Part shown: piece by piece, positions 1 through 62,428 of the stretch | Position numbering within the stretch: the first letter of the stretch is position 1 | How the letters are laid out: every line of letters starts with the position of its first letter | Source: an uncultured Mucispirillum sp. | Lineage (GTDB): Bacteria > Chrysiogenota > Deferribacteres > Deferribacterales > Mucispirillaceae | Assembly: GCA_944326705.1 (NCBI GenBank) | Contig: CALVEY010000013.1 | Location: 1-62,428 of the forward strand | DNA length: 62,428 nt | Direction: 5' to 3' | Translations under genes and position numbers: made by a program | Notes under the pieces: generated by a model | The model's input: the letters and a program-made list of their open reading frames with translations, nothing else | Database searches by the model: none | Told to the model about the DNA's origin: nothing

Positions 1-10
1 AAGCTCCTTT
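1..10 (-). promoter_or_regulatory. Ribosome binding site of a gene beyond the left edge
   Basis: On the minus strand the first ten bases read AAAGGAGCTT, a near-perfect Shine-Dalgarno sequence whose start codon must lie just outside the window. A TATACT hexamer (minus strand, 27 to 22) sits where a -10 element would be, but I see no good -35, so the promoter may need an activator. Confidence 0.55.
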
Positions 11-178
11 CATATCTTTTTAGTATATCATAGAAAACTTAAGTTCGCACTATTTACAGACTTTTTTTCACAGGCTCAACAACGGTGAGTAGATGCTCCA
101 CTAATACTGTCAAAAAAATTATTGATTATTTTAAATTTATAATAAGAAATATTATCTATATTAAAAATTAATCTGTAT

Positions 179-212
179 AGCCTAATAAAATGCTGCCAAG
201 CATTATTAGGCT
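179..212. repeat. Inverted repeat (hairpin) beside the terminator
   Basis: AGCCTAATA (179-187) pairs with TATTAGGCT (204-212), and inside it ATGC (190-193) pairs with GCAT (200-203), giving one long interrupted stem. No T-run follows on either strand, so it is not a classic terminator by itself. It lies four bases from the terminator hairpin at 216-250 and may protect the RNA 3' end. Confidence 0.55.
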
Positions 213-215
213 GGC

Positions 216-250
216 AAAAAAACTGGCGAAAAAAATGTATTTTTTCGCCA
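216..250 (-). terminator. Rho-independent terminator of the gamma-CA-like gene
   Basis: On the minus strand TGGCGAAAAAA (250-240) pairs with TTTTTTCGCCA (234-224) around a 5-base loop, followed after one base by seven T (222-216). It lies 28 bases after the stop codon of the gene at 279-800. Confidence 0.85.
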
Positions 251-278
251 ATCTGCGCGGAGTAGATACTCCCTTTAA

Positions 279-800
279 TTATTTTATACCAAGTTTATTG
301 TATGTTTCTATAAGATTAACATATTCCTCTGCATTTCTTTTAATATGATTTAAATCATCTTCTGTTAAATCTCTTACATATTTTGCAGGTGTGCCCATAA
401 AAAGAGTGCCTGATTTTACAACTTTTCCCTGTGGTACAACGCTGCCAGCAGCTACTATTGCATTTTCTTCTACAACTGAGCCGTTAAGAAGGGTAGCCCC
501 CATTCCTATAAGGCAGTTATCCTGCACTGTGCAGCCATGAAGTATAACATTATGGCCAACTGTTACATTTTTACCAACGATTACAGGCTCTTTATAGCCA
601 ATATGCACAACAGAGCCATCTTGTATGTTAGAATTATCTCCGATAGTGATATAGTTTATATCTCCGCGGATTGTTACATTATACCAAACCCCTACATTAT
701 CACCAAGTGTAACATTTCCTAAAACTTTTGCAGTATCTGCTATAAAAGTATTTTTGCCTTTTGTTACACCTTTTTTAAAGTTTTCTTCAACTATGTTCAT
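279..800 (-). CDS. Gamma-carbonic anhydrase-like hexapeptide-repeat protein (YrdA/PaaY family)
   Basis: This 173-residue protein is almost entirely left-handed beta-helix hexapeptide repeats (for example IGDNSNI, VGKNVTV, IGMGATL). It carries the three histidines that bind metal in gamma-class carbonic anhydrases: one in DGSVVH and two in VGHNVILHGC. The family forms trimers with metal at the subunit interfaces. Many bacterial members are annotated as carbonic anhydrase or acetyltransferase without a proven activity, so the reaction is uncertain. The length is typical. The start ATG has AAGGA upstream. It is transcribed alone, divergently from panB, and ends in a strong terminator. Confidence 0.88.
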   Translation of the reverse strand: MNIVEENFKKGVTKGKNTFIADTAKVLGNVTLGDNVGVWYNVTIRGDINYITIGDNSNIQDGSVVHIGYKEPVIVGKNVTVGHNVILHGCTVQDNCLIGMGATLLNGSVVEENAIVAAGSVVPQGKVVKSGTLFMGTPAKYVRDLTEDDLNHIKRNAEEYVNLIETYNKLGIK

Positions 801-909
801 ATCTAATATCCTTATATTATTTTAAGATTATTTTTATCTTGATATTATAATATAGTAAAATTGCTGAAAAAATCCATATTTAATTTTAAAATCTGCACTA
901 TTTTATGGT

Positions 910-938
910 TTGCAATTTATAATATAAAGTGTTATATA
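910..938 (+). promoter_or_regulatory. Putative promoter of panB-panC
   Basis: TTGCAA (910-915), a 17-base spacer and TATATA (933-938). A transcript would begin near 945, just ahead of the GGAGG that precedes the TTG start of panB. Confidence 0.5.
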
Positions 939-967
939 AGTCTGGTAATGTGTGGAGGTATATAATT

Positions 968-1783
968 TTGAGTATACATAAAGAAATAAAGCAGTCTTTA
1001 AATATTAATTCTTTTATAAAAATGAAAGAAAATAATGATAAAATTACATGTCTTACTGCTTATGACTATACATCAGCTAAAATATTAGATAATGCAGGAA
1101 TAGATTTAATTTTAACAGGCGATTCATTAGGTATGGTAATGAATGGGTATGATTCTACAATACCAGTTACTCTTGATGAAATAATTTATCATACAAAAGC
1201 AGTAAAAAGGGCGGTTACTCGTGCATTTGTAGTTGCTGATATGCCTTTTGGCTCATACCAGATAGATGAAAAAAGTGCAATGGAAAATGCAATTCGCCTT
1301 GTAAAAGAAACAGAAGTGCCTGCTATAAAACTAGAAGGCGGTAAAGAAATTGCTCCATTAGTTAAAAAACTTGTCAGTGCAGGTATTGGTGTAATGGGGC
1401 ATATAGGCTTAAAACCCCAGATGATAAATACTATGGGCGGATATAAAATTTTTGGCAAAGATGGTGCAGAAAGTTTAATAGAAGATGCAAAAGAATTAGA
1501 GATGGCTGGTGCTTTTTCTATTGTTTTAGAAGGTGTATCAAGTCAAAGTGCATTTCAGATTACAAACAGTATTAATATTCCAACTATTGGAATAGGGGCT
1601 GGGGCAGGCTGCAGCGGTCAGATTTTAGTATATCATGATGTGTTTGGTATTTTTACTGATTTTAAACCAAAATTTGTAAAAAGATATGCAAATGTAGCTG
1701 AAATTATAGATAAAGCAGCAAAAGAATATATTAATGATGTTAAATCAGGTGCTTTTCCTGATGATAACCATTCATTTAAATAA
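968..1783 (+). CDS. panB: 3-methyl-2-oxobutanoate (ketopantoate) hydroxymethyltransferase
   Basis: PanB adds a hydroxymethyl group from methylene-tetrahydrofolate to 2-oxoisovalerate, the first committed step of pantothenate synthesis in the cytoplasm. The family pattern is clear: LTAYDYTSAKILDNAG near the N-terminus, GDSLGMVMNG, the DMPFGSY stretch, VKLEGG-type (IKLEGGKE) and GHIGLKPQ. I place the start at TTG 968 because GGAGG lies 9 bases upstream and the predicted transcript starts near 945. An upstream in-frame GTG at 929 would fall before the promoter's start point. This gives 271 residues, normal for PanB. panC follows after 14 bases, so the two are an operon. Confidence 0.95.
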   Translation: MSIHKEIKQSLNINSFIKMKENNDKITCLTAYDYTSAKILDNAGIDLILTGDSLGMVMNGYDSTIPVTLDEIIYHTKAVKRAVTRAFVVADMPFGSYQIDEKSAMENAIRLVKETEVPAIKLEGGKEIAPLVKKLVSAGIGVMGHIGLKPQMINTMGGYKIFGKDGAESLIEDAKELEMAGAFSIVLEGVSSQSAFQITNSINIPTIGIGAGAGCSGQILVYHDVFGIFTDFKPKFVKRYANVAEIIDKAAKEYINDVKSGAFPDDNHSFK

Positions 1784-1797
1784 AGGAAAAATATATT

Positions 1798-2643
1798 ATG
1801 AAAATTGTAAAAACTATTTCAGAAATAAGAGATATAGTAAAAGAATGGAGAAAAGCAGGGTATAGCATAGGTTTAGTGCCTACTATGGGTTATCTCCATG
1901 CAGGTCATGGTTCATTAATAGAGCAGTCTGTAAAAAATAACGATAAAACAGTTGTAAGTGTATTTGTAAATCCTACTCAATTCGGACCAAATGAAGATTT
2001 AGAAAAATATCCAAGAGATATTAAAAGAGACAGCGAACTAGTTGCATCATTAGGCGGCGATATAATATTTAATCCAGAGCCAGAAGAAATGTATAAAAAA
2101 AATAATGCAACAACTATAAAAGTAGAAGGACTTTCACAAAAATTATGCGGCATTACTCGGCCTATTCATTTTGCAGGAGTATGTCAAGTAGTATCAAAAT
2201 TATTTAATATTGTTACTCCAGATAATGCATACTTTGGTTTAAAAGACTTTCAGCAGTATGTAATAATAAATAAAATGGTGGATGATTTAAACTTTCCTGT
2301 TAAGATTAACCCTTGTGCAATAGTAAGGGAAGAAAGCGGTCTTGCTTTAAGCTCAAGAAATGTATATCTTACTGATGATGAAAGAAAATCAGCATTATCT
2401 TTAAACCAAAGCTTAAATTATGCGAAATCTCTTATCAGCAGCGGTGAAAAAAGAGCATCTTTTATAATTGATGAAATAACAAAAATTATAAATAATGTGC
2501 CATACAGTAAAATAGATTATGTTAAAATAGTTGATATAGATACCCTTGATGATATAGATACAGTAGAAAAAAGATATGCTGTTTTATTAGCTGTATATAT
2601 AGGCAAAACAAGGTTGATAGATAATTTTGTTGAACTTTCTTAG
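1798..2643 (+). CDS. panC: Pantothenate synthetase
   Basis: PanC joins pantoate and beta-alanine with ATP through a pantoyl-adenylate. The 281-residue protein has the nucleotidyltransferase HxGH motif in MGYLHAGH (about residues 30-37), the NPTQFGPNEDLEKYPR pantoate-site stretch, FGLKDFQQ, and the KMSKS-equivalent loop ALSSRNVYL. The length matches the family. It sits directly behind panB. A type III pantothenate kinase (38741-39511) continues the route to coenzyme A. I do not see panD or panE here. Confidence 0.96.
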   Translation: MKIVKTISEIRDIVKEWRKAGYSIGLVPTMGYLHAGHGSLIEQSVKNNDKTVVSVFVNPTQFGPNEDLEKYPRDIKRDSELVASLGGDIIFNPEPEEMYKKNNATTIKVEGLSQKLCGITRPIHFAGVCQVVSKLFNIVTPDNAYFGLKDFQQYVIINKMVDDLNFPVKINPCAIVREESGLALSSRNVYLTDDERKSALSLNQSLNYAKSLISSGEKRASFIIDEITKIINNVPYSKIDYVKIVDIDTLDDIDTVEKRYAVLLAVYIGKTRLIDNFVELS

Positions 2644-2658
2644 ATAAAAACATAAACT

Positions 2659-2682
2659 ATTACATTTAATATTAAATGTAAT
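2659..2682. repeat. Perfect AT-rich palindrome after panC
   Basis: ATTACATTTAAT is followed directly by its reverse complement. It lies 15 bases after the panC stop. No clean T-run follows, so it could be a weak terminator of panBC, an operator, or chance in AT-rich DNA. Confidence 0.4.
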
Positions 2683-2745
2683 ATATTTATAATAAAAAAG
2701 ATTGTATAATATTATGTAAATAATTGTAAAAAGATACTTTCTATC

Positions 2746-2774
2746 TTGATTTATATTGGTTTATCTGATATTAT
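2746..2774 (+). promoter_or_regulatory. Putative promoter of the cbb3 oxidase operon
   Basis: TTGATT (2746-2751), a 17-base spacer and TATTAT (2769-2774), followed by a GGGGGAT ribosome site and the ccoN start at 2816. No FNR/ANR-type TTGAT-N4-ATCAA site overlaps it, so oxygen control is not obvious. Confidence 0.6.
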
Positions 2775-2815
2775 ATCAACATAGCAGTTTAATAAATCTT
2801 TATGGGGGATATGCA

Positions 2816-4210
2816 ATGAAAGAAATCTCAGGCGATTCTAAAATTGTCATGGGCTATATTTATTCTGCATTATTCTGGGGTGTTATAGGTCTTGTATTAG
2901 GTCTTCTCATCTCTGCTCAAATGTGGAGTGTTAGCTTTAATTTTGGAGAGTATTTTTCATTCGGCCGTCTTAGAACGGTTCACACAAATGTTCTTGCTTA
3001 CGGGCTAGGTATCACTGCTGAAATGGGCGCATTCTATTATATTATTGGACGCCTTACAAAACGCAGCCTTATTTTCCCTAAGCTTGCAGTTTTCCAACTT
3101 GTATTCTTTAACATTGTTGTTCTTGTTGGAACACTTTCTCTTTTTGCAGGTTATAACCAAACACTTGAATATGCTGAATTTGAATGGTTTGTTGACCTTG
3201 GTGTTGTTGTAGCATGGGTTTTATTTGCTATTAACGTATTAGGTACAATTCTTACTAGAAAAGAAAAACATATGTATGTTTCTTTATGGTATATTCTTGC
3301 AACAATCGTAACTGTTGCAGTATTATATATTGTAAATAACTTACACGTTGTTGCTTCTCTTGGTAAATCTTACCATTTATTTGCAGGTTTAAACAGCGCC
3401 AATGTTGAATGGTGGTATGGTCACAATGCTGTTGGTTTCTTATTTACTACACCAATTTTAGCAATATTCTACTATTTCTTACCAAAATCAACTGGTATGC
3501 CAATATACAGCCACAGATTATCAATGCTTTCTTTCTGGTCATTGATTTTCATGTATTTATGGACAGGTGCTCACCACCTTGTTTACACTCCACTTCCAGA
3601 CTGGCTCCAAACATTAGGTATTGTATTTACAATCCTTCTGATTGCACCATCTTGGGGTTCTGTAGTAAACGGTTATTTAACACTTGCTCCAGACTGGTCT
3701 AAACTTAGAACTGCATATTTAGCTAAATTCTTTATTGCAGGTATTACATTCTATGGTTTACAAACATTACAAGGTCCTACACAAGGTCTTCGTGCAGTAA
3801 GCTCACTTGTTCACTACACTGACTGGGTTCCAGGACATGTTCACATGGGAACTATGGGCTGGGTTGTTTTAACTGTAACTGCTGCAATTTACTATATTAC
3901 AACAAGAGTTTATAAAACTGAAATATACAGTGAAAGCTTAGCTAATACTCACTTCTGGCTTGTTCTTTTAGGTCAAATCGGTTTCTCTATCACTATGTGG
4001 ATAACTGGTATCCGTCAAGGCCTTATGTGGAAATCTACTAATGTTGATGGAACATTAACATATTCATTTATTGAAACATTAGTTGGTAACTATCCATACT
4101 GGATGGCTAGGTCTGTATTCGGTGTTATATTTATTGTTGGTATGCTTGTTTTCCTTTTCAACTTCATTATGACTATTGTAAAAGGCAAACAAAACTTATC
4201 TAATCAATAG
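2816..4210 (+). CDS. ccoN: Cytochrome cbb3 oxidase subunit I (CcoN)
   Basis: CcoN is the catalytic haem-copper subunit that reduces oxygen to water in the inner membrane and pumps protons. The multi-helix protein shows the expected ligands: a His in HTNVLAYG, the CuB-region His in WWYGHNAVGF, the His pair in GAHHLVYT, and the haem ligands in VPGHVHMGTMGW. I start it at ATG 2816 (464 residues) because a GGGGGAT ribosome site precedes it. The longer reading frame from 2756 would overlap the -10 element. ccoO follows after 11 bases. Codon use is richer in C-ending codons than in neighbouring genes, which suggests high expression. Confidence 0.96.
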   Translation: MKEISGDSKIVMGYIYSALFWGVIGLVLGLLISAQMWSVSFNFGEYFSFGRLRTVHTNVLAYGLGITAEMGAFYYIIGRLTKRSLIFPKLAVFQLVFFNIVVLVGTLSLFAGYNQTLEYAEFEWFVDLGVVVAWVLFAINVLGTILTRKEKHMYVSLWYILATIVTVAVLYIVNNLHVVASLGKSYHLFAGLNSANVEWWYGHNAVGFLFTTPILAIFYYFLPKSTGMPIYSHRLSMLSFWSLIFMYLWTGAHHLVYTPLPDWLQTLGIVFTILLIAPSWGSVVNGYLTLAPDWSKLRTAYLAKFFIAGITFYGLQTLQGPTQGLRAVSSLVHYTDWVPGHVHMGTMGWVVLTVTAAIYYITTRVYKTEIYSESLANTHFWLVLLGQIGFSITMWITGIRQGLMWKSTNVDGTLTYSFIETLVGNYPYWMARSVFGVIFIVGMLVFLFNFIMTIVKGKQNLSNQ

Positions 4211-4221
4211 GAGTATAAGAT

Positions 4222-5133
4222 ATGAGTGAAAATAACAACAGCATTTACAATAAAGCATTAGTTTTCACAGTTGTTGCATTAGTTGTTGTACTTGTTGGTA
4301 CAATAGTTACTGTATTTATTCCAATGATGACTACAGCAATGCACCCAAAACTTGAAAATGTTACTGAAAACCCATATACTCCACTTCAACTTGCTGGTCG
4401 TGATGTTTATCAAAAAGAAGGCTGTATTAACTGCCACTCTCAAACAGTTCGTCCATTAAAAGCTGATGTTTTAAGATATGGTGAAATATCTCAACCTGGT
4501 GAAAGTGCTTATGAACGTCCATTCTTATGGGGTTCAAAAAGAACTGGTCCAGATTTAGCTAGAGTAGGTGGTTTATATTCTGATGAGTGGCAAAAAGCTC
4601 ACTTAATTAACCCACAACACTTTTTCCCAAAATCTAATATGCCAAAATACCCATGGCTTGCTGAAAAACAATTAGACCCTGTGGAAATTGAAAAACATGC
4701 TAAAGCATTAGGCTTAAAATATACTCAAGAAGATATTGATGCTCTTAAAGGCTTAACAGAGCTTGATGCAATTGTTGCATACATGCAGCAGTTAGGCACT
4801 TATGTAGAAAATACTCATGCTGTTTTAGCTGATGAAGCTGCATTTGAAAATGTTACAAACCCTTACCTTGATAATCAAGAAAAAATTGATAGAGGTCAGG
4901 AAATATATGACTTATTATGCATAGGCTGCCATGCAGCTAATGGTAAAGGCAGTGCAGAAGGTTATGATGTTACAAACTTAACTTTTGCTGAAGCTTTACC
5001 AGATTATACTGATGGTATGATGTTCACTACTATTGCAAATGGTATTGAAGGTGCTATGCCTGGCCATTTAAGATTTATGACTAAAGATGATATTTGGTCA
5101 GTATCTGCTTATGTTAGAACATTAGCTAAATAA
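4222..5133 (+). CDS. ccoO: Two-haem cbb3 oxidase subunit II (CcoO with a fused second cytochrome c domain)
   Basis: Residues 1-190 are a normal CcoO: one N-terminal membrane helix (about 12-36), the haem c motif CINCH at residues 68-72 with the CcoO-specific [10 protein letters not shown] run, and [13 protein letters not shown] second cytochrome c domain follows, with CIGCH at residues 233-237 and a probable axial Met in GAMPGH. Ordinary CcoO proteins are about 200-230 residues with one haem; this one has 303 residues and two. The extra domain looks like the cytochrome normally found in CcoP, and the next gene encodes a CcoP with no haem motif. AGGAG precedes the ATG. Confidence 0.93.
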
Positions 5134-5152
5134 TTTAAAGGAGGAATAAATT

Positions 5153-5362
5153 ATGTCTAATTTTGATGAACAAGATGATATCCCTAGCTTAAACCGCAAG
5201 GATACAGAAAATAATCTTCCTTTAGGATGGGTAATATTTTTTGTTGCTTTAATTATATGGGGAATATATTATATATATGCATATACTCCAATGTTCAGCG
5301 ACTGGACACAAAATGGAGCATATGAAGCACAAAACCCAGTTACAGGTAAATTACAACCATAA
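5153..5362 (+). CDS. CcoP-like membrane anchor lacking cytochrome c domains
   Basis: This 69-residue protein begins DEQDDIPSLN, then has NNLPLGW followed by one membrane helix (about 25-45) and YTPMFSDW. That is the layout of the CcoP N-terminus (an acidic start, an N-P/L-P-x-W run into the helix, and Y-P-x-x-x-x-W after it). No CxxCH motif is present, whereas CcoP normally continues for about 200 residues with two haems. An AAAGGAGG ribosome site precedes the ATG and the gene lies 19 bases after ccoO. I infer that it anchors the complex while the haem domain sits on CcoO. Homology is by pattern only. Confidence 0.72.
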   Translation: MSNFDEQDDIPSLNRKDTENNLPLGWVIFFVALIIWGIYYIYAYTPMFSDWTQNGAYEAQNPVTGKLQP

Positions 5363-5377
5363 TTAAGGAGCATAAAA

Positions 5378-5593
5378 ATGCAGGATAACGGGAACACTAT
5401 TGCTGTTACAACAGTTGAAGAAAGCGAGCAGTTACAGTCTGCAGCAGCAGGCTATATTGTATATGGATTTGAAGTCTTATTAGTATTAATACTTTTAGGA
5501 ATTGCAATCTATTTATTTTCTTCAAAAAGAAAAAAATCAGTCGAATCTCCAAAATATCGTATGATGGAGGATGATGACGATGAAAGCAAATAG
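5378..5593 (+). CDS. Small membrane protein with a CcoQ position and a CcoS-like tail
   Basis: The protein has 71 residues with one membrane helix (about 26-48) and a basic SSKRKKS segment. The acidic tail contains SPKYRMMEDDDDES. Size and helix suit the small CcoQ subunit. The tail matches the acidic end of CcoS proteins (consensus roughly EGPxRRxLxDDD) and of the CcoS encoded at 7194-7361, which reads GPKYRMLNDDDDDD. AAGGAG precedes the ATG. Its last 14 bases overlap the start of ccoG, and its own MMEDD codons supply the ccoG ribosome site. Confidence 0.6.
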   Translation: MQDNGNTIAVTTVEESEQLQSAAAGYIVYGFEVLLVLILLGIAIYLFSSKRKKSVESPKYRMMEDDDDESK

Positions 5594-6743
5594 TGTTCTC
5601 CGTGGTAAAATATACAGGCTGCTGCAGTTTATTGTAGTAGCCTGTGTTTTCATTATTCCGTTTATTAAAACATCAAATGGCAACAGCCTTTTTAGATTTG
5701 ATGTTTCTACACTTCAATTATTTGCCTTTAATGGCATAGTTAACTTTGCAAGTTTCTTTTCAGCTTTTATAGCTATTTTACTTGTTACATTTTTATTTAT
5801 TTTTACAACTCAGCTTTTAGGCAGAATTTGGTGCGGATGGCTTTGTCCACAATCATTTTTTGCTATTAGAATAGAGTCGTATGCAAAAAAAATTAAAAAT
5901 AAATCTATGCGTCCTATAGCAGAAATAATTTTAGCTGCTGTTTTTGCTTTATTATTAACTCTTATATGGATGATGTATTTTGTATCTCCTTATGATTTTA
6001 TAGATACACTTAAAAGCTCACATCTTATGTTATTAATAGGTATAGTGTTATTTTTATTTATTTTTGTAGATTTTGCCTTTATTCGTTTTAAATGGTGTAA
6101 ATATGTATGCCCATATTCAAAATTTCAGGTAGTAATGACTGATGATGATACTTTATATGTAGGTATGATACCTGGTAAAGAATCTCAATGTCTTGACTGC
6201 AAAGCATGTTTAAGAGTATGTCCAACACATATTGACCCTAGAAAAAATCCAGATGCAGACTGTATATACTGCGAAACTTGTGTTACAGCCTGCAATAAAG
6301 TATTTCATAAAAAAGACAATACTAATGGTATATTAGGTTATGTTTGGGGAAAAGGGGATAAGTTAAATTTAAAAAGACCAAATCTGATAGTTACTTTTAT
6401 TGTTTCTATCTCTTTATTTTTTGTATTAATTTATTCTATTGTTTCTACAAGTGAGCCTGTTATGATAGATATTGACAGTAATGTGTCTTCATTAGGCAAT
6501 GGTGTATATACATGTAATGTAGAAATAAAAAATAATCTTGATAAACCAGTGAGAGTTAAATTTGTTAACCCTGATAATTTAGCTGAGATTACTCCAGAAA
6601 TGGTCAGGGTTTATATACAGTCAACTAAAACAGAGACTATTACAATTAATACAAAAGGGGATATTCCTAACGGCAAATTAACTGTAAATGCTTATTATGA
6701 CAGGCATAAACCACCTTTAACATTTGAACTAAATATTAAATAA
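5580..6743 (+). CDS. ccoG: CcoG/FixG-type polyferredoxin membrane protein for cbb3 assembly
   Basis: CcoG is linked to cbb3 assembly and has been shown to reduce copper in other bacteria. The 387-residue protein has several membrane helices and the motifs GRIWCGWLCPQ and CKYVCPYSKFQ. Two 4Fe-4S clusters are indicated by CLDCKACLRVCP (about residue 204) and CIYCETCVTAC. A final helix leads to an immunoglobulin-like C-terminal domain (about 285-387). I choose ATG 5580 because GGAGG lies 9 bases upstream; two ATGs at 5571 and 5574 are too close to that site. It is co-transcribed with ccoNO and ccoH. Confidence 0.93.
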   Translation: MKANSVLRGKIYRLLQFIVVACVFIIPFIKTSNGNSLFRFDVSTLQLFAFNGIVNFASFFSAFIAILLVTFLFIFTTQLLGRIWCGWLCPQSFFAIRIESYAKKIKNKSMRPIAEIILAAVFALLLTLIWMMYFVSPYDFIDTLKSSHLMLLIGIVLFLFIFVDFAFIRFKWCKYVCPYSKFQVVMTDDDTLYVGMIPGKESQCLDCKACLRVCPTHIDPRKNPDADCIYCETCVTACNKVFHKKDNTNGILGYVWGKGDKLNLKRPNLIVTFIVSISLFFVLIYSIVSTSEPVMIDIDSNVSSLGNGVYTCNVEIKNNLDKPVRVKFVNPDNLAEITPEMVRVYIQSTKTETITINTKGDIPNGKLTVNAYYDRHKPPLTFELNIK

Positions 6744-6758
6744 ATTGAGGTATATTTT

Positions 6759-7187
6759 ATGAAACCAATGATTGCTTTAATAGCAACAGGAATAGTTTTA
6801 TTACTAGTTATGCTTTATTTTGGCAACAAAAGTTTTGAAGGCACTTTTGAAACAAATGTTTACCAAAATTCTATAAAATATAATAAAACAGCACCAGTTA
6901 TCAAAGAGTTAGAAAAAACATTAACTAATGTAAGACTGGAAAATATACCAAATGCTGATATAACAAAACTTACTTATAATGAAAATTATGATAAAGCTAA
7001 ATATTCTATTGTAAATATAGATATCACATATCCTAATAAACCAGATATTATCACTGTTACTGATATGGACGGTTATAAAGGAGTTAATCAGAAATTATCT
7101 CCTGGACTTTATATTGTTGTATTTCATTTTTTAATAAATGAAAGAAATGATACAGTTAAAGTTATGAAATCAGTTTATGTTGAGTAA
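6759..7187 (+). CDS. ccoH: CcoH/FixH family protein
   Basis: FixH/CcoH proteins are inner-membrane proteins needed for stable cbb3 oxidase assembly. This 142-residue protein has one N-terminal helix (about 4-22). Family-like features include FETNVYQNSIKYNKT after the helix and a C-terminal GLYIVVFHFLINERNDTVK strand pair. The match is mostly by layout and position between ccoG and ccoS. The family is divergent, so I hold the assignment with moderate confidence. Confidence 0.75.
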   Translation: MKPMIALIATGIVLLLVMLYFGNKSFEGTFETNVYQNSIKYNKTAPVIKELEKTLTNVRLENIPNADITKLTYNENYDKAKYSIVNIDITYPNKPDIITVTDMDGYKGVNQKLSPGLYIVVFHFLINERNDTVKVMKSVYVE

Positions 7188-7193
7188 AAACAA

Positions 7194-7361
7194 ATGAAAT
7201 CGCTTTTTGTATTAATCTTAGTAAGTCTTGTTGTTGGTATAAGTGCTTTTTTTGTATTTTTATTAGCAGGGAAGAAACAGCAGTTTGACGATATTGAAGG
7301 TCCAAAATACAGAATGCTAAACGATGATGATGACGATGATTTAACTAATACAAAAAAGTAA
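7194..7361 (+). CDS. ccoS: CcoS, cbb3 oxidase maturation protein
   Basis: This short gene encodes 55 residues: one membrane helix (about 4-25) followed by QQFDDIEGPKYRML and a run of six Asp. The phrase QFDD-EGP-R-L plus the acidic end is the CcoS signature. CcoS acts in inserting cofactors into cbb3 oxidase. The ATG lies 6 bases after the ccoH stop. There is no strong ribosome site, so translational coupling to ccoH is likely. Confidence 0.88.
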   Translation: MKSLFVLILVSLVVGISAFFVFLLAGKKQQFDDIEGPKYRMLNDDDDDDLTNTKK

Positions 7362-7396
7362 AAATTAGTTTAAATCATAACTTCAGGTGTTAAGAG

Positions 7397-7873
7397 TTGG
7401 AGCTTAAAACAAATATATCTACTCAAAATGCAGAAAATAATAAAAATCAAAAATTATTATTAAAAGAAATAGATGAATCTGTTTTTAATAATTCTCTGCA
7501 CAAAAAAAGATTTGGTCTTTTAGAATTACATCTTACAGTAGAAAAAGTATACTCTCATTATGATTTTGAAAAAATATTCAGAGATTTATATATAAACACA
7601 AGAGGTATAAAATCTATTGAGATAGATGAAAACCGTTATAAAGCATATATTATTTTTAACCCTAATAAAATATCACTTAAAGAAATATTAGAAAATATTT
7701 TAGCTTTAGGATATATGCCATCTCCAATTAAGTATAAAGAAAGGAAAAAAACTCGTAATTTATATGGTGGCAGCATATTTAATAATATTTATGATACATT
7801 ATCATCTTTAGGCAGTATTTTTGTCAGTATTGGTAATGCGATAGCTGATATTTTATTTATATTTAGAAGATAA
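7397..7873 (+). CDS. Cysteine-free HMA-like protein paired with CcoI
   Basis: This is a 158-residue protein with no cysteine. Residues about 72-110 (RGIKSIEIDENRYKAYIIFN followed by PNKISLKEILENILALGY) align closely with the HMA domain of the adjacent CcoI, which reads IKSFRINYANHKAKIVFN then PKDISVKEVLQKITRLGY. The CxxC copper ligands of a working HMA domain are absent. A hydrophobic C-terminal stretch (about 130-155) may bind the membrane. The start is a TTG at 7397 with AGGTG upstream. It is probably a duplicated, ligand-less HMA domain acting as a structural or regulatory partner of CcoI. This is inference. Confidence 0.65.
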   Translation: MELKTNISTQNAENNKNQKLLLKEIDESVFNNSLHKKRFGLLELHLTVEKVYSHYDFEKIFRDLYINTRGIKSIEIDENRYKAYIIFNPNKISLKEILENILALGYMPSPIKYKERKKTRNLYGGSIFNNIYDTLSSLGSIFVSIGNAIADILFIFRR

Positions 7874-7893
7874 TAAGAATAGGCAGGTAAATA

Positions 7894-10320
7894 GTGGCTT
7901 TAAAAGATACAGAACAGGCAAATAAATATATTTGTGCTCACTGTTCATCAGAAGTTAACCCAAAAACAGGCATATATGAAAAAGAAAATGATAAATATTT
8001 TTGCTGTGAAGGCTGCCGTTCTGTTTATCATTTAATAAATGATGAAGGTTTTGGCTCCTTTTATACAAAAAGAACAGACTGGGAAGATGCTGCACCTGTA
8101 GAGCAGGTGGAAGCAGATGAAGAATATTTTGAATCATCACTGGAAGTGCTTAATAATGGAGACTATTCTTTATCAATAGTTATAACAGGTATACGCTGTG
8201 CAGCATGTATTTGGCTTATAGAATCTTCTGCCTTAAAAGATGAAAGAATAAAATCATTCCGTATAAATTATGCAAACCATAAAGCAAAAATTGTTTTTAA
8301 TCCAAAAGATATATCAGTAAAAGAAGTGCTGCAGAAGATTACAAGGCTTGGTTATTGTCCGCTTCCATCTACAAATATAGAAACCATACATGATAAAGAA
8401 AGAAAAGATTATTTTTACAGGTTTGCAGTAGCTGCATTTTTTTCAATGCAGGTAATGATGTACTCTATTGCAAATTATACTGGCTATTTTAAGGGAATGG
8501 ATGAAGACTTATATTTTTTATTTAAGCTTTTATCATGGGCTTTAGCTACACCAGTATTAATATATTCTGCATATCCTTTTTTTCAAAAAAGTTTTTCAGC
8601 ACTGAAACATTTTCATTTTACAATGGATACTCTTGTGGCAATAGGAGCAGGAACTTCATATTTATATAGTGTTGCAGCAATTTTTCTAGGTTATGAAACA
8701 TATTTTGATACATCAGTTATGATTATAACATTAATTTTGCTTGGCAGATTTATAGAAGCTGGTGCAAAACAAAAGGGCGGTAATGCTGTTGCAAAACTGT
8801 TATCTTTAAAACCCAAAAATGTTAGAAAGATTGTATATGAGCAGAATGGAGAAAAATCATATATTACTATACCAATAGACCAGCTTGCAAAAGGTGATTT
8901 ATTTGAAATTTCTACAGGAAGCAATGTTGCTGCTGATGGTAAAATTATTGAAGGTGTATGCGAAGTAGATGAATCAATGCTTACTGGTGAGCCTATGCCT
9001 GTAAATAAGAATGAAGGCTCTCAGGTATATGCTGGAACAAAACTTATTAACGGTACATGTACAGTTATGGCCGAAAATGTTGGTATAGACAGCTTTTTAT
9101 CTAAAATTGCAGCTTCAGTTGATGATGCTCAAAGTTCAAAAGCACCAATTCAAGATGTGGCAGATAATTTTATTGGTAAATTTGTGCCTTTTGTATTAAT
9201 AGTGGCTCTTTTATCATTTATATACTGGTATTTTTTAGCATCAGCAGGAGCAGAGCTTTCTATTATGCGTGCAGTATCTGTTTTAGTAATTGCATGCCCA
9301 TGTGCTATGGGGCTTGCAACACCACTTGCTGTTATTTCTGCAACAAATAAGTTATCAGAAACTGGTATAATATTTAAAAATGGTGAAGCAATAGAAAGAT
9401 TTGCTTATGTCAATGACTTTTATTTTGATAAAACAGGTACTATTACAACAGGAAATATGTCTGTTACTGATTTTAAGCTGTCTTTTTCATGCAGCTCTGT
9501 ATTAAATTTAATAACTTCTGCAGCATTTTATTCAAAACATCCTGCTTCAAAAGCAATTGCTGCAATGAATGAAGATTTATATGAGTATGAAAAGTTTGAA
9601 GAAACAGCAGGAAAGGGTATAATTGCTGAAATAAAAAATACAAGTGTTATAATCGGCTCTAAAAAATTTATACAGGAAAACAGTGTAAAATTTACAGAAG
9701 ACTATGAAGAATATATTGAAAAATCAATAGAAAAGGGCTGCACTATCGTTTGTGCTGCGGTTAATCATATACTAGTTGGTGTATTTTCTATATCTGATAT
9801 AATAAGAGAAGAAGCAGCAGAAACCATATCATTACTGCAAAATGAAGGCAATAATGTATCTATTATCACAGGTGACAGTGAAAAAGCTGCCAATATTATA
9901 CTTGGTAATGCAGGAATAAAAGCAAATATTTTTGCAAATGTATCTCCATTTGATAAAGGTAATATCCTGCAAAGTGCAAAAGATACTAGAAAAACAGTTA
10001 TGATAGGCGATGGAATAAATGATGCAATTGCATTAACTGCTGCAAGTGTTGGTATCTCTATGAGAAATTCTACTGATATTTCAATAGAAAGTGCTTCTGC
10101 AGTTTTACTTCGTAACAACTTATCAATTATAGAAAAATCTCATAAAGTATGCAGAAAAACTTTAAGAATAATTAAGGAAAATTTGTTCTGGGCTTTTTCA
10201 TACAATCTAATTGCTATACCATTAGCATGTACAGGTTTGATTCATCCTGTAATGAGTGCAGCCTTTATGAGCTTTAGCTCACTTTTTGTTGTAACAAACT
10301 CAATGAGAATAAAAAAATAG
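7894..10320 (+). CDS. ccoI: Copper-transporting P1B-type ATPase for cbb3 assembly
   Basis: CcoI (FixI) exports copper across the inner membrane for the CuB centre of cbb3 oxidase. In order: a cysteine-rich N-terminus (CAHC at about 15, CCEGC at about 36, the YHL type common in CcoI); an HMA domain with GIRCAACIW (about 99-107); membrane helices; the TGE actuator motif; the metal-site CPC in ACPCAMGLATPLA (about 467); the phosphorylation site DKTGT (about 511); and GDGIND (about 704). At 808 residues it has the usual CcoI length. The start is GTG 7894, with AGGCAGGT upstream. Confidence 0.95.
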   Translation: MALKDTEQANKYICAHCSSEVNPKTGIYEKENDKYFCCEGCRSVYHLINDEGFGSFYTKRTDWEDAAPVEQVEADEEYFESSLEVLNNGDYSLSIVITGIRCAACIWLIESSALKDERIKSFRINYANHKAKIVFNPKDISVKEVLQKITRLGYCPLPSTNIETIHDKERKDYFYRFAVAAFFSMQVMMYSIANYTGYFKGMDEDLYFLFKLLSWALATPVLIYSAYPFFQKSFSALKHFHFTMDTLVAIGAGTSYLYSVAAIFLGYETYFDTSVMIITLILLGRFIEAGAKQKGGNAVAKLLSLKPKNVRKIVYEQNGEKSYITIPIDQLAKGDLFEISTGSNVAADGKIIEGVCEVDESMLTGEPMPVNKNEGSQVYAGTKLINGTCTVMAENVGIDSFLSKIAASVDDAQSSKAPIQDVADNFIGKFVPFVLIVALLSFIYWYFLASAGAELSIMRAVSVLVIACPCAMGLATPLAVISATNKLSETGIIFKNGEAIERFAYVNDFYFDKTGTITTGNMSVTDFKLSFSCSSVLNLITSAAFYSKHPASKAIAAMNEDLYEYEKFEETAGKGIIAEIKNTSVIIGSKKFIQENSVKFTEDYEEYIEKSIEKGCTIVCAAVNHILVGVFSISDIIREEAAETISLLQNEGNNVSIITGDSEKAANIILGNAGIKANIFANVSPFDKGNILQSAKDTRKTVMIGDGINDAIALTAASVGISMRNSTDISIESASAVLLRNNLSIIEKSHKVCRKTLRIIKENLFWAFSYNLIAIPLACTGLIHPVMSAAFMSFSSLFVVTNSMRIKK

Positions 10321-10720
10321 ATTTTAAAATGAAGCCAGCAGCATTTTAAAAAAGTAGTAAATATATAAAGAGCAGAATATAAAAATATATATGTTTTATA
10401 GAATATATGTGCTGATTATTATAATATAAAAAGTTTTGAAATATTATAGTAAGGAATATAATTATTAATACTTTTTATAAAATATCAACTTTTATCAACT
10501 AGATAAATATTTACTTTACTTCTGCACTGCTAATATAATATTTTAAAATTTGTTGCTGTCATCTGTGATAAAAGATATATTATTTTCTTTGTTTTGCAGT
10601 AATGATATAGTTTCTAGAGCAGCATCTCTATTATATTAGATATAAAAAATACATCAATATGATAACATAATCATAAAAAAATCATAAGCTATTAGAAAAT
10701 GTTAGAGTTATACATTCATT
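10321..10720. other. 400-base convergent intergenic region without a gene
   Basis: The ccoI gene (+) and the membrane-protein gene (-) converge here. The only structure I can point to is TTTTAAAATG (10322-10331) paired with CATTTTAAAA (10342-10351) just after the ccoI stop. It has no T-run on the + side. The rest is AT-rich with many stops in all frames. Confidence 0.5.
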
Positions 10721-11380
10721 TTAATAAGAGAATGTAACACCTTGATATATAAAATAAATACCCATAATAAAAAGTAATATTGCAGTTAAATGTTTAAAAT
10801 ATTTAACATACTGCATTATATATGAGCCAAGAACTGCTAAAATCATAAGAGCAACAGAAGTGCCTGCACCAAAAGCTGCCATCATTAAAGCACCTGTATA
10901 CCATGAGCCAGAAGGTACTGCACCAATAACTGCACCCATAGTTAAGCCGCATGGAAGAAAGCCAAGTAGAAGCCCATAGAAAAATGGATTATTTGGTTTA
11001 TATTTTTTTATTTTATTCATTATCTTTAGTTTAGCAAGAAAGTTAAACGAGCTTAAGTTAAAGAAATACATTACAGCAAACAATACTAAAATAATACCGC
11101 CAGCAAGAGCTGCAAACTTTTGAATATTTAAGAAATTCTGCCCAGCATAAGTTGCAATAGAGCCAAGACCGCCAGCAAGTGCACCCATACCTGTATAAGT
11201 TATCGTTCTTCCGGCGTTATAAAAAAAGTTAGGTATTAATATTTTATATCCAGCATTACTATCCGAAAAAGTGCTTGAAATATGCAGAACAAAAGGGTGG
11301 CACATTAAAATACAGTGCCCAAACCCGCCTGCAAAGCCTACTAAAAAATGACCTGTAACTAATGCCAGAATTTCAGCCAT
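10721..11380 (-). CDS. UreH-like / sulfite exporter TauE-SafE-related membrane protein
   Basis: The protein has 219 residues and about six membrane helices. It carries the two cysteine motifs of this family: FGHCILMCHP in helix 1 and GFLPCGLTMG in a later helix. Members of this family near cbb3 genes are suspected to act in copper delivery or thiol chemistry for cytochrome oxidase, and the Cys/Met/His positions fit copper binding. It is downstream of, and 7 bases from, a small secreted protein, and faces ccoI. The exact function is inference. Confidence 0.78.
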   Translation of the reverse strand: MAEILALVTGHFLVGFAGGFGHCILMCHPFVLHISSTFSDSNAGYKILIPNFFYNAGRTITYTGMGALAGGLGSIATYAGQNFLNIQKFAALAGGIILVLFAVMYFFNLSSFNFLAKLKIMNKIKKYKPNNPFFYGLLLGFLPCGLTMGAVIGAVPSGSWYTGALMMAAFGAGTSVALMILAVLGSYIMQYVKYFKHLTAILLFIMGIYFIYQGVTFSY

Positions 11381-11387
11381 ACAAAAC

Positions 11388-11804
11388 CTATTTTACATCA
11401 TAAAATACATAAAAAACGCTTTTTTCACCATTCATATATGTAATATCAGCTTTTGTATACCATTTTGTTCTGCCAGACATACATTTTACTAATGTTTGAG
11501 TAACAGTAAATTCTGTATCAGATATTTTTTTACCTTCATATTCATATTTGCCCATATCCATTTCCATGTTAGAAGTAAATTTAACTGCTTTAACAGGTCT
11601 GTCAAATTTATAAGTTAAAGTAAATTCTTTCATTGGTTTTATTGGACGTGTTGCAGAAACAGATACACCGTAAGTATCGTTTTTAAAAACACCATCTTTA
11701 TCAGTAATATCATAAGCTGCATTATAATTTACAGGAAACGCTGCAAAGCTTAAAAATGGAACTGCCATAATAATTAGTGCTAATACTAAAATGATTTTTT
11801 TCAT
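11388..11804 (-). CDS. Small secreted protein, possible copper/oxidase assembly partner
   Basis: The protein has 138 residues and a clear signal peptide (MKKIILVLALIIMAVPFLSF, cleavage near AAF). The mature part is beta-rich. It has SNMEMDMG, a Met cluster, and later LVKCMSGRTKWY, giving one Cys and a set of Met that could bind copper, as in FixH-like or YtkA-like folds. It is transcribed from its own promoter (11839-11867) together with the UreH-like gene. I do not recognise a named family, so the copper link rests on Met/Cys content and neighbourhood. Confidence 0.7.
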   Translation of the reverse strand: MKKIILVLALIIMAVPFLSFAAFPVNYNAAYDITDKDGVFKNDTYGVSVSATRPIKPMKEFTLTYKFDRPVKAVKFTSNMEMDMGKYEYEGKKISDTEFTVTQTLVKCMSGRTKWYTKADITYMNGEKSVFYVFYDVK

Positions 11805-11838
11805 AAAAAATTCTCCATAACATATTTATAATAATTAA

Positions 11839-11867
11839 ACTATACCATATATAAAAAGATAGTACAA
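11839..11867 (-). promoter_or_regulatory. Putative promoter of the secreted protein/UreH-like pair
   Basis: On the minus strand TTGTAC (11867-11862), a 17-base spacer and TATAGT (11844-11839), about 35 bases ahead of the ATG at 11804, which has a GGAG ribosome site. Confidence 0.6.
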
Positions 11868-11932
11868 GTCTTTTAATTAATTATGTCCGATAAGATGTAT
11901 TATGTAAAATAAAAGAAATTAAAAGGGGGAAT

Positions 11933-11992
11933 ATGGTTCAATTTTTGCCCTATAAGCGATTTTGGCGTATATTTATACTGCTGATGATTTAA
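11933..11992 (+). CDS. Possible 19-residue peptide with a strong but pairable ribosome site
   Basis: AAAAGGGGGA ends 2 bases before an ATG that opens a 19-residue frame (MVQFLPYKRFWRIFILLMI), basic in the middle and hydrophobic at the end. AAGGGG (11923-11928) can pair with CCCCTT (11996-12001) just after the stop, which would hide the ribosome site. The frame lies upstream of the gph promoter, so it is not a gph leader unless transcription starts further back. It may be a real small membrane peptide or chance. Confidence 0.3.
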   Translation: MVQFLPYKRFWRIFILLMI

Positions 11993-12054
11993 AATCCCCT
12001 TAGAAGTCAAAATTTGAATTTGTTTTAAAATAATTGTTTGAAAGCATTTATTTA

Positions 12055-12083
12055 TTGATTAAAAATAAGCTTTATTATATTAT
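12055..12083 (+). promoter_or_regulatory. Putative promoter of gph-deaminase-purB
   Basis: TTGATT (12055-12060), a 17-base spacer and TATTAT (12078-12083): the same two hexamers and spacing as the ccoN promoter. Transcription would start near 12090, leaving about 25 bases before the proposed AUA start codon. Confidence 0.6.
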
Positions 12084-12114
12084 AGCTGGTGAATAAATTT
12101 ATTGGAGTTACACT

Positions 12115-12756
12115 ATAAATACTCAGTTAGTTATTTTTGATTTAGACGGCACATTATGTGATACATTTGATGATATTTATTTATCATTAAAACATACCCT
12201 TGATAATTTTAATGTTTTTACACCTTCTCTTGATGAAGTTAAATCTTTTATTGGTGATGGTCTTGCTTTACTTATAGAAAGAACATTAAATGTTACAAAC
12301 CAGACTCATTTAAAAAATGATATTATGGCTTCTTTTATGCAGTATTATAAGGAACACTGCACTGACTCTACTTTATTATTTCCTGGCATGGAAAATGTTT
12401 TAAAGGAATTACACAGCAGTAATATAAATATGGCTGTTGTTTCTAATAAAGCTCATCATTTAGTTGATATTATCATAAAAGAATTAGGTTTATATGATTA
12501 CTTTAAATTTGTTTATGGCGGCGACAGCTTTGATGAAAAGAAACCATCTGCTAAACCATTATTAAATATAATTAATAATTTAAATGTTACACCAGAAAAT
12601 TCTTTTATGGTTGGTGACAGCGATAATGATGTGCTTGCAGGTATTTCTGCTGGTATGAAAACTATATACTGTTCTTACGGCTATGCTCCCTTAAAAAAAT
12701 CAACATCAGATTATGTTGTCGATAATCCATTAGATATTTTAAATTTTGTAAGGTAA
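12115..12756 (+). CDS. gph: HAD-family phosphatase, phosphoglycolate phosphatase-like, with AUA start
   Basis: The frame encodes a complete HAD hydrolase: IFDLDGTLCDT at the N-terminus (nucleophile and second Asp), VVSNKAHH (motif II), KKPSAKP (motif III Lys) and GDSDNDVLAG (motif IV), with a helical cap domain between. This fits phosphoglycolate phosphatase (about 213 residues). No ATG, GTG or TTG lies between the in-frame stop at 12094 and the DLDG motif. The best start is ATA at 12115, 7 bases after GGAG (12104-12107). An ATG start at 12325 would delete the catalytic Asp. The deaminase follows 4 bases after the stop. Confidence 0.82.
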   Translation: MNTQLVIFDLDGTLCDTFDDIYLSLKHTLDNFNVFTPSLDEVKSFIGDGLALLIERTLNVTNQTHLKNDIMASFMQYYKEHCTDSTLLFPGMENVLKELHSSNINMAVVSNKAHHLVDIIIKELGLYDYFKFVYGGDSFDEKKPSAKPLLNIINNLNVTPENSFMVGDSDNDVLAGISAGMKTIYCSYGYAPLKKSTSDYVVDNPLDILNFVR

Positions 12757-12760
12757 AATT

Positions 12761-14017
12761 ATGACTAAAACTGCTTTTTATGCTGACTATATATATTATA
12801 ATAATGAAATATATAATAATTCCTATCTTTTAGTAACTGATAATATTATAGACGGTATTTGTGATAATATTGAAAAATACCCGGAATATAAAATAAAGAA
12901 ATTTAATAATTCTGCAATTTTTCCTGGATTAATTAATACTCATAACCATTTAGGTATGGGAATAATGCGCGGTTATGCTGATGATTTACCGCTTATGACA
13001 TGGCTTAATGATTATATTTGGCCTGCTGAAAGGAAAATATTATCTGGTGAATTTGTTTATTATTCCACCCTTTTATCATTAGCTGAATCTATCCGTTCAG
13101 GTGTTACCTGTATTAATGATATGTATTTCTTTGCTTTTTATGCAAAAAGAGCTTTTGAAAAAGCAGGTATTCGCGGCGTTGTTGGTTTTGGTGTGCTTGA
13201 AAATTTCAGCAGAGCTTTTAAAGCTGCAGATGAATTTGAAGAATCAGAGCTGGTCAGTTTATCAATATGTCCACATGCTTTATATACTGTGCCTTTTGAT
13301 GTAATGAAACAGTGCTGTGATTATGCGAAAAAAAGAAATCTGTTACTGCATACTCACTTAGCAGAAACTCTTGATGAAGAAAAACAAATTTTAGAAAAAT
13401 ATAATAAAAGACCTGTTGAATTAATGTATGAAACAGGTGCATTTGATATAAACTCTGTATTTGCTCACTGTGTTCATGTAAATGATGATGACATTAAAAT
13501 AATGGCAGATAAAAAAGTCAATGTATCTCACTGTTTAGAAAGTAACTTAAAACTTGCAAGCGGATTTTCTCCTGTTAAAAAAATGCTGGATGCAGGTATT
13601 AATGTATCTATAGGCACAGATGGTGTATGCAGTAATAATGATTTATCTATGATTGGTGAAATGAGCACAGTATCTAAATTCCATAAAGCATTTAATATGG
13701 ATGCAACAGCCCTTTCTGCTGATACTGTTTTGCAGATGGCTTCCTCTTATGGTGCTAAAGCATTAAACTTACAAAACATTGGCACTTTAAATAAAGGTAT
13801 GAAAGCTGATTTTTTTGTATTATCTTTTGATGCAGTTCATTTAACACCTGTATATAACCCAGTATCTCATCTTGTATATGCTGCAAAAGATAACGATATT
13901 ACAGATGTTTATGTTAACGGAAGTCCTGTTATGCAGGATAGAAAATTAATTCATTTTGATGAAGAAGAAATAAAAAATTATGCCAGAGAAAAGGCGAAAA
14001 TATTACTAAAAGGATAA
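12761..14017 (+). CDS. mtaD: COG0402 amidohydrolase: methylthioadenosine/S-adenosylhomocysteine (or aminofutalosine) deaminase
   Basis: The 418-residue TIM-barrel metal enzyme has NTHNHLGMGIMRGYADDLPL (metal His pair plus the adenosine-type deaminase signature), HTHLAET, the metal His in FAHCVH, and GTDGVCSNNDLSM (metal Asp). These are hallmarks of the MTA/SAH deaminase group. The window also encodes MqnD of the futalosine menaquinone pathway, and some members of this group deaminate 6-amino-6-deoxyfutalosine, so that substrate is a real alternative. It lies between gph and purB in one operon with 4-base gaps. Confidence 0.8.
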   Translation: MTKTAFYADYIYYNNEIYNNSYLLVTDNIIDGICDNIEKYPEYKIKKFNNSAIFPGLINTHNHLGMGIMRGYADDLPLMTWLNDYIWPAERKILSGEFVYYSTLLSLAESIRSGVTCINDMYFFAFYAKRAFEKAGIRGVVGFGVLENFSRAFKAADEFEESELVSLSICPHALYTVPFDVMKQCCDYAKKRNLLLHTHLAETLDEEKQILEKYNKRPVELMYETGAFDINSVFAHCVHVNDDDIKIMADKKVNVSHCLESNLKLASGFSPVKKMLDAGINVSIGTDGVCSNNDLSMIGEMSTVSKFHKAFNMDATALSADTVLQMASSYGAKALNLQNIGTLNKGMKADFFVLSFDAVHLTPVYNPVSHLVYAAKDNDITDVYVNGSPVMQDRKLIHFDEEEIKNYAREKAKILLKG

Positions 14018-14021
14018 GAGA

Positions 14022-15458
14022 ATGAACGATTTTGACAGATTTAAAACCCCATTTGAAGAAAGATATTCTTCTAAAGAAATGCTTTACTTATTTTCTCCAA
14101 ACAAAAAATTTACTACATGGAGAAAACTTTGGATTGCTCTTGCAGAATCAGAAAAAGAGCTTGGCTTAAATATTACTCAGGAACAAATCGATGAAATGAA
14201 AAGCCATATTGAAGATATTGATTTTGAATATGCAAAAGAAATGGAAAAGAAATTCAGACATGATGTAATGGCTCATGTCCATACTTTTGGTAAAGTCTGC
14301 CCTTCTGCTATGCCTATTATCCATTTAGGTGCAACAAGTGCATTTGTTGGTGATAATACAGATATTATTGTTATGAAAGAAGCTTTAGAGCTTGTTCGCA
14401 GCAAACTCACAGCAGTTTTAGAAAATTTAAAAGTATTTGCTTTAAAATATAAAGATTTACCAACTTTAGGATTTACTCACTTTCAGCCTGCTCAGCTTAC
14501 AACAGTAGGCAAAAGAGCAACATTATGGATGCAGGATTTCATGCTTGATTTAGAAAACCTTGTATTTGAACTTTCAAATATAAGATTTAGAGGCGTAAAA
14601 GGCACTACAGGAACACAGGCATCATTCCTTCATTTATTTAATAATGACCATGAAAAAGTTAGACAGTTAGATAAATTAGTATCTTCTAAAATGGGCTTTG
14701 AAAAAGTGTTTGGTGTAAGCGGCCAAACTTATACAAGAAAACAGGATTCTAGAATTATTGCTGTTTTAGCAGGTCTTGCAGAATCTGCCCATAAATTTGC
14801 TACAGATATAAGACTTTTAGCAAACTTAAAAGAAGTAGAAGAACCATTTGAAAAAAATCAAATAGGTTCAAGTGCCATGGCTTATAAACGCAACCCTATG
14901 AGAAGCGAAAGAGTATGTGCCCTTTCCCGCTTTATAATTGCAGCATCATCAAATACTTATTACACTCATTCTGTGCAGTGGTTTGAAAGAACATTAGATG
15001 ATTCAGCAAACAGAAGACTTTCTATTTCTGAAACATTTTTAGCTGCAGATGCTGTATTAGAGCTGCTTTTAAATATTACAAGCGGTTTAGTTGTATATGA
15101 AAAAGTTATTGCAAAACGCATATCTGAAGAGCTGCCATTTATGGCTACAGAAAATATTATTATGGAATCAGTTCAGCGTGGTGCAGACCGTCAGGAAATG
15201 CATGAGCAGATACGCGTTCACTCTATGGAAGCTGGAAAACGTGTTAAACAGGACGGACTTGATAATGACTTATTAAAACGAGTTATTGCTGATGATAAAA
15301 TACCTTTAGATGAAAAAGATATTGAGCGTATCTTAAACCCTAAAGAATTTATAGGCAGAGCTCCAGAACAGACAGTTGAATTTATTGAAAATGAAATAGA
15401 CCCGCTTATATCTAAATATAAATCAGATAAAAGCTTTGAAGGTATTGTAAATGTATAA
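14022..15458 (+). CDS. purB: Adenylosuccinate lyase
   Basis: PurB cleaves SAICAR and adenylosuccinate to release fumarate in purine synthesis. The 478-residue protein is of the longer type. It carries the fumarase-superfamily signature SSAMAYKRNPMRSERV (about residues 283-298), HLGATSAFVGDNTD with the active-site His region, and TLGFTHFQPAQLTT. It is the last gene of the operon with gph and the deaminase. A strong terminator follows at 15485. Confidence 0.96.
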   Translation: MNDFDRFKTPFEERYSSKEMLYLFSPNKKFTTWRKLWIALAESEKELGLNITQEQIDEMKSHIEDIDFEYAKEMEKKFRHDVMAHVHTFGKVCPSAMPIIHLGATSAFVGDNTDIIVMKEALELVRSKLTAVLENLKVFALKYKDLPTLGFTHFQPAQLTTVGKRATLWMQDFMLDLENLVFELSNIRFRGVKGTTGTQASFLHLFNNDHEKVRQLDKLVSSKMGFEKVFGVSGQTYTRKQDSRIIAVLAGLAESAHKFATDIRLLANLKEVEEPFEKNQIGSSAMAYKRNPMRSERVCALSRFIIAASSNTYYTHSVQWFERTLDDSANRRLSISETFLAADAVLELLLNITSGLVVYEKVIAKRISEELPFMATENIIMESVQRGADRQEMHEQIRVHSMEAGKRVKQDGLDNDLLKRVIADDKIPLDEKDIERILNPKEFIGRAPEQTVEFIENEIDPLISKYKSDKSFEGIVNV

Positions 15459-15484
15459 TAAATAAAAATATTTTATATATTTTG

Positions 15485-15516
15485 GGCTTAAGTTTTAAAA
15501 ACTTAAGCCTTTTTTT
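15485..15516 (+). terminator. Rho-independent terminator after purB
   Basis: GGCTTAAGTTTT (15485-15496) pairs with AAAACTTAAGCC (15498-15509), a 12-base stem, followed by seven T. Confidence 0.92.
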
Positions 15517-15542
15517 ATACTTTAATTGTTAAGAATAATTAT

Positions 15543-15574
15543 AAAAAAAGTCCTGCCTGCACATTTGCAGACAG
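15543..15574 (-). terminator. Rho-independent terminator of the long minus-strand run
   Basis: On the minus strand CTGTCTGC (15574-15567) pairs with GCAGGCAG (15560-15553), with one G-U pair, followed by GAC and a run of seven T. It is 26 bases after the stop of the CsgG-like lipoprotein gene and ends the 14-kb minus-strand series. Confidence 0.88.
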
Positions 15575-15599
15575 AGCCTGTATATAATTTATATAAGAA

Positions 15600-16601
15600 T
15601 TACATTTGTTGTTTTAATGTTTTTTGGTTTTCTATACTTTCTTTTGCTCTATTAATAGCATCAGAAATAACGCGAACAGGTTTTCCAGCATAGTCTTCTG
15701 CTTTTGAAAAGTAAGATAATGCATCATTAAATTTACCTGCTAACTCTTTGCAGACACCAACATTATAATTTAAACTTATAGAATAAGGTGATTCTTTTAA
15801 GCCATTCTGCCAAAGTTCGCATGCTTTTTCCATTCTGTCATTTTTTGCAAAAGATATACCATTTTTTAATAACAGTTTTGATGTGTCATTTGTGCCGTCA
15901 GTATTAGACATTAATTCTATTTGTATAGTCTGTACATAAGGCGCAATATCAAGCCTGAAATTATATAAAATGTTTTTTAATGCACTTTCATATAACTCAC
16001 CTTCTGACTCTGGAGTAAACAGACTGTCAGAACAGCCGTAACTAGAATCTTTGCCTTTAAATTCTTTTGCATATACAACCTGTCCTGTAGCTATAGATGT
16101 AAGTTTAGGTGTTATATTTATCAGCATATCTCTAGTTTCGCAAGGCACTGTATATTCTCTGTAATACTGGCATTTTCCATCAACATAGTTCATACATTTT
16201 GACCTGGTTTCATAGGAGCGGCTCACATTATAAGTAGACTGAGCATAACCCGCCCACACTGCTTCTGCTCCTACTAACTGACCAAAATCTACTATAGTGT
16301 CAGGATTTGCCATAGTCATTTGAAACTGCTGCTCTTTAATAATTTTATCAATATTTGCTCTGTCAACAACAGAATACTGTTTTTTGTCATTAACTTCTGC
16401 TTTAATAACTACAGTTTCAAGTCTGCTTGAAATATCCCTGCCTTTATTTCCTGAAAAGTCTAAGAAAGCAACCGTTTTATATCTTGTTACTTCTGTTGCT
16501 CCTGCAGGAATAATTTTTGATGCATTAATTTTGGTTGCACAACCAGATAATACAATCATTGAAAGTAATACTAAAATACAATTCTGCAATATGTGCCGCA
16601 T
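15600..16601 (-). CDS. CsgG-like outer-membrane lipoprotein
   Basis: The 333-residue protein has a lipoprotein signal (VLLSMIVLSGC, acylated Cys at about 20). The following region resembles CsgG/LpoB-type domains: KTVAFLDFSGNKG, YSVVDRANIDKIIKEQQFQM and QLVGAEAVWAGYAQ, where 'binding-partner' strands alternate with helices. A Cys-rich stretch (about 133-151) is unusual, and the C-terminal part (about 240-325) looks like tetratricopeptide-type helices. Its AGGAGG ribosome site and start lie inside the end of the upstream methyltransferase gene (31-base overlap). The function is unknown; the family includes secretion pores and cell-wall enzyme activators. Confidence 0.75.
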   Translation of the reverse strand: MRHILQNCILVLLSMIVLSGCATKINASKIIPAGATEVTRYKTVAFLDFSGNKGRDISSRLETVVIKAEVNDKKQYSVVDRANIDKIIKEQQFQMTMANPDTIVDFGQLVGAEAVWAGYAQSTYNVSRSYETRSKCMNYVDGKCQYYREYTVPCETRDMLINITPKLTSIATGQVVYAKEFKGKDSSYGCSDSLFTPESEGELYESALKNILYNFRLDIAPYVQTIQIELMSNTDGTNDTSKLLLKNGISFAKNDRMEKACELWQNGLKESPYSISLNYNVGVCKELAGKFNDALSYFSKAEDYAGKPVRVISDAINRAKESIENQKTLKQQM

Positions 16602-17449
16602 GGCATAACCCTCCTGTTTTTTCTAAATGGTAAACCTATTTCACCACATAAAAGACTGCTGTTTTTATGAAGTAAATCTCCAAAACAGTCCATTGATATA
16701 TTATATATAGAAAGTGGTGATAATCCAGAAGTATATGAATTTATTAAAATAAACTTTGGATTATCTGATAATATTTTTTTACAAGCAACAAGTAAATCCC
16801 ATAAATCTTTTTCTAACTTCCATACTTCCCCAGAAGCACCTCTGCCAAATGATGGCGGGTCCATAACTATACCATCATATTTTTTATTACGCCTTTCTTC
16901 CCTTTGTATAAATTTCATACAGTCATCAACAATTAACCTTACCTTTCCATCTGGCACTTTTGAAAGCTGCATATTTTCTTTGCACCAGCTTACACTGCCT
17001 TTTGATGCATCTACATGGCATACATTTGCACCAGCTAAAGCAGCAGCAACAGTTGCAGCCCCAGTATATCCAAAAAGATTAATAACATTTGATGCTTTTT
17101 TTTCCTTTATAATACCTGCTATCCAGTCCCAGTTTGCTGCCTGTTCTGGAAAAAGCCCTGTATGCTTAAAACCTGTAGGGCGCACTTTTAATACCATATC
17201 ATTATAAGTTACATTCCATGATTCAGGTATAGACATATTATGGAATTTCCACTGGCCGCCCCCATTTGAGCTTCTTGTATAAACTGCATCTGCTTTTGAC
17301 CAAAGTTTATCATCACTTTTTGCCCAGACAGCCTGTGGGTCTGGTCTTAAAAGAAGATATTTATTCCATTTTTCTAATTTAACGCCGTTTCCAGAATCTA
17401 TTAACTGAAAATCTTTCCATTTATCTGATATAACTAATTCTGATTTCAA
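16571..17449 (-). CDS. Class I SAM-dependent methyltransferase, RlmI-like
   Basis: This 292-residue protein has a Rossmann methyltransferase core: NLFGYTGAATVAAALAGA (SAM-binding motif I), VCHVDASKGSVSW (acidic motif II) and VMDPPSFGRG (motif IV, typical of rRNA base methyltransferases such as RlmI/RlmL). The N-terminal region before residue 75 lacks a clear PUA domain. The target is probably rRNA but is not shown. Its ATG overlaps the pyrD stop by 4 bases, and its 3' end overlaps the lipoprotein gene. Confidence 0.82.
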   Translation of the reverse strand: MKSELVISDKWKDFQLIDSGNGVKLEKWNKYLLLRPDPQAVWAKSDDKLWSKADAVYTRSSNGGGQWKFHNMSIPESWNVTYNDMVLKVRPTGFKHTGLFPEQAANWDWIAGIIKEKKASNVINLFGYTGAATVAAALAGANVCHVDASKGSVSWCKENMQLSKVPDGKVRLIVDDCMKFIQREERRNKKYDGIVMDPPSFGRGASGEVWKLEKDLWDLLVACKKILSDNPKFILINSYTSGLSPLSIYNISMDCFGDLLHKNSSLLCGEIGLPFRKNRRVMPCGTYCRIVF

Positions 17450-18363
17450 CAGGATACCGCCCTACCAACTATTTTTTTAAAGTTAGCTATATTTTTACGT
17501 TCTAAATATTCATTTAAACCGTCAGCTGTTTCTGTGCATACATTTGCATTAATAAAGTTAGCAGTTCCTATCTGCACAGCAGAAGCACCAGCTAAAATAA
17601 ATTCAGCTGCATCTTTCCAGTTGCCTATACCGCCTATTCCTATTACAGGAATTTTAACAGTTTCAAATACTTCTTTTACCATTCTTAAAGCAACAGGTTT
17701 AATTGCAGGGCCGCTTAATCCACCTGTAACATTTGCAAGAACTGGTTTCATTCTTTCCACATCTATTGCCATACCTACAAGAGTATTTATTGCAGATACA
17801 GCATCTGCACCGCTGTCTTCACATGCTTTTGCAAATGGTTTAATATCTTGAACATTTGGTGAAAGTTTTACTATTAAAGGTTTGTTACTTATAACTTTTT
17901 TACATGCTGATACAACTTCTTCTACAGCTTTTGGGCTTGATGAAAAAGATATGCCACCTTCTTTAATATTAGGGCATGATATGTTCATTTCAAGCATATC
18001 TACTCTTTCAGTGCTGTCTAATATTTTTGCAACTTCCACATATTCATCTATTGTTTTGCCCCAAAAATTTACAATAATGCGTGTATCTAATGGTTTTAAT
18101 GCAGGAAGTTTTTCTTTTATAAATTTTTCTACACCTACATTTTGAAGACCGATTGCATTAAGCAGACCTGCGTATGTTTCCACAAGTCTAGGCATTGGGT
18201 TGCCGTAAGTTTCATGCAGAGATATACCTTTAACAGATATACCGCCTATTTTTTCTATATCTGTAAATCGTTTAAACTCTAAACCGTAACCAAAAGTGCC
18301 GCTTGCAGCAATTATTGGGTTTTTAAATTCAACACCGCATATATTTGTTTTTAATCTATCCAT
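17446..18363 (-). CDS. pyrD: Dihydroorotate dehydrogenase, class 1B catalytic subunit
   Basis: PyrD oxidises dihydroorotate to orotate using FMN; the class 1B form passes electrons to NAD through PyrK. The 305-residue barrel shows KNPIIAASGTFGYG at the N-terminus, the catalytic loop MNISCPNIKEGG, INTLVGMAID, GGLSGPAIKP, and the FMN phosphate site IGIGGIGNW. pyrK lies 4 bases upstream, confirming class 1B. pyrB, pyrC and pyrR are in a separate operon at 30100-32853. Confidence 0.96.
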   Translation of the reverse strand: MDRLKTNICGVEFKNPIIAASGTFGYGLEFKRFTDIEKIGGISVKGISLHETYGNPMPRLVETYAGLLNAIGLQNVGVEKFIKEKLPALKPLDTRIIVNFWGKTIDEYVEVAKILDSTERVDMLEMNISCPNIKEGGISFSSSPKAVEEVVSACKKVISNKPLIVKLSPNVQDIKPFAKACEDSGADAVSAINTLVGMAIDVERMKPVLANVTGGLSGPAIKPVALRMVKEVFETVKIPVIGIGGIGNWKDAAEFILAGASAVQIGTANFINANVCTETADGLNEYLERKNIANFKKIVGRAVSC

Positions 18364-18367
18364 AATA

Positions 18368-19156
18368 TCACCTGATAAGAGAATCCCAGTCTATTTTTGT
18401 TCCGTCAAATATTGGCCCTTCCACGCAGCAGCGTTTCATAACCTTTTCGCCATTTTCTATTACAGTAATCATACAGCCAAGGCATGCACCAACACCGCAG
18501 CCCATCTGCTCATCAAGAGAAACATCTATAGGCACATTATTTTCACTGCATAATGAGGCGACAGCCTGCAGCATTCTGTTAGGACCGCATGCATATATTT
18601 TTTTGTATTCTTTTATTTTATCTTTTAATGGCACTGTTACATTACCTTTTATACCTAGTGTGCCGTCATCTGTTGTAATAATAAGCTCATCACATATTGT
18701 TTTAAGGAAATCATACATTAAAATATCTGATTTACTTCTGCCACCATAGTAAAGAGTAACTTTATTACCCATTTCTTTTAATTTTTTTGCAGCATTAATC
18801 ATAGGAGCAAGCCCAATACCGCCAGCAATTAAAGCAGTATCTGCACCTTTTTCAAATCTGAAAAAATTACCAACAGGGCCTGTTACTAAAAAGTTATTAC
18901 CAGGAAGTGCTTCTGATAATACTTTTGTTCCCCTTCCTGTTATCATATAAAGGCATGTAAAAGTATCGCTTGAAGTAATATCGCATATTGCAAAAGGTCT
19001 TTTTAAAAGAGTATCTGTTAGATACACATTATCACTGTGTGGAGAAATCATAAAAAAACGACCAGCATTTTTTTCTTTTGCTATTTCTGGGCATTTAAGC
19101 TCTAAATAACCAAATTTATCGCTTAACATAGTGTTTTTAACAACTGTTGCTTTCAT
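18368..19156 (-). CDS. pyrK: Dihydroorotate dehydrogenase electron transfer subunit
   Basis: PyrK carries FAD and a 2Fe-2S cluster and links PyrD to NAD. The 262-residue protein has the ferredoxin-reductase layout: KRPFAICDI (FAD), GPVGNFF, ALIAGGIGLAPMINAAK (nucleotide), YACGPNRML, then the cluster ligands in MGCGVGACLGCM and the final Cys in KRCCVEGP. It is directly upstream of pyrD and 64 bases downstream of recG. Confidence 0.95.
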   Translation of the reverse strand: MKATVVKNTMLSDKFGYLELKCPEIAKEKNAGRFFMISPHSDNVYLTDTLLKRPFAICDITSSDTFTCLYMITGRGTKVLSEALPGNNFLVTGPVGNFFRFEKGADTALIAGGIGLAPMINAAKKLKEMGNKVTLYYGGRSKSDILMYDFLKTICDELIITTDDGTLGIKGNVTVPLKDKIKEYKKIYACGPNRMLQAVASLCSENNVPIDVSLDEQMGCGVGACLGCMITVIENGEKVMKRCCVEGPIFDGTKIDWDSLIR

Positions 19157-19220
19157 ATTCTAAACCTTTAATATAAATTTTAACTATAATACTATAAAAT
19201 TATATATATTTCTATATAAA

Positions 19221-21341
19221 TTATCCTATTCCAAAGTATGATGTAGAATCTTTATACATTTCTTTAAGTCTGTTATAAAGAATATTATTTTTTTTCATAG
19301 ATAAATCTGCATCTTCTTCAAATATATTTGCAACATCATTTTTTACCTGCTGTATTATTTTTATATCTTTTATAATATCAGCAAAATGTAAATCAGGCAT
19401 ACCAGACTGTTTTGTTCCAAAAAAATCACCCTGCCCCCTAAGCTCTAAATCTGCTTCTGCCAGTTTAAATCCGTCTTTATATTCAAGCATTGCTTTTATA
19501 CGCTTTTCACCATATTCACTTATTTTATCAGATGCAACTAAAAGACAGTATGACTGTATATCATTTCTTCCAACTCTTCCGCGAAGCTGGTGAAGTTGAG
19601 ATAATCCAAATCTTTCAGCGTTTTCTATTAATATAACTGTTGCTTCAGGCACATCAACCCCTACTTCTACAACAGTAGTAGATACAAGAATATCCATATC
19701 ACTGTATTTAAAATCATGCAGCAGCTGCCTTTTTTCATCTGGCTTCATTTTTCCATGTAAAAGACCAACTTTTTTATCGCTGAAATATTTTTTTACTTCT
19801 TCATAACTTTGTGTTGCTGCTTTTAATTCCAGCTTATCGCTTTCATCAATTAATGGATATATAAAATATGCTTTCTTTTTATCATTAAGCATTTCTTCTA
19901 CAAAATCAAAAGCCTTGGTTATCTGTGAAGCTCTATATGCTTTTGTAATACATGGTATTCTTCCTGGCGGAAGCTCATCTATTACACTTACATCTAAATC
20001 TCCATACAGTGTCATAGCTAATGTTCTAGGAATTGGAGTTGCAGTCATTAATAATATATCTGGATTATAGCCTTTATCTATTAATATCTTACGCTGATGA
20101 ACTCCAAAACGGTGCTGCTCGTCTGCTATTATAAACCCAAGCTTTTTAAATTCCACATCTTCTTCTATTAAAGCATGAGTACCTATTATTATGTCTATTT
20201 CACCATTTACAAGTTTTTCTTTTATTATTTCTTTATTTTTTTTAGTTACAGAGCCAGTTAAAAGACATACATTAATCTTTAATTTACTGAAAAATTTTTC
20301 TGCATTATTATAATGCTGCTCTGCAAGAACTTCTGTTGGTGCAAGTATTACTGCCTGATAACCATTATGAACAGCAACAGCTGCAGAAATAAAAGCTATA
20401 ATAGTTTTACCACTGCCAACATCGCCTTGTATAAGCCTGTTCATCTGCTTATTTTTTACCATATCATTAAAAATATCAAGCAGCACTTTTTTCTGCCCTT
20501 TTGTAAGTTTAAAGGGCATAATTTGATTAATTTCTTCAAGATATTCTTTATCTATGTTAAATTTTATTCCAAGACCTTTTGTATATGTTTTACGTTTAAG
20601 CTGCATTACAAGCTGCAAATAAAAAAGCTCTTCATATATAAACCTTACATAAGCAGGATGTTTTCTGTTTATTATACTTTCAACATTTTCTTTTGTTTCT
20701 GGATAATGGAGAGTTTTAACAGCATCTTTTATATCAGGATAATTATATTTATCTAAAATATATTCTGGCAGTGTTTCACTAACATATTTTAAACCTTTAT
20801 CTAATGCTTCTTTTAAAAATTTTCTATATGCTGTAACAGTAACCCCTGCAGGTACAGTATATATGGAGCGAATTTTGCCAATATCTTCCTTATTAATAAT
20901 TTCAGGATGAAATATTGAAGGCATATTTTCAAATTTTGTAACAGTGCCATACATATAATACATTGAATTAGTATGAAGAAGCGATGATGGATAACTAGCA
21001 TTAAAATTAACCCATAAACATGCAAAATAACCATTATGTGCTTTAAAAACAGCTTTATAAATTGATTTGCCTCTATGAGTTCTAACAATACCACTGTTTA
21101 AAAAAGTGCCTGCAAGCACTGATTTTTCATTATGAATATCTGGAATAAGCACTTCATATCTATAAGGAAATGAAAATATTATATCTTTTACTGTATAGAT
21201 TTTAAGACGATTAAAGCCTGCCTGAGATTTTTCACCTATCCCATTCAGCTTAATTATAGATTCATTAATAAAAGAAAAAGCTGCCTGGTTATTTTTATTA
21301 TCAGGCAACTTATTATCTTTACTACTCAAACAACTAACCAA
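19221..21341 (-). CDS. recG: ATP-dependent DNA helicase RecG
   Basis: RecG remodels stalled replication forks and Holliday junctions. The 706-residue protein has an N-terminal wedge/OB domain (about 60-170), then the helicase core: Walker A GDVGSGKT, the DEQH box (DEQHRFG), LLMTATPIPRTLAMTLYGD, VSTTVVEVGVDVPEA and QLRGRVGRN. The start is uncertain. The frame opens at TTG 21341, 12 bases after the cheW stop, with no good ribosome site; a second TTG lies at 21329. Either fits the usual RecG length. Confidence 0.94.
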   Translation of the reverse strand: MVSCLSSKDNKLPDNKNNQAAFSFINESIIKLNGIGEKSQAGFNRLKIYTVKDIIFSFPYRYEVLIPDIHNEKSVLAGTFLNSGIVRTHRGKSIYKAVFKAHNGYFACLWVNFNASYPSSLLHTNSMYYMYGTVTKFENMPSIFHPEIINKEDIGKIRSIYTVPAGVTVTAYRKFLKEALDKGLKYVSETLPEYILDKYNYPDIKDAVKTLHYPETKENVESIINRKHPAYVRFIYEELFYLQLVMQLKRKTYTKGLGIKFNIDKEYLEEINQIMPFKLTKGQKKVLLDIFNDMVKNKQMNRLIQGDVGSGKTIIAFISAAVAVHNGYQAVILAPTEVLAEQHYNNAEKFFSKLKINVCLLTGSVTKKNKEIIKEKLVNGEIDIIIGTHALIEEDVEFKKLGFIIADEQHRFGVHQRKILIDKGYNPDILLMTATPIPRTLAMTLYGDLDVSVIDELPPGRIPCITKAYRASQITKAFDFVEEMLNDKKKAYFIYPLIDESDKLELKAATQSYEEVKKYFSDKKVGLLHGKMKPDEKRQLLHDFKYSDMDILVSTTVVEVGVDVPEATVILIENAERFGLSQLHQLRGRVGRNDIQSYCLLVASDKISEYGEKRIKAMLEYKDGFKLAEADLELRGQGDFFGTKQSGMPDLHFADIIKDIKIIQQVKNDVANIFEEDADLSMKKNNILYNRLKEMYKDSTSYFGIG

Positions 21342-21353
21342 ATAAAAATATTA

Positions 21354-21806
21354 TTATGCTAAGCTGTCTAAAGCCATTTGTTCTTGAATAGAGAATACTT
21401 TGAAAATATCAAGAATGATAACCATACATTTAGATGTTCTTGCAACACCATTTATGTAGTTATCAATAGTTGGAGAAGTACCTGGTGCTTTATCTATAGC
21501 ATCTACTTCTATTCTAATAACTTCTTCTACTTTATCAACTATTAAACCTATGCGTCTGTTTTGTATACATACAACAACAATACGAGTAGATTCATTATTT
21601 TCACTAACTCTAACATTTAATTTTTTGCGTAAATCAACTATTGGGATAACTCTGCCACGCATATTGATAATGCCTTCAACAAATATTGGAGCCCGTGGAA
21701 CAGGAGTAATGTCAACCATACGAATAATTTCTTCAACAGCCATTATGTCTATACCATAGTGCTCTTGTGCAAGCATAAAACCTACGAACTGTCTTAACTC
21801 TGCCAT
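21354..21806 (-). CDS. cheW: Chemotaxis coupling protein CheW
   Basis: CheW bridges chemoreceptors and the CheA kinase. The 150-residue SH3-like protein shows FMLAQEHYGIDIMAVEEIIR, INMRGRVIPIVDLRKKL (the receptor/CheA-binding signature), VVVCIQNRRIGLIVDKVEEV and MVIILDIFKVFS. It is not next to other che genes here. The mcp at 33133-34767 is the only other chemotaxis gene in the window. A GAGGA ribosome site precedes the ATG. Confidence 0.95.
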   Translation of the reverse strand: MAELRQFVGFMLAQEHYGIDIMAVEEIIRMVDITPVPRAPIFVEGIINMRGRVIPIVDLRKKLNVRVSENNESTRIVVVCIQNRRIGLIVDKVEEVIRIEVDAIDKAPGTSPTIDNYINGVARTSKCMVIILDIFKVFSIQEQMALDSLA

Positions 21807-21882
21807 ATAATCCTCTTTATAATAATTAATAATTTACTCTATAATATATTTTTAAATATTTCAATAGTATTTATAATATGAT

Positions 21883-22746
21883 TTACAACTTTTTTACAGG
21901 TGCAATAAAATTAATTGCATTTTCTTTTATCATTATATAAGTAGATTCATTTTGAAGCTCTGTATACTCCCCATCAATCTGACAAAATGAAGCTCCATTT
22001 AATTTTATGTTTTCAGCATTTATATGTGTGCCATGAAAACCAAGCCAGAAAAATAAAGGTGCAAACGATTTAAAAAGTGAAAGTCTGCCGCTTTTTTCCA
22101 CTAAGAAACAGTTTATTTTTCCTTCATGTATTTTACCAAGTTTATATGTCCCTGCATAAGAAGCAGAAACAGCAAATACACCATGATAAAATCCATATCT
22201 TTTACCATTTACATATATATACATTCTACTGTATTTATCAGTAAAAAATGCAGGAACACCATGTATAACATGGGCAAGTGTTTTTAAAAGCTTAAATCTG
22301 ACCCCTTTTTTTTCTACATTTCTAACTATATGAGCATCAAACCCAACACCAGCCATAAGCAGAAAAATTTTATTATCTATATAACCAACTGGTATCTTTT
22401 TTATACTGCTTAAATCTAAATTTTTAGCAGCCATTACTGGATTTACTGATATTCCATATTCTTTGCAGAACACATTTTTTGTGCCGAATGGAAGCACATA
22501 AAAAAGCTTGTCTGTATTTACAACACCTTTTGCAACTTCATTAACGAGCCCATCACCACCTGCTGCTATAATTATTTGTGATGAACTGTTTTTTGCTAAA
22601 ACTGTTCCATGACCTCTATATTCTGTTAAAGCAAGCTCAACTTTATCTGCTTTTTCTTTTAATATATTCATGATTTTATGCAGTAAAGGTTTTATAATTT
22701 TATATTTTCCACTGGCAGGATTAACAATTATTAATATGTCGGCCAT
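21883..22746 (-). CDS. Diacylglycerol kinase-family lipid kinase (YegS-like)
   Basis: The 287-residue protein has the family's N-terminal nucleotide-binding signature: IIVNPASGKYK, then AAGGDGLVNEVAKGV (the GGDG loop) and FYVLPFGTKNVFCKEYG. A C-terminal beta-sandwich has GVGFDAHIVRNV and QIDGEYTEL. It probably phosphorylates a membrane lipid such as diacylglycerol; the exact lipid cannot be read from sequence. It follows mqnD by 12 bases. Confidence 0.88.
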   Translation of the reverse strand: MADILIIVNPASGKYKIIKPLLHKIMNILKEKADKVELALTEYRGHGTVLAKNSSSQIIIAAGGDGLVNEVAKGVVNTDKLFYVLPFGTKNVFCKEYGISVNPVMAAKNLDLSSIKKIPVGYIDNKIFLLMAGVGFDAHIVRNVEKKGVRFKLLKTLAHVIHGVPAFFTDKYSRMYIYVNGKRYGFYHGVFAVSASYAGTYKLGKIHEGKINCFLVEKSGRLSLFKSFAPLFFWLGFHGTHINAENIKLNGASFCQIDGEYTELQNESTYIMIKENAINFIAPVKKL

Positions 22747-22758
22747 AATACACCTTAA

Positions 22759-23553
22759 TTATACAAATACACTCTTATCAGCACCTATTAATGTAGATAC
22801 TGCCATTATAGCTGGAGATAAATCTTTTGAGTATTCATTTACATATAACTTAATGTGGGAATCCATAACATTATTATCCATATCCTGAGCATATTTTTTA
22901 CAGAATGATAATGCTTCATCTTTATGGTTATAAGCATACTCTATACTTCTTCTAATAGTATCATTTACCATATCAGCTAAATGGATATACTTTTTATGTA
23001 TACCAATAAAGCCTAACGGGATAGGCATATTATAGTGACTTTCCCACTCTACCCCTAAATCTGTTACTTTTGTAAGATTATATTGAGTATAAGTAAACCT
23101 GCCTTCATGAATAACAAGTCCGCCGTCTACTTCTCCATTTTGTAATGCAGGCATAATTTTATCAAACCGCATTACTTCTACATTTTCAGCACACTCTGGA
23201 TAAAATCTTTTTAAAACCATAAAAGCAGTAGTATTTTCTCCAGGAACAGCCATTTTTTTATGTTTTAACTCTTCCATAGTTTTATAATTTTTTGATAAAA
23301 CTAATGGCCCGCATCCAAACCCTAAAGCACCACCACATTTTAAGATTTTATAATTTTCTGAAATTAAGGGAAATACTCCAAAAGATACTTTTACTATATC
23401 CTGCTCTTCTTTTAAAGCCATATTATTACAAAGCTGGATATCTTCCATTGTTAAGTCTATCTCAAAAGGCACATCAATATCTTTACGAATTAATGCACCA
23501 AAAATAAATGTATCATTTGGACAGGTTGATATTGCTAATTTTAATTTATCCAT
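22759..23553 (-). CDS. mqnD: 1,4-dihydroxy-6-naphthoate synthase (futalosine pathway)
   Basis: MqnD converts cyclic dehypoxanthinyl futalosine to 1,4-dihydroxy-6-naphthoate in menaquinone synthesis. The 264-residue periplasmic-binding-protein-like fold shows the MqnD signature ISTCPNDTFIFGA at the N-terminus, DIVKVSFGVFP, GGALGFGCGPLV, VPGENTTAF and the VDGGLVIHEGRFTY loop. The length is typical. Its presence indicates that menaquinone is made by the futalosine route. It lies 16 bases after mlaD. Confidence 0.93.
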   Translation of the reverse strand: MDKLKLAISTCPNDTFIFGALIRKDIDVPFEIDLTMEDIQLCNNMALKEEQDIVKVSFGVFPLISENYKILKCGGALGFGCGPLVLSKNYKTMEELKHKKMAVPGENTTAFMVLKRFYPECAENVEVMRFDKIMPALQNGEVDGGLVIHEGRFTYTQYNLTKVTDLGVEWESHYNMPIPLGFIGIHKKYIHLADMVNDTIRRSIEYAYNHKDEALSFCKKYAQDMDNNVMDSHIKLYVNEYSKDLSPAIMAVSTLIGADKSVFV

Positions 23554-23569
23554 TATATTTCCTCTGATT

Positions 23570-25318
23570 TTAATATACTAAGCTGTCAAAAAAATCATCA
23601 CTTTCATTTACTTTCTTTTTATCCTGATTTTTTATATCTTTATTAGTATTAGTATTTTCTTTACTCTGCTGTGTTTTATTTTCTTTTTTAACTGTTTCTT
23701 CTACTTTATTTTCTTTTACAGAGTTATTTTCTTTTGCCTGGTTTGATTTAGTATTTTTATATTCTTTATACACAGGCTCACTTTCTATTTCACTTTGATT
23801 TTTTCTATATTCTGCTTTCTGCACTTTATTTTCTTTTTCCATATTATTTGCAAGCCTGCCTAAATCTGATGGCTTAAACCTAATACCTGCACCAACCATA
23901 TACATTCTGTTAGTATAGCCTATAACATCTTCTACACCAGCTTGAATAAATATACCTTTATAAAAATGCCACCTTATTAATGCCCTTGTATATACATCTA
24001 AACTATTAGAGTAAGCATTAAAATCATAAGCTTCAAGAGAGATAGCTAAATCTTTATTTTTTAAAGGATAAATATCTGCAGCTAAACCTAAGGTATTATC
24101 AAATATACCAAATCTTAAACCAAAGATATTATAAAAAATATGGCTGTACTGTAAAGAAAAAGCTAATTCAGAATTTTTTATTTTATTACCATATATATCA
24201 TATTCAGGGTTGTTCGGATTAATAACTGGTATATTTGATACTCCTATTAAGTAAAAGTTTTTAGGGTCAGTATAAAATGAAGCCTGAGCATACCCTCTGC
24301 CAGTATTTACAGATTTAGCATCAAATAAATAATCAGCACCTATTGTAGCATACAGGCTCATTCTATCTTCATTATCTTCTACATTATCTCCAAAAAATGA
24401 TGAAACACCGCTTACTACTTTTTTAATATCATTTTTTGTCTGGTTATCATTAATAAGCATACCTAATGTGCCGTTGCCTTCATTAATGTCATTAGTAATT
24501 TTTTCTATCTCATCCATTGTAGAATTAACTTTATCAGTTATTTCTTTTAAATTCTTTAAGCTGCCATCTATGTTATCATGATTATTTGCAAGCAGTTTAT
24601 CAACTGATACTGTAAATTCTTTTAATGTCTGGCTTATTTCTGTAATATTATTTATAGAAGTATTAAGATTTTTTTCATTTTTTGCTATAAGTGCATCTAT
24701 CATATCTGTCATATGTTTAGCATTTGCAATAACATCTTGAATATTCTGCTCATTAGATGAAACAATATTTTTAACACTGTCTGTTATATCTTTTAAGTTT
24801 GCTATACTATCCTGCAGAGCATCTTTAGACTTATCTGTTGTAACAACTTCATTAAAAGTTTTTAAAAGAACAGTCATCTCTGCTGCCACATCATTAAGTT
24901 TTGCTATAACGGCATCTAAGTTTGCAGTAGACTGTCTGCCGTCATATTCATAATTATTCTGCAGCGGTGCCTGAGATTTTATATTAGGGTCTACTTCTAA
25001 TTCAACAAACTTCTGCCCTACAAAACCAGACTGTTTTACATTAAAACGCACATTATCAGGTATTTCAAATTCACGGTAAATATTAACACGAGTTAAAATT
25101 TGGTTATCTTTCATCATAACATCTTTAACTTCACCTACTTTTAACCCTTTATACATAATAGGTGTGCCGCTGCGTATACCTGTTGCATCATTTAATCTAA
25201 AATATACAGTATTGCCTTCTTTTGAATTTAATTCTAAATTGCCAAATACTGCAGCAGTTACTGCTACCATAAAAAAACCAATTATAACAAAAATACCAAC
25301 TTTCGTTTCTACATTCAT
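23570..25318 (-). CDS. mlaD: MCE-domain lipid transport protein (MlaD-like) with a beta-rich C-terminal extension
   Basis: The N-terminus has one membrane helix (about 8-26) and an MCE domain (about 36-112, with GIRSGTPIMYKGLKVGEV). A long helical repeat region follows (about 130-310; repeated NLK/EIT-type heptads). Residues about 320-500 are rich in alternating aromatic strands ending in GAGIRFKPSDL, as in outer-membrane barrel proteins. The last ~75 residues are low-complexity Lys/Asn/Glu/Gln. Plain MlaD is about 180 residues; this is 582. It follows mlaF by 31 bases. The role is lipid transfer between the two membranes. Confidence 0.88.
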   Translation of the reverse strand: MNVETKVGIFVIIGFFMVAVTAAVFGNLELNSKEGNTVYFRLNDATGIRSGTPIMYKGLKVGEVKDVMMKDNQILTRVNIYREFEIPDNVRFNVKQSGFVGQKFVELEVDPNIKSQAPLQNNYEYDGRQSTANLDAVIAKLNDVAAEMTVLLKTFNEVVTTDKSKDALQDSIANLKDITDSVKNIVSSNEQNIQDVIANAKHMTDMIDALIAKNEKNLNTSINNITEISQTLKEFTVSVDKLLANNHDNIDGSLKNLKEITDKVNSTMDEIEKITNDINEGNGTLGMLINDNQTKNDIKKVVSGVSSFFGDNVEDNEDRMSLYATIGADYLFDAKSVNTGRGYAQASFYTDPKNFYLIGVSNIPVINPNNPEYDIYGNKIKNSELAFSLQYSHIFYNIFGLRFGIFDNTLGLAADIYPLKNKDLAISLEAYDFNAYSNSLDVYTRALIRWHFYKGIFIQAGVEDVIGYTNRMYMVGAGIRFKPSDLGRLANNMEKENKVQKAEYRKNQSEIESEPVYKEYKNTKSNQAKENNSVKENKVEETVKKENKTQQSKENTNTNKDIKNQDKKKVNESDDFFDSLVY

Positions 25319-25349
25319 TTAAACATCTCTTCCTATTTATAAAAAATTA

Positions 25350-26096
25350 TTAATAAACTTTTATTGGCCCATCTTTTGAGCCTGAAAAAAACTGTCTTAC
25401 ATAAGGGTTATCTGTAGTTTTAAAATATTCTGGTGTTCCATATTGTATAATTCTGCCATTATACAGCATACCAATATAATCTGCATTTTTTAAAACACTT
25501 GAAATATCATGGGAAATAACTACTGATGTAATATGCAGCTCTTTTTGAGTAGTATAAATTAAATCATCAACTATATCTGTCATAATAGGGTCTAATCCTG
25601 TTGTAGGTTCATCATACATCATTATATCTGGAGAAAGAGCAATAGCCCTTGCAAGCCCTACACGTTTACGCATACCGCCAGATAATTCTGATGGATATTT
25701 ATGATTTACTCCAGAAAGCCCTACTAATTTTAATTTTTCAGTAACTATTTCCTGCAGCTCATCTTCTGAAAGTTTTCTATGCTCTCTTAATGGAAAAGCA
25801 ACATTATCAAATATTGTAAGAGAATCAAAAAGAGCAGCATTTTGAAAAAGCATACCAAATTTATATCTCACTTTTAAAAGCTGTTTTTTATTAGCAGTTG
25901 TAATATCAAACCCGTCTACATATATTTTACCGCTGTCTGGCTTAATAAGCCCCATAAGCTGTTTTAAAAGCACACTTTTCCCAGTTCCAGAAGGACCTAT
26001 TATGTAAGTAATTGCACCTTTTTTAATTTCTAAATTTATACCATTATGCACTTTTGTTGAGCCAAATGATTTACATAAATTTTCAACTTTAATCAT
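25350..26096 (-). CDS. mlaF: ABC transporter ATP-binding protein MlaF
   Basis: MlaF is the ATPase of the Mla phospholipid transporter. The 248-residue protein has Walker A GPSGTGKSVLLKQLMG, the Q-loop at GMLFQNAALFDSLT, the signature LSGGMRKRVGLARA, Walker B IMMYDEPTTGLDP, and the switch His in VISHD. The SGGMRKRVGLARA form and the FQ(N)AALFDS segment are typical of MlaF. It overlaps mlaE by 4 bases and precedes mlaD. Confidence 0.95.
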   Translation of the reverse strand: MIKVENLCKSFGSTKVHNGINLEIKKGAITYIIGPSGTGKSVLLKQLMGLIKPDSGKIYVDGFDITTANKKQLLKVRYKFGMLFQNAALFDSLTIFDNVAFPLREHRKLSEDELQEIVTEKLKLVGLSGVNHKYPSELSGGMRKRVGLARAIALSPDIMMYDEPTTGLDPIMTDIVDDLIYTTQKELHITSVVISHDISSVLKNADYIGMLYNGRIIQYGTPEYFKTTDNPYVRQFFSGSKDGPIKVY

Positions 26097-26863
26097 AATA
26101 TTAATACCGATGTTAAAATATAATCAAACATACAGACTAAAACGCTTGATTCAACAACAGATACATTTGTTGCTTTACCAACACCTTCTGCACCAGTTGA
26201 TGCATTAAAGCCGTTATAGCAGCTTACTATTACTACAATTATTCCAAATACGAATGATTTAATAAGGCTGTCTACTATATCATTTATATTTGTATAAAGC
26301 ACCATATTTTCAAAATAAATACTGCTGCTGATACCCATCATATTAACTATTACAATATAGCCGCCTATTATACCAAATATAATACATATAGCATTAAGCA
26401 GCGGCATAGAAAACATACCTGCAAGCATTCTAGGTACTGCTAAATAATGCACAGGGTCTACAGCCATAGCATCAAGAGCATCTATCTGCTCAGTTACTTT
26501 CATTGTTCCAAGTTCTGCAGTCATTGCAGAGCCTGCACGGGCAGCAACCATAATACCTGTTAAAACAGGTCCAAGCTCAAGTATCATTGCCATAGCAATA
26601 AGACCGCTTGTCATTTCTCCAGAGCCAAAGTTATTAAGCCCTTTATAAGACTGCAGACTAAAAACCATACCTGTAAAGATACCTGTTAATATGATAATAG
26701 GTATAGACTTATATCCTATAAACTCTATTTGTTTAATAAAAAGTCTAAACCTAAATGGTGGCTTAAAAATTCCTTTTGTTGTTTCATAAAAAAGTATAGA
26801 CATTTTGCCTGCCATATGAATAATGTCTAATACCATTTTACCTATAAATTCAAAAAATTTCAA
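26093..26863 (-). CDS. mlaE: ABC transporter permease MlaE
   Basis: MlaE is the inner-membrane permease of the Mla system. The MlaE signature is present: SIPIIILTGIFTGMVFSLQ, GPVLTGIMVAARAGSAMTAELGTM and EQIDALDAMAVDPVHYL, with about five helices. I choose TTG 26863 as the start (256 residues, [20 protein letters not shown]), because AAGAAGG lies just upstream and homologues begin at this point. The open frame extends to an ATG at 26932, which would overlap alr by 83 bases. With the chosen start the overlap is 14. Confidence 0.92.
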   Translation of the reverse strand: MKFFEFIGKMVLDIIHMAGKMSILFYETTKGIFKPPFRFRLFIKQIEFIGYKSIPIIILTGIFTGMVFSLQSYKGLNNFGSGEMTSGLIAMAMILELGPVLTGIMVAARAGSAMTAELGTMKVTEQIDALDAMAVDPVHYLAVPRMLAGMFSMPLLNAICIIFGIIGGYIVIVNMMGISSSIYFENMVLYTNINDIVDSLIKSFVFGIIVVIVSCYNGFNASTGAEGVGKATNVSVVESSVLVCMFDYILTSVLIL

Positions 26864-27983
26864 AATGACCTTCTTTATATTTATAAACTCTTGGCACTCT
26901 ATCTGAAATGCCGCATAATATTTCATAATCAATAGTGTCTGCCCACTGACCTAATGTGGAAGCAGTAATATCATCACCCATTATCTGCACTTTCTGACCG
27001 ATACAGTTTTCGCCAAGCTCAGTAACATCTATCATTGTCATATCCATACATACATTACCTACTACCTGACATTTTTTACTGCCTGCAAGCACATACCCTT
27101 TATTTGAAAAAGAACGCCTGTAACCGTCTGCATAACCTATTGGTATAACACCTATTATCATATCTTTTGGTGCAAAAAAAGTTCTGCCGTAGCCAACAGA
27201 TTCACCTTTTTTTAGATATTTTACATGAGCTATCTCGCTCCACAGGCTCATAACAGGCTGTAAATCTTTTAGCACATTTGTAGATTCATATCCATATAAA
27301 AATAAACCTGGACGGGTAAAAGTCCATCTGTTTTCAAAATTAGCTATTCCAGATGAGTTTAAAAAACTTGTAGCAAAAGTATAATCTTTATTAATTTCTA
27401 AAAATCTATCAAACCTTTCTGTTTGAATATGTGCATAGCTGTTATCACAGTCTGAAGTTGCAAGGTGACTTATTGCAAAATCCACATGAATATTTTTATA
27501 CTGTTTTAATAATTCTGAAAGCTGCATTTCATATGAAAAACCAAGCCTGCTCATACCTGTATCAATTTCTAGTGCCACATGAGCTTCTATACCTAAATCT
27601 TTGGCAGCTTTAGATATTATTTCTGCATATCTGTAATCAAAAACTGGCAGTGTAAGTGATGACTGTAACGCTTCCTTTACAAAAGAATCACTTACATAAC
27701 CAAGCACTACAATTTTAGTATCTTTAGATGATAATACTTTTCTAAGCTCTATACCTTCAATCATTGTAGCAACAGCAAAATGATTGACATTCTTTTCTTC
27801 ATAAGCATATTTTGCTAAAATTTTTGCTCCATGTCCATAAGCATCTGCTTTTACAACAGCAATAATATCTGATTTTGAAAGGTTTCTAGCTATATCTATA
27901 TTATTACCAAACCTTTCCATATCAATAACTGCGTAAGTTGGGCGTGGTATAATGCCCATATTATCTAAATTATTTATTTTCAT
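26850..27983 (-). CDS. alr: Alanine racemase
   Basis: Alr makes D-alanine for peptidoglycan. The 377-residue PLP barrel has the PLP lysine in [12 protein letters not shown], the [10 protein letters not shown] stretch, [11 protein letters not shown] (catalytic Tyr) and [12 protein letters not shown]. All expected residues are present. It overlaps prfB by 14 bases upstream and mlaE by 14 bases downstream, so translation of the three is probably coupled. Confidence 0.95.
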
Positions 27984-29082
27984 TTTCTATTCCTGCAGCA
28001 AAAAGTAAATACTGCCTGATAAATTGTTCTAATTCGCCGTCCATAACAGCATCAACATTTCCTGTTTCATACCTTGTGCGTAAATCTTTAACCATTTTAT
28101 ATGGGTGCATAACATAAGAGCGGATTTGGTTTCCCCAGCCAATATCTGTTTTGCTGTCTTCCATTTTTTCTTTAGCTTCGCTTCGTTTTTCCATTTCATA
28201 TTCATAAAGTTTAGATTTTAAAATTTTCATAGCAGAAGCTTTGTTCTTATGCTGACTTCTTTCATTTTGGCATGCTACAACAATACCTGTTGGAATATGT
28301 GTTATCCTAACAGCAGAATCTGTTGTATTAATATGCTGTCCGCCTGCTCCACCTGCTCTATATGTATCTATTCTTAAATCTGATTCATTTACTTCTATTT
28401 CTAAATCATCATCTATCTCAGGCAGCACAAATACAGAAGCAAAAGATGTATGGCGCCTGTTCTGAGAGTCAAATGGTGATATGCGCACAAGTCTGTGAAC
28501 ACCGCTTTCTCCTTTTAAATAGCCAAAGCCGTATTCACCTATAATATTAAAAGTAATAGATTTTATACCTGCTTCATCTCCATCAAGCTGGTCTAATATT
28601 TCAAGTTTAAAGCCATTTTTTTCAGCCCATCTAGAATACATTCTAAAAAGCATAGATGCCCAGTCATCTGCTTCTGTGCCGCCAGCTCCTGAATGTATTG
28701 TTACAATAGCATTATTAATATCATGCTGGTCACTTAAAATCAGCTTTAACTCAAAATCTACAGTCTGCTTTTTATATTGAGAAAAAGTATCTATTATATC
28801 TTTTTCTACAGAATTTTCCCCTTCTTTATAAAGCTCTACTAATACATCACAGTCTTCTTTTATCTGTAAAAGACTTCTATATGATTCTAAAAATTTTTTA
28901 ATTGCAGACTGCTCCTTTAAAAGATGCTTTGATTCTTTTTTAGACCAAAAGTCTTTATCAGTCATAGACATATTTTCAATATCATCTACTTTCTTCTGCA
29001 GCACATCTTCTTTTACTGCTGGAGCAAAGCTTTTTACTTTATTATTTAATTCATCTATTTCTTGAAGTGTTTCTTCTAACAT
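27970..29082 (-). CDS. prfB: Peptide chain release factor 2, without a frameshift site
   Basis: RF2 ends translation at UGA and UAA. The 370-residue protein has the SPF tripeptide in [12 protein letters not shown] (about 206), which reads the stop codon, and GGQ in [12 protein letters not shown] (about 246), which triggers peptide release. The whole gene is in one frame from an ATG preceded by AAAGGAC. The usual in-frame UGA with +1 frameshift near codon 25 is absent, so RF2 does not autoregulate here in the known way. It is followed by alr with an overlap. Confidence 0.95.
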
Positions 29083-29105
29083 ATTGTCCTTTCTATATTT
29101 TTATT

Positions 29106-29555
29106 TTATATTTCAATAATTACTGCAGTTTCATCACAGTCAGGATATTTAGGGCATTTTAAACAGTCTGTCCATATTTTCTTTGGCAGGCTGTCAAGCT
29201 CAGTTACTTTAAAGCCGCAGCTTTCAAAAAATTCCTGCATATATGTAAGTGCAAAAACTTTTGTAAAGCCAGTTTCTTTTGCTCTTTTTAAAGAATATTC
29301 AACCATTGCCTGTCCTATTTTCTGCCTTTTATACTCTTCAACAACAGCTAATGAGCGGATTTCTGCAGTATCACTCCATGTTGGGTGAAGTGCGCATACT
29401 CCCTTAACTGCTTCATCATCCTCCCATAAAATAAACTCATATATTTTTTCATATATTTCATTTCTGCTGATTTGAAGCATCTGCCCTTTTTTTGCATACT
29501 GATTTACAATCTGCTGAATAACTGGTGCATCATTAATTTTTGCTTGTCTAATCAT
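29106..29555 (-). CDS. argA: GNAT N-acetyltransferase, short ArgA-type (probable N-acetylglutamate synthase)
   Basis: The 149-residue GNAT protein has AEIRSLAVVEEYKRQKIGQAM (acetyl-CoA pyrophosphate loop), FALTYMQEFFESCGF, and a C-terminal KIWTDCLKCPKYPDCDE cysteine motif. That motif is shared by the short stand-alone N-acetylglutamate synthases that start arginine synthesis. The assignment rests on this tail. Other arg genes are not in the window, so an unrelated acetyl acceptor remains possible. Confidence 0.78.
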   Translation of the reverse strand: MIRQAKINDAPVIQQIVNQYAKKGQMLQISRNEIYEKIYEFILWEDDEAVKGVCALHPTWSDTAEIRSLAVVEEYKRQKIGQAMVEYSLKRAKETGFTKVFALTYMQEFFESCGFKVTELDSLPKKIWTDCLKCPKYPDCDETAVIIEI

Positions 29556-29956
29556 CTTACATAATTCCTATATTTATCAATTACTTTTTGTGCAACATCT
29601 GCATTAGAGATTAAATATTTTGTAGCTCTTACATTTATATCAAGCACACCATCTCTACGAGTATAAATATAAGCAGTTACTGTGTGGTTATCTACTACAC
29701 CTTCTACATATCCATCAACAAAGCTTAAGTCATTAATAGTGCCTTTATTTGCTTCAAAAGCATATATTAATTTTTCTACAGCAAGAGCTTTTTCTGTTTT
29801 ATCAATATCTGATACTGAACCTGCAGTGAAAACTACTGTAGAAAAAGCACCAGCTAAAGCCACCCCTGCAATCCAGGCACACCCATTAAAAAACAGCGGT
29901 ATAGTAAAAACTACAATTAATTTAAACACAAAATGTCTTACTTTAAAATTAATCAT
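29552..29956 (-). CDS. Small lipoprotein, DUF3568-like
   Basis: The 134-residue protein has a lipoprotein signal ending FFNGC (Cys at about 26), a Gly/Ala-rich stretch, and a short alpha/beta domain with YIYTRRDGVLDINVR. This is the layout of DUF3568 lipoproteins, whose function is unknown. The predicted transcription start (near 29955) coincides with the ATG, so either the message is leaderless or the true start is the GTG at 29929. The latter would give a normal signal peptide (MFKLIVVFTIPLFFNGC). It is the first gene of the long minus-strand run and overlaps the ArgA-like gene by 4 bases. Confidence 0.7.
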   Translation of the reverse strand: MINFKVRHFVFKLIVVFTIPLFFNGCAWIAGVALAGAFSTVVFTAGSVSDIDKTEKALAVEKLIYAFEANKGTINDLSFVDGYVEGVVDNHTVTAYIYTRRDGVLDINVRATKYLISNADVAQKVIDKYRNYVR

Positions 29957-29961
29957 TTTGC

Positions 29962-29990
29962 ATATTATAAAATTTAATTACAATAATCAA
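29962..29990 (-). promoter_or_regulatory. Putative promoter at the head of the 14-kb minus-strand run
   Basis: On the minus strand TTGATT (29990-29985), a 17-base spacer and TAATAT (29967-29962). It is the only good promoter I found ahead of this gene series; others may lie inside it. Confidence 0.6.
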
Positions 29991-30039
29991 CTTAAATATT
30001 ATATAAATGAATATATTATTAATATTTGTTATAAAATGA

Positions 30040-30068
30040 TTGACTTATTATTATATAACTTTTACTAT
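30040..30068 (+). promoter_or_regulatory. Putative promoter of pyrR-pyrB-pyrC
   Basis: TTGACT (30040-30045), a 17-base spacer and TACTAT (30063-30068). Transcription would start near 30075, leaving a leader of only about 25 bases before the pyrR ATG. That is too short for a PyrR-controlled attenuator. Confidence 0.65.
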
Positions 30069-30099
30069 TTACACAAGTATATATATGAGGAGGTTATTT

Positions 30100-30648
30100 A
30101 TGGAAAAAGAAAAAATCTTAATTAATAGTGCAGAAATGCATGCAATCATTGAGCGTATGACCTTTCAAATTATTGAAAAAGTTACAGATTATGATAATAC
30201 TTATATAGTTGGAATTAGAAGACGCGGCGAATATATTGCAAACCGTATAACAGACAGTATAAGCCGTCACAATAAAAGACCATTAAAATCTGGTGTTTTA
30301 GATATAACATTATATAGAGATGATTTATCTGAAATTGCAAATATGCCTGAAGTAAAATCATCAGATATAGGCTTTGATGTTAATGGAAAAACTATTATAT
30401 TAGTAGATGATGTGCTTTTTACTGGCAGAACAATCCGCTCTGCAATAGATGCACTGCTTGATTATGGCAGACCAGCAAAAATTATGCTTGCAGTTATTGT
30501 AGACAGAGGCCATAAAGAACTTCCAATACATGCAGACTTTACAGGAAAACATATCCCTACAAGAAAAAGCGAAGTTATACATGTAAAAGTAAAAGAAATA
30601 GATAATGTAGATGATGACTGCGTTACTATAAGCGATAGAGAGGCTTAA
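30100..30648 (+). CDS. pyrR: PyrR, pyrimidine regulator / uracil phosphoribosyltransferase
   Basis: PyrR binds pyr mRNA in response to UMP/UTP and also has uracil phosphoribosyltransferase activity. The 182-residue protein shows the PRPP-binding loop [28 protein letters not shown] and [17 protein letters not shown], all typical. I start at ATG 30100, which has a GAGGAGG ribosome site; the longer frame from 30040 begins inside the promoter. pyrB begins one base after the stop. With no room for a leader attenuator here, regulation by this PyrR at this operon is unclear. Confidence 0.94.
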
Positions 30649-30649
30649 T

Positions 30650-31570
30650 ATGACTTATGATAAAAAAGATTTTATATCTACTCAGGATTTAACAAGAGAG
30701 CAGATAGATTATATCTTAAATCAAGCAATGAGTTTTAGGGAGATAAATCAAAGAGAAGTTAAAAAAGTCCCTACATTAAAAGGACGCACTATTGTAAACT
30801 TATTTTTTGAAGCATCTACTAGAACAAGAACTTCTTTTGAAATAGCAGGCAAAAGATTAGGTGCAGATGTTATTAATATCAGCTCATCTACATCAAGCAC
30901 TCAAAAAGGCGAAACATTAATGGATACTGTGAAAAATATTGAAGCTATGGCTTCAGATATTGTTGTTATCAGGCACAGCTATTCTGGCTCAGTAAAATTT
31001 GTAGCCGATAATGTAGAGGCTCATATAGTAAATGCTGGTGATGGACTTAATGAGCACCCTACTCAATGTATGCTTGACCTTTTAACTATTAAGCTGCAAA
31101 AAGGCAGGCTTGAAGGCTTAAATGTTACTATCATTGGCGATATTGCCCATTCAAGAGTTGCAAGAAGTGATATTTGGGCTATGAAAACTTATGGTATGAA
31201 TGTAACACTTTTTGCTCCCCCTACTATGCTTCCTGTTGGGGTTGAAGCATTTGGTGTAAATATAGCAAAAAATATGGAAGAAGCAGTTAAAGATGCTGAT
31301 GTTATTATTATGCTTAGAATCCAAAGAGAAAGAATGGCAAAACTGCTTATTCCATCAGAAAGAGAATATTCAAAACTCTTTGGGCTTACTCCTGCTGTTA
31401 TGCAGAAAGCTAAAAGTGATGTTATGGTTATGCACCCTGGACCAATTAATAGAGGTGTAGAACTTTCTTCCGTTGTAGCAGACAGCAGTAATTCTGCAAT
31501 ATTAGACCAGGTGGAAAATGGAGTTGCTGTTAGAATGGCAGTATTAAGTTTTCTTGCTATGTCAAAATAA
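30650..31570 (+). CDS. pyrB: Aspartate carbamoyltransferase catalytic subunit
   Basis: PyrB makes carbamoyl aspartate from carbamoyl phosphate and aspartate. The 306-residue protein has [12 protein letters not shown] (the carbamoyl phosphate site), [24 protein letters not shown] and MHPGPINRG. No pyrI regulatory subunit is present next to it. It lies between pyrR (1 base) and pyrC (17 bases). Confidence 0.97.
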
Positions 31571-31587
31571 AATATGGTGAAATATAT

Positions 31588-32853
31588 ATGAAAACATTAC
31601 TTAAAAACTGCAAAATAGTAAATCATGATAAAATAACTGAAGGTAATATTTTAATAAATGATAATATTATTGAAGATATTACAAATGAAGATGTTCAGGC
31701 AGATAATGTATATGACTGCTCAGGTAAATATGTTCTTCCTGGGCTTATAGATATGCACTCTCACATGAGAGAGCCGGGATTTGAATATAAAGAAGATATT
31801 ACAAGTGCAGGTCAGGCTGCTGTAGCCGGCGGTATTACTACTGCATGCTGTATGGCAAATACTAAACCTGTTATAGATAATGCTCCTGTTGCTGCATTTA
31901 TTATTAATAAATCAAAAAAAGACGGACTTTTTGATGCTCTGCCTTATGGCGCTGTTACAAAAGGGCTAAAAGGCGAAGAGCTTACAGAAATGGGCGATTT
32001 AATAGAAAATGGTGTATGCGGCTTTTCTGATGATGGATACACTATTATGAATGCAGAAGTTATGCGCAGAGCATTAGAGTATGTTAGATATTTTGACTCT
32101 TTTATTTCTGTTCATGCAATAGATACTAACCTTCAAGGCAATGGATATATGAATGAAGGCAGAATTTCAGCAATTAATGGCTTAAATGGTATCCCTTCTG
32201 AATCAGAATCAGTAATAATTGCAAGAGATATTATGCTTGCCCGCCTTACAAAATCAAGAGTGCATATAAGCCATGTAAGCTCAAAAGAAGCTGTTGATAT
32301 AATACGCTGGGGCAAAAATGAAGGCATTAATGTTACAGCAGAAGCAACACCGCACCACTTTACATTAACAGATGAAAACTGCTTAACTTATGATACAAAC
32401 TATAAAATGAGTCCCCCATTAAGAGAAGAAGAAGATATTGAAGCAATATTACAAGGGTTTAAAGACGGCACAATAGACTGTATTTCTACAGACCATGCAC
32501 CACATCAGGATGATGAAAAATTTGTAGAATTTGGACTTGCTCCAGTTGGTATTATTGGATATCAAACTGCTGTTCCATTAACTATAAAAAGGATAGATGA
32601 AGGAAAACTTTCATGGACAGATTTTGTAAAGCTTATGTCTTATAATCCATCTAAAATACTTAAAAAAGAAAACTTAGGTATTATTGCAAAAGGAAAACAG
32701 GCTGATATTGTAGTTATTGATGCAGATGTAGAATATACTTATACAAGAGAAATAAATAAATCTAAATCATATAATACCCCATTTTTAAATAAACAGTTAA
32801 AAGGTAGAGCAATTTATACATTTAAAAATGGCAGATTAGTTTATCAGGCATAA
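31588..32853 (+). CDS. pyrC: Dihydroorotase
   Basis: PyrC closes carbamoyl aspartate to dihydroorotate. The 421-residue class I-type amidohydrolase has DMHSHMREPGFEYKEDI (metal His pair), ISVHA-type (FISVHAID), VHISHVSSKEAV and the catalytic Asp in STDHAPHQDDEK. It follows pyrB with 17 bases between and ends at a strong terminator. The window therefore holds pyrB, pyrC, pyrD and pyrK, but not pyrE, pyrF or carAB. Confidence 0.96.
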   Translation: MKTLLKNCKIVNHDKITEGNILINDNIIEDITNEDVQADNVYDCSGKYVLPGLIDMHSHMREPGFEYKEDITSAGQAAVAGGITTACCMANTKPVIDNAPVAAFIINKSKKDGLFDALPYGAVTKGLKGEELTEMGDLIENGVCGFSDDGYTIMNAEVMRRALEYVRYFDSFISVHAIDTNLQGNGYMNEGRISAINGLNGIPSESESVIIARDIMLARLTKSRVHISHVSSKEAVDIIRWGKNEGINVTAEATPHHFTLTDENCLTYDTNYKMSPPLREEEDIEAILQGFKDGTIDCISTDHAPHQDDEKFVEFGLAPVGIIGYQTAVPLTIKRIDEGKLSWTDFVKLMSYNPSKILKKENLGIIAKGKQADIVVIDADVEYTYTREINKSKSYNTPFLNKQLKGRAIYTFKNGRLVYQA

Positions 32854-32874
32854 ATTATATTTTATAAAAAATTT

Positions 32875-32904
32875 AAGGCTATTGGTTTTCCAATAGCCTT
32901 TTTT
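32875..32904 (+). terminator. Rho-independent terminator after pyrC
   Basis: AAGGCTATTGG (32875-32885) and CCAATAGCCTT (32890-32900) form an 11-base stem with a TTTT loop, then four more T. Read on the minus strand it is followed by AAATTTTTT, so it may also stop transcription coming from the riboswitch. Confidence 0.9.
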
Positions 32905-32957
32905 GTTACTCATTATAAGTGACTTTATAAAAGTCTAAGATATATAATATCTTTTAA

Positions 32958-33082
32958 AATATTCTCTTTCATCCGGACTATACCGTCGGCTTTGGATTTG
33001 CACCAAATCTGCCAAAAAAGGCTCGTGGGCTTGTTTTTAAACTTACCACCGGTGGGGAATTTCACCCCGCCCTGAGATATTC
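32958..33082 (-). ncRNA. FMN riboswitch (RFN element) with no downstream gene
   Basis: Read on the minus strand the element has all conserved RFN blocks in order: AGGGCGGGGTGAAATTCCCC, ACCGGTGGTAA, CCCACGAGCC, GGCAGATTTGGTG, CCAAAGCCGACGGTATAGTC and CGGATGAAAGAGAATATT. The P1 stem forms between 33082-33074 and 32966-32958 with one bulge. Downstream on the same strand there are two small hairpins (32937-32953, 32921-32935) and then the pyrC terminator; no riboflavin gene follows. Upstream is the mcp terminator. It is therefore an orphan. Confidence 0.95.
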
Positions 33083-33083
33083 T

Positions 33084-33129
33084 AAAAATATTTAGTCTGC
33101 TTAATAATATATTTATTAAGCAGACTAAA
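33084..33129 (-). terminator. Rho-independent terminator after mcp
   Basis: A 17-base stem (33129-33113 with 33107-33091) around a 5-base loop begins 4 bases after the mcp stop on the minus strand and is followed by ATATTTTT. It ends where the FMN riboswitch begins. Confidence 0.82.
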
Positions 33130-33132
33130 AAT

Positions 33133-34767
33133 TTATTTTACTTTAAATCTTGTAAGCATCATTTTAAGGTTTTCTACCCTTTCTTGTAAATGCTCAATAG
33201 TTTGCGTTACTTCATTTACTGCGTTGCTTGATTCTTCAATACCTGTTGCAATACTTATTGATGTTTCATGCACAGTCTGCACTGTAGAATATTCGTTATC
33301 CATATCATCACGAATAGTGCTCATAACACTGCTTATACCGTCAATACCTGCAAATATTTTATTAAATACATCTTCAGTTCTTTCAATATTATTAACACCT
33401 TCTTTAACTTTTTCAGCTTCCATACCCATTGCAGAAGATGCAGTTAAAGCTTCCTGCTGTAATGTAGAAACAATAGTTGTAACTTCACTTGTTGCTTTTT
33501 GTGTTCTTTCTGCCAGCTTCCTTACTTCATCAGCAACTACTGCAAACCCTCTGCCTGCTTCCCCTGCACGCGCTGCTTCTATAGCTGCATTTAATGCAAG
33601 AAGATTTGTCTGGTCTGCAATATCATTAATCACTGTTACAATATTACCAATTTCGCTGGAAGAATTTGCAAGATTAGTAATTGTATCAGAAAGAGAATCT
33701 GCATCTGTGTGTATTTTTTCCATACTTAATTTTAAATCTGTAAGCTGTTTTTTACCATCATTTGCAGAAGTAACTGTAGTATCTACGATTTCCTGATTTG
33801 ATTTTAAAGAATCAACTGTTGCTTTTACTGTTGTATTAATAGAATCTAAACTAGATGCTGTATCACTTACTTGATGAGCCTGCTCTGAAAATGTAGAAGA
33901 TAACTCTTCCATAGTTGAAGCAAGCTGATTATTACTTGATGCAACATCTTCTGTAGCTTCTGTGACATTCAGAAGTATCTCTCTGATACTTGCAAGAGAT
34001 ACATTGATATTTTTAAATGTAGCACATATTTCAGATGTACCAGCTAATGCTGGAGCTTTTACAGTCATATCACCATCAGCAATACTAATAAATAATGAAT
34101 CTAATGTATTTAATGCTCTTTTTAAACTGCTTATAAAGATATATAAGAAAATTAAGAAGATTATTGCTATACTTGCTATACATAATAAAGATACAATAAT
34201 AAGTGTAACTGTTTTAGAAGCAGATTTTTTCGCAGCTTCTGTTGAAAAAACTTTAATTTCATCTTCAAAAGTATTTAAAGACTGTGTTATTTTTTCTTTT
34301 CCTGCTTCATACTCTCTACTGCTCATAAGCTGTGAAGCTTTCTGTAAATCACCTGCAGCAACAGCTTCAAATGATGCTTCTTCCAGCTTGATTAATGCAT
34401 CAGAATCACTTTTTGCTCTTTCTACATATACTAAAATTTCAGAAGGTACACCTAATTTAACTAGTGATTCTATTGATTTATCTCTAGTTTTAGTTTCATT
34501 TACTTCTTTCCAGTATTTATCATAATATTCTCTGTTACCAGTAGTAGCATAAAGCCTTGCCTGAGTAGTAAGATAATCTGACGCTTTTGAAACCATAAAC
34601 CCATATGAAACAATATCAAGGCTGTCAAATGTTAATTTTTCATTTTCTTTTGTGGCGTTATAAATCATTGTCATAAAAATGAGAAATGAAATAATCATTG
34701 CAGCCATACCAACAACAATAATCCATAAAAAATAATTAAACTTAAATTTTAAAATCCCCAGTCCCAT
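33133..34767 (-). CDS. Methyl-accepting chemotaxis protein
   Basis: The 544-residue chemoreceptor has a first membrane helix (about 10-35), a roughly 150-residue helical sensor region of the four-helix-bundle type, a second helix (about 190-213), a HAMP segment, and the cytoplasmic coiled coil. The highly conserved signalling tip is [20 protein letters not shown] followed by [20 protein letters not shown]. The ligand cannot be predicted. It is transcribed alone from its own sigma70-type promoter and ends in a strong hairpin. GGGG before the ATG acts as the ribosome site. Confidence 0.95.
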
Positions 34768-34822
34768 ATAGATGCCCCTATGATATATTTACACAATATA
34801 GAAATATTGGTGTATAACAATA

Positions 34823-34851
34823 TTTATATATGTTTTTTTATATTTTTTCAA
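34823..34851 (-). promoter_or_regulatory. Putative promoter of mcp
   Basis: On the minus strand TTGAAA (34851-34846), a 17-base spacer and TATAAA (34828-34823), about 55 bases ahead of the ATG. The -35 begins two bases after the terminator of the iron-sulfur operon. Confidence 0.5.
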
Positions 34852-34852
34852 T

Positions 34853-34889
34853 AAAAAAAGGCATACATCTGTGTAAAGTATGTATGCCT
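34853..34889 (-). terminator. Rho-independent terminator of the birA-nfu operon
   Basis: On the minus strand GGCATACAT (34888-34880) pairs with ATGTATGCC (34868-34860), followed by seven T (34859-34853). It lies 34 bases after the nfu stop. Confidence 0.9.
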
Positions 34890-34922
34890 CTTTATTAAAA
34901 TTAAAATTTATGTATAATTTTA

Positions 34923-35147
34923 TTATGCTGAAACAACTTCTTTAATTTCAGGTACTTCTTCTTTAATGCGTGCTTCAATACCTTGTTTTAAAGTCATAAG
35001 GCTGAAAGGACAGCTGCCGCATGCGCCTCTTAAAGCAACTTTTACAACGCCATCTTCAATACTGATAAGCTCTACATCGCCACCGTCAGCTTGTAAACCT
35101 GGACGAACTTTATCCAATACTTGTTGAACTTTTTCTTTTAATTCCAT
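34923..35147 (-). CDS. nfu: NifU C-terminal domain (Nfu-type) iron-sulfur carrier
   Basis: The 74-residue protein is a stand-alone Nfu domain, with VRPGLQADGGDVELISIEDG and the cluster ligands in CGSCPFS (CxxC). Nfu proteins carry 4Fe-4S clusters to target enzymes. It is the last gene of the operon with iscU and the IscS-like gene. Confidence 0.94.
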   Translation of the reverse strand: MELKEKVQQVLDKVRPGLQADGGDVELISIEDGVVKVALRGACGSCPFSLMTLKQGIEARIKEEVPEIKEVVSA

Positions 35148-35173
35148 TTTCCTCTCCTAAATATAATTTTTAA

Positions 35174-35611
35174 TTATTCAGCATCTTTTTTTAATTCAGC
35201 TTTCATACTGTCTACAATTGATGCATCTTTACCTTGTTTAGTATAATAATCTTTTAAAGCTGCTTCTACTGCTTCTTCTGCCATAACTGAGCAGTGAATT
35301 TTTGCAGGTGGTAAACCACCTAATGCATCAACAATAGCCTGGTTAGTAAGTTTTAAAGCATCTTCTACTTTTGCTCCTTTTAACATTTCTGTAGTCATAG
35401 AGCTTGATGCAATAGCTGCTCCACAGCCAAAAGTTTTAAAAGTTGAATTTTCGATAACGCCATCGCTGTTCACTTTTAAATATAATTTCATAACATCACC
35501 GCAAGATGGGTTGCCTACTTCGCCAACACCATTTGCATCTTCAATTTCTCCCATATTTCTTGGGTTTGTAAAGTGATCCATAACTGTATCACTATATGGT
35601 CCTGCTGCCAT
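35174..35611 (-). CDS. iscU: Iron-sulfur cluster scaffold IscU
   Basis: IscU is the scaffold on which clusters are built. The 145-residue protein has the three cluster cysteines in GNPSCGDVMKLYLKV, TFGCGAAIASSS and PPAKIHCSVMAEEA, and keeps the Asp after the first Cys (CGD). The LPPxK-type loop is intact as GLPPAKIHC. It follows the IscS-like gene by 20 bases. The short tail after residue 125 (KQGKDASIVDSMKAELKKDAE) is extra compared with minimal IscU. Confidence 0.94.
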   Translation of the reverse strand: MAAGPYSDTVMDHFTNPRNMGEIEDANGVGEVGNPSCGDVMKLYLKVNSDGVIENSTFKTFGCGAAIASSSMTTEMLKGAKVEDALKLTNQAIVDALGGLPPAKIHCSVMAEEAVEAALKDYYTKQGKDASIVDSMKAELKKDAE

Positions 35612-35631
35612 TTTTACACTCCTGTATATAT

Positions 35632-36831
35632 TTATTTTTTTATTTTTGACGGGTCAAATGCCGGGCTCATTGCACAAAGTTTATCAATAATTTCCGGACT
35701 TACTTTTAACACATGGTCAATATCTTCTTCTTCAATATATTTAGAAAGACTCATTGTAATTGAGCCTGCACAAATATCTGTAGGCACACCAACAGCTGTT
35801 AATACATGAGATGCCTGTAAATCTTCTTCATCTTCTGCTAAAATGTTAGAAGAACATGCTGAACCGCTGGCACAATATACACCTTTTTGAGCATACCACA
35901 TTAAAAGAGATTCCCCTTCAATATATTCTACCCAAAAACTTACATGATAAGGCAGTCTGTTTTCTCTATCACCTGTAATGTGTAGAAAATCATACTGCGC
36001 AGTTAAACCATCAATTAATTTATTTCTTAATTTTGTAAGTTTTGCAGTATATTCTGCCATTTCATTTTTAGCGATTTCACATGCTTTTCCAAGCCCTACA
36101 ATAGCAGGAACATTTTCACTTCCGCTTCTAATGCCCCTTTCTTGAAAACCACCATCAAATAATGGAGCAAGTTTCACTTCTGGTGCAACATATAAAGCTG
36201 CAGCCCCTCTTATACCATAAAAATTTTGTGCTGCAATAGTTAATGTTGATGCGTTCATTTTTTTAACATCAATATCTATAAAACCACATGATGCAACTGC
36301 ATCAACATGGAAGTGAACACCTTTTTCTTTACATATTTTTCCAATAGCTTCAATATCCTGAATAACACCTATTTCTGAATTTGCATGAGCAATAGCAACA
36401 AGTGCAGTATCATCTTTTATTGCATTTGCAACACTTTCTGGTGATATTCTACCATTTTTATCAACAGGCAGCTTTGTAAAAGTATAACCATAATTAGTTA
36501 ACTTTAACACTGGATTTTGAATAGAATAGTGCTCTATTTCGCTTATAACTATATGTTTTTTATTACCGCTTAAAGCCATAACACCTTTGATTGCCATATT
36601 ATTTGATTCTGTGCCGTTAGATGTGAATACTACACATTCTGCTTTTTCAGCACCAATTAAATCTGCAACCTGCTGTCTAGCTTGATTTAAAGCACTATAA
36701 CTTTCCCTTCCCAGTGGATAAAAATGAGCTGCTGGATTGCCATATTTTTCTGTTAAATAAGGCATAACAGCTTCAACAACTCGTGCATCTGGTTTTGTTC
36801 CAGCTATATTATCTAAATAAATTGGATTCAT
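35632..36831 (-). CDS. IscS/NifS-like protein lacking the PLP lysine
   Basis: The 399-residue protein has the full cysteine-desulfurase fold: LDNIAGTKPDARV, FTSNGTESNNMAIKG, SEIEH (His101), HVDAVASCG (Asp177) and GGFQERGIRSGSENVPAIVG. The catalytic-loop cysteine is Cys326 in ASGSACSSN. Where family members have His-Lys before YGPKG, this protein has Ala-Gln202-Asn203-Phe-Tyr-Gly-Ile-Arg. The PLP-contacting Gln after VDA is Ala180. It therefore cannot form the usual PLP Schiff base. It may be a cluster-assembly partner of IscU using free sulfide, as in Archaeoglobus IscS, which has Asp at this position. iscU follows by 20 bases. Confidence 0.93.
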   Translation of the reverse strand: MNPIYLDNIAGTKPDARVVEAVMPYLTEKYGNPAAHFYPLGRESYSALNQARQQVADLIGAEKAECVVFTSNGTESNNMAIKGVMALSGNKKHIVISEIEHYSIQNPVLKLTNYGYTFTKLPVDKNGRISPESVANAIKDDTALVAIAHANSEIGVIQDIEAIGKICKEKGVHFHVDAVASCGFIDIDVKKMNASTLTIAAQNFYGIRGAAALYVAPEVKLAPLFDGGFQERGIRSGSENVPAIVGLGKACEIAKNEMAEYTAKLTKLRNKLIDGLTAQYDFLHITGDRENRLPYHVSFWVEYIEGESLLMWYAQKGVYCASGSACSSNILAEDEEDLQASHVLTAVGVPTDICAGSITMSLSKYIEEEDIDHVLKVSPEIIDKLCAMSPAFDPSKIKK

Positions 36832-36833
36832 TA

Positions 36834-37634
36834 TTAAATTACCTCTTTCATTTGTTTAATAATATCTTCTATTAACACTCTAACATAATCACCAACAAAA
36901 GTAAGACCATTTCTGCGTGGTATTACTGTTATATCACTGCGTTCAGAAACATCTGATGCAGTAAAAAAACTTTCTGTTGGAAAATATCCTTCATCATCTT
37001 TTAAACCAAACATATCTTTTGCAAAAACATCCATTTCAAATACTGTAGATAATGGAGAAATTCTAATAGATATATCGCCACCTGAAGCAGCAAAATCATC
37101 AACTGTTTTACCTACAGGAAGACCTGCTGTAACAGGATTAAAATGTTTATTAAAAGCTATTCTGTTATGAAAAACTAAGCTTTCTGTTTCATCAAAAGTA
37201 AAAATACTTCTTGTCTGCTGCATTAAGTCTTCAACCCCCTGCCTGCCATATATACATACAGGAAGTGATAATACAACTGAAACATCAGCTACAGGCACAG
37301 CTATATTTCTTAAAATTTTTCTAACAGGTTCATATACTTTAAACACTTCTGCTTCTGGAGAAAATTCATAACCAGTAATGTCTATAATAGTGCCGTCAAA
37401 GTTTTTAATTACTTTTTCATCATGCATTGGTTTTGCAAGCATAATTAAAAGCTCTGCATCTTTTAAAAGAGATAAGTCAGTTTCTACATAACCTTCTGCA
37501 CTATCTTCTAATGATTCTGCAAATTCTTTATCTCCAAATACAGTGTATTCTAAAAGCGGAAATTCTTCTTCTATTTTAGAAAGAAAATCCAGTAATAATA
37601 AATAATCATTAATAAAAATTGCTGTTTTTAACAT
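36834..37634 (-). CDS. Degenerate aspartate-semialdehyde dehydrogenase-like protein
   Basis: This 266-residue protein is not clearly identified. Parts resemble the C-terminal domain of Asd/USG-1 proteins: a segment like the SxxQxVSGxGxxGxEEL region (here VVLSLPVCIYGRQGVEDLMQ), then NRIAFNKHFNP and later PRRNGLTFVGDYVRVLIEDI. The family's AsnProAsnCys active-site segment and the Rossmann GxxGxxG are absent. If it is a homologue it is inactive as a dehydrogenase. It sits 2 bases upstream of the IscS-like gene and 18 bases after the RodZ-like gene, so it may have a structural role in the operon. Confidence 0.45.
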   Translation of the reverse strand: MLKTAIFINDYLLLLDFLSKIEEEFPLLEYTVFGDKEFAESLEDSAEGYVETDLSLLKDAELLIMLAKPMHDEKVIKNFDGTIIDITGYEFSPEAEVFKVYEPVRKILRNIAVPVADVSVVLSLPVCIYGRQGVEDLMQQTRSIFTFDETESLVFHNRIAFNKHFNPVTAGLPVGKTVDDFAASGGDISIRISPLSTVFEMDVFAKDMFGLKDDEGYFPTESFFTASDVSERSDITVIPRRNGLTFVGDYVRVLIEDIIKQMKEVI

Positions 37635-37652
37635 TATATGTAAACCTTTAAA

Positions 37653-38597
37653 TTATCTTCTAATTAATTCCAGTTTGCCGTCTTGTGCTTCATAATTTAA
37701 TATACGAACAACATTTCTATTACCAAAATTAGAATATTCCTGTCCGTTATATTCCATTGATACTGCAACAGCATTACCTATTTCTATTCTAAATGTTTTA
37801 TCAAACTCTATTTCTATTTCTGTTCCACGTCTTGCATTAACTTCATTTTCTTCGCCTTTATCTGTGCTGTATTTAAACCAGCAGTTTTCAGAAAATTTTA
37901 CTTTAACTTTTTCTGGTGATAAAACAACAGGTGTTGGTATAGTTTGAGCAAATAACGGGTCTATATATGCTGGCTCTGTTGTATTATCATTAGTATTTAT
38001 AGTTAAATTATCTGTATTATTATCAGCATATATTGATGTGCCATAATAATTGAAATACGAGCTGTTATCGCTTGTATTATCTCCTGCAAAAGTAACTGCA
38101 GGCTCTGGCTCTACAACTGTAGCAGGCACTGGAGTATTTACAGCAGTATTACTACCACCAATAGTAACAGTATTATTTAATATGCTGCTTGAATACATGT
38201 AATAACCACCATAACCAATAAGAAGCAGCACTATAATAAACAGTATTATAGTAAAAGGCTTTTTACTGCCTTTTTTCTCATTTTCTAAAAAACTTGTTTC
38301 TGTAGTAGATGGAGTATATTCTTCTTTTGTAATATCATGCGGCTGTGCTGGCGCACCTTCTTTTGGACATTCTTCAGCAAAAAGCGGCCATACAACATTT
38401 TCATAGTCTAAATTTAAAAACTCGGCATATTTTTTTACAAATCCATAAGCATGTAAATATGATGGTAAATCTTTAAATCTTCCTTCTTCTATTACTTTAA
38501 TAAAATTTTCTCTAATTCTTGTATCATCAACTACATCTTGTATCGTTTTTTTCTGCTCTTCCCTAGTTGATTTTAAAAGATTTCCTAATTCACTCAT
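37653..38597 (-). CDS. RodZ-like protein: HTH domain, one membrane helix, extracytoplasmic domain
   Basis: This protein has 314 residues from ATG 38597 (GGAGAG upstream). The first ~90 residues are a RodZ-type helix-turn-helix: LGNLLKSTREEQKKTIQDVV, then TRIRENFIKVIEEGRFKDLP, YLHAYGFVKKYAEFLNLD. A Lys-rich patch and one membrane helix follow (about 115-140). Then comes an Asn/Thr-rich linker (about 140-220) and a C-terminal DUF4115-like beta domain with VKVKFSENCWFKYSTDKGEE. RodZ links MreB to the cell-wall machinery. The open frame extends to 38666, but homologues start with the chosen Met. Confidence 0.8.
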   Translation of the reverse strand: MSELGNLLKSTREEQKKTIQDVVDDTRIRENFIKVIEEGRFKDLPSYLHAYGFVKKYAEFLNLDYENVVWPLFAEECPKEGAPAQPHDITKEEYTPSTTETSFLENEKKGSKKPFTIILFIIVLLLIGYGGYYMYSSSILNNTVTIGGSNTAVNTPVPATVVEPEPAVTFAGDNTSDNSSYFNYYGTSIYADNNTDNLTINTNDNTTEPAYIDPLFAQTIPTPVVLSPEKVKVKFSENCWFKYSTDKGEENEVNARRGTEIEIEFDKTFRIEIGNAVAVSMEYNGQEYSNFGNRNVVRILNYEAQDGKLELIRR

Positions 38598-38740
38598 TAT
38601 GCTCTCCATAACTACTTCATACCTTTTCACAGAGTAGTCTACTATTTTTCTATATTTTTTCAACATATTTTTTTAATTACATTGAAAAAAATTCATATTT
38701 TATACAAAATATTATATATATTACTTTATTTATTAATAAC

Positions 38741-39511
38741 TTATATGTTATTTTTATACAGCATCATAAGCCCATCTAATGTAAGATTTGGCTCATATAC
38801 TGCCTTAAACTCCATATCATTTGATATATCGTTGCCTAATCCGCCTGTAATAATAACATTTACTTTTTTATCAGCAAACTCTTCTTTTAATACCCTTCTT
38901 AAAAGCCCATTTATCATTTCTAAATACCCAAAATAAATACCAGACTGTATATGATGAACAGTATTTTTACCAATAACAGAAGCAGGTTTTTTAATGCTTA
39001 CTTCCGGCAGCTGTGCCGTATTTGAGCGAAGCATTTTTGAAGCAAGCATTATACCAGGGCATATTATACCGCCAATATATGCACCATTTTTATTTATTAT
39101 ATCAAATGTTGTAGCCGTTCCAAAATCAATTACTATACATGGCCTGCCATATTTTTCTACCCCAGCAACAGCATTTGCAATCCTGTCTGCACCAACTTCT
39201 TTTGGATTATCTACCTGCATAGTAATACCTGTTTTTATTTCACTGTTAACTATTAAAGCATTTATCTTTAAGTATTTTTTAATCATTCTATTAAAAGTAT
39301 ACTGCAGCTGTGGAACAACACTGCCAATAATTGCACCTTCAATTTCAGAAACATTTACATTATTTCTTTCTAATAAAGTTAATAAAAGGCTTGCATATTC
39401 ATCTGTAGTTTTATCATGTATTGACTGTATACGGAATTTATATATTAATTTATCATTATTATATATACCAAAAACAGTATTTGTATTACCTATATCAACT
39501 GTTAAAATCAT
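38741..39511 (-). CDS. coaX: Type III pantothenate kinase
   Basis: CoaX phosphorylates pantothenate, the first step from pantothenate to coenzyme A. The 256-residue ASKHA-fold protein has TVDIGNTNTVFGI (phosphate 1), GADRIANAVAGVEKYG, IVIDFGTATTFDII and VIITGGLGNDIS. It overlaps birA by 17 bases, a pairing common in bacteria. With panBC at 968-2643 it shows an own route to CoA. Confidence 0.94.
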   Translation of the reverse strand: MILTVDIGNTNTVFGIYNNDKLIYKFRIQSIHDKTTDEYASLLLTLLERNNVNVSEIEGAIIGSVVPQLQYTFNRMIKKYLKINALIVNSEIKTGITMQVDNPKEVGADRIANAVAGVEKYGRPCIVIDFGTATTFDIINKNGAYIGGIICPGIMLASKMLRSNTAQLPEVSIKKPASVIGKNTVHHIQSGIYFGYLEMINGLLRRVLKEEFADKKVNVIITGGLGNDISNDMEFKAVYEPNLTLDGLMMLYKNNI

Positions 39512-40259
39512 ATCCTATTTCTCCAACATTTATATTTGATATTTCATTTGTATTAATATCCTGCACAATCAGCTCTCCAGTTGGCAGTATTCCTTTTTCT
39601 ATCATTTCCTTTTTTACACCATTTATATGAACAGATATTTTTTTATTATAATTTGCAGAATATTCCTGCCATAAATCTTCTATTTTTAAAACGCCTTCTT
39701 TATATTGATTAAGCATCTTTTCCATAGTGTTTAAAATTTCAGCTAATATAAGCTCTTTTTTTATTTCTTTATCTGTATTTAAATAAACTGATGTAGCTCT
39801 ATAAGCAATATCTTCAGGAAATTCTTTATTAAATACATTAATACCTGCTCCAAAAACTATTTTAGCAGCATTATTTCCAGTAAATGATGCTTCAAGTAGC
39901 ATTCCACTTACTTTTTTATCATTTATAACACAGTCATTTGGCCATTTTAATTTTGTTTTAGAATATAAAGAAATACCACTGCATACTGAATAACCAGCAA
40001 TAATATTAAAAGGCATAAGCATTTCTGGAGAAAGACCTGTTAATAAAATAGAGAAAATCAGCGATGAGCCTGTATCTATCCAGCTTCTACCGCTTCTGCC
40101 TCTGCCTTTTGTCTGCAGTGATGTTACAACTACTGAGCCATAAGAAAAATCACCATTAAGCAAAATATCATTTGTAGATGTAACTTCATCATAAATATAA
40201 ATATTTTTACCAAAACTTAAAGTATTAAGTGAGATGTAAAAAAGAGCTTTATCAAACAA
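39495..40259 (-). CDS. birA: Biotin-[acetyl-CoA-carboxylase] ligase, catalytic type without HTH
   Basis: BirA attaches biotin to carrier proteins. The 254-residue enzyme has the biotinyl-AMP loop KGRGRSGRSW, EVTSTNDILL, LKWPNDCVINDKKVSGMLLE and GAGINVFN. The N-terminal repressor domain found in E. coli BirA is missing, so it is not a regulator. The start is TTG 40259 with AAGG 9 bases upstream. It is the first gene of the operon that ends with nfu. Confidence 0.92.
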   Translation of the reverse strand: MFDKALFYISLNTLSFGKNIYIYDEVTSTNDILLNGDFSYGSVVVTSLQTKGRGRSGRSWIDTGSSLIFSILLTGLSPEMLMPFNIIAGYSVCSGISLYSKTKLKWPNDCVINDKKVSGMLLEASFTGNNAAKIVFGAGINVFNKEFPEDIAYRATSVYLNTDKEIKKELILAEILNTMEKMLNQYKEGVLKIEDLWQEYSANYNKKISVHINGVKKEMIEKGILPTGELIVQDINTNEISNINVGEIGYDFNS

Positions 40260-40391
40260 TTTTTACTACCTTGTATTTTTTTTCAAATTATTTTTTTATC
40301 ATATATTATTAATAATAACAAGTTAGATTTTACGTATGTATTATTTAAAAATAATAATACAATTATTAGATAAAATTTTTTAAGATAAATA

Positions 40392-40420
40392 TAGACTTTT
40401 TTTATTCTTCATACTATAAT
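40392..40420 (+). promoter_or_regulatory. Putative promoter of the phosphofructokinase gene
   Basis: TAGACT (40392-40397), a 17-base spacer and a perfect TATAAT (40415-40420). A strong GGGGG ribosome site precedes the ATG at 40458. Confidence 0.68.
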
Positions 40421-40457
40421 TTGATAAATCAATAAAAAACTAAAATCAGGGGGTTTT

Positions 40458-41672
40458 ATGGGTAACATTCGTAATATCGGTATTATTACAGCAGGAGGAG
40501 ACTGCGGCGGCCTTAATGCAGTTGTTAGAGGTGCTGCTAAAATGGCAGAATCAAAAGGTATTGGTGCGTTAGTTATACCTAATGGTTATGCTGGTCTTTA
40601 TAACTTAGTTGATTTTGAAAGCCTTACAAGTTTAAACGGCGCTAGAAGCGAAGATATTAAATCTATCAGAGCAGGAAGTGAAGCTGGCCACTCTCGCGTT
40701 AAAATTTCTAAAATTAAAGACGATAATAAATACAAAAGAATTGTTGACGGTCTTAAAAAATTCAATATTGATGGTCTTGTTATATCTGGCGGTGATGATA
40801 CAGGCAGCGTTGTTGTTGACCTTCATGAAAATGGTATTCCTGTTGTTCATGCTCCTAAAACTATGGATTTAGATTTACAAACTTACTCTGTTGGCGGCGA
40901 TTCTACTATTAATAAAATCGCAACAATTCTTGAAGATTTAAAAACTACAGGCAGAACTCACAACAGAATAATGGTTATGGAAGTTTTCGGCAGATATGCA
41001 GGTCATACAGCTTTCCGCGGTGGTATTGCTGCTGATGCTGACTGTATTTTAATACCAGAAGTTCCAGTTGATTTTAATGCAGTTTATGAGCATATTAAAA
41101 ACACATATATGAGAAGAATTTTAGCAAGTGATGTTAAAGCAGGCACATATACAATCGTTGTTGCAGAAGGCGTTAAAGATGAAAATGGCAACCTTTTCTC
41201 TGAAGGTGGCGCTAAAGATGCTTTTGGTCATGTTAAACTTGCAGGTGCTGGTAAATTTGTAAAAAATAAAATAGAAGAAATGCTTAAAGCAGACCCAGAA
41301 GTTAAAAAATTTATGAAAGAATCTGGTATGTATGTAGAAGGACTTCTTGAAATCCCAGAAGTTAGAGATGTAAACCCTGGTCATATTGTTAGATGTGGTG
41401 AAAGCTCTGCTTATGATGCTAACTTTGGTAAAGAAGTTGGTGCAGCTGCAGTTCAGCTTTTAATAGATAATATTCATGGTGTTACAGTATCCCATATTAC
41501 TGGTAACGGCGAAATTCGCTATATGGTAACAAAAGATGCTATTGTGCAAAGACATGTTGATTTAGGTGTGCTTGCATTACACGAAAACTTAGGTGTATGC
41601 TTTGGCAGAAAACCACAGCCATCAAGCCCAAAATCAGCAAAAATTGATTCATTACCTGATAGAATATATTAA
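40458..41672 (+). CDS. pfkA: Phosphofructokinase, probably pyrophosphate-dependent
   Basis: The 404-residue PfkA-family protein phosphorylates fructose 6-phosphate. It has ITAGGDCGGLNAVVRG (the phosphoryl donor site), ISGGDDTGS (about 110-116), VHAPKTMDLDLQTYSVGGDS (with the catalytic Asp) and VMEVFGRYAGHTAF. GGDD at the donor site, in place of GGDG, is the mark of pyrophosphate-using enzymes. In place of the common PKTIDND it reads PKTMDLD, keeping the catalytic Asp. Codon use and promoter suggest strong expression. It is a single gene with its own terminator. Confidence 0.88.
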   Translation: MGNIRNIGIITAGGDCGGLNAVVRGAAKMAESKGIGALVIPNGYAGLYNLVDFESLTSLNGARSEDIKSIRAGSEAGHSRVKISKIKDDNKYKRIVDGLKKFNIDGLVISGGDDTGSVVVDLHENGIPVVHAPKTMDLDLQTYSVGGDSTINKIATILEDLKTTGRTHNRIMVMEVFGRYAGHTAFRGGIAADADCILIPEVPVDFNAVYEHIKNTYMRRILASDVKAGTYTIVVAEGVKDENGNLFSEGGAKDAFGHVKLAGAGKFVKNKIEEMLKADPEVKKFMKESGMYVEGLLEIPEVRDVNPGHIVRCGESSAYDANFGKEVGAAAVQLLIDNIHGVTVSHITGNGEIRYMVTKDAIVQRHVDLGVLALHENLGVCFGRKPQPSSPKSAKIDSLPDRIY

Positions 41673-41691
41673 GAATTATTAAATTATACTG

Positions 41692-41723
41692 CCCTTTCAG
41701 TGTAAAAGCTGAAAGGGTTTTTT
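41692..41723 (+). terminator. Rho-independent terminator after the phosphofructokinase gene
   Basis: CCCTTTCAG (41692-41700) pairs with CTGAAAGGG (41709-41717), followed by six T (41718-41723). Confidence 0.92.
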
Positions 41724-41743
41724 ATATTTATATAGAGTTTATT

Positions 41744-42370
41744 ATGAAATTTTCCTATAATAGTGTTGCTCTTGTTTTTGATATTATTGATAAAATATTT
41801 TTCAGACTTGGCAAAAATAATCCTAGAAAAGCAATATATAACCTTATTCCAAACAGTAATATTAATATTTTAGATGTATGTACTGGTACAGGTTCAAATG
41901 TTATAAAAATTGCAAAAGATAAACCAAATGTAAAAATAACTGGTATAGATAACTCTCAAGGAATGTTAAGTGTTGGTTTAAAGAAAATCTCTAAATATAA
42001 GCTCAATAATATAAACTTTTTACTGCAGGATGCTGTAGATATGCAGTTTGAAAATAAGTTTTTTGATTATGCTGTAATATCTTTAATTCTTCATGAAATG
42101 GATAAAAATACAGCATATAAAACTCTGCAGAACACTCACAATGTATTAAAAGATAACGGCAAAGTAATTATATTTGAATTTATCTACCCAGAAAATAATA
42201 AATTCTTTCCTAATTTAGCATTTAAACTTATAAAAAAAGTAGAAGATGATAATCTTTTTCCAGAATTTTTATCTTATGATAAAGAAAAATACTTTATGGA
42301 TAACGGGTTTAAAATAGAAAAAGCCCATAAATTTCAGTATACTGTAATCTATGAGCTTGTAAAATTATAA
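41744..42370 (+). CDS. Class I SAM-dependent methyltransferase, UbiE-like
   Basis: This protein has 208 residues. The core shows ILDVCTGTGSNVIKIAK (SAM motif I), KITGIDNSQGMLSV (motif II) and FFDYAVISLILHEM (motif IV), which resembles UbiE/MenG-type small-molecule methyltransferases. A role in menaquinone methylation is possible, since the organism uses the futalosine route. It is not proven and the protein is short for MenG. It starts 20 bases after the terminator of the preceding gene and ends next to the end of a convergent gene. Confidence 0.78.
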   Translation: MKFSYNSVALVFDIIDKIFFRLGKNNPRKAIYNLIPNSNINILDVCTGTGSNVIKIAKDKPNVKITGIDNSQGMLSVGLKKISKYKLNNINFLLQDAVDMQFENKFFDYAVISLILHEMDKNTAYKTLQNTHNVLKDNGKVIIFEFIYPENNKFFPNLAFKLIKKVEDDNLFPEFLSYDKEKYFMDNGFKIEKAHKFQYTVIYELVKL

Positions 42371-42985
42371 TCATAATAAATTACTGTCTGGCTGCTGACC
42401 GTCATGAGCATACCATAAACATTCTACAATATTCATCTCTGAAAAAACAGCTTTAAATGATGAATCTTCTGGACTGCATGCATATATACCAAAAGAGATT
42501 TTATTATCTGCTTTATGTAAATGGCATATTCTCATTTGGTTATATGCTGCTCCATTAAAGGAATATTCTATTTTAAAATCATTTTCTCTGCGGCTTAATC
42601 TATACCATATTTCTTTTATATCTGCAGGTATATTTGAAGTTGCCCAATCTGAATACCCTAAGTTTGTAACTACACTTCCTAAATTTTGAAATGTTTGGTT
42701 TTCATATTCTATAGATGCTTTAATCCAGTTTTCACTGTCTAGATAAACAATTATACCGCACTGGTCAAATCTGTGGCTTGTATTAAATGATGCTTTAACA
42801 ATAAAAGAAAAATATTTTTCATCTGTTTCTGTCTGCAGCATTGGCGCATTATCATTTATAAACTTATAATAAGTTTTCTGCCATAAATCAGAGTGTGGTG
42901 ATGTGGTAATAATTATTTCATTATCATTAATAGAATATTTTGCTGGCTCATTTGTCCATTTTAAAGTTTTATCAGTAAATTTCAT
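42371..42985 (-). CDS. DUF1349-type concanavalin-like protein
   Basis: The 204-residue beta-rich protein begins LKWTNEPAKYSINDNEIIIT and contains SHRFDQCGIIVYLDSENWIKASIEYEN (kept here in shortened sense), WYRLSRRENDFKIEYSFNG and ISFGIYACSPEDSSFKAVFSE. This pattern matches the DUF1349 family (named 'regulation of enolase 1' in yeast); the biochemical role is unknown. It is last in a four-gene minus-strand group, 3 bases after the flagellar gene. Confidence 0.75.
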   Translation of the reverse strand: MKFTDKTLKWTNEPAKYSINDNEIIITTSPHSDLWQKTYYKFINDNAPMLQTETDEKYFSFIVKASFNTSHRFDQCGIIVYLDSENWIKASIEYENQTFQNLGSVVTNLGYSDWATSNIPADIKEIWYRLSRRENDFKIEYSFNGAAYNQMRICHLHKADNKISFGIYACSPEDSSFKAVFSEMNIVECLWYAHDGQQPDSNLL

Positions 42986-42988
42986 GTT

Positions 42989-43594
42989 TTATGCCTTTAA
43001 ATTTATTACAGTTCCAAGCATTTCATCACTTGTGCGAATGGTTACTGCATTAGCTTCAAAAAACCTTTGGTTTACTATGTTATTTACCATTTCATCTGCT
43101 ATATTCACATTAGATGAAACCATATAGCCTGATAATATACTAAAGCCTGTTGGTTCATATTCCTGCCCTTCTGCCCCTGCTGGTGTAATAGTGCCTAGCA
43201 GCTTGCCGTCACTGTATAAGTTGCCTTCATTATCAAGGCGAACATTACCACCTGCTCCTGTAAAAAGCAGCTCGCCTGAAGGGCCTCTAAAATTACCAAA
43301 ATCATCTACAGCAAACCGTCCTGCTGCATAGCTGTATGTATTTAGTAAATCTTCTTCACTGCCATTGCCAAAAACTGCAATATCTGACGGCACACCAGTA
43401 GGTATAAGGCTTCCTTGATTATTATTTGGCCTTATAGCACTAAGTTTTACTCCACCAGTGCTTAGTTCAGACAAAAATGCACTGTTAGACTTATAACTTG
43501 GTGTTTTTACATTTGCAATATTATTGGCTGTTACAGCAGAAACTGCAGCTGCAGCATTCATGGCAGTTGCTGCTCCAAACATGGCATTAATCAA
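42989..43594 (-). CDS. Flagellar rod/hook-family protein (FlgG/FlgE-like)
   Basis: The N-terminus reads MNAAAAVSAVTANNIANVKT then PSYKS, the rod/hook signature (ANNIANxxTPxYK). The C-terminus has SSNVNIADEMVNNIVNQRFF and later TSDEMLGTVINLKA, the matching C-terminal helix motif of FlgG/FlgE/FlgC. At 201 residues it is shorter than FlgG (about 260) and longer than FlgC (about 140). No flagellar genes are adjacent. It lies between an acyl-CoA ligase and the DUF1349-like gene. Confidence 0.85.
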   Translation of the reverse strand: MINAMFGAATAMNAAAAVSAVTANNIANVKTPSYKSNSAFLSELSTGGVKLSAIRPNNNQGSLIPTGVPSDIAVFGNGSEEDLLNTYSYAAGRFAVDDFGNFRGPSGELLFTGAGGNVRLDNEGNLYSDGKLLGTITPAGAEGQEYEPTGFSILSGYMVSSNVNIADEMVNNIVNQRFFEANAVTIRTSDEMLGTVINLKA

Positions 43595-43609
43595 TATCTG
43601 CTCCCCTTA

Positions 43610-45199
43610 TTATTTTATACCTTCAATTTCCCCTTTAATAACCATTTCTTTTAGTTTTCTTTTTAAGATTTTACCAATAGTGGTTAATGGCAGTTCATCT
43701 GGGAAATACACATATTTAGGTATTTTAAAATTAGCTATATATTTTTTCAAATATGCTTTAACATCTTTTTCTGTAATATTAACATCTGGGTCTTTTTTAA
43801 TATAAGCAAGTATAGTTTCATCACCGTCTTCATCAGGCACGCTTATAACTGCAGCAGCTTCTACACCTTTTATATTATGGATATGTTCTTCTATCTCCCT
43901 TGGATAAACATTCATACCTTTTACTAATATTAAATCTTTTTTCCTGTCAACAATAGTTATATATCCATCATTATCCATAGTGCCTAAATCGCCAGTAAAA
44001 AACCAGCCGTTTTTTATAGCTTCAGCAGTTTCTTTTGGCATTTTCCAGTATCCCTGCATAATATTAGGGCCTTTAGCTATAATTTCACCAACTTCGCCTC
44101 TTGGCACTTCCATATCATCTTTATCAACAATCTTAACAGATACGCCGTAAAATGCTCTGCCAACAGTTCCTGCTCTAGGGTCTTCAAGAGTATTACCTGC
44201 TACAACTGGCGATGCTTCTGAAAGCCCATATCCTTCAATTAATGGTATACCAAATTTTCTTTGAAATTTATTATAAATATCAACAGGCAGACCTGAGCCG
44301 CTGCATAAGTGTATTTTAATTGGATAAATAAACTTAATAAAAAGTTTTGGCATTTTCGCTTTAACTAAAGCAGAGTAAACTGTTGGTACTGCTGCCATAA
44401 CAGTTGGCCGTTTAAATATTAATATATCTCTGAATTTTTTAGTTTTTAAATCCATTACTGATTCTAAAATAACAATAGATGCACCTAAATATGACGGGAA
44501 CATAATTGTTACTTCAAAAGAATATATATGAAACATTGGTAAAAACAGTAAAAATCTGTCTTTATGTGTCATTTTATAAGATACTGCTGCCATTTCCACC
44601 ATGCTGATTAAATTACCATGGGAAAGCATAGCACCTTTTGGTGCTCCTGTTGTGCCTGATGTATAGATAATAACTGCAGTATCTTCTTTTGTTATATCTA
44701 TTTCAAGTGGCAGTTCACTCATATTTTTATCTTTAACTAAAACATTTTCAGCGCCCCAGTTGGCTGCACTATCATCAAAAGAAAAAACTGACTTTAAACA
44801 TGAGCAGTCTTCTTTAACTTTACTAATTATTCCTTTAAATTTTTCAGAAGTAAAAATGGCTGTTGCTTCGCAGTTTGAAACAATATAGCTGACTTCTTTA
44901 TCTTTTAAAAAAGTATTTACCGGCACAATTATACCGCCTGCTTTTGAAATAGCAAAAGCTGCAAATATAAAATAAGGTGAGTTTTCCATCATTATGGCAA
45001 CTCTGTCACCTTTACGAATACCTGAAAAAGCAAGCACTCGTGAAATTTTATTACATAATTTTTCTGCCTGAGCGTAAGTATAAACAATATCTTTAAAAAA
45101 TATGTATTTTTTACTGCCATTTTTAAATGCCTGATATGTTAATATATCAGCAAGTGTTTTAGGTTTTGCAACTTCTTCTTTTTTGCGTTTAAATATCAT
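43610..45199 (-). CDS. fadD: Long-chain fatty-acid--CoA ligase
   Basis: The 529-residue AMP-forming ligase activates fatty acids with CoA. It has IIYTSGTTGAPKGAMLSHGN (P-loop), EGYGLSEASPV (adenine site), FTGDLGTMDNDGY, IVDRKKDLILVKGMNVYP (hinge) and the catalytic Lys in TTIGKILKRKLKE. Chain-length preference cannot be read. It starts 3 bases after the unknown gene and ends 15 bases before the flagellar gene. Confidence 0.9.
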   Translation of the reverse strand: MIFKRKKEEVAKPKTLADILTYQAFKNGSKKYIFFKDIVYTYAQAEKLCNKISRVLAFSGIRKGDRVAIMMENSPYFIFAAFAISKAGGIIVPVNTFLKDKEVSYIVSNCEATAIFTSEKFKGIISKVKEDCSCLKSVFSFDDSAANWGAENVLVKDKNMSELPLEIDITKEDTAVIIYTSGTTGAPKGAMLSHGNLISMVEMAAVSYKMTHKDRFLLFLPMFHIYSFEVTIMFPSYLGASIVILESVMDLKTKKFRDILIFKRPTVMAAVPTVYSALVKAKMPKLFIKFIYPIKIHLCSGSGLPVDIYNKFQRKFGIPLIEGYGLSEASPVVAGNTLEDPRAGTVGRAFYGVSVKIVDKDDMEVPRGEVGEIIAKGPNIMQGYWKMPKETAEAIKNGWFFTGDLGTMDNDGYITIVDRKKDLILVKGMNVYPREIEEHIHNIKGVEAAAVISVPDEDGDETILAYIKKDPDVNITEKDVKAYLKKYIANFKIPKYVYFPDELPLTTIGKILKRKLKEMVIKGEIEGIK

Positions 45200-45202
45200 G
45201 CC

Positions 45203-46075
45203 TTACTCCGATAAGTGTATTAAATCGTGACTTCTATCATTAAATGCTCTTTTTAAAATTGGCAGTGCTTCATCTTCCACCATATAACTGCCTGAAATTT
45301 CAACCATTTCTTTATATTTAACCTGAGCATTTTTTAAATCAAACTCTTGAATTTCTTCTCCGTCATTATCAGAACCTTTTAACACAAGTTTACTGCAAAA
45401 ATCGTTCACAAGCAGTGCTTTTGCAATCTCTTTAGTCTGGCTTGCATTTAAGTTTTGTTTTGGTTTTGGTGCTGAAATCGTAATATCAGCTTTTAATCCA
45501 CCTAATTCATCTATAAGCCCTAATAATGTGCCTTCTTTTGTAGTCATAAATTCTGACTGATATTCATAGCTTGGAAAATTAATTGATACTGCTATTTTTT
45601 TATAAAAATCCCATGATAATGTAGTTAAATCAATTTTATCTTCAAATAATGGTGTTAATTTAACACTGCCGTCTTTTGAAAATTCATTAAGGAATTTTTT
45701 AAATGCTCCTGCTGGTCCGCCCCCTGCTGCAGCAAGTGATAAAATAAAACGAGATTCTGGATTAACTATTGCATAATAAAGCTCACCAAGAGCCCCTTCA
45801 TTTAATGGTATTTCACCTATACCATCATCTTCTGTAAACCAAACAGGCCAGGCACTTTTTTCTTTTACTACTGAAATAAAATAAGTATCTGTTGCAGCAA
45901 TATCTACTTTACTGTTTATTTTCCAATAAAAATGTGACTCCCCTGCATCAAAAGTGCCTGAACTTTCTTCACTTTTAAGTAATGCATCAAAGGAAAGTTT
46001 TAATTCATTAAAATAATCATCTACAGCTGCTTCTATAAAATGATATGAAACAATAGCTTTTTTACTCCAGCTCAA
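45203..46075 (-). CDS. Protein of unknown function, 290 residues
   Basis: I do not recognise this family. The protein is soluble, with no signal or membrane helix. Recognisable local features are VKEKSAWPVWFTEDDGIGEI, AAAGGGPAGAFKKFLNEFSK and SAPKPKQNLNASQTKEIAKA. The start is TTG 46075: GGAGG lies 8 bases upstream, whereas the upstream in-frame TTG (46090) overlaps that site. It is the first gene of a group with the acyl-CoA ligase, a flagellar protein and a DUF1349-like protein, driven by the promoter at 46108-46136. Confidence 0.8.
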   Translation of the reverse strand: MSWSKKAIVSYHFIEAAVDDYFNELKLSFDALLKSEESSGTFDAGESHFYWKINSKVDIAATDTYFISVVKEKSAWPVWFTEDDGIGEIPLNEGALGELYYAIVNPESRFILSLAAAGGGPAGAFKKFLNEFSKDGSVKLTPLFEDKIDLTTLSWDFYKKIAVSINFPSYEYQSEFMTTKEGTLLGLIDELGGLKADITISAPKPKQNLNASQTKEIAKALLVNDFCSKLVLKGSDNDGEEIQEFDLKNAQVKYKEMVEISGSYMVEDEALPILKRAFNDRSHDLIHLSE

Positions 46076-46107
46076 AAGAAATACCTCCAAATATATTATA
46101 TATTATT

Positions 46108-46136
46108 AATATAACAAAATTAATAAGTTTTGTAAA
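46108..46136 (-). promoter_or_regulatory. Putative promoter of the unknown-fadD-flg-DUF1349 group
   Basis: On the minus strand TTTACA (46136-46131), a 17-base spacer and TATATT (46113-46108), about 33 bases before the TTG start at 46075. Confidence 0.5.
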
Positions 46137-46198
46137 CTTTTATATATATATTTTGTCAAAGATATTATATAAAAAAATGAATAATGGCTATAAACTGC

Positions 46199-46227
46199 TT
46201 GAAATACATATTATTTACTGATAATAT
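46199..46227 (+). promoter_or_regulatory. Putative promoter of mltG-ppx-DUF445
   Basis: TTGAAA (46199-46204), a 17-base spacer and TAATAT (46222-46227), about 35 bases before the mltG ATG. Confidence 0.58.
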
Positions 46228-46261
46228 CTTTTAAAAATAAATATATATAAAAGTTGGTGTT

Positions 46262-47275
46262 ATGAAAAAGAAAATTATTATATCATTAGTATCATTAGTT
46301 ATTTTAGCAGCTGCAGCAGTTGCGGCAACAGCTTTTTATCTTTATTCATCATCTAAATCATTTTTAGATAATAATAAAGTGTCTACAGAATTATTTATTG
46401 AAAAAGGTCACAGTTATTCAAAGCTTTATAATGAGATTTTTCAAAATATTGATACTCCTGCAGGGCTTGATATATACCTTAGAAAAGTAGTTAAACTGCC
46501 ACAGAATATGAAATTTGGTTATTATATGGCAGATAATATTTCATACAGTCAGTTTATATCAAACATTATGAATGGTGTGCAGTCTACTGTAAAAGTTACT
46601 GTGCCGGAAGGTTTTAATTTGTTTGATATTGCAAATGCACTTGAAAAAGCAGGTGTTGCTAAAAAAGATGAATTTTTATCACTTGTATTTAACAAAGAAT
46701 ATGTTAAAAAAGTAACAGGAAGTGATTATAAAAGCTTAGAAGGCTTTTTATTTCCAGGAACATATAAATTTCCAAAAAATTTTAAACCAGAATATGTTGT
46801 AGATACAATGTATGCTGATTTTAAAAAATATCTTCCAGCTGATTTTAAAGAGAAAACAGCTGCTCTTGGTTTAACTGAATATGAAGCCATTATTTTAGCA
46901 TCTATTGTGCAGAAAGAAACATATAATGTGTTTGAAGCTCCAATAGTTGCTTCTGTTTACTATAACAGGCTTAATATTGATATGATTTTACAGGCTGACC
47001 CTACTATACTTTATGGTAAGTTTTTAAGGGGCGAATTTGAAATAAAAATCGGCAGAGCTGATTTAAGAGATGAAACAAACATATATAACACATATAAACA
47101 TAAAGGGCTTACTCCTACCCCTATATGCAACCCGTCATTAATTGCGCTAGAAGCTGTTGCAAATCCAGCAAAAACTAATTATTTATTTTTTGTAGCAAGT
47201 AAAGATGGCGAGCATTTATTTTCAGAAACTTATGATGTGCACAGAAGGTATGTAAATGAGCACCAAAAACAATAA
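46262..47275 (+). CDS. mltG: Endolytic murein transglycosylase MltG
   Basis: MltG cuts new glycan strands in the cell wall and sets their length. The 337-residue protein has one N-terminal membrane helix (about 5-28), a LysM-like region, and the YceG catalytic core: EGFNLFDIA, LEGFLFPGTYKFP, LASIVQKET (catalytic Glu), VASVYYNRL and MILQADPTILYG, GLTPTPICNPS. It overlaps the start of ppx by 20 bases. Confidence 0.95.
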   Translation: MKKKIIISLVSLVILAAAAVAATAFYLYSSSKSFLDNNKVSTELFIEKGHSYSKLYNEIFQNIDTPAGLDIYLRKVVKLPQNMKFGYYMADNISYSQFISNIMNGVQSTVKVTVPEGFNLFDIANALEKAGVAKKDEFLSLVFNKEYVKKVTGSDYKSLEGFLFPGTYKFPKNFKPEYVVDTMYADFKKYLPADFKEKTAALGLTEYEAIILASIVQKETYNVFEAPIVASVYYNRLNIDMILQADPTILYGKFLRGEFEIKIGRADLRDETNIYNTYKHKGLTPTPICNPSLIALEAVANPAKTNYLFFVASKDGEHLFSETYDVHRRYVNEHQKQ

Positions 47276-48176
47276 TATTGCAGCAGGCATTGATATTGGT
47301 AGTAACTCTATCAGGCTGATTATTGCTGAAGTAGAAAATAATAAAATAAAAAACATTGTATATCAGGAAAAAGCAACTACAAGGCTTGCTACAAATATAA
47401 ATAAAACTGGTATTTTAGCAGAAGAGCCGTTTAAGAAATCAATAGATGTGCTTGCTGGGTTTAGAAAAGCTCTTGATAAATATAATGTTACAAAAATTAA
47501 AACAGTTGCAACAAGTGCAGTTCGTGAAGCCCGTAATGGCGAAGATTTTATTAAAGCAGCTAAAAATGCAGGCATTGAAATATCTATTATAAGTGGTAAA
47601 GAAGAAGGTATGCTTGAATATCTTGGTGTATGTTCTGGTTTTGATGCAGGCAGCCACCCTTTAATACTTGATGTGGGCGGCGGCTCATCAGAAATTATAT
47701 ATATGCAGGAAAATAATGAGCTGCATACAGAAAGCCATAAAATAGGTGTAGTAAAAATGGCAGATATGTTTGATTTTCAAAGCGGAAGCAATGAAATGAT
47801 TGAAAAATGCAGAGCATATATAAAAGATTTCTTTAAAAATGTTACTATTCCAGATAATATCCAAAGTTTTATTGCAACAGCAGGCACAGCTACAACCCTT
47901 GCAGCAATAGATATGGAAATGACTGAATATGACTTTAATAAAGTTAATGGTTATAAAATTACAAAAGAAAAAGTAATAGAAATACTTAATAAAGTATACT
48001 CTACCCCATATAATAAACGACTTGAAATTAAAGGCATGGATAAAGGCAGAGAAGATTTAATTATACCTGGTATTTTAATTATACTGGAAATATTAAATAA
48101 AACAAATATTAATATTATTACTGTTTCAGATTTTGGTTTAAGAGAGGGAGCCGTTGTTAGAGCAGCAGGTAATTAA
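47256..48176 (+). CDS. ppx: Ppx/GppA family exopolyphosphatase / guanosine pentaphosphatase
   Basis: The 306-residue ASKHA-fold protein has AAGIDIGSNSIRLIIAEV (phosphate 1), TVATSAVREARNG, ISGKEEGMLEYLGV, LILDVGGGSSEIIY (phosphate 2) and FIATAGTATTLAAIDM. It is the short form without the C-terminal HD domain, so polyphosphate and pppGpp activity cannot be separated. It starts within mltG and its last 23 bases overlap the DUF445 gene. Confidence 0.92.
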   Translation: MSTKNNNIAAGIDIGSNSIRLIIAEVENNKIKNIVYQEKATTRLATNINKTGILAEEPFKKSIDVLAGFRKALDKYNVTKIKTVATSAVREARNGEDFIKAAKNAGIEISIISGKEEGMLEYLGVCSGFDAGSHPLILDVGGGSSEIIYMQENNELHTESHKIGVVKMADMFDFQSGSNEMIEKCRAYIKDFFKNVTIPDNIQSFIATAGTATTLAAIDMEMTEYDFNKVNGYKITKEKVIEILNKVYSTPYNKRLEIKGMDKGREDLIIPGILIILEILNKTNINIITVSDFGLREGAVVRAAGN

Positions 48177-49587
48177 CCTTGTAACTACCCCGCTTGTAGC
48201 TGGTGTTGTAGGTTATGTAACTAATAAAATAGCAATAAAAATGCTTTTCAGACCTTATGAGCCTAAATGGTATACATTAGGCTGGCAGGGTATCGTTCCT
48301 AAAACAAGGCCAAAATTAGCAGTAAAAATCTCTGAAATTGTTGGTCAAAAGCTTTTAGCTCATGATGATTTTTTATATGCACTTGAAAATAATGATATAA
48401 AAGCAAAAATCCATAACATAATTGCAGAAAAACTTAAAACCCTTAATGCAAAAGATATTCATGCGCTTATCAGGCTTTCAAGTTTAGAAGATAAAATTAT
48501 TGATAATAAAGAAGTTATTAATAATATTCTTAATAATGCTGCTGTATCTGTAGTTGATATTTTTCTTAATAAAAAAATAGATATAAACAGCTTTAGAGAG
48601 CCTGTATTTCAGCTTGTTAAAAATTTTAATTTAGAAAAAGCAATAGATGACCAGCTTGAAAAAACAATAAATTCTTTCTTATCAGAAGATAAAACACTGC
48701 AGGATATACTGCCGCAGGATATTCTAAAAAGAAAAAATGATTTAGTTGAATATTTAACAATCACTATTATGGCTAATATTAGAAGGCTTGGTAAAAATGA
48801 TATGGTAAAAGCCGTTTTAGCTCAAAAAGTAGTAAATTTTAAAGACAGTATGTTATCTTCTGCAAGCGGTATGGATATATTAAAAGCAGGGTTTATTAAT
48901 CTATTTTTAAGTAATGAAAAAATAGAGCAGATTGTAGAAAATGAGCTTCCACATATAACAGAAGATTTGTCAACTAATCCTGTTATTTATAAGAATATTT
49001 ATAAAACTATTGAAGATGAAATAGATATTCTTCTAAAAAAACCAGTTAATGAAGTAATGGTAAAATTAGGATTTAGCGATAATCATGATATAGTTTTATA
49101 TATTAAAAGCCACTTTGTAACAAATACTAATATATTAGATAAAGTATCTGCTTTAATATTAGATAAATTATATCAATACAGCAACTTAACCATAAAAGAA
49201 ATTTTGATGCTTTTAAATATTGATATTTATAAGTTTATAAAAATAGATGTTATGGATATTTTAAATGCAGAAAATTATAAATTGGTAAAATCTAATATGA
49301 TAAATAAATTTACTGCATTTATAAGTAATAATTATAATAAAATAGCTGATGTTATAACAGAGCTTGCTGTTAAGCTTATTAAAAGCAACTTAAAGTATGC
49401 ACTTAATGCTGTAAATATTGAGAAAATAGTTAAAGATAAAATAAACGCTCTTCCATTGCCTGAAGTAGAAAATATATTATTTTCTTTTATGAAAGAGCAT
49501 TTTAAATGGATAAATATTTTAGGTTTTTTTATAGGGTTTGTAATTGGGCTTGTTCAAGCTTTAATGGTGTTTTTTACAGATGCATAA
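48154..49587 (+). CDS. DUF445 membrane protein
   Basis: The 477-residue protein has an N-terminal LVTTPLVAGVVGYVTNKIAI hydrophobic segment with the family phrase NKIAIKMLFRPYEP, a long helical Lys/Asn/Ile-rich middle, and a C-terminal membrane helix (FIGFVIGLVQALMVFF). Both match DUF445 (YheB-like) proteins of unknown role. The start is TTG 48154 with GGGAG three bases upstream, which is close; the ribosome may be coupled from ppx, which it overlaps by 23 bases. Confidence 0.85.
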   Translation: MLEQQVINLVTTPLVAGVVGYVTNKIAIKMLFRPYEPKWYTLGWQGIVPKTRPKLAVKISEIVGQKLLAHDDFLYALENNDIKAKIHNIIAEKLKTLNAKDIHALIRLSSLEDKIIDNKEVINNILNNAAVSVVDIFLNKKIDINSFREPVFQLVKNFNLEKAIDDQLEKTINSFLSEDKTLQDILPQDILKRKNDLVEYLTITIMANIRRLGKNDMVKAVLAQKVVNFKDSMLSSASGMDILKAGFINLFLSNEKIEQIVENELPHITEDLSTNPVIYKNIYKTIEDEIDILLKKPVNEVMVKLGFSDNHDIVLYIKSHFVTNTNILDKVSALILDKLYQYSNLTIKEILMLLNIDIYKFIKIDVMDILNAENYKLVKSNMINKFTAFISNNYNKIADVITELAVKLIKSNLKYALNAVNIEKIVKDKINALPLPEVENILFSFMKEHFKWINILGFFIGFVIGLVQALMVFFTDA

Positions 49588-49590
49588 AGG

Positions 49591-49815
49591 TTAGTTTATA
49601 ATATTTTTCATCTGGCTTTTATATTCTTCTTCCTTTATTGCACCACTTTTATAAAGATGAACAAGTTCATCATATTTTGTGTTAAAAGTCTGCTCTTTCT
49701 GCTCTTTAGGCAGCTGTATTTTACTTTCTTTTTTATGACCTTTTGCAAGAAGCACGGCAGCTGCAACTAATACAATACATGCTGTAACAAATAATATTAT
49801 ACTTACCATATCCAT
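49591..49815 (-). CDS. Small SHOCT-like membrane protein
   Basis: The protein has 74 residues with one N-terminal membrane helix (about 4-24) and a C-terminal SHOCT-type motif, YDELVHLYKSGAIKEEEYKS, of about 30 residues. SHOCT domains occur at the ends of many small or phage-related proteins; the function is unknown. It ends 3 bases from the DUF445 stop and is convergent with it. Confidence 0.75.
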   Translation of the reverse strand: MDMVSIILFVTACIVLVAAAVLLAKGHKKESKIQLPKEQKEQTFNTKYDELVHLYKSGAIKEEEYKSQMKNIIN

Positions 49816-49875
49816 ATCCTTTTTGATATTTTAGTAAAATATATAAATAATGTCAAATATTATTAAAGATATTTC

Positions 49876-49904
49876 TTGATAATCACAACGAAATAAAGTA
49901 ATAT
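49876..49904 (+). promoter_or_regulatory. Putative promoter of tex
   Basis: TTGATA (49876-49881), a 17-base spacer and TAATAT (49899-49904). A tandem 13-base repeat (see 49883-49916) covers the spacer and the -10 to +12 region. Confidence 0.62.
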
Positions 49905-49916
49905 CATAACGAAATA
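49883..49916 (+). repeat. Tandem 13-base direct repeat over the tex promoter
   Basis: TCACAACGAAATA (49883-49895) and TCATAACGAAATA (49904-49916) differ at one base and are 21 bases apart, two helical turns. The first copy is in the promoter spacer and the second begins at the end of the -10, so they could be two sites for one regulator on the same face of the DNA. Confidence 0.55.
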
Positions 49917-49933
49917 GTATGTAAGGACGGTAT

Positions 49934-52060
49934 ATGGTAGACTTAGACTCTCTTATTAAAGAATTTACTTTTCCAAAAAAGAATGTAGAAAATTTAATAT
50001 CACTTTATCTTGATGGCAACACTGTTCCATTTATTGCAAGATACAGAAAAGAGCAGACTGGAGCAATGGATGAAATTCAAATCAGAAATGTGCTTGAAAG
50101 ATATGAATATCTTGAAAATTTGAATAAAAGAAAAGATGAAGTTATAAAAAATATTGATGAAAAAGGCAAGCTGACTGATGAATTAAAACTTGCAATATTA
50201 AAAGCTGCTACTCTTACAGAGGTGGAAGATTTATATGCTCCATACAAATCTAAAAAGAAAACAAAGGCAGATATTGCAAGAGAAGCAGGTATAGAGCCTG
50301 TTGCAGAATATATTAAAACTCATACTGATTTATCAGAGTTAGAAGATTTTGCAAAAGATTATATTAGTGAAAAAGCAGCAGATATTGATACTGTTCTTTC
50401 TATGGCAAGAGATATTCTTACAGAAGATATTGGTCATAATATTAATATTAAAAACAGATTAAGAGAAATATATAATAAAACAGCAGTTATTGCATCAGTT
50501 GCTGCAGAGGATTTTCAAGAAAGAACTCCTTATGAAGCATACTATGAATTTGAAGAAAAAATAGAAACTCTGCCGCCACACAGGGTGTTAGCAATTTTTA
50601 GAGGCGAAAGAGAAAATATCTTAAAAGTTAAGCTGAATATTGATGAAGAAACATGTATAAATACTGTGCTTGCTATTATGTATGAAGAAGGATACAAACA
50701 TAATAAAGTTATAGAAAAATGTGCAAACAGAGCATTTAAAACAATGCTTTCATCTTCTATTGAGCTGGAAATAAGAAGCGAATTAAGGCAGAATGCAGAA
50801 GAAAGAGCAATACATGTATTTGGCGATAATTTAAAAAGCCTTTTAATGACTCCGCCTGTAAAAGGCAGGTCTGTTTTAGGGCTTGACCCAGCTTATAGAA
50901 CAGGCTGTAAATATGCTGCAGTTGATGAAACTGGTAAATTATTAACTTACGGTGTTATATACCCTACTCCACCACAAAGTGATTATGAAGGCAGTAAAAA
51001 GAAAGTTATTGAAATTATTAATAAATTTAATATTAATGCAATATCTATTGGTAATGGTACAGCAAGCAGAGAAACAGAAGAATTTGTTGCAAAAGTATTA
51101 AGTGAAAGCCAGTTAAATGTAGAATATACTATTGTAAACGAAGCAGGCGCAAGCGTATATTCTGCCAGTGAAGTAGCTGCAAAAGAGTTTCCTGATTTAG
51201 ATGTTACTATAAGGGGCGCTATATCTATTGCCCGCAGAGTTATTGACCCACTGGCAGAGCTTGTAAAAATAGAGCCACGCTCTATTGGTGTTGGAATGTA
51301 TCAGCATGATGTTAATAAGAAAAAACTTGAAAACACATTACAGGCAGTAGTAGAAGATGTGGTTAATAATGTTGGTGTAAACTTAAACACTGCAAGCCCT
51401 TCCCTTTTACAGTATGTATCAGGACTTAACTACTCTATTGCTGAAAAAATAGTTAAATTTAGAGAAGATAATGGTGTTTTCAGTAACAGAAATCAGCTTT
51501 TAAAAATAGCAGGTATAGGTGAATCTATTTTTAAACAGTGTGCAGGGTTTTTAAAAATCTATGGCGGCGATGAAGTGCTTGACAGTATGTTCATTCATCC
51601 AGAAACTTATAATGCTGTCCATACATTATTAAATAAATTCAACCTGACTATTAAAGAAGTTGGATTAATCAGAAAAGTAGCAAAAACAAACAACTTAAAT
51701 AAACTTGCAGAAGAAACAGGACTTGGAATATATACTTTTAATGATATTATAGAAAACTTAGAAAAACCAGACAGAGATGTGCGTGACAGTGTAGACCCTG
51801 TAATATTTAAGAAAAGTATTGTTAATCTTGATGATTTAAAACCAAGTATGGTAATATCCGGCAAAGTAACCAATATTGTAGATTTTGGTGCTTTTGTAGA
51901 TATTGGCTTAAAAAATGACGGACTTGTACATATTTCTGAACTTTCTGAAAGCTATATTAAACATCCAAGTGAAGTTGTAAAAGTTGGTCAGAAAGTGCAG
52001 GTTATGGTTATAGATATTGATAAAGAAAGAGGCAGAATAAGCCTTTCTATGAGAATATAA
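49934..52060 (+). CDS. tex: Tex family transcription accessory / RNA-binding protein
   Basis: Tex is a conserved RNA-binding protein linked to transcription. The 708-residue protein has the Tex N-terminal domain (PFIARYRKEQTGAMDEIQIR, about 30-49), a YqgF-like core with VLGLDPAYRTGCKYAAVD (about 315-332), tandem helix-hairpin-helix repeats (ASPSLLQYVSGL ... AGIGES) and a C-terminal S1 domain (GKVTNIVDFGAFVDIGLKND, about 640-660; ERGRISLSM). AAGGA precedes the ATG. Confidence 0.95.
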   Translation: MVDLDSLIKEFTFPKKNVENLISLYLDGNTVPFIARYRKEQTGAMDEIQIRNVLERYEYLENLNKRKDEVIKNIDEKGKLTDELKLAILKAATLTEVEDLYAPYKSKKKTKADIAREAGIEPVAEYIKTHTDLSELEDFAKDYISEKAADIDTVLSMARDILTEDIGHNINIKNRLREIYNKTAVIASVAAEDFQERTPYEAYYEFEEKIETLPPHRVLAIFRGERENILKVKLNIDEETCINTVLAIMYEEGYKHNKVIEKCANRAFKTMLSSSIELEIRSELRQNAEERAIHVFGDNLKSLLMTPPVKGRSVLGLDPAYRTGCKYAAVDETGKLLTYGVIYPTPPQSDYEGSKKKVIEIINKFNINAISIGNGTASRETEEFVAKVLSESQLNVEYTIVNEAGASVYSASEVAAKEFPDLDVTIRGAISIARRVIDPLAELVKIEPRSIGVGMYQHDVNKKKLENTLQAVVEDVVNNVGVNLNTASPSLLQYVSGLNYSIAEKIVKFREDNGVFSNRNQLLKIAGIGESIFKQCAGFLKIYGGDEVLDSMFIHPETYNAVHTLLNKFNLTIKEVGLIRKVAKTNNLNKLAEETGLGIYTFNDIIENLEKPDRDVRDSVDPVIFKKSIVNLDDLKPSMVISGKVTNIVDFGAFVDIGLKNDGLVHISELSESYIKHPSEVVKVGQKVQVMVIDIDKERGRISLSMRI

Positions 52061-52083
52061 AGTCTGCCTTTAAAAGGCAGACT
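52061..52083 (+). terminator. Possible terminator after tex
   Basis: AGTCTGCCTTT pairs with AAAGGCAGACT as a near-perfect palindrome starting at the base after the tex stop. The T-run that follows is broken (TATCCTTTT), so efficiency is uncertain. Confidence 0.55.
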
Positions 52084-52133
52084 TATCCTTTTAATAAAAG
52101 CCTGAAATATATAACAATCTAAACTTAAAAATA

Positions 52134-52162
52134 TTACATTTTACTTGCTAAAATTATATATA
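52134..52162 (+). promoter_or_regulatory. Putative promoter of leuS
   Basis: TTACAT (52134-52139), a 17-base spacer and TATATA (52157-52162), about 48 bases before the chosen leuS ATG at 52210. Confidence 0.4.
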
Positions 52163-52209
52163 TTGTGGTATATGACATAAAAGTTAAAATTATTAATGGT
52201 GAAAGATAT

Positions 52210-54765
52210 ATGAAATATAATCCATCTGCATTTGAATCAAAATGGCAAAAACGCTGGGAAGAAAATAATGTTTTTAAAAGAGAAGTTGATAACAGTAAAG
52301 AAAAATATTACTGTTTAGAAATGCTTCCATATCCATCAGGTAATATTCATATGGGACATGTTCGCAACTATTCTATTGGTGATGTTGTTTCTCGTTTTAA
52401 ATTTATGCAGGGCTTAAATGTTATTCATCCTATGGGCTGGGATGCTTTTGGTCTGCCTGCAGAAAATGCTGCAAAACAAAATAACAGACACCCTGCTGAC
52501 TGGACATATTCTAATATCGCTAATATGAAAGAGCAGCTTAAAAAACTTGGTTTTTCTTATGACTGGACAAGAGAAGTAGCGACTTGTGCTCCAGAATACT
52601 ATAAATGGGAACAAAAAATATTTATAGAATTATGGAAAAAAGGATTAGCTTATAAAAAGAAATCCCTTGTTAACTGGTGCCCTGAATGTGAAACAGTGCT
52701 TGCAAATGAACAGGTGGAAGATGGCCACTGCTGGAGATGTTCTTCTGTAGTAGAAATGAAAGAGCTGGAACAGTGGTTTTTAAAAATTACAGAATATGCA
52801 GATGAATTATTAGAATATACATATAAATTAAAAGGCTGGCCTGAAAAAGTTTTAACTATGCAGAGAAACTGGATAGGTAAATCTATTGGTGCAGAAATTA
52901 TTTTCAAATTTGCAGAAAGCGATAAAACAGTTACTGTTTTTACAACAAGACCAGATACTCTTTATGGTGCAACATTTATGCTTTTAGCACCAGAACACCC
53001 TATGGTTAAAGATTTACTTAAAGGCACAGAATACGAACAGGACGGCTTAAAATTTGTTGCCGATATTGCAAAACAAGATAAGGCAGATAGAACAGATAAC
53101 AAACAGAAAAAAGGTTTTTTCACTGGAAAATATGTAATAAATCCTGTAAATGATACAAAACTTCCAGTATATATTGCAAACTATGTATTAATGGATTATG
53201 GAACAGGTGCTGTTATGGCAGTTCCTGCCCACGATACAAGAGACTTTGAATTTGCAAAAGAATACAACCTTCCTATTAAAATAGTTATTCAGCCAGATGG
53301 TGAAGAATTAAATCCAGATAAAATGACTGAAGCATATACAGGAGCAGGAAAACTTGTAAATTCTGGAGAATTAAACGGCCTTGATTATGATGAAGCTAAA
53401 AAGAAAATAATAGAAAATCTTGCAAAAGATAATGCTGCAAAAGCATCTGTTAATTTTAGATTAAGAGACTGGGGTATTTCAAGACAGCGTTACTGGGGTG
53501 CACCTATCCCATTTGTATATTGTGATAAATGCGGTATGCAGCCAGTCAAAGAAGAAGATTTACCTGTTGAACTTCCTAAAAATGTAGATTTTAAATGCCA
53601 GGGTAATCCACTTGATACTGTAGAAGATTTTGTTAATACTACCTGCCCTGTATGTGGCGGCAAAGCAAAAAGAGAAACAGATACTATGGATACTTTTATG
53701 GAATCATCATGGTATTTCCTGCGATACTGTTCTCCAAAATGTGATACAAATATTTTTGATAAAAAAGAAGTAGACTACTGGATGCCTGTAGACCAGTATA
53801 TAGGCGGTGTTGAACATGCTGTTATGCACCTTTTATATGCAAGATTTTTTACAAAAGTTTTAAGAGATATGGGTTATCTTTCTTTTGATGAGCCATTTAC
53901 TAATCTTTTAACTCAAGGTATGGTTTGCAAAGAAACATGGAAATGTGAAAAAGACGGCTGGCTTTTCCCTACAGAAGTAAAAGACGGCAAATGCATAAAA
54001 TGCGGCAGCGATGCAGTAAAAGGCAGAGTAGAAAAAATGTCTAAATCTAAGAAAAATGTAGTAGACCCTGGCATATTAAATGACCAGTATGGAGCTGATA
54101 CTATAAGACTTTTCTCTGTTTTTGCAGCACCACCAGAAAATGAAATAGAATGGTCTGAAAATGGTGTTGAAGGCTGTTACAGATTTATTAACCGAGTATT
54201 CAGGCTTGTTGTATCAAATATTGATTTATTAAAATCATATAATAGTGAGCCAGTATTTGAAGGAGAAACAGCAAAAACTATTATTAGAGCAACACATGCA
54301 GCTATTAAAAAAGTAACAAATGATATTGCCAGATTTCAATTAAATACTGCAGTATCTGCTATTATGGAAATGGTTAATACTCTTTATCTTGCAGCAGATA
54401 AGCTTGAAAATGATAATGATAAAGCAGCATTTGCATTCAGCTTAAATACATTAATTACTATTTTAGCTCCTTTTACTCCACATGTGGCAGAAGAACTTCA
54501 TGAGCTTGCTGGTAAAACATCATTTATTGCAGAAAGCAAATGGCCGGAATATGATGATAAATATACAATATCTGATGAAATAGTTATTGTTGTCCAAATA
54601 AATGGCAAAGTAAGAGCAAACTTTACTTTCCCTAGAGATGCAGAAGAAAATACTGTTTTTGATACTGTTTTAAAAGACAGCAAAGTATTATCTTATCTTG
54701 AAGGAAAAGAGCTTGTTAAAAAAATATTTATTAAAAATAAACTTGTAAGCCTTGTGGTAAAATAA
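52210..54765 (+). CDS. leuS: Leucine--tRNA ligase
   Basis: LeuS charges tRNA-Leu and edits wrong amino acids. The 851-residue class I synthetase has the HIGH motif in NIHMGHVRNYS (about 47), GWDAFGLPAENAA, the CP1 editing domain with TTRPDTLYGATFM, a zinc-type CxxC...CxxC region, the KMSKS motif in VEKMSKSKKNV (about 608) and a C-terminal tRNA-binding domain. I start at ATG 52210 (GGTGAAAG upstream). The upstream in-frame start at 52165 would add 15 residues that do not fit the family. It ends in TAATG, sharing a base with the next gene's ATG. Confidence 0.97.
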   Translation: MKYNPSAFESKWQKRWEENNVFKREVDNSKEKYYCLEMLPYPSGNIHMGHVRNYSIGDVVSRFKFMQGLNVIHPMGWDAFGLPAENAAKQNNRHPADWTYSNIANMKEQLKKLGFSYDWTREVATCAPEYYKWEQKIFIELWKKGLAYKKKSLVNWCPECETVLANEQVEDGHCWRCSSVVEMKELEQWFLKITEYADELLEYTYKLKGWPEKVLTMQRNWIGKSIGAEIIFKFAESDKTVTVFTTRPDTLYGATFMLLAPEHPMVKDLLKGTEYEQDGLKFVADIAKQDKADRTDNKQKKGFFTGKYVINPVNDTKLPVYIANYVLMDYGTGAVMAVPAHDTRDFEFAKEYNLPIKIVIQPDGEELNPDKMTEAYTGAGKLVNSGELNGLDYDEAKKKIIENLAKDNAAKASVNFRLRDWGISRQRYWGAPIPFVYCDKCGMQPVKEEDLPVELPKNVDFKCQGNPLDTVEDFVNTTCPVCGGKAKRETDTMDTFMESSWYFLRYCSPKCDTNIFDKKEVDYWMPVDQYIGGVEHAVMHLLYARFFTKVLRDMGYLSFDEPFTNLLTQGMVCKETWKCEKDGWLFPTEVKDGKCIKCGSDAVKGRVEKMSKSKKNVVDPGILNDQYGADTIRLFSVFAAPPENEIEWSENGVEGCYRFINRVFRLVVSNIDLLKSYNSEPVFEGETAKTIIRATHAAIKKVTNDIARFQLNTAVSAIMEMVNTLYLAADKLENDNDKAAFAFSLNTLITILAPFTPHVAEELHELAGKTSFIAESKWPEYDDKYTISDEIVIVVQINGKVRANFTFPRDAEENTVFDTVLKDSKVLSYLEGKELVKKIFIKNKLVSLVVK

Positions 54766-55259
54766 TGAAAAAATTTCTGCTTACTGCATTATCATTACTA
54801 ATATTATCATCATGCGGCTATACTATGGCAGGGTTAAATAATGAAGTGCCTGTTAAATATTATATTAACACTGTCCATAATGATACAATTGATTCTACTA
54901 TTGGTGATATAGTGCAGTTAGAAGCAGAACGGTTTTTCTTAAAATATAATGAACTTGCTTCTTATAAGCAGGCTACATATTTTATGGATATAATGATTTC
55001 TAACTTAGAATATGTTAACCCTATTCTAACAGCTACAGACCAGGCAACTGCCACATATATTTCCTATAATATGACTATTGTTGTAACAGATATTGATGGT
55101 AAAGAAATATATACATGGAACACTACAACATCAACAAGCTTTTCTATTACATCAAATGTGGCTCGCACGCTGCAGACAAGAGACCGTAAACTAAAAAGTA
55201 ATATAGAAGATGATTTAACAACCTTTAGATTAAGAATAAGCCGTAAGGTTTATAAGTAG
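54765..55259 (+). CDS. lptE: LptE-like LPS assembly lipoprotein
   Basis: The 164-residue protein has a lipoprotein signal ending LILSSCGYTMAG (acylated Cys about 17), followed by an LptE-type domain with VYKYY-like strands (VPVKYYINTVHN) and a C-terminal ITSNVARTLQTRDRKLKSNI helix. LptE supports LptD in placing lipopolysaccharide in the outer membrane. The order leuS-lptE-holA is found in many Gram-negative genomes, which supports the call. Confidence 0.86.
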   Translation: MKKFLLTALSLLILSSCGYTMAGLNNEVPVKYYINTVHNDTIDSTIGDIVQLEAERFFLKYNELASYKQATYFMDIMISNLEYVNPILTATDQATATYISYNMTIVVTDIDGKEIYTWNTTTSTSFSITSNVARTLQTRDRKLKSNIEDDLTTFRLRISRKVYK

Positions 55260-55268
55260 CTGGTATAT

Positions 55269-56171
55269 ATGGAAAAATATTTTATAACTGGTTCAAGTTA
55301 TTTTATTGATAAAAATATTAAATTATTTACACCAAAAGATGAAGATTTAGATTTAGAAATATTTTTTGGTGATGAACTTAATAAAGAAGACTTTTTAAGT
55401 TATATCAATTCTGTAGATTTATTTGGCAGTCCAAAAGCTGCAATTCTCAGAAATGCAGGCAGAATTAAAGATATTGAACAGCTTGCAGAAATAATGTCTA
55501 AATGTTCTGAAACAACATTAATAATCACTACCCCTGTTAAAGATAAAATAGACCAGTCGTTAGTTAAAATATTTAAAAATAATAATTTTAAAGTATTTGC
55601 AGAAGAACAAAAAAAAGCAAAAGCCACTATAGATGATGTTATTGATATTTTTAGGGAAAAAAATATTAAATTAAGTAAGGAACAGGCAGAAATACTACTT
55701 AGTAAATGCTTAAATAATTTAAGTATGGTATCCCATGAAGCAGAAAAGCTTGAAACATATATATTAGGTCAAAAAGAAAAAGTACCTGTATCTACCCTTT
55801 TAGACCAGCTTTCTGGTGAAAAAGAAGAAACTATTTTTGCACTAACTGATGCTTTTGGTATGCGTGATGTAAAAACAGCGCTTAAAGTATACAGCACTAT
55901 GGAACAAAGTTATGACAGTAATTTTAAAATATTCTTTGCTCTGTCAAAACGTATAATGCAGCTTTATTTATTAAATATTGATGAAGAATACTTAAAACAA
56001 GTCCACCCTTTTCAACTTTCTAAAATAAAAGAACAGCAAAGGAAATGGAAAATAAAAGAAATTGTAAAAGCTATTGATACTATTTCAGAACTTGACAAAG
56101 ATATAAAAATTGGTTTAAAAAGTATAGATAATGCAGTTGTATCAGCCATTATTTCAGTAGATAAATTATAA
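55269..56171 (+). CDS. holA: DNA polymerase III subunit delta
   Basis: HolA is the clamp-loader subunit that opens the sliding clamp. The 300-residue protein has weak N-terminal similarity (YFITGSSYFIDKNIKLFT) but a typical C-terminal half: LSMVSHEAEKLETYI, SGEKEETIFALTDAFGMRDV and LYLLNIDEEYLKQVHPFQLSK. The gene order after lptE supports it. The middle delta-prime-like ATPase fold lacks a Walker motif, as is normal for delta. Confidence 0.85.
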   Translation: MEKYFITGSSYFIDKNIKLFTPKDEDLDLEIFFGDELNKEDFLSYINSVDLFGSPKAAILRNAGRIKDIEQLAEIMSKCSETTLIITTPVKDKIDQSLVKIFKNNNFKVFAEEQKKAKATIDDVIDIFREKNIKLSKEQAEILLSKCLNNLSMVSHEAEKLETYILGQKEKVPVSTLLDQLSGEKEETIFALTDAFGMRDVKTALKVYSTMEQSYDSNFKIFFALSKRIMQLYLLNIDEEYLKQVHPFQLSKIKEQQRKWKIKEIVKAIDTISELDKDIKIGLKSIDNAVVSAIISVDKL

Positions 56172-56190
56172 TATATATTTTGAGGATATT

Positions 56191-57297
56191 TTGAATACAC
56201 TTCCAGTAGCTGTTATACCAGCATATAAACCGCTTCCTGTAGTTATTAATATTGCAAAAGAATTAATGAACTCTAAATCATTCCAAGGTGTAGTATGTGT
56301 AAATGACGGCAGCGGAAAAGAATTTGATTATATATTTACAGAGCTTAAAACATTAGGAGTAATAGTAGAAACACATGCTGTAAATCTAGGAAAAGGAACA
56401 GCTTTAAAAACAGGATTTAATGCTGCACTAAATTATTTTCCAGAATGCTGCGGCGTTGTTACTTTAGATGCTGACGGACAGCATTTAAGTAAAGATGTTA
56501 TAAATATTGCAGATAATTTATTAAAAACTCATAATACTTTAATTACTGGCGGCAGAGTATTTGATAATAAAGACATACCTCTTAGAAGCAGATTTGGAAA
56601 TAAACTTACTAAAGTTATTTTCAGGCTGTTTTCTGGGGTTAAAATAAATGATACTCAAACTGGGCTTAGAGGCATACCCGCATCTCTTTTACCTGATTTA
56701 ATAAAACTGAAAACTACAGGATATGATTTTGAGCTTGATATGCTCATCTTTGCAAAGGAAAAACACATTACTATAAAAGAAATACCTATTACTACAGTAT
56801 ATGAAAACGGCAACTCATCATCTCATTTTAATCCAGTATTAGATTCATTAAGAATATATTTTGTATTTTTCAGATATTTATGGGTTGCTGTATTATCATT
56901 TATTATTGATTTTACAATGCTTGAAATATTTATGAAAATCCTTGAAGTGCCTGATGCACCAAGTAATAATCAAATTGAACAGATAAGCCTTACAGTAATC
57001 ACTGCTAATGTGTTAGCCCGTCTTGTATCATCTACCTTTAATTTTATTTTAAACAGACGGTTTGTTTTTAAATCAAATGCTAATGTATTTGATGAATATA
57101 AAAAATACTTTGTATTAGTTATATATGTTCTTATTATAAATAATGCAGTATTTTACTTTCTTTTAAATAATGATGCTCTGCAGGATATAACAGGGTTAGG
57201 TGCTGTATTTTTAGAAATTACTAAACTTATTACAGAATTAATCACATTCTTTATTACTTTTGTTATTTCAAGGACTATTATATTTAAAGATAAATAA
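56191..57297 (+). CDS. Glycosyltransferase family 2 fused to a GtrA-like membrane domain
   Basis: The 368-residue protein has an N-terminal GT2 domain (about 1-225): VIPAYKP, VNDGSGKEFDY, LGKGTALKTGFNAAL, TLDADGQH (DxD-type), TQTGLRGIP and YDFELDMLI, typical of polyprenyl-phosphate mannose/glucose transferases. The C-terminal ~140 residues are a four-helix GtrA-like flippase domain (FIIDFTMLEIF ... NFILNRRFVFKS). The two domains probably make and flip a lipid-linked sugar. The start is TTG 56191 with GAGGA upstream. It is followed by a strong terminator. Confidence 0.88.
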   Translation: MNTLPVAVIPAYKPLPVVINIAKELMNSKSFQGVVCVNDGSGKEFDYIFTELKTLGVIVETHAVNLGKGTALKTGFNAALNYFPECCGVVTLDADGQHLSKDVINIADNLLKTHNTLITGGRVFDNKDIPLRSRFGNKLTKVIFRLFSGVKINDTQTGLRGIPASLLPDLIKLKTTGYDFELDMLIFAKEKHITIKEIPITTVYENGNSSSHFNPVLDSLRIYFVFFRYLWVAVLSFIIDFTMLEIFMKILEVPDAPSNNQIEQISLTVITANVLARLVSSTFNFILNRRFVFKSNANVFDEYKKYFVLVIYVLIINNAVFYFLLNNDALQDITGLGAVFLEITKLITELITFFITFVISRTIIFKDK

Positions 57298-57306
57298 TAA
57301 ATATAT

Positions 57307-57342
57307 AAACTGCTGAACTTATGTAAATGCAGCAGTTTTTTT
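57307..57342 (+). terminator. Rho-independent terminator after the glycosyltransferase gene
   Basis: AAACTGCTG (57307-57315) pairs with CAGCAGTTT (57330-57338); the T-run continues to 57342. Confidence 0.85.
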
Positions 57343-57790
57343 ATATAAATATAACTTTTGTACTGTATTCTTTTAATATTAAGGAGATAGCTGGAAATTC
57401 TTTACTATTATAATTATAAATCCAGCAAATAAAAGAGATAAGAGCTTTAAGACTATCTTTGTTCTTTTTTACTTGTTTTATATAAATAAAATCCTTTATA
57501 ACACGGTATATAATATTAATACACATATTATATCTGTATCATCAAAAGTCTGTTTCGCTCATTCATTATAATATATGTTCTTTATAACTTCAGCTTTTGT
57601 TCTATAATATATTATTAAATAACAGCTTTCTACTTTCTTTATCCTTTTTAACTCCATAAAACTTGCTGTTATCCCATACAATATCATCTAAATCAAAATC
57701 TGGAATTTTATATTTATTACTTAGATATTTCGATATAAGTTTTTCTTAAACTGCTGCAGCCTGTTATTTCTGTTTTTTATAATCATTTAC
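57343..57790 (-). pseudogene. Possible decayed coding sequence in the trmL downstream region
   Basis: On the minus strand, one frame (57790 down to 57343) gives protein-like stretches broken by stops: about 45 codons reading KYKIPDFDLDDIVWDNSKFY then GVKKDKESRKLLFNN, and a second open run of 61 codons (57526-57341) in the same frame. Another frame holds a run with RTKAEVIKNIYYNE. The mix of frames and stops suggests a frameshifted remnant of a small gene. I cannot name it. Chance in AT-rich DNA is possible. Confidence 0.3.
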
Positions 57791-57800
57791 CATAAATCAT

Positions 57801-58262
57801 TTAGAATAAATTAGGAAAATTTAATTTATGCAGTAAATGGTATGATACAATTGCCGCAGATGATGAAAGATTTAAACTTCTAAAACCTGTTTTCATAGGT
57901 ATTCTATAAAGCCTTTCTTTATATTTTTCATATACAAACTTAGGAAATCCAGCCCCTTCACTTCCAAAAAGAATATCTATCTTATTATTTGGGTTTATAG
58001 TAATTTCAGTATAATTTTTATGACCTTTTGTGCTTATTGCATAAAAATTATTATCTTCTTCAAAATATTCATCTAAAGTTTTTATATGGGTAACATTTAC
58101 ATGCTCCCAGTAATCCATAGCAGCTCTTTTTAAATGTTTATCATCAATTGAAAACCCAAGCCTTCCAACTAATATAAGCTCTATACCAGTAGAAGCGCAC
58201 AGCCGTGCAATATTACCAGTATTTTGAGGTATTTCAGGCTCTAATAATACTATTCTAAACAT
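57801..58262 (-). CDS. trmL: tRNA (cytidine(34)-2'-O)-methyltransferase
   Basis: TrmL methylates the wobble base of tRNA-Leu. The 153-residue SPOUT protein has VLLEPEIPQNTGNIARLCAS, LILVGRLGFSIDDKHLKRAAMD, DILFGSEGAGFPKFV and RIPMKTGFRSLNLSSSAAIV, the knot-forming motifs of the family. It is last in the proBA-nadD-rsfS group, 26 bases after rsfS. Confidence 0.94.
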   Translation of the reverse strand: MFRIVLLEPEIPQNTGNIARLCASTGIELILVGRLGFSIDDKHLKRAAMDYWEHVNVTHIKTLDEYFEEDNNFYAISTKGHKNYTEITINPNNKIDILFGSEGAGFPKFVYEKYKERLYRIPMKTGFRSLNLSSSAAIVSYHLLHKLNFPNLF

Positions 58263-58288
58263 ATAAACACCTTTTTAGTATATTATAT

Positions 58289-58621
58289 TTATATTTTAGG
58301 GCAGCCTCCCCAAATAGATTCAAGATTATAAAATTCTCTTTCGTTTTTACGCATTACATGTACAATAATATCGCCATAATCTATACAAACCCATACACCA
58401 TGTTCTGTTCCTTCATGATATACTGGGTGAATATCTTCTTTTTTAAGCTCAACACTTACATATTCTGCTAATGCTTTAACATGAGTATCAACATTACCTG
58501 TTGCAATTATCATATAATCTGCAATAGTAGATTTTTCTCCAATATAAAAGCATACTATATCTTCGCCTTTTTTATCATCTAAAAGTTCTTTAATTTTTAA
58601 TGCTAATTCTTTTGTTTCCAT
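58289..58621 (-). CDS. rsfS: Ribosomal silencing factor RsfS
   Basis: RsfS blocks joining of ribosomal subunits when nutrients are low. The 110-residue protein has ADYMIIATGNVDTHVKALAE, HEGTEHGVWVCIDYGDIIVH (near-complete family signature, with VHVMRKNEREFYNLES following). Its ATG shares one base with the nadD stop (TAATG). The nadD-rsfS pairing is common. Confidence 0.95.
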   Translation of the reverse strand: METKELALKIKELLDDKKGEDIVCFYIGEKSTIADYMIIATGNVDTHVKALAEYVSVELKKEDIHPVYHEGTEHGVWVCIDYGDIIVHVMRKNEREFYNLESIWGGCPKI

Positions 58622-59229
58622 TATACCTCTTTATTATATAAGTTATTATTAATAATATATTCTGCAACAAGAGAAGGCAGATATTCAAGATATTTTTTTA
58701 TACCTCTTCTTATTTCACTGCTTGAAATATAAAATGAATCTATTTCAAAAAGCTCTATTTTATCTTTATCTGCAATCCTTTTTTTTATATCATCTGGTAC
58801 ACTTTCTATCATATTTTTAAAAGAATTACCTGGACGGCAGCCTATTATAAAATATGCTAAATCAAATAACTTCTTATAATTATACCATTTTTCAATACTT
58901 GCAAATATATCACTGCCTACTAAAAAATATATATTATCATTAGGATATATTTCTTTTAACGCAGATAGTGAGTTATAAGTGTATGATAAATCATTTAATT
59001 TTGCTTCTATATCTGTAACATCAAACTTACTGCCAAGCCCATTTAATGCAAGCTTTACCATATTCAGCCTGTGAGTAAAAGAAGCAGTATGGTTTGATTT
59101 ATGGGGCGGCTCTTTTGATACCATAAATAACAGCTTATCAAAATTAAATCTTTTAACAGCTGACTGAGCTATTGCAATATGTCCTTTATGAACAGGGTCA
59201 AAAGCCCCGCCAAAAATACAAATATCCAT
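58621..59229 (-). CDS. nadD: Nicotinate-nucleotide adenylyltransferase
   Basis: NadD makes deamido-NAD from nicotinate mononucleotide and ATP. The 202-residue protein has FGGAFDPVHKGHI (HxGH motif), a substrate loop with KEPPHKSNHTASFTHRLNMV, FLVGSDIFASIEKWYNYKKL, and the C-terminal YISSSEIRRGI (the SSTxIR equivalent). Its ATG shares one base with the proA stop. Confidence 0.95.
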   Translation of the reverse strand: MDICIFGGAFDPVHKGHIAIAQSAVKRFNFDKLLFMVSKEPPHKSNHTASFTHRLNMVKLALNGLGSKFDVTDIEAKLNDLSYTYNSLSALKEIYPNDNIYFLVGSDIFASIEKWYNYKKLFDLAYFIIGCRPGNSFKNMIESVPDDIKKRIADKDKIELFEIDSFYISSSEIRRGIKKYLEYLPSLVAEYIINNNLYNKEV

Positions 59230-60470
59230 TATCCACGCAGCTGTCCGCTGCCATATATTAAATATTTAGTAGTAGTTAAATCTTCTGCACCCATAGGTCC
59301 TCTTACATGAAGCTTTTGCGTGCTAATACCTATTTCTGCACCAAGACCAAATTCACCGCCGTCCGTAAACCTTGTAGATGCATTAACATATACAGCAGCA
59401 GAATCTACTTCATTTAAAAATTTTTCTGCATTGTTATAGTTTGTTGTAACTATTGCATCGCTGTGACCTGAGCCGTATTTATTAATATGATTAATGGCTT
59501 CCTGTAGATTTTCAACTACTTTTATAGAAAGTATCATATCATGATATTCTGTATAATAATCTTCTTCAATAGCAGGTCTGCAGTCTACATATTTCAATGT
59601 TTCAGGACAGCCCCTTAAATCCACATCTACATCTTGGAACATCTCTGCAATTTCCGGCAGTATTTTATCAGCTATATTTTTATGAACAAGCAGTGTTTCC
59701 ATAGCATTACATGCACTTGGACGCTGCACTTTTGCATTAAAAGCAATAGATAGAGCCTGCTGAAATTCTGCACTTTCATCTATAAATGTATGACATACAC
59801 CTTTATCGTGCATAATAACAGGAATTCTTGCATTATCTACTACAAAATTAATAAGCCCTTCCCCGCCTCGTGGAATAATTACATCAATTAACCCTTTTGC
59901 CTGAGCCATATCTTTAATAATATTTCTATCAGTATCTTGAATAAAGTAAATAATATCTTTAGAAAATCCTGCTTTTTCAAGTGAATCTGAAATAATTTCA
60001 GCAAGTATTTTATTAGAGTTTAATGCTTCCTTTCCGCCTCTTAATACTGCACCATTGCCTGATTTTATACATAATGCAGCACTGTCAATTGTTACATTAG
60101 GGCGTGATTCATAAATAATACCTGCAACACCAAGGGGAACTCTGACTTTTCTTATTTTTAAGCCATTAGGGCGTGTAGAACCTGTTATTACTTCCCCTAT
60201 TACTTCTTTCTGCATAGATATCTCATTAACTGCCTTAATCATACTGTCTATTTCTTTATCAGTTAACCTAAGCCTGTCTATCATTGCAGAGCTTAATTCC
60301 ATATCTTCTGCATTATTAATATCTATTTTATTAATTTTTTTAATTTCTTCCCGTCTTTCATTTAGCAGTAATGCAATATTTGATAAGACTGCCTGTCTAT
60401 CTGGTGCTGATGATACAGCAAGTGTATGAGCATCTTTTTTTGTTTTTGCAAGCTGTTCCATTAAATCCAT
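59229..60470 (-). CDS. proA: Gamma-glutamyl phosphate reductase
   Basis: ProA reduces glutamyl 5-phosphate to the semialdehyde on the proline route. The 413-residue protein has VPLGVAGIIYESRPNVTIDS, KSGNGAVLRGGKEA, VIIPRGGEGLINFV and the catalytic Cys in QRPSACNAMETLLVH, then TRFTDGGEFGLGAEIGISTQ. It lies 15 bases after proB. Confidence 0.97.
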   Translation of the reverse strand: MDLMEQLAKTKKDAHTLAVSSAPDRQAVLSNIALLLNERREEIKKINKIDINNAEDMELSSAMIDRLRLTDKEIDSMIKAVNEISMQKEVIGEVITGSTRPNGLKIRKVRVPLGVAGIIYESRPNVTIDSAALCIKSGNGAVLRGGKEALNSNKILAEIISDSLEKAGFSKDIIYFIQDTDRNIIKDMAQAKGLIDVIIPRGGEGLINFVVDNARIPVIMHDKGVCHTFIDESAEFQQALSIAFNAKVQRPSACNAMETLLVHKNIADKILPEIAEMFQDVDVDLRGCPETLKYVDCRPAIEEDYYTEYHDMILSIKVVENLQEAINHINKYGSGHSDAIVTTNYNNAEKFLNEVDSAAVYVNASTRFTDGGEFGLGAEIGISTQKLHVRGPMGAEDLTTTKYLIYGSGQLRG

Positions 60471-60485
60471 ATTATTTACCCTTAT

Positions 60486-61607
60486 TTAGATTAAAAGCAA
60501 ATCATCTTTATGTATGACTTCATCTGATATTTTATAACCTAAAATATCATATATTTCTGATGATGCTTTTCCCATAATTTTTAATAAATCAGCAGAAGAA
60601 TACCTTGTTTTACCTCTAGCAATCTCTCTATTATTATTTATAATAGATACAACTGCTCCTGCTTGAAATTTGCCGCTAATATTAATTATACCTTTTGCAA
60701 GCAGTGATTTATTATCTAAAAGTGCTTTATCAGCACCATCATCTATTATAACAGCTCCTTTTGGAATAGCAGCATAACCTATCCAAAACTTACGCTTTTT
60801 AATGGAAGAAACACTTTGATAAAAATATGTGCCTATATCATCTTCTTTAAAGAATTTTTCTATATTTTCAGGCTCCATACCTCTGATAATGGCTACTTCA
60901 CACCCTGCTTCAAGTGCTTTTTTAGCAGCCTGTATTTTTGATTTCATACCACCTGTGCCCACAGAAGATATACTTCCACCTGCACTGTCCATAATATCAT
61001 CGTTTATATATTCTACTTTATGTATTATTTTAGCATTTTTATCTTTTGAAGGGTCTGCAGTATAAAGACCATCTACATCTGATAATATAAGCAGCAAATC
61101 TCCATCAACAATACCTGCAACTAATGCACCAAGATTATCATTATCTCCAAAAGATTCTATATATTTTAATTCATCAACTATAATTGTATCATTTTCATTA
61201 ATAATAGGTATAACTCCCAGCTCTAAAAGTCTTTTTAATGCTGAGCGGGCATGAAGATACCTTTTTCTATTTGATAAATCATCTTTTGTAAGCAGCACTT
61301 GTGCCACATTAATATTATACTGAGCAAACGCCTGTTCATAAGTCCATATTAAACGTGCCTGACCAACAGCAGCTGAAGCCTGCTTATCAACAATATCTTT
61401 TGGACGAGATGGAAACCCCAGCAGTTTAAACCCTGAAGCTACTGCCCCAGAAGATACAATTACAATATTTGGTATAGTCTGTTTTAATTTTGCAATATGA
61501 TAAACTAATGATGCTATTCTAGCACTGTTAAGACCAAGGTCATTACCTGATAAAATAGAACTTCCTATTTTAATGATTAATGTTTTTACATCTGTTTTAG
61601 AGTGCAT
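60486..61607 (-). CDS. proB: Glutamate 5-kinase
   Basis: ProB phosphorylates glutamate, the first step of proline synthesis. The 373-residue protein has an amino acid kinase domain (IIKIGSSILSG, VSSGAVASGF, FGDNDNLGALVAG, LLILSDVDGLYTADP, GTGGMKSKIQAA) and a C-terminal PUA domain (about 280-365). It begins 39 bases after tRNA-Gln on the same strand, so the tRNA and proBA may be one transcript. Confidence 0.96.
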   Translation of the reverse strand: MHSKTDVKTLIIKIGSSILSGNDLGLNSARIASLVYHIAKLKQTIPNIVIVSSGAVASGFKLLGFPSRPKDIVDKQASAAVGQARLIWTYEQAFAQYNINVAQVLLTKDDLSNRKRYLHARSALKRLLELGVIPIINENDTIIVDELKYIESFGDNDNLGALVAGIVDGDLLLILSDVDGLYTADPSKDKNAKIIHKVEYINDDIMDSAGGSISSVGTGGMKSKIQAAKKALEAGCEVAIIRGMEPENIEKFFKEDDIGTYFYQSVSSIKKRKFWIGYAAIPKGAVIIDDGADKALLDNKSLLAKGIINISGKFQAGAVVSIINNNREIARGKTRYSSADLLKIMGKASSEIYDILGYKISDEVIHKDDLLLI

Positions 61608-61646
61608 ACTTTTAGACCCTGAATATATGAAAAATAGATAAAAAAA

Positions 61647-61721
61647 TGGCTGGGGCAGAAGGATTCGAACCTCCGGATGGCGGGACCAAAACCCGCTGCC
61701 TTACCACTTGGCGATGCCCCA
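61647..61721 (-). tRNA. tRNA-Gln (anticodon TTG)
   Basis: Read on the minus strand the 75-base tRNA begins TGGGGCA and ends TGCCCCA-G-CCA with an encoded CCA. The anticodon stem GCGGG/CCCGC encloses the loop TTTTGGT, giving anticodon TTG (reads CAA/CAG, Gln). The T-arm has GGTTCGAATCC. A promoter lies just upstream, and proB follows on the same strand. Confidence 0.97.
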
Positions 61722-61737
61722 GCGTTGTGTGTAGGAA

Positions 61738-61766
61738 TAAATAATATATTTTTTTTAATTCGTCAA
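61738..61766 (-). promoter_or_regulatory. Putative promoter of tRNA-Gln (and possibly proBA)
   Basis: On the minus strand TTGACG (61766-61761), a 17-base spacer and TATTTA (61743-61738), about 17 bases ahead of the tRNA. Confidence 0.65.
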
Positions 61767-61816
61767 GAACTTTTTTTATATTTTTTAAAAAATATTTTAA
61801 AGTCCTTATTTATTAA

Positions 61817-62230
61817 TTAGTTATGACCTGTTTTAATTCTGAGTTTTTCTATTATAACCATAATATCTCTCTGCTCTTCTGCTGTAAGAGTAGATAAAAC
61901 ATCTTTTTCATGCTCTCTGATTTTTACATTTATCTCTTGGAAAAGTTTATGGCCGTTTTCTGTAAGTTGTAAGATTTTTTTAACTTTTCCATTCTGCTCA
62001 ATATATTCTACATAACCATTTTCTCTTAACTTAGCAATATATCTGGAAGTCATTCCTTTATCCATAGAATAATACTCATATATATGGCTTGCTTTTGCAG
62101 TGCCGTTTTTTTCTAAATAAAGAAAAATACGCCATAAAACACTTGTTAAACCATAAGGTTTTAAAATACGATTAACATCATTAATAATCTGCCTGTAAAC
62201 TCTGGCATACTCTTGAAAAAATAATTTCAT
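61817..62230 (-). CDS. MarR family transcriptional regulator
   Basis: This 137-residue winged-helix regulator is of the MarR type: an N-terminal dimerisation helix (KLFFQEYARVYRQIINDVNR), a recognition region with KASHIYEYYSMDKGMTSRYI and LRENGYVEYIEQNGKVKKIL (wing), and a C-terminal helix (LTAEEQRDIMVIIEKLRIK). The ligand and targets are unknown. I start at ATG 62230 because GAGGA precedes it; the open frame reaches 62320 without a ribosome site. The right edge (62231-62428) holds no other gene I can support, only a TATGTTT/AAACATA palindrome at about 62303-62321. Confidence 0.88.
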   Translation of the reverse strand: MKLFFQEYARVYRQIINDVNRILKPYGLTSVLWRIFLYLEKNGTAKASHIYEYYSMDKGMTSRYIAKLRENGYVEYIEQNGKVKKILQLTENGHKLFQEINVKIREHEKDVLSTLTAEEQRDIMVIIEKLRIKTGHN

Positions 62231-62428
62231 ATATTCCTCGTTATATTTTAAAGTAAGACTATATTTGCTTTTTAATATGTAATATAAAAAAAAGCAAGAA
62301 AAATATGTTTTTTTAAACATAAATACAAGTTTTTAAATAATAAATTAAATAAATCTGCTTCACCCCCATTTTTTTGAAACTATAATTAAAAATACTAATT
62401 TATAATAAACTTAGTAATTATTATTTAT

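Follow-up and report, generated by a model that had tools for sequence, protein, structure and literature searches.

An FMN riboswitch without a gene at the former ribB locus of Mucispirillum: recent relic or retained noncoding RNA?

Introduction

What is a complete FMN riboswitch doing between two terminators, with no gene behind it? This question is raised by the genome of an uncultured Mucispirillum sp. (G000; assembly of 2.39 Mb), where such an element lies on the minus strand between mcp and pyrC. The window analysed here is the whole of contig CALVEY010000013.1 (GenBank assembly GCA_944326705.1), 62,428 nucleotides long; the congeners compared with it are called G001 to G009. An earlier note on this DNA had offered two answers, either a relic left by loss or movement of a rib gene, or a functioning FMN-sensing small RNA or antisense regulator of the pyrC end, and had taken the intact sequence to argue for a retained role.

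Results

We searched the whole window with cmscan and obtained a match to the FMN riboswitch model RF00050 on the minus strand at 33082–32957 (119.5 bits, E 2.6e-27; Rfam gathering score 66.2). Model positions 1–138 of 138 were covered, so that the aptamer (32957–33082) is complete, and the score ruled out a chance match to the FMN model. The Infernal check that the earlier note had set thus bore out its reading of every RFN block and a closing P1 stem on this strand. The aptamer matched the Rfam consensus at 64 of 66 conserved columns; the two exceptions (column 36, C to U; column 59, G to A) stand opposite each other in one stem. It was the sole FMN riboswitch of the assembly. We concluded that, in sequence and structure, the RNA belongs to RF00050, and FMN binding is predicted.

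Directly upstream of the aptamer, a hairpin of 17 pairs followed by TATTTTTAGA (33091–33129) forms the apparent terminator of mcp, a methyl-accepting chemotaxis protein ORF on the same strand (33133–34767) whose matches to NCBIfam chemotaxis models were all under their cut-offs. On the other side, a hairpin of 11 pairs (32875–32900) has T-rich tails on both strands, that of the minus strand being AAATTTTTTA, and forms a bidirectional terminator common to the convergent pyrC, a dihydroorotase ORF on the plus strand (31588–32853; TIGR00857, 430.4 bits, cut-off 279.05). Counted by strand, four terminator-like sites were observed, where shuffled sequences led us to expect 0.1. The flanking terminators described in the earlier note were therefore recovered on both sides. 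Between the two small hairpins that it had placed downstream of P1 and our predicted fold there was a discrepancy, as the fold showed three (minus strand, about 32937–32953, 32921–32935 and 32908–32920).

The ORF list agreed with the previous claim that no rib gene or other ORF follows the aptamer and that pyrC is on the opposite strand: downstream on the minus strand it held no riboflavin gene and no other plausible ORF. The only ORF of at least 40 aa over the element was a 46-aa GTG frame inside the aptamer, which we rejected as a gene. A short frame noticed by eye at the terminator, beginning ATGAGTAAC, was also rejected as a gene; it enters the terminator and differs in G003. Promoter-like sites around the element were at chance level (three found, 2.0 expected), in keeping with the earlier remark that no promoter was obvious. 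With no same-strand riboflavin gene downstream in G000, the element falls outside the cis-acting ribB/rib riboswitches. The known counterpart is the FMN riboswitch of the ribB leader (RF00050; E. coli sroG/ribB); the accessible text of PMC9885008 gives the E. coli sroG element upstream of ribB as an FMN riboswitch. The aptamer of G000 is the same, whereas neither ribB nor any other gene stands behind it, little of the leader is left, and what comes next is the terminator of a convergent gene.

We compared the same locus across the genus, anchored by nifS-nifU-nfu and, at the opposite end, by pyrC. The locus was readable throughout in eight genomes; G002 (contig ending 183 bases past the pyrC match) and G004 (pyrC cut by a contig end) were left out. 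Among 39 genomes searched, ten contained an FMN riboswitch, G000 included. Seven of these had a ribB frame directly behind the aptamer: one Mucispirillum genome, G008, and six from outside the genus (G011, G019, G026, G032, G037 and G038). These frames were named by eye from the ORFs, with PF00926 matches in G008 and G011, and the G008 frame scored 225.5 bits with TIGR00506 (cut-off 177.45). Of the remaining three, G001 had a ribB pseudogene, and ribB was absent from G000 and G003. Because ribB stood behind the aptamer in seven of ten riboswitch genomes, we took the FMN riboswitch-ribB unit to be the older state.

Within the genus, the G008 locus contained an aptamer (109.1 bits) and an intact ribB of 207 aa between nifU/nfu and pyrC. 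G001 had an intact aptamer (113.3 bits), and its ribB was a pseudogene interrupted by stops and frame breaks. In G005 the aptamer's 5′ half was left (24.0 bits, under the threshold), with a pseudogene almost identical to that of G001. The aptamers of G006 and G007 had decayed, with homology still visible and no Rfam match up to E = 1, and ribB was gone from both, bar short leader and gene fragments in G006. G009 had neither aptamer nor ribB. In G000 and G003 the aptamer was intact and ribB cleanly deleted, with an identical junction. Thus, ribB was a pseudogene or absent in six other readable congeners, all but G008. Comparison with G008, G001, G005, G006 and G007 shows, at the level of sequence, that the element is what a deletion of ribB (DHBP synthase) left behind, namely the leader of that gene; the segment that touches the end of P1 (32887–32957, minus strand) would be the rest of that leader.

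The relic history put forward in the earlier note is therefore the right one as regards origin, since G008 has ribB behind the riboswitch at this locus and ribB is broken or gone in the other six congeners that could be read. The note had also counted a rib gene at this place in a close relative, together with degraded aptamers in other strains, against a retained role. Such a gene is present in G008; degraded aptamers exist in other species, but not in strains of the G000 species.

The G008 locus had peculiarities of its own. Its aptamer (L066:3919-4043) has unusual core changes at columns 109 (A to C) and 124 (U to C) and scores below the gene-less copies despite the intact ribB; the G008 riboswitch may be impaired. 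The mcp gene, present in the other seven readable genomes, is absent between nfu and the riboswitch in G008 (L066:3817-3920), where a hairpin resembling the mcp terminator persists.

Loss of riboflavin synthesis as such was ruled out, because G000 has a cluster that we read as ribD-ribE-ribBA-ribH-nusB (ribBA and ribH by PF00926 and PF00885; ribD, ribE and nusB by eye from translations). Two other DHBP-synthase genes were found in G000 (frames of 402 and 367 aa), and each of the eight readable genomes had two further genes with this domain (361–406 aa), read as ribBA; ribH was found in 10 of 10 congeners. Because two ribBA genes, and also ribH, were retained, the deleted ribB was a redundant copy. 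Movement of ribB to another place with its own riboswitch was rejected as well, since G000 has no further FMN riboswitch. A search with PF12822 (ECF transporters) gave matches at or near the cut-off and had no bearing on the question.

We then measured conservation of the gene-less element between G000 and G003. Four-fold sites differed at 24% in five neighbouring genes (146/610) and at 25.1% over 33 genes (720/2863). The 279-base spacer that contains the element had 19 substitutions over 277 aligned positions. Differences stood at normal density up to 32874 and from 33092 on, and in the alignment the mcp terminator hairpin was not the same in the two genomes. Within 32875–33091 there were ten differences, two of them single-base gaps, and the 71 bases of 32887–32957 did not differ at all. 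When mapped to Rfam positions, the changes struck 0 of 66 conserved columns versus 8 of 60 variable positions, a split with probability 0.002 if changes were randomly placed. Changes at conserved aptamer positions, by which a decaying relic would be recognised, were thus absent between G000 and G003.

We compared 48 spacers between these two genomes, setting aside non-adjacent pairs and any spacer under 60 bases. Seven were convergent, among which the element's spacer had the lowest divergence (0.069 differences per site versus 0.14–0.47 in the other six). Its best 70-base stretch had 0 differences, compared with 14–34 in the six others. Unchanged 70-base stretches occurred also in divergent and co-directional spacers, one with a tRNA, indicating that conservation here is at the level of functional DNA and is no record. 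A tRNA gene of the window (61650–61721, minus strand; RF00005, 59.9 bits) lies in a spacer with few differences to G003.

It could be supposed that something else keeps the segment conserved, for instance the pyrC 3′ end or a plus-strand DNA site, and that the aptamer merely rides along; the run without differences sits between the aptamer and the pyrC terminator, and palindromic hairpins could act on either strand. We consider this very improbable, because it leaves the 0 of 66 changes at conserved aptamer columns unexplained, the six other convergent spacers are unconserved, and the plus-strand promoter-like site is at chance level.

Relative to G000, the core columns changed (of 66) numbered 25 in G005, 24 in G007, 23 in G006, 5 in G001, 2 in G008 and 0 in G003. 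Four of the core changes of G001 versus the consensus formed two compensating pairs, columns 18/28 and 33/108, as read from the Rfam structure line. Four-fold differences were 0.251 for G000–G003, 0.270 for G000–G006 and 0.285 for the third pair among these three genomes, which form nearly a trichotomy (informative sites 100/105/102); their branching was not settled by a nifS+nifU tree, a pyrC tree or the 33 genes.

The unchanged core allows a second reading, in which ribB was functional until recently, one deletion spread between G000 and G003 by a very short recombination tract, and the element is now functionless; the core would then be unchanged because the aptamer served ribB until its recent loss. 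Dead alleles do move in this genus. The ribB pseudogenes of G001 and G005 had 8 differences over 551 columns, and their pyrC genes 6 over 1263 (four-fold sites 1/164), whereas the two genomes were otherwise apart (0.099 in mcp, 0.438 in the aptamer 3′ halves). A dead ribB allele evidently moved between them recently, with one end near the aptamer, and given such transfer the intact G001 aptamer cannot count as separate proof of retention. The near-identical stretch from ribB pseudogene to pyrC corresponds to L069 in G001 and L070 in G005.

Between G000 and G003, identical runs of 272 bases (34373–34644, inside mcp) and 247 bases (2781–3027, in another gene) fall in genes that otherwise diverge and are likely recombination tracts; identical runs of at least 71 bases numbered 76 in the window, mostly in genes. 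Because of the near-trichotomy with G006, the common deletion need not be ancestral, and ribB was lost or broken in six of the seven other congeners readable at the locus. Against recent orphaning, the identical stretch over the junction is only 71 bases long with differences on both sides, a small size for a recombination tract. Had the whole 217-base block been transferred instead, the differences that arose afterwards would have spared the aptamer core (0 of 66), and selection after ribB loss is needed again. We judge recent orphaning to be a serious possibility, though less likely than retention.

We also examined how the RNA may fold. The 239-base strand folded with a z of −4.83 relative to shuffles, and in the full-length fold the terminator always formed (probability about 1.0). 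The 5′ strand and loop of P4 (AGCCUUUUUU, 33014–33023, minus strand) is perfectly complementary to the 5′ arm of the minus-strand terminator (AAAAAAGGCU, 32895–32904, the computed partner of 33023–33014) and is a candidate antiterminator. In transcripts ending before the terminator 3′ arm, this pairing was more favourable than P4, by about 2 to 5 kcal/mol in G000 and by 1 to 3 kcal/mol in G003, and could thus allow FMN to favour termination. Similar complementarity exists in G008 with ribB in between (duplex −11.6 kcal/mol); the candidate antiterminator may therefore be a product of chance. In G003, P1 is weaker, with two non-standard pairs, and is not dominant in the full-length fold. A weak CsrC match at the G008 terminator (26.9 bits, gathering score 61) was taken as chance.

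Pairing with riboflavin gene start regions, computed in G000 for the 57-base segment only, placed ribD 29th, ribBA 49th, ribH 71st, ribE 88th and the second ribBA 111th of 180.

Discussion

Our best explanation is that the ribB leader has been kept by selection as an FMN-binding noncoding RNA predicted to end at the pyrC terminator, and we give it a probability of roughly one half. The constraint on the sequence suggests that the aptamer and leftover leader form a noncoding RNA of roughly 215 bases, which would be transcribed most likely by read-through of the mcp terminator or from an unrecognised promoter. Once bound, FMN would make the aptamer more stable and promote termination at the pyrC hairpin. 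In its absence, P4 could pair with the terminator 5′ arm and transcription would continue antisense to pyrC, a possibility that arises from computed pairings. Given such an FMN-gated choice between stopping and antisense run-on, the product could be an RNA that signals FMN status and acts in trans or as an antisense RNA.

Several results support retention. The G000 aptamer scores 119.5 bits, more than the ribB-linked copy of G008 (109.1 bits). The conserved block is bounded by the RNA's own limits, with differences back at normal density from 32874 downwards and 33092 upwards, and the predicted fold of the strand is more stable than shuffling would give. The contrast between 0 of 66 core changes in G003 and 23 of 66 in the about equally distant G006 argues for selection, as does the position of the element's spacer as the least divergent convergent one between G000 and G003. 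Other results speak against it. We found no promoter, and the element stands behind an apparent mcp terminator. The pairing with riboflavin gene starts was unremarkable, P1 is weakened in G003, and the antiterminator complementarity occurs in G008 also. The intact gene-less form is present in two genomes only, with the deletion common to both, and the genus-wide trend of loss and decay argues for a relic. Moreover, because interspecies recombination is active at the locus, identity between G000 and G003 need not mean selection.

The retained role suggested in the earlier note thus stands in part: neither the core nor the 71 bases after it have changed between G000 and G003, over a distance at which the G006 aptamer has decayed, but orphaning by recombination in recent times could produce the same picture. 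Either the element functions as an RNA without a gene, or it lost its gene very recently.

A narrower form of our best explanation would have the riboswitch act as an FMN-controlled pyrC antisense RNA or mcp 3′-UTR element, determining whether mcp read-through enters pyrC in antisense and so linking FMN status with pyrimidine synthesis. Convergent genes with a common terminator would suit such a role, as would the P4-terminator pairing, favoured by about 1 to 5 kcal/mol in shortened transcripts of both species, and riboswitch-controlled antisense RNA is known from Listeria AspocR, according to the accessible text of PMC8079631. However, the complementarity, being present in G008, is older than the loss of ribB, and the terminator forms at a probability of about 1.0 in the full-length fold; we regard this form as unlikely. 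A broader idea, that the leader was co-opted after the ribB deletion as a free-standing FMN-sensing RNA, with the convergent terminator as platform and either an FMN-gated pyrC antisense RNA or a trans target as output, seems to us quite possible, if a little short of an even bet.

Comparable RNAs have been described in Listeria. In the accessible text of PMC8079631, a vitamin B12 riboswitch controls a noncoding/antisense RNA (Rli55, AspocR), and SreA is a terminated SAM riboswitch of 229 nt that acts in trans as a free RNA. As with AspocR and Rli55, the predicted riboswitch output in G000 is a noncoding RNA and not an mRNA; unlike them, the G000 element would respond to FMN rather than B12, arose by gene loss, and is known from sequence alone. 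The unit of about 215 bases is close in size to SreA. In contrast to SreA, which keeps its cis operon, the element has lost its cis gene, and no trans target was found among riboflavin gene starts. The accessible portions of the papers that our literature search returned contained no FMN case of a riboswitch-controlled noncoding or antisense RNA, nor a gene-less FMN riboswitch kept after ribB loss, which does not prove that such a case is absent from print.

One practical consequence is that an FMN-regulated gene cannot be assumed wherever an FMN riboswitch is called automatically. The genus shows the riboswitch-gene unit at every stage of loss: both parts intact; an intact aptamer beside a pseudogene; half an aptamer; a decayed one; neither part; and an intact aptamer without a gene. 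The Mucispirillum series is thus a natural experiment on the fate of a riboswitch after the death of its gene, and it bears on whether riboswitches can become independent regulatory RNAs. If the broader idea of co-option is true, the element would be a riboswitch that turned into a regulatory RNA gene by losing its own gene.

Follow-up and report, generated by a model that had tools for sequence, protein, structure and literature searches.

An IscS-like protein without the PLP lysine is conserved beside iscU in Mucispirillum and across the class Deferribacteres

The window, i.e. the whole stretch of 62,428 nucleotides of an uncultured Mucispirillum sp. that was analysed, carries on its reverse strand an iscS-like gene next to iscU. 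The genes and the codons of interest, from upstream to downstream, are as follows.

37653-38666, minus strand: rodZ-like gene, a neighbour conserved in the class (neighbourhood comparison).
36834-37634, minus strand: gene for a protein of 266 residues, degenerate and like USG-1/aspartate-semialdehyde dehydrogenase, conserved in most of the class.
35632-36831, minus strand: iscS-like gene with Gln-Asn in place of His-Lys, an uninterrupted reading frame of 399 residues.
36292-36294, minus strand: codon GCA of Ala180, at the position of the PLP-site Gln183 of Escherichia coli IscS (codon check).
36223-36228, minus strand: codons of Gln202-Asn203, at the PLP Schiff-base position (His205-Lys206 of E. 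coli IscS; codon check and alignment).
35854-35856, minus strand: codon TGT of Cys326, the retained loop cysteine (codon check and alignment).
35824-35844, minus strand: acidic insertion of seven residues right after Cys326, approximately residues 330-336, common to the Deferribacteres family (alignment).
35174-35611, minus strand: iscU scaffold gene, with the three Cys residues, the Asp and the His of the cluster site in NPSCGD, FGCGAA and KIHCS.

The codon check bears out the active site as it was first read in the preliminary description: Gln202 is CAA (36228-36226) and Asn203 is AAT (36225-36223) where His-Lys is expected, Ala180 replaces the Gln, and His101 (CAC), Asp177 (GAT) and Cys326 are kept. 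According to the alignment Thr74 is also kept. The equivalents of His101 and Asp177 contact PLP in E. coli IscS. Two further changes at the PLP site had been missed, Ala200 for Ser203 and Ser238 for Thr243 of the E. coli protein, and YGIRG is found where YGPKG is usual. The family alignment shows no substitute Lys near the lost site; the sole invariant Lys of the family is Lys82, which lies in an NNxAIKG motif that is common to ordinary IscS as well. The acidic insertion (SGSACSSNILAEDEEDL and similar) directly follows the cysteine loop in all Deferribacteres orthologues and does not appear in the aligned canonical, Elusimicrobial or Archaeoglobus fulgidus IscS sequences.

A match to PF00266 (Aminotran_5; 231 bits) places the protein in the aminotransferase class V family. 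It scores below the NCBIfam cut-offs for IscS (343.5 versus 643.2 bits) and NifS (421.5 versus 530.8 bits), although this shortfall is not diagnostic, as the intact lysine-containing paralogue of the same genome (L001) is also below the IscS/NifS cut-offs. Of the residues that mark an active desulfurase, the Lys of SGHK and the Gln of DAxQ, which forms a hydrogen bond to PLP, are missing and the loop Cys is present; the marks of the A. fulgidus type, namely a kept loop Cys without a Schiff-base Lys and an adjoining iscU gene, are both found. An AlphaFold2 model based on the family alignment (pLDDT 87, pTM 0.89) predicts that the IscS/NifS cysteine desulfurase fold is retained; residues 226-235 and the Cys loop (325-331) have pLDDT values below 50. 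According to Foldseek, the model matches human NFS1-ISCU complexes, A. fulgidus IscS-IscU (PDB entries 4eb7 and 4eb5; TM 0.90-0.95) and E. coli IscS-IscU, all with TM scores of about 0.9, and the IscU-docking surface is presumably retained too. The protein resembles E. coli IscS and human NFS1 (about 38% identity) in its fold, its mobile Cys loop and, judged by the operon, its partnership with IscU; it differs from them in having lost the catalytic His-Lys, Gln183 and Ser203 and in having a longer Cys loop.

Mucispirillum is a gut commensal. The Mucispirillum genome (2.39 Mb, 97% complete) has close relatives in the genome collection, all Mucispirillum records (Deferribacterota) at 85-96% identity. 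A search for orthologues in 51 genomes of the phylum found full or near-full lysine-less proteins in 43, spread over nine families of the class Deferribacteres and 54-100% identical. None of the 43 has the Lys: 41 have Gln-Asn and the two from family f9 have Thr-Asn. The loop Cys, His101 and Asp177 are kept in all 43, and a Gln at the DAxQ position is found in none. All of the other IscS-type proteins aligned with them, about 90, keep His-Lys, with the exception of one from Elusimicrobia and three from genomes labelled Atribacteria or Actinomycetota, so the absence of Lys from every class orthologue is not a matter of chance. The dN/dS values for the lysine-less gene within the genus are 0.045-0.10, the same range as the value of 0.066 for the lysine-containing iscS in the one pair compared. 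The preliminary description had held that the intact frame and operon spoke against decay, and had named a sequencing error, or relatives with Lys at this site, as what would overturn it; no such relative occurs among the 43, and a sequencing error is thereby rejected. A decaying or mis-assembled gene, for which nothing speaks except that the copy in one MAG (G046, 57% complete) is fragmented, is refuted by the class-wide conservation, the dN/dS of at most 0.10 and the intact operon. Judged from these sequences, the lysine-less gene is old and conserved.

The tie to iscU is equally close. The iscU gene starts 20 bases past the stop codon of the lysine-less iscS, the preceding reading frame ends two bases before its start, and the cluster-site residues of the adjoining IscU are normal. 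Throughout the class the order is rodZ, usually the 266-residue gene, iscS (Gln-Asn) and iscU, coaX lies further upstream on those contigs that are long enough to show it, and the lysine-less gene adjoins iscU wherever downstream sequence is available. Searches with NifU_N across the phylum gave one strong IscU per genome, which is the neighbour of the lysine-less iscS where that gene exists. Mucispirillum has no clear second IscU by this search. A weak partial NifU_N match on another contig (G000:C1:118787-118930) falls in a reading frame of about 243 residues that is common within Mucispirillum. SUFBD was found neither in this genome nor in 49 of the 51 genomes of the phylum, being present in family f8 only, which rules out SUF as the actual assembly system. 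Since SUF is missing from most of these genomes and the lysine-less protein is encoded beside their sole IscU, the cells probably rely on this protein. Pfam gives no hit for the 266-residue gene between rodZ and iscS. When its orthologues are combined into a profile, positions 113-208 of the profile align weakly with USG-1/aspartate-semialdehyde dehydrogenase (2hjs, E = 1e-4), so the gene may encode another degenerate enzyme of the cluster.

The preliminary description had allowed for another desulfurase in the genome, and the genome search found a lysine-containing IscS and one further protein of the desulfurase family. Of the 43 genomes that have the lysine-less protein, 42 also encode a second IscS with about 39% identity to it, the exception being a genome that is 73% complete, and His-Lys and DAxQ are kept in each of these second copies that was read in the class alignment. 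That of Mucispirillum (L001) has SGHK and DAVQ and lies beside cysE-iscR; it belongs to the same family as the lysine-less protein but is not linked to iscU. The same cysE-iscR-iscS cluster without iscU occurs in most of the genera read from families f1-f6. Because the lysine-containing gene sits with cysE-iscR and the lysine-less gene with iscU, the usual iscR-iscS-iscU arrangement appears to have come apart into two clusters, one for sulfur supply and one for the scaffold. In two MAGs of one genus of family f7 (G032, locus L148; G033, locus L147), iscU lies directly beside a lysine-containing iscS and iscR, and the lysine-less gene was not found, with the caveat that MAGs are incomplete; this apparent natural swap suggests that either kind of IscS can occupy the place next to IscU. 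A conserved protein of about 85 residues is encoded next to or near the lysine-containing iscS in many families of the class (L001:2657-2914, L234-L239, L242 and L244) and has no Pfam or NCBIfam match. The further desulfurase-family protein of the Mucispirillum genome (L002:1453-2613, minus strand; TIGR01977) has the Lys. Its gene lies between an FdhE-like gene and a gene for an iron-sulfur oxidoreductase subunit, and it may have a connection with formate dehydrogenase or selenium metabolism. A cysteine desulfidase of the CyuA type (PF03313) was not found in this genome, which rules it out as a source of sulfide.

Lysine-less IscS proteins also occur outside the Deferribacteres. A profile search showed a distinct high-scoring IscS group in roughly 80 of 248 Elusimicrobiota genomes. 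In the 37 genomes that were read, the His-Lys position is SQ, TQ, AQ, QQ, SV, SM, ST, SI or SS, the loop Cys is present wherever the sequence reaches it and iscU is nearly always adjacent. In seven Elusimicrobial genomes (G067, G070, G150, G172, G202, G208 and G237) a lysine-containing and a lysine-less iscS are neighbours on the same strand, and iscU comes next if the contig extends far enough. Some small Elusimicrobial genomes, which may be incomplete, showed the lysine-less copy only. A DsrE-like gene follows several of the Elusimicrobial lysine-less iscS-iscU pairs (L015:8073-8543, L169, L174, L176 and L178), and its product is possibly a sulfur carrier. In a third group, from Atribacteria and one MAG labelled Actinomycetota, His-Lys is replaced by His-Thr and His101 by Asp; a longer NifU-like scaffold gene is adjacent and a DsrE-like gene lies just upstream (L063:5551-7804, L164, L166 and L167). 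In trees calculated without the active-site columns and the seven-residue insertion, the Deferribacteres and Elusimicrobiota lysine-less proteins form one clade (bootstrap 100, SH-aLRT 99; found in 200 of 200 bootstrap trees). A. fulgidus IscS and the Atribacteria group are placed elsewhere in the free trees, near archaeal lysine-containing IscS with moderate support, giving three changes, although the AU test (p = 0.59) does not reject a tree in which all of the lysine-less sequences are forced into one clade.

The likeness to A. fulgidus IscS (IscS2; PDB entries 4EB5, 4EB7 and 4HVK, and the D199K variant 4R5F) that was drawn at the outset is upheld by the structural match, which this protein gives alongside other IscS proteins, and by the residues. 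Both proteins have an IscS fold, an IscU partner, a loop Cys and no Schiff-base Lys, and 4eb5 combines changes at the same sites, with Ala for Gln (DATAS), Asn-Asp for His-Lys (SSND) and RSGS in place of RSGT. The archaeal protein differs in having Asp where Mucispirillum has Asn and in lacking the seven-residue insertion after the Cys. It is without desulfurase activity owing to the Lys-to-Asp change, and its cysteine is a ligand to the [2Fe-2S] cluster in IscU (PMC7585200); the ligands are three IscU cysteines and IscS Cys321, and PLP is drawn in 4EB5 (PMC9769115). Methanosarcina acetivorans IscS1 also lacks the catalytic Lys and has been proposed to work like A. fulgidus IscS (PMC7585200); it is archaeal, belongs to one of three IscSU sets in its genome and is likened here by description only. 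By score, the closest solved sequences, above A. fulgidus IscS, are recent 'cysteine desulfurase' entries with variant sequences (PDB entries 9wep, 9wew, 9wer, 9wf8, 9wfb, 9wfe and 9wfy).

Taken with the genomic arrangement, these features lead us to favour, as the probable explanation, a partner of IscU that is not a desulfurase, acting by docking and as a cysteine ligand or persulfide acceptor, with sulfur coming mainly from the lysine-containing IscS. We infer the loss of activity, the docking, the role of the cysteine and the source of the sulfur as follows. With its fold intact, the protein would be unable to take sulfur from cysteine by itself, and its homodimer would still dock IscU. 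The flexible, elongated Cys326 loop would enter the IscU assembly site, where Cys326 would act as a transient ligand of the cluster, like its counterpart in the A. fulgidus complex, and/or accept a persulfide and pass the sulfur on. The sulfur would be supplied in trans, most likely by the separate lysine-containing IscS encoded with cysE and iscR, with free sulfide as a possible second source; this supply in trans is suggested by the co-occurrence of the two proteins, by the cysE-iscR-iscS cluster and by the Elusimicrobial operons. The usual job of IscS would thus be divided between a desulfurase and an assembly partner. The small Elusimicrobial genomes in which the lysine-less copy alone was seen are a point against this explanation.

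The main rival concerns the source of the sulfur: the lysine-less protein would build clusters on IscU from free sulfide with Cys326 as a ligand only, and the lysine-containing IscS would serve tRNA and cofactor thiolation. Deferribacteres are largely anaerobic, which counts in favour of free sulfide, as do the A. fulgidus precedent, the position of the lysine-containing gene outside the iscU operon and the same small Elusimicrobial genomes. We nevertheless consider it unlikely, as the class keeps its cluster of cysteine synthesis, IscR and lysine-containing IscS, and the seven Elusimicrobial genomes place such an IscS beside the lysine-less gene and iscU, both of which point to cysteine-derived sulfur. 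Furthermore, the trait is class-wide and so is not bound to one sulfide-rich habitat. The suggestion that it is an adaptation to such a habitat was not supported: a class-wide trait that coexists with a conserved cysteine-sulfur cluster does not need this explanation.

The lysine-containing IscS could also act on IscU directly, leaving the lysine-less protein as a regulator. As a decoy, it would dock IscU, limit the access of the active enzyme and so tune Fe-S synthesis, which would suit the retained fold, the presumed IscU surface and the shared operon. The mobile-loop Cys is, however, conserved in every sequence read that covers it, which a pure decoy would not need, and the equivalent A. 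fulgidus Cys is a cluster ligand; we give this explanation a slim chance.

Slightly less probable still is an active desulfurase in which PLP is held without a Schiff-base linkage and the Lys is replaced as general base by His101 or some other residue. His101, Asp177, Thr74 and Cys326 are all available to it, and E. coli IscS K206A retains some PLP and slowly forms intermediates (PMC9978102). The equivalents of Gln183, His205 and Lys206 are all gone, however, no new invariant Lys has appeared in the family and A. fulgidus IscS is reported to be inactive (PMC7585200). As the K206A and Q183E substitutions each abolish the desulfurase activity of E. coli IscS (PMC9978102) and the lysine-less protein has lost both side chains, a self-sufficient activity is very unlikely by analogy. 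Noncovalent PLP is possible, and would explain the retention of His101 and Asp177; there may be a residual or unusual reaction.

Returning to the partner of IscU that we favour, a bolder form of it can be put forward tentatively for the Deferribacteres and much of the Elusimicrobiota. The lysine-containing IscS would make the persulfide, and its lysine-less sister would take it on the loop Cys, perhaps in a mixed complex, and build the IscU cluster, this being the main cellular route to Fe-S clusters. If it is true, a sulfur-relay partner has evolved from the desulfurase itself.

Lysine-less IscS is already known from archaea (A. fulgidus IscS and M. acetivorans IscS1). We found no report of it in Deferribacteres or Elusimicrobia in the mainly open-access literature searched; within that literature three things are new, namely a bacterial class whose sole IscU is accompanied by such a protein, a sister clade from a second phylum, and operons that also encode an active-type IscS. 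The described examples that we found are all archaeal and could be dismissed as oddities, whereas the trait is here fixed in an entire bacterial class and its sister clade is common in the Elusimicrobiota. The automatic annotation of these proteins as 'cysteine desulfurase' is probably wrong. The question of the sulfur source can be put to a direct test with those Elusimicrobial operons that encode desulfurase, partner and scaffold next to one another. The arrangement suggests that sulfur supply and cluster assembly are divided between two sister IscS proteins, a natural separation of two roles of IscS, sulfur donor and assembly partner or ligand, that are hard to part in E. coli or mitochondria.
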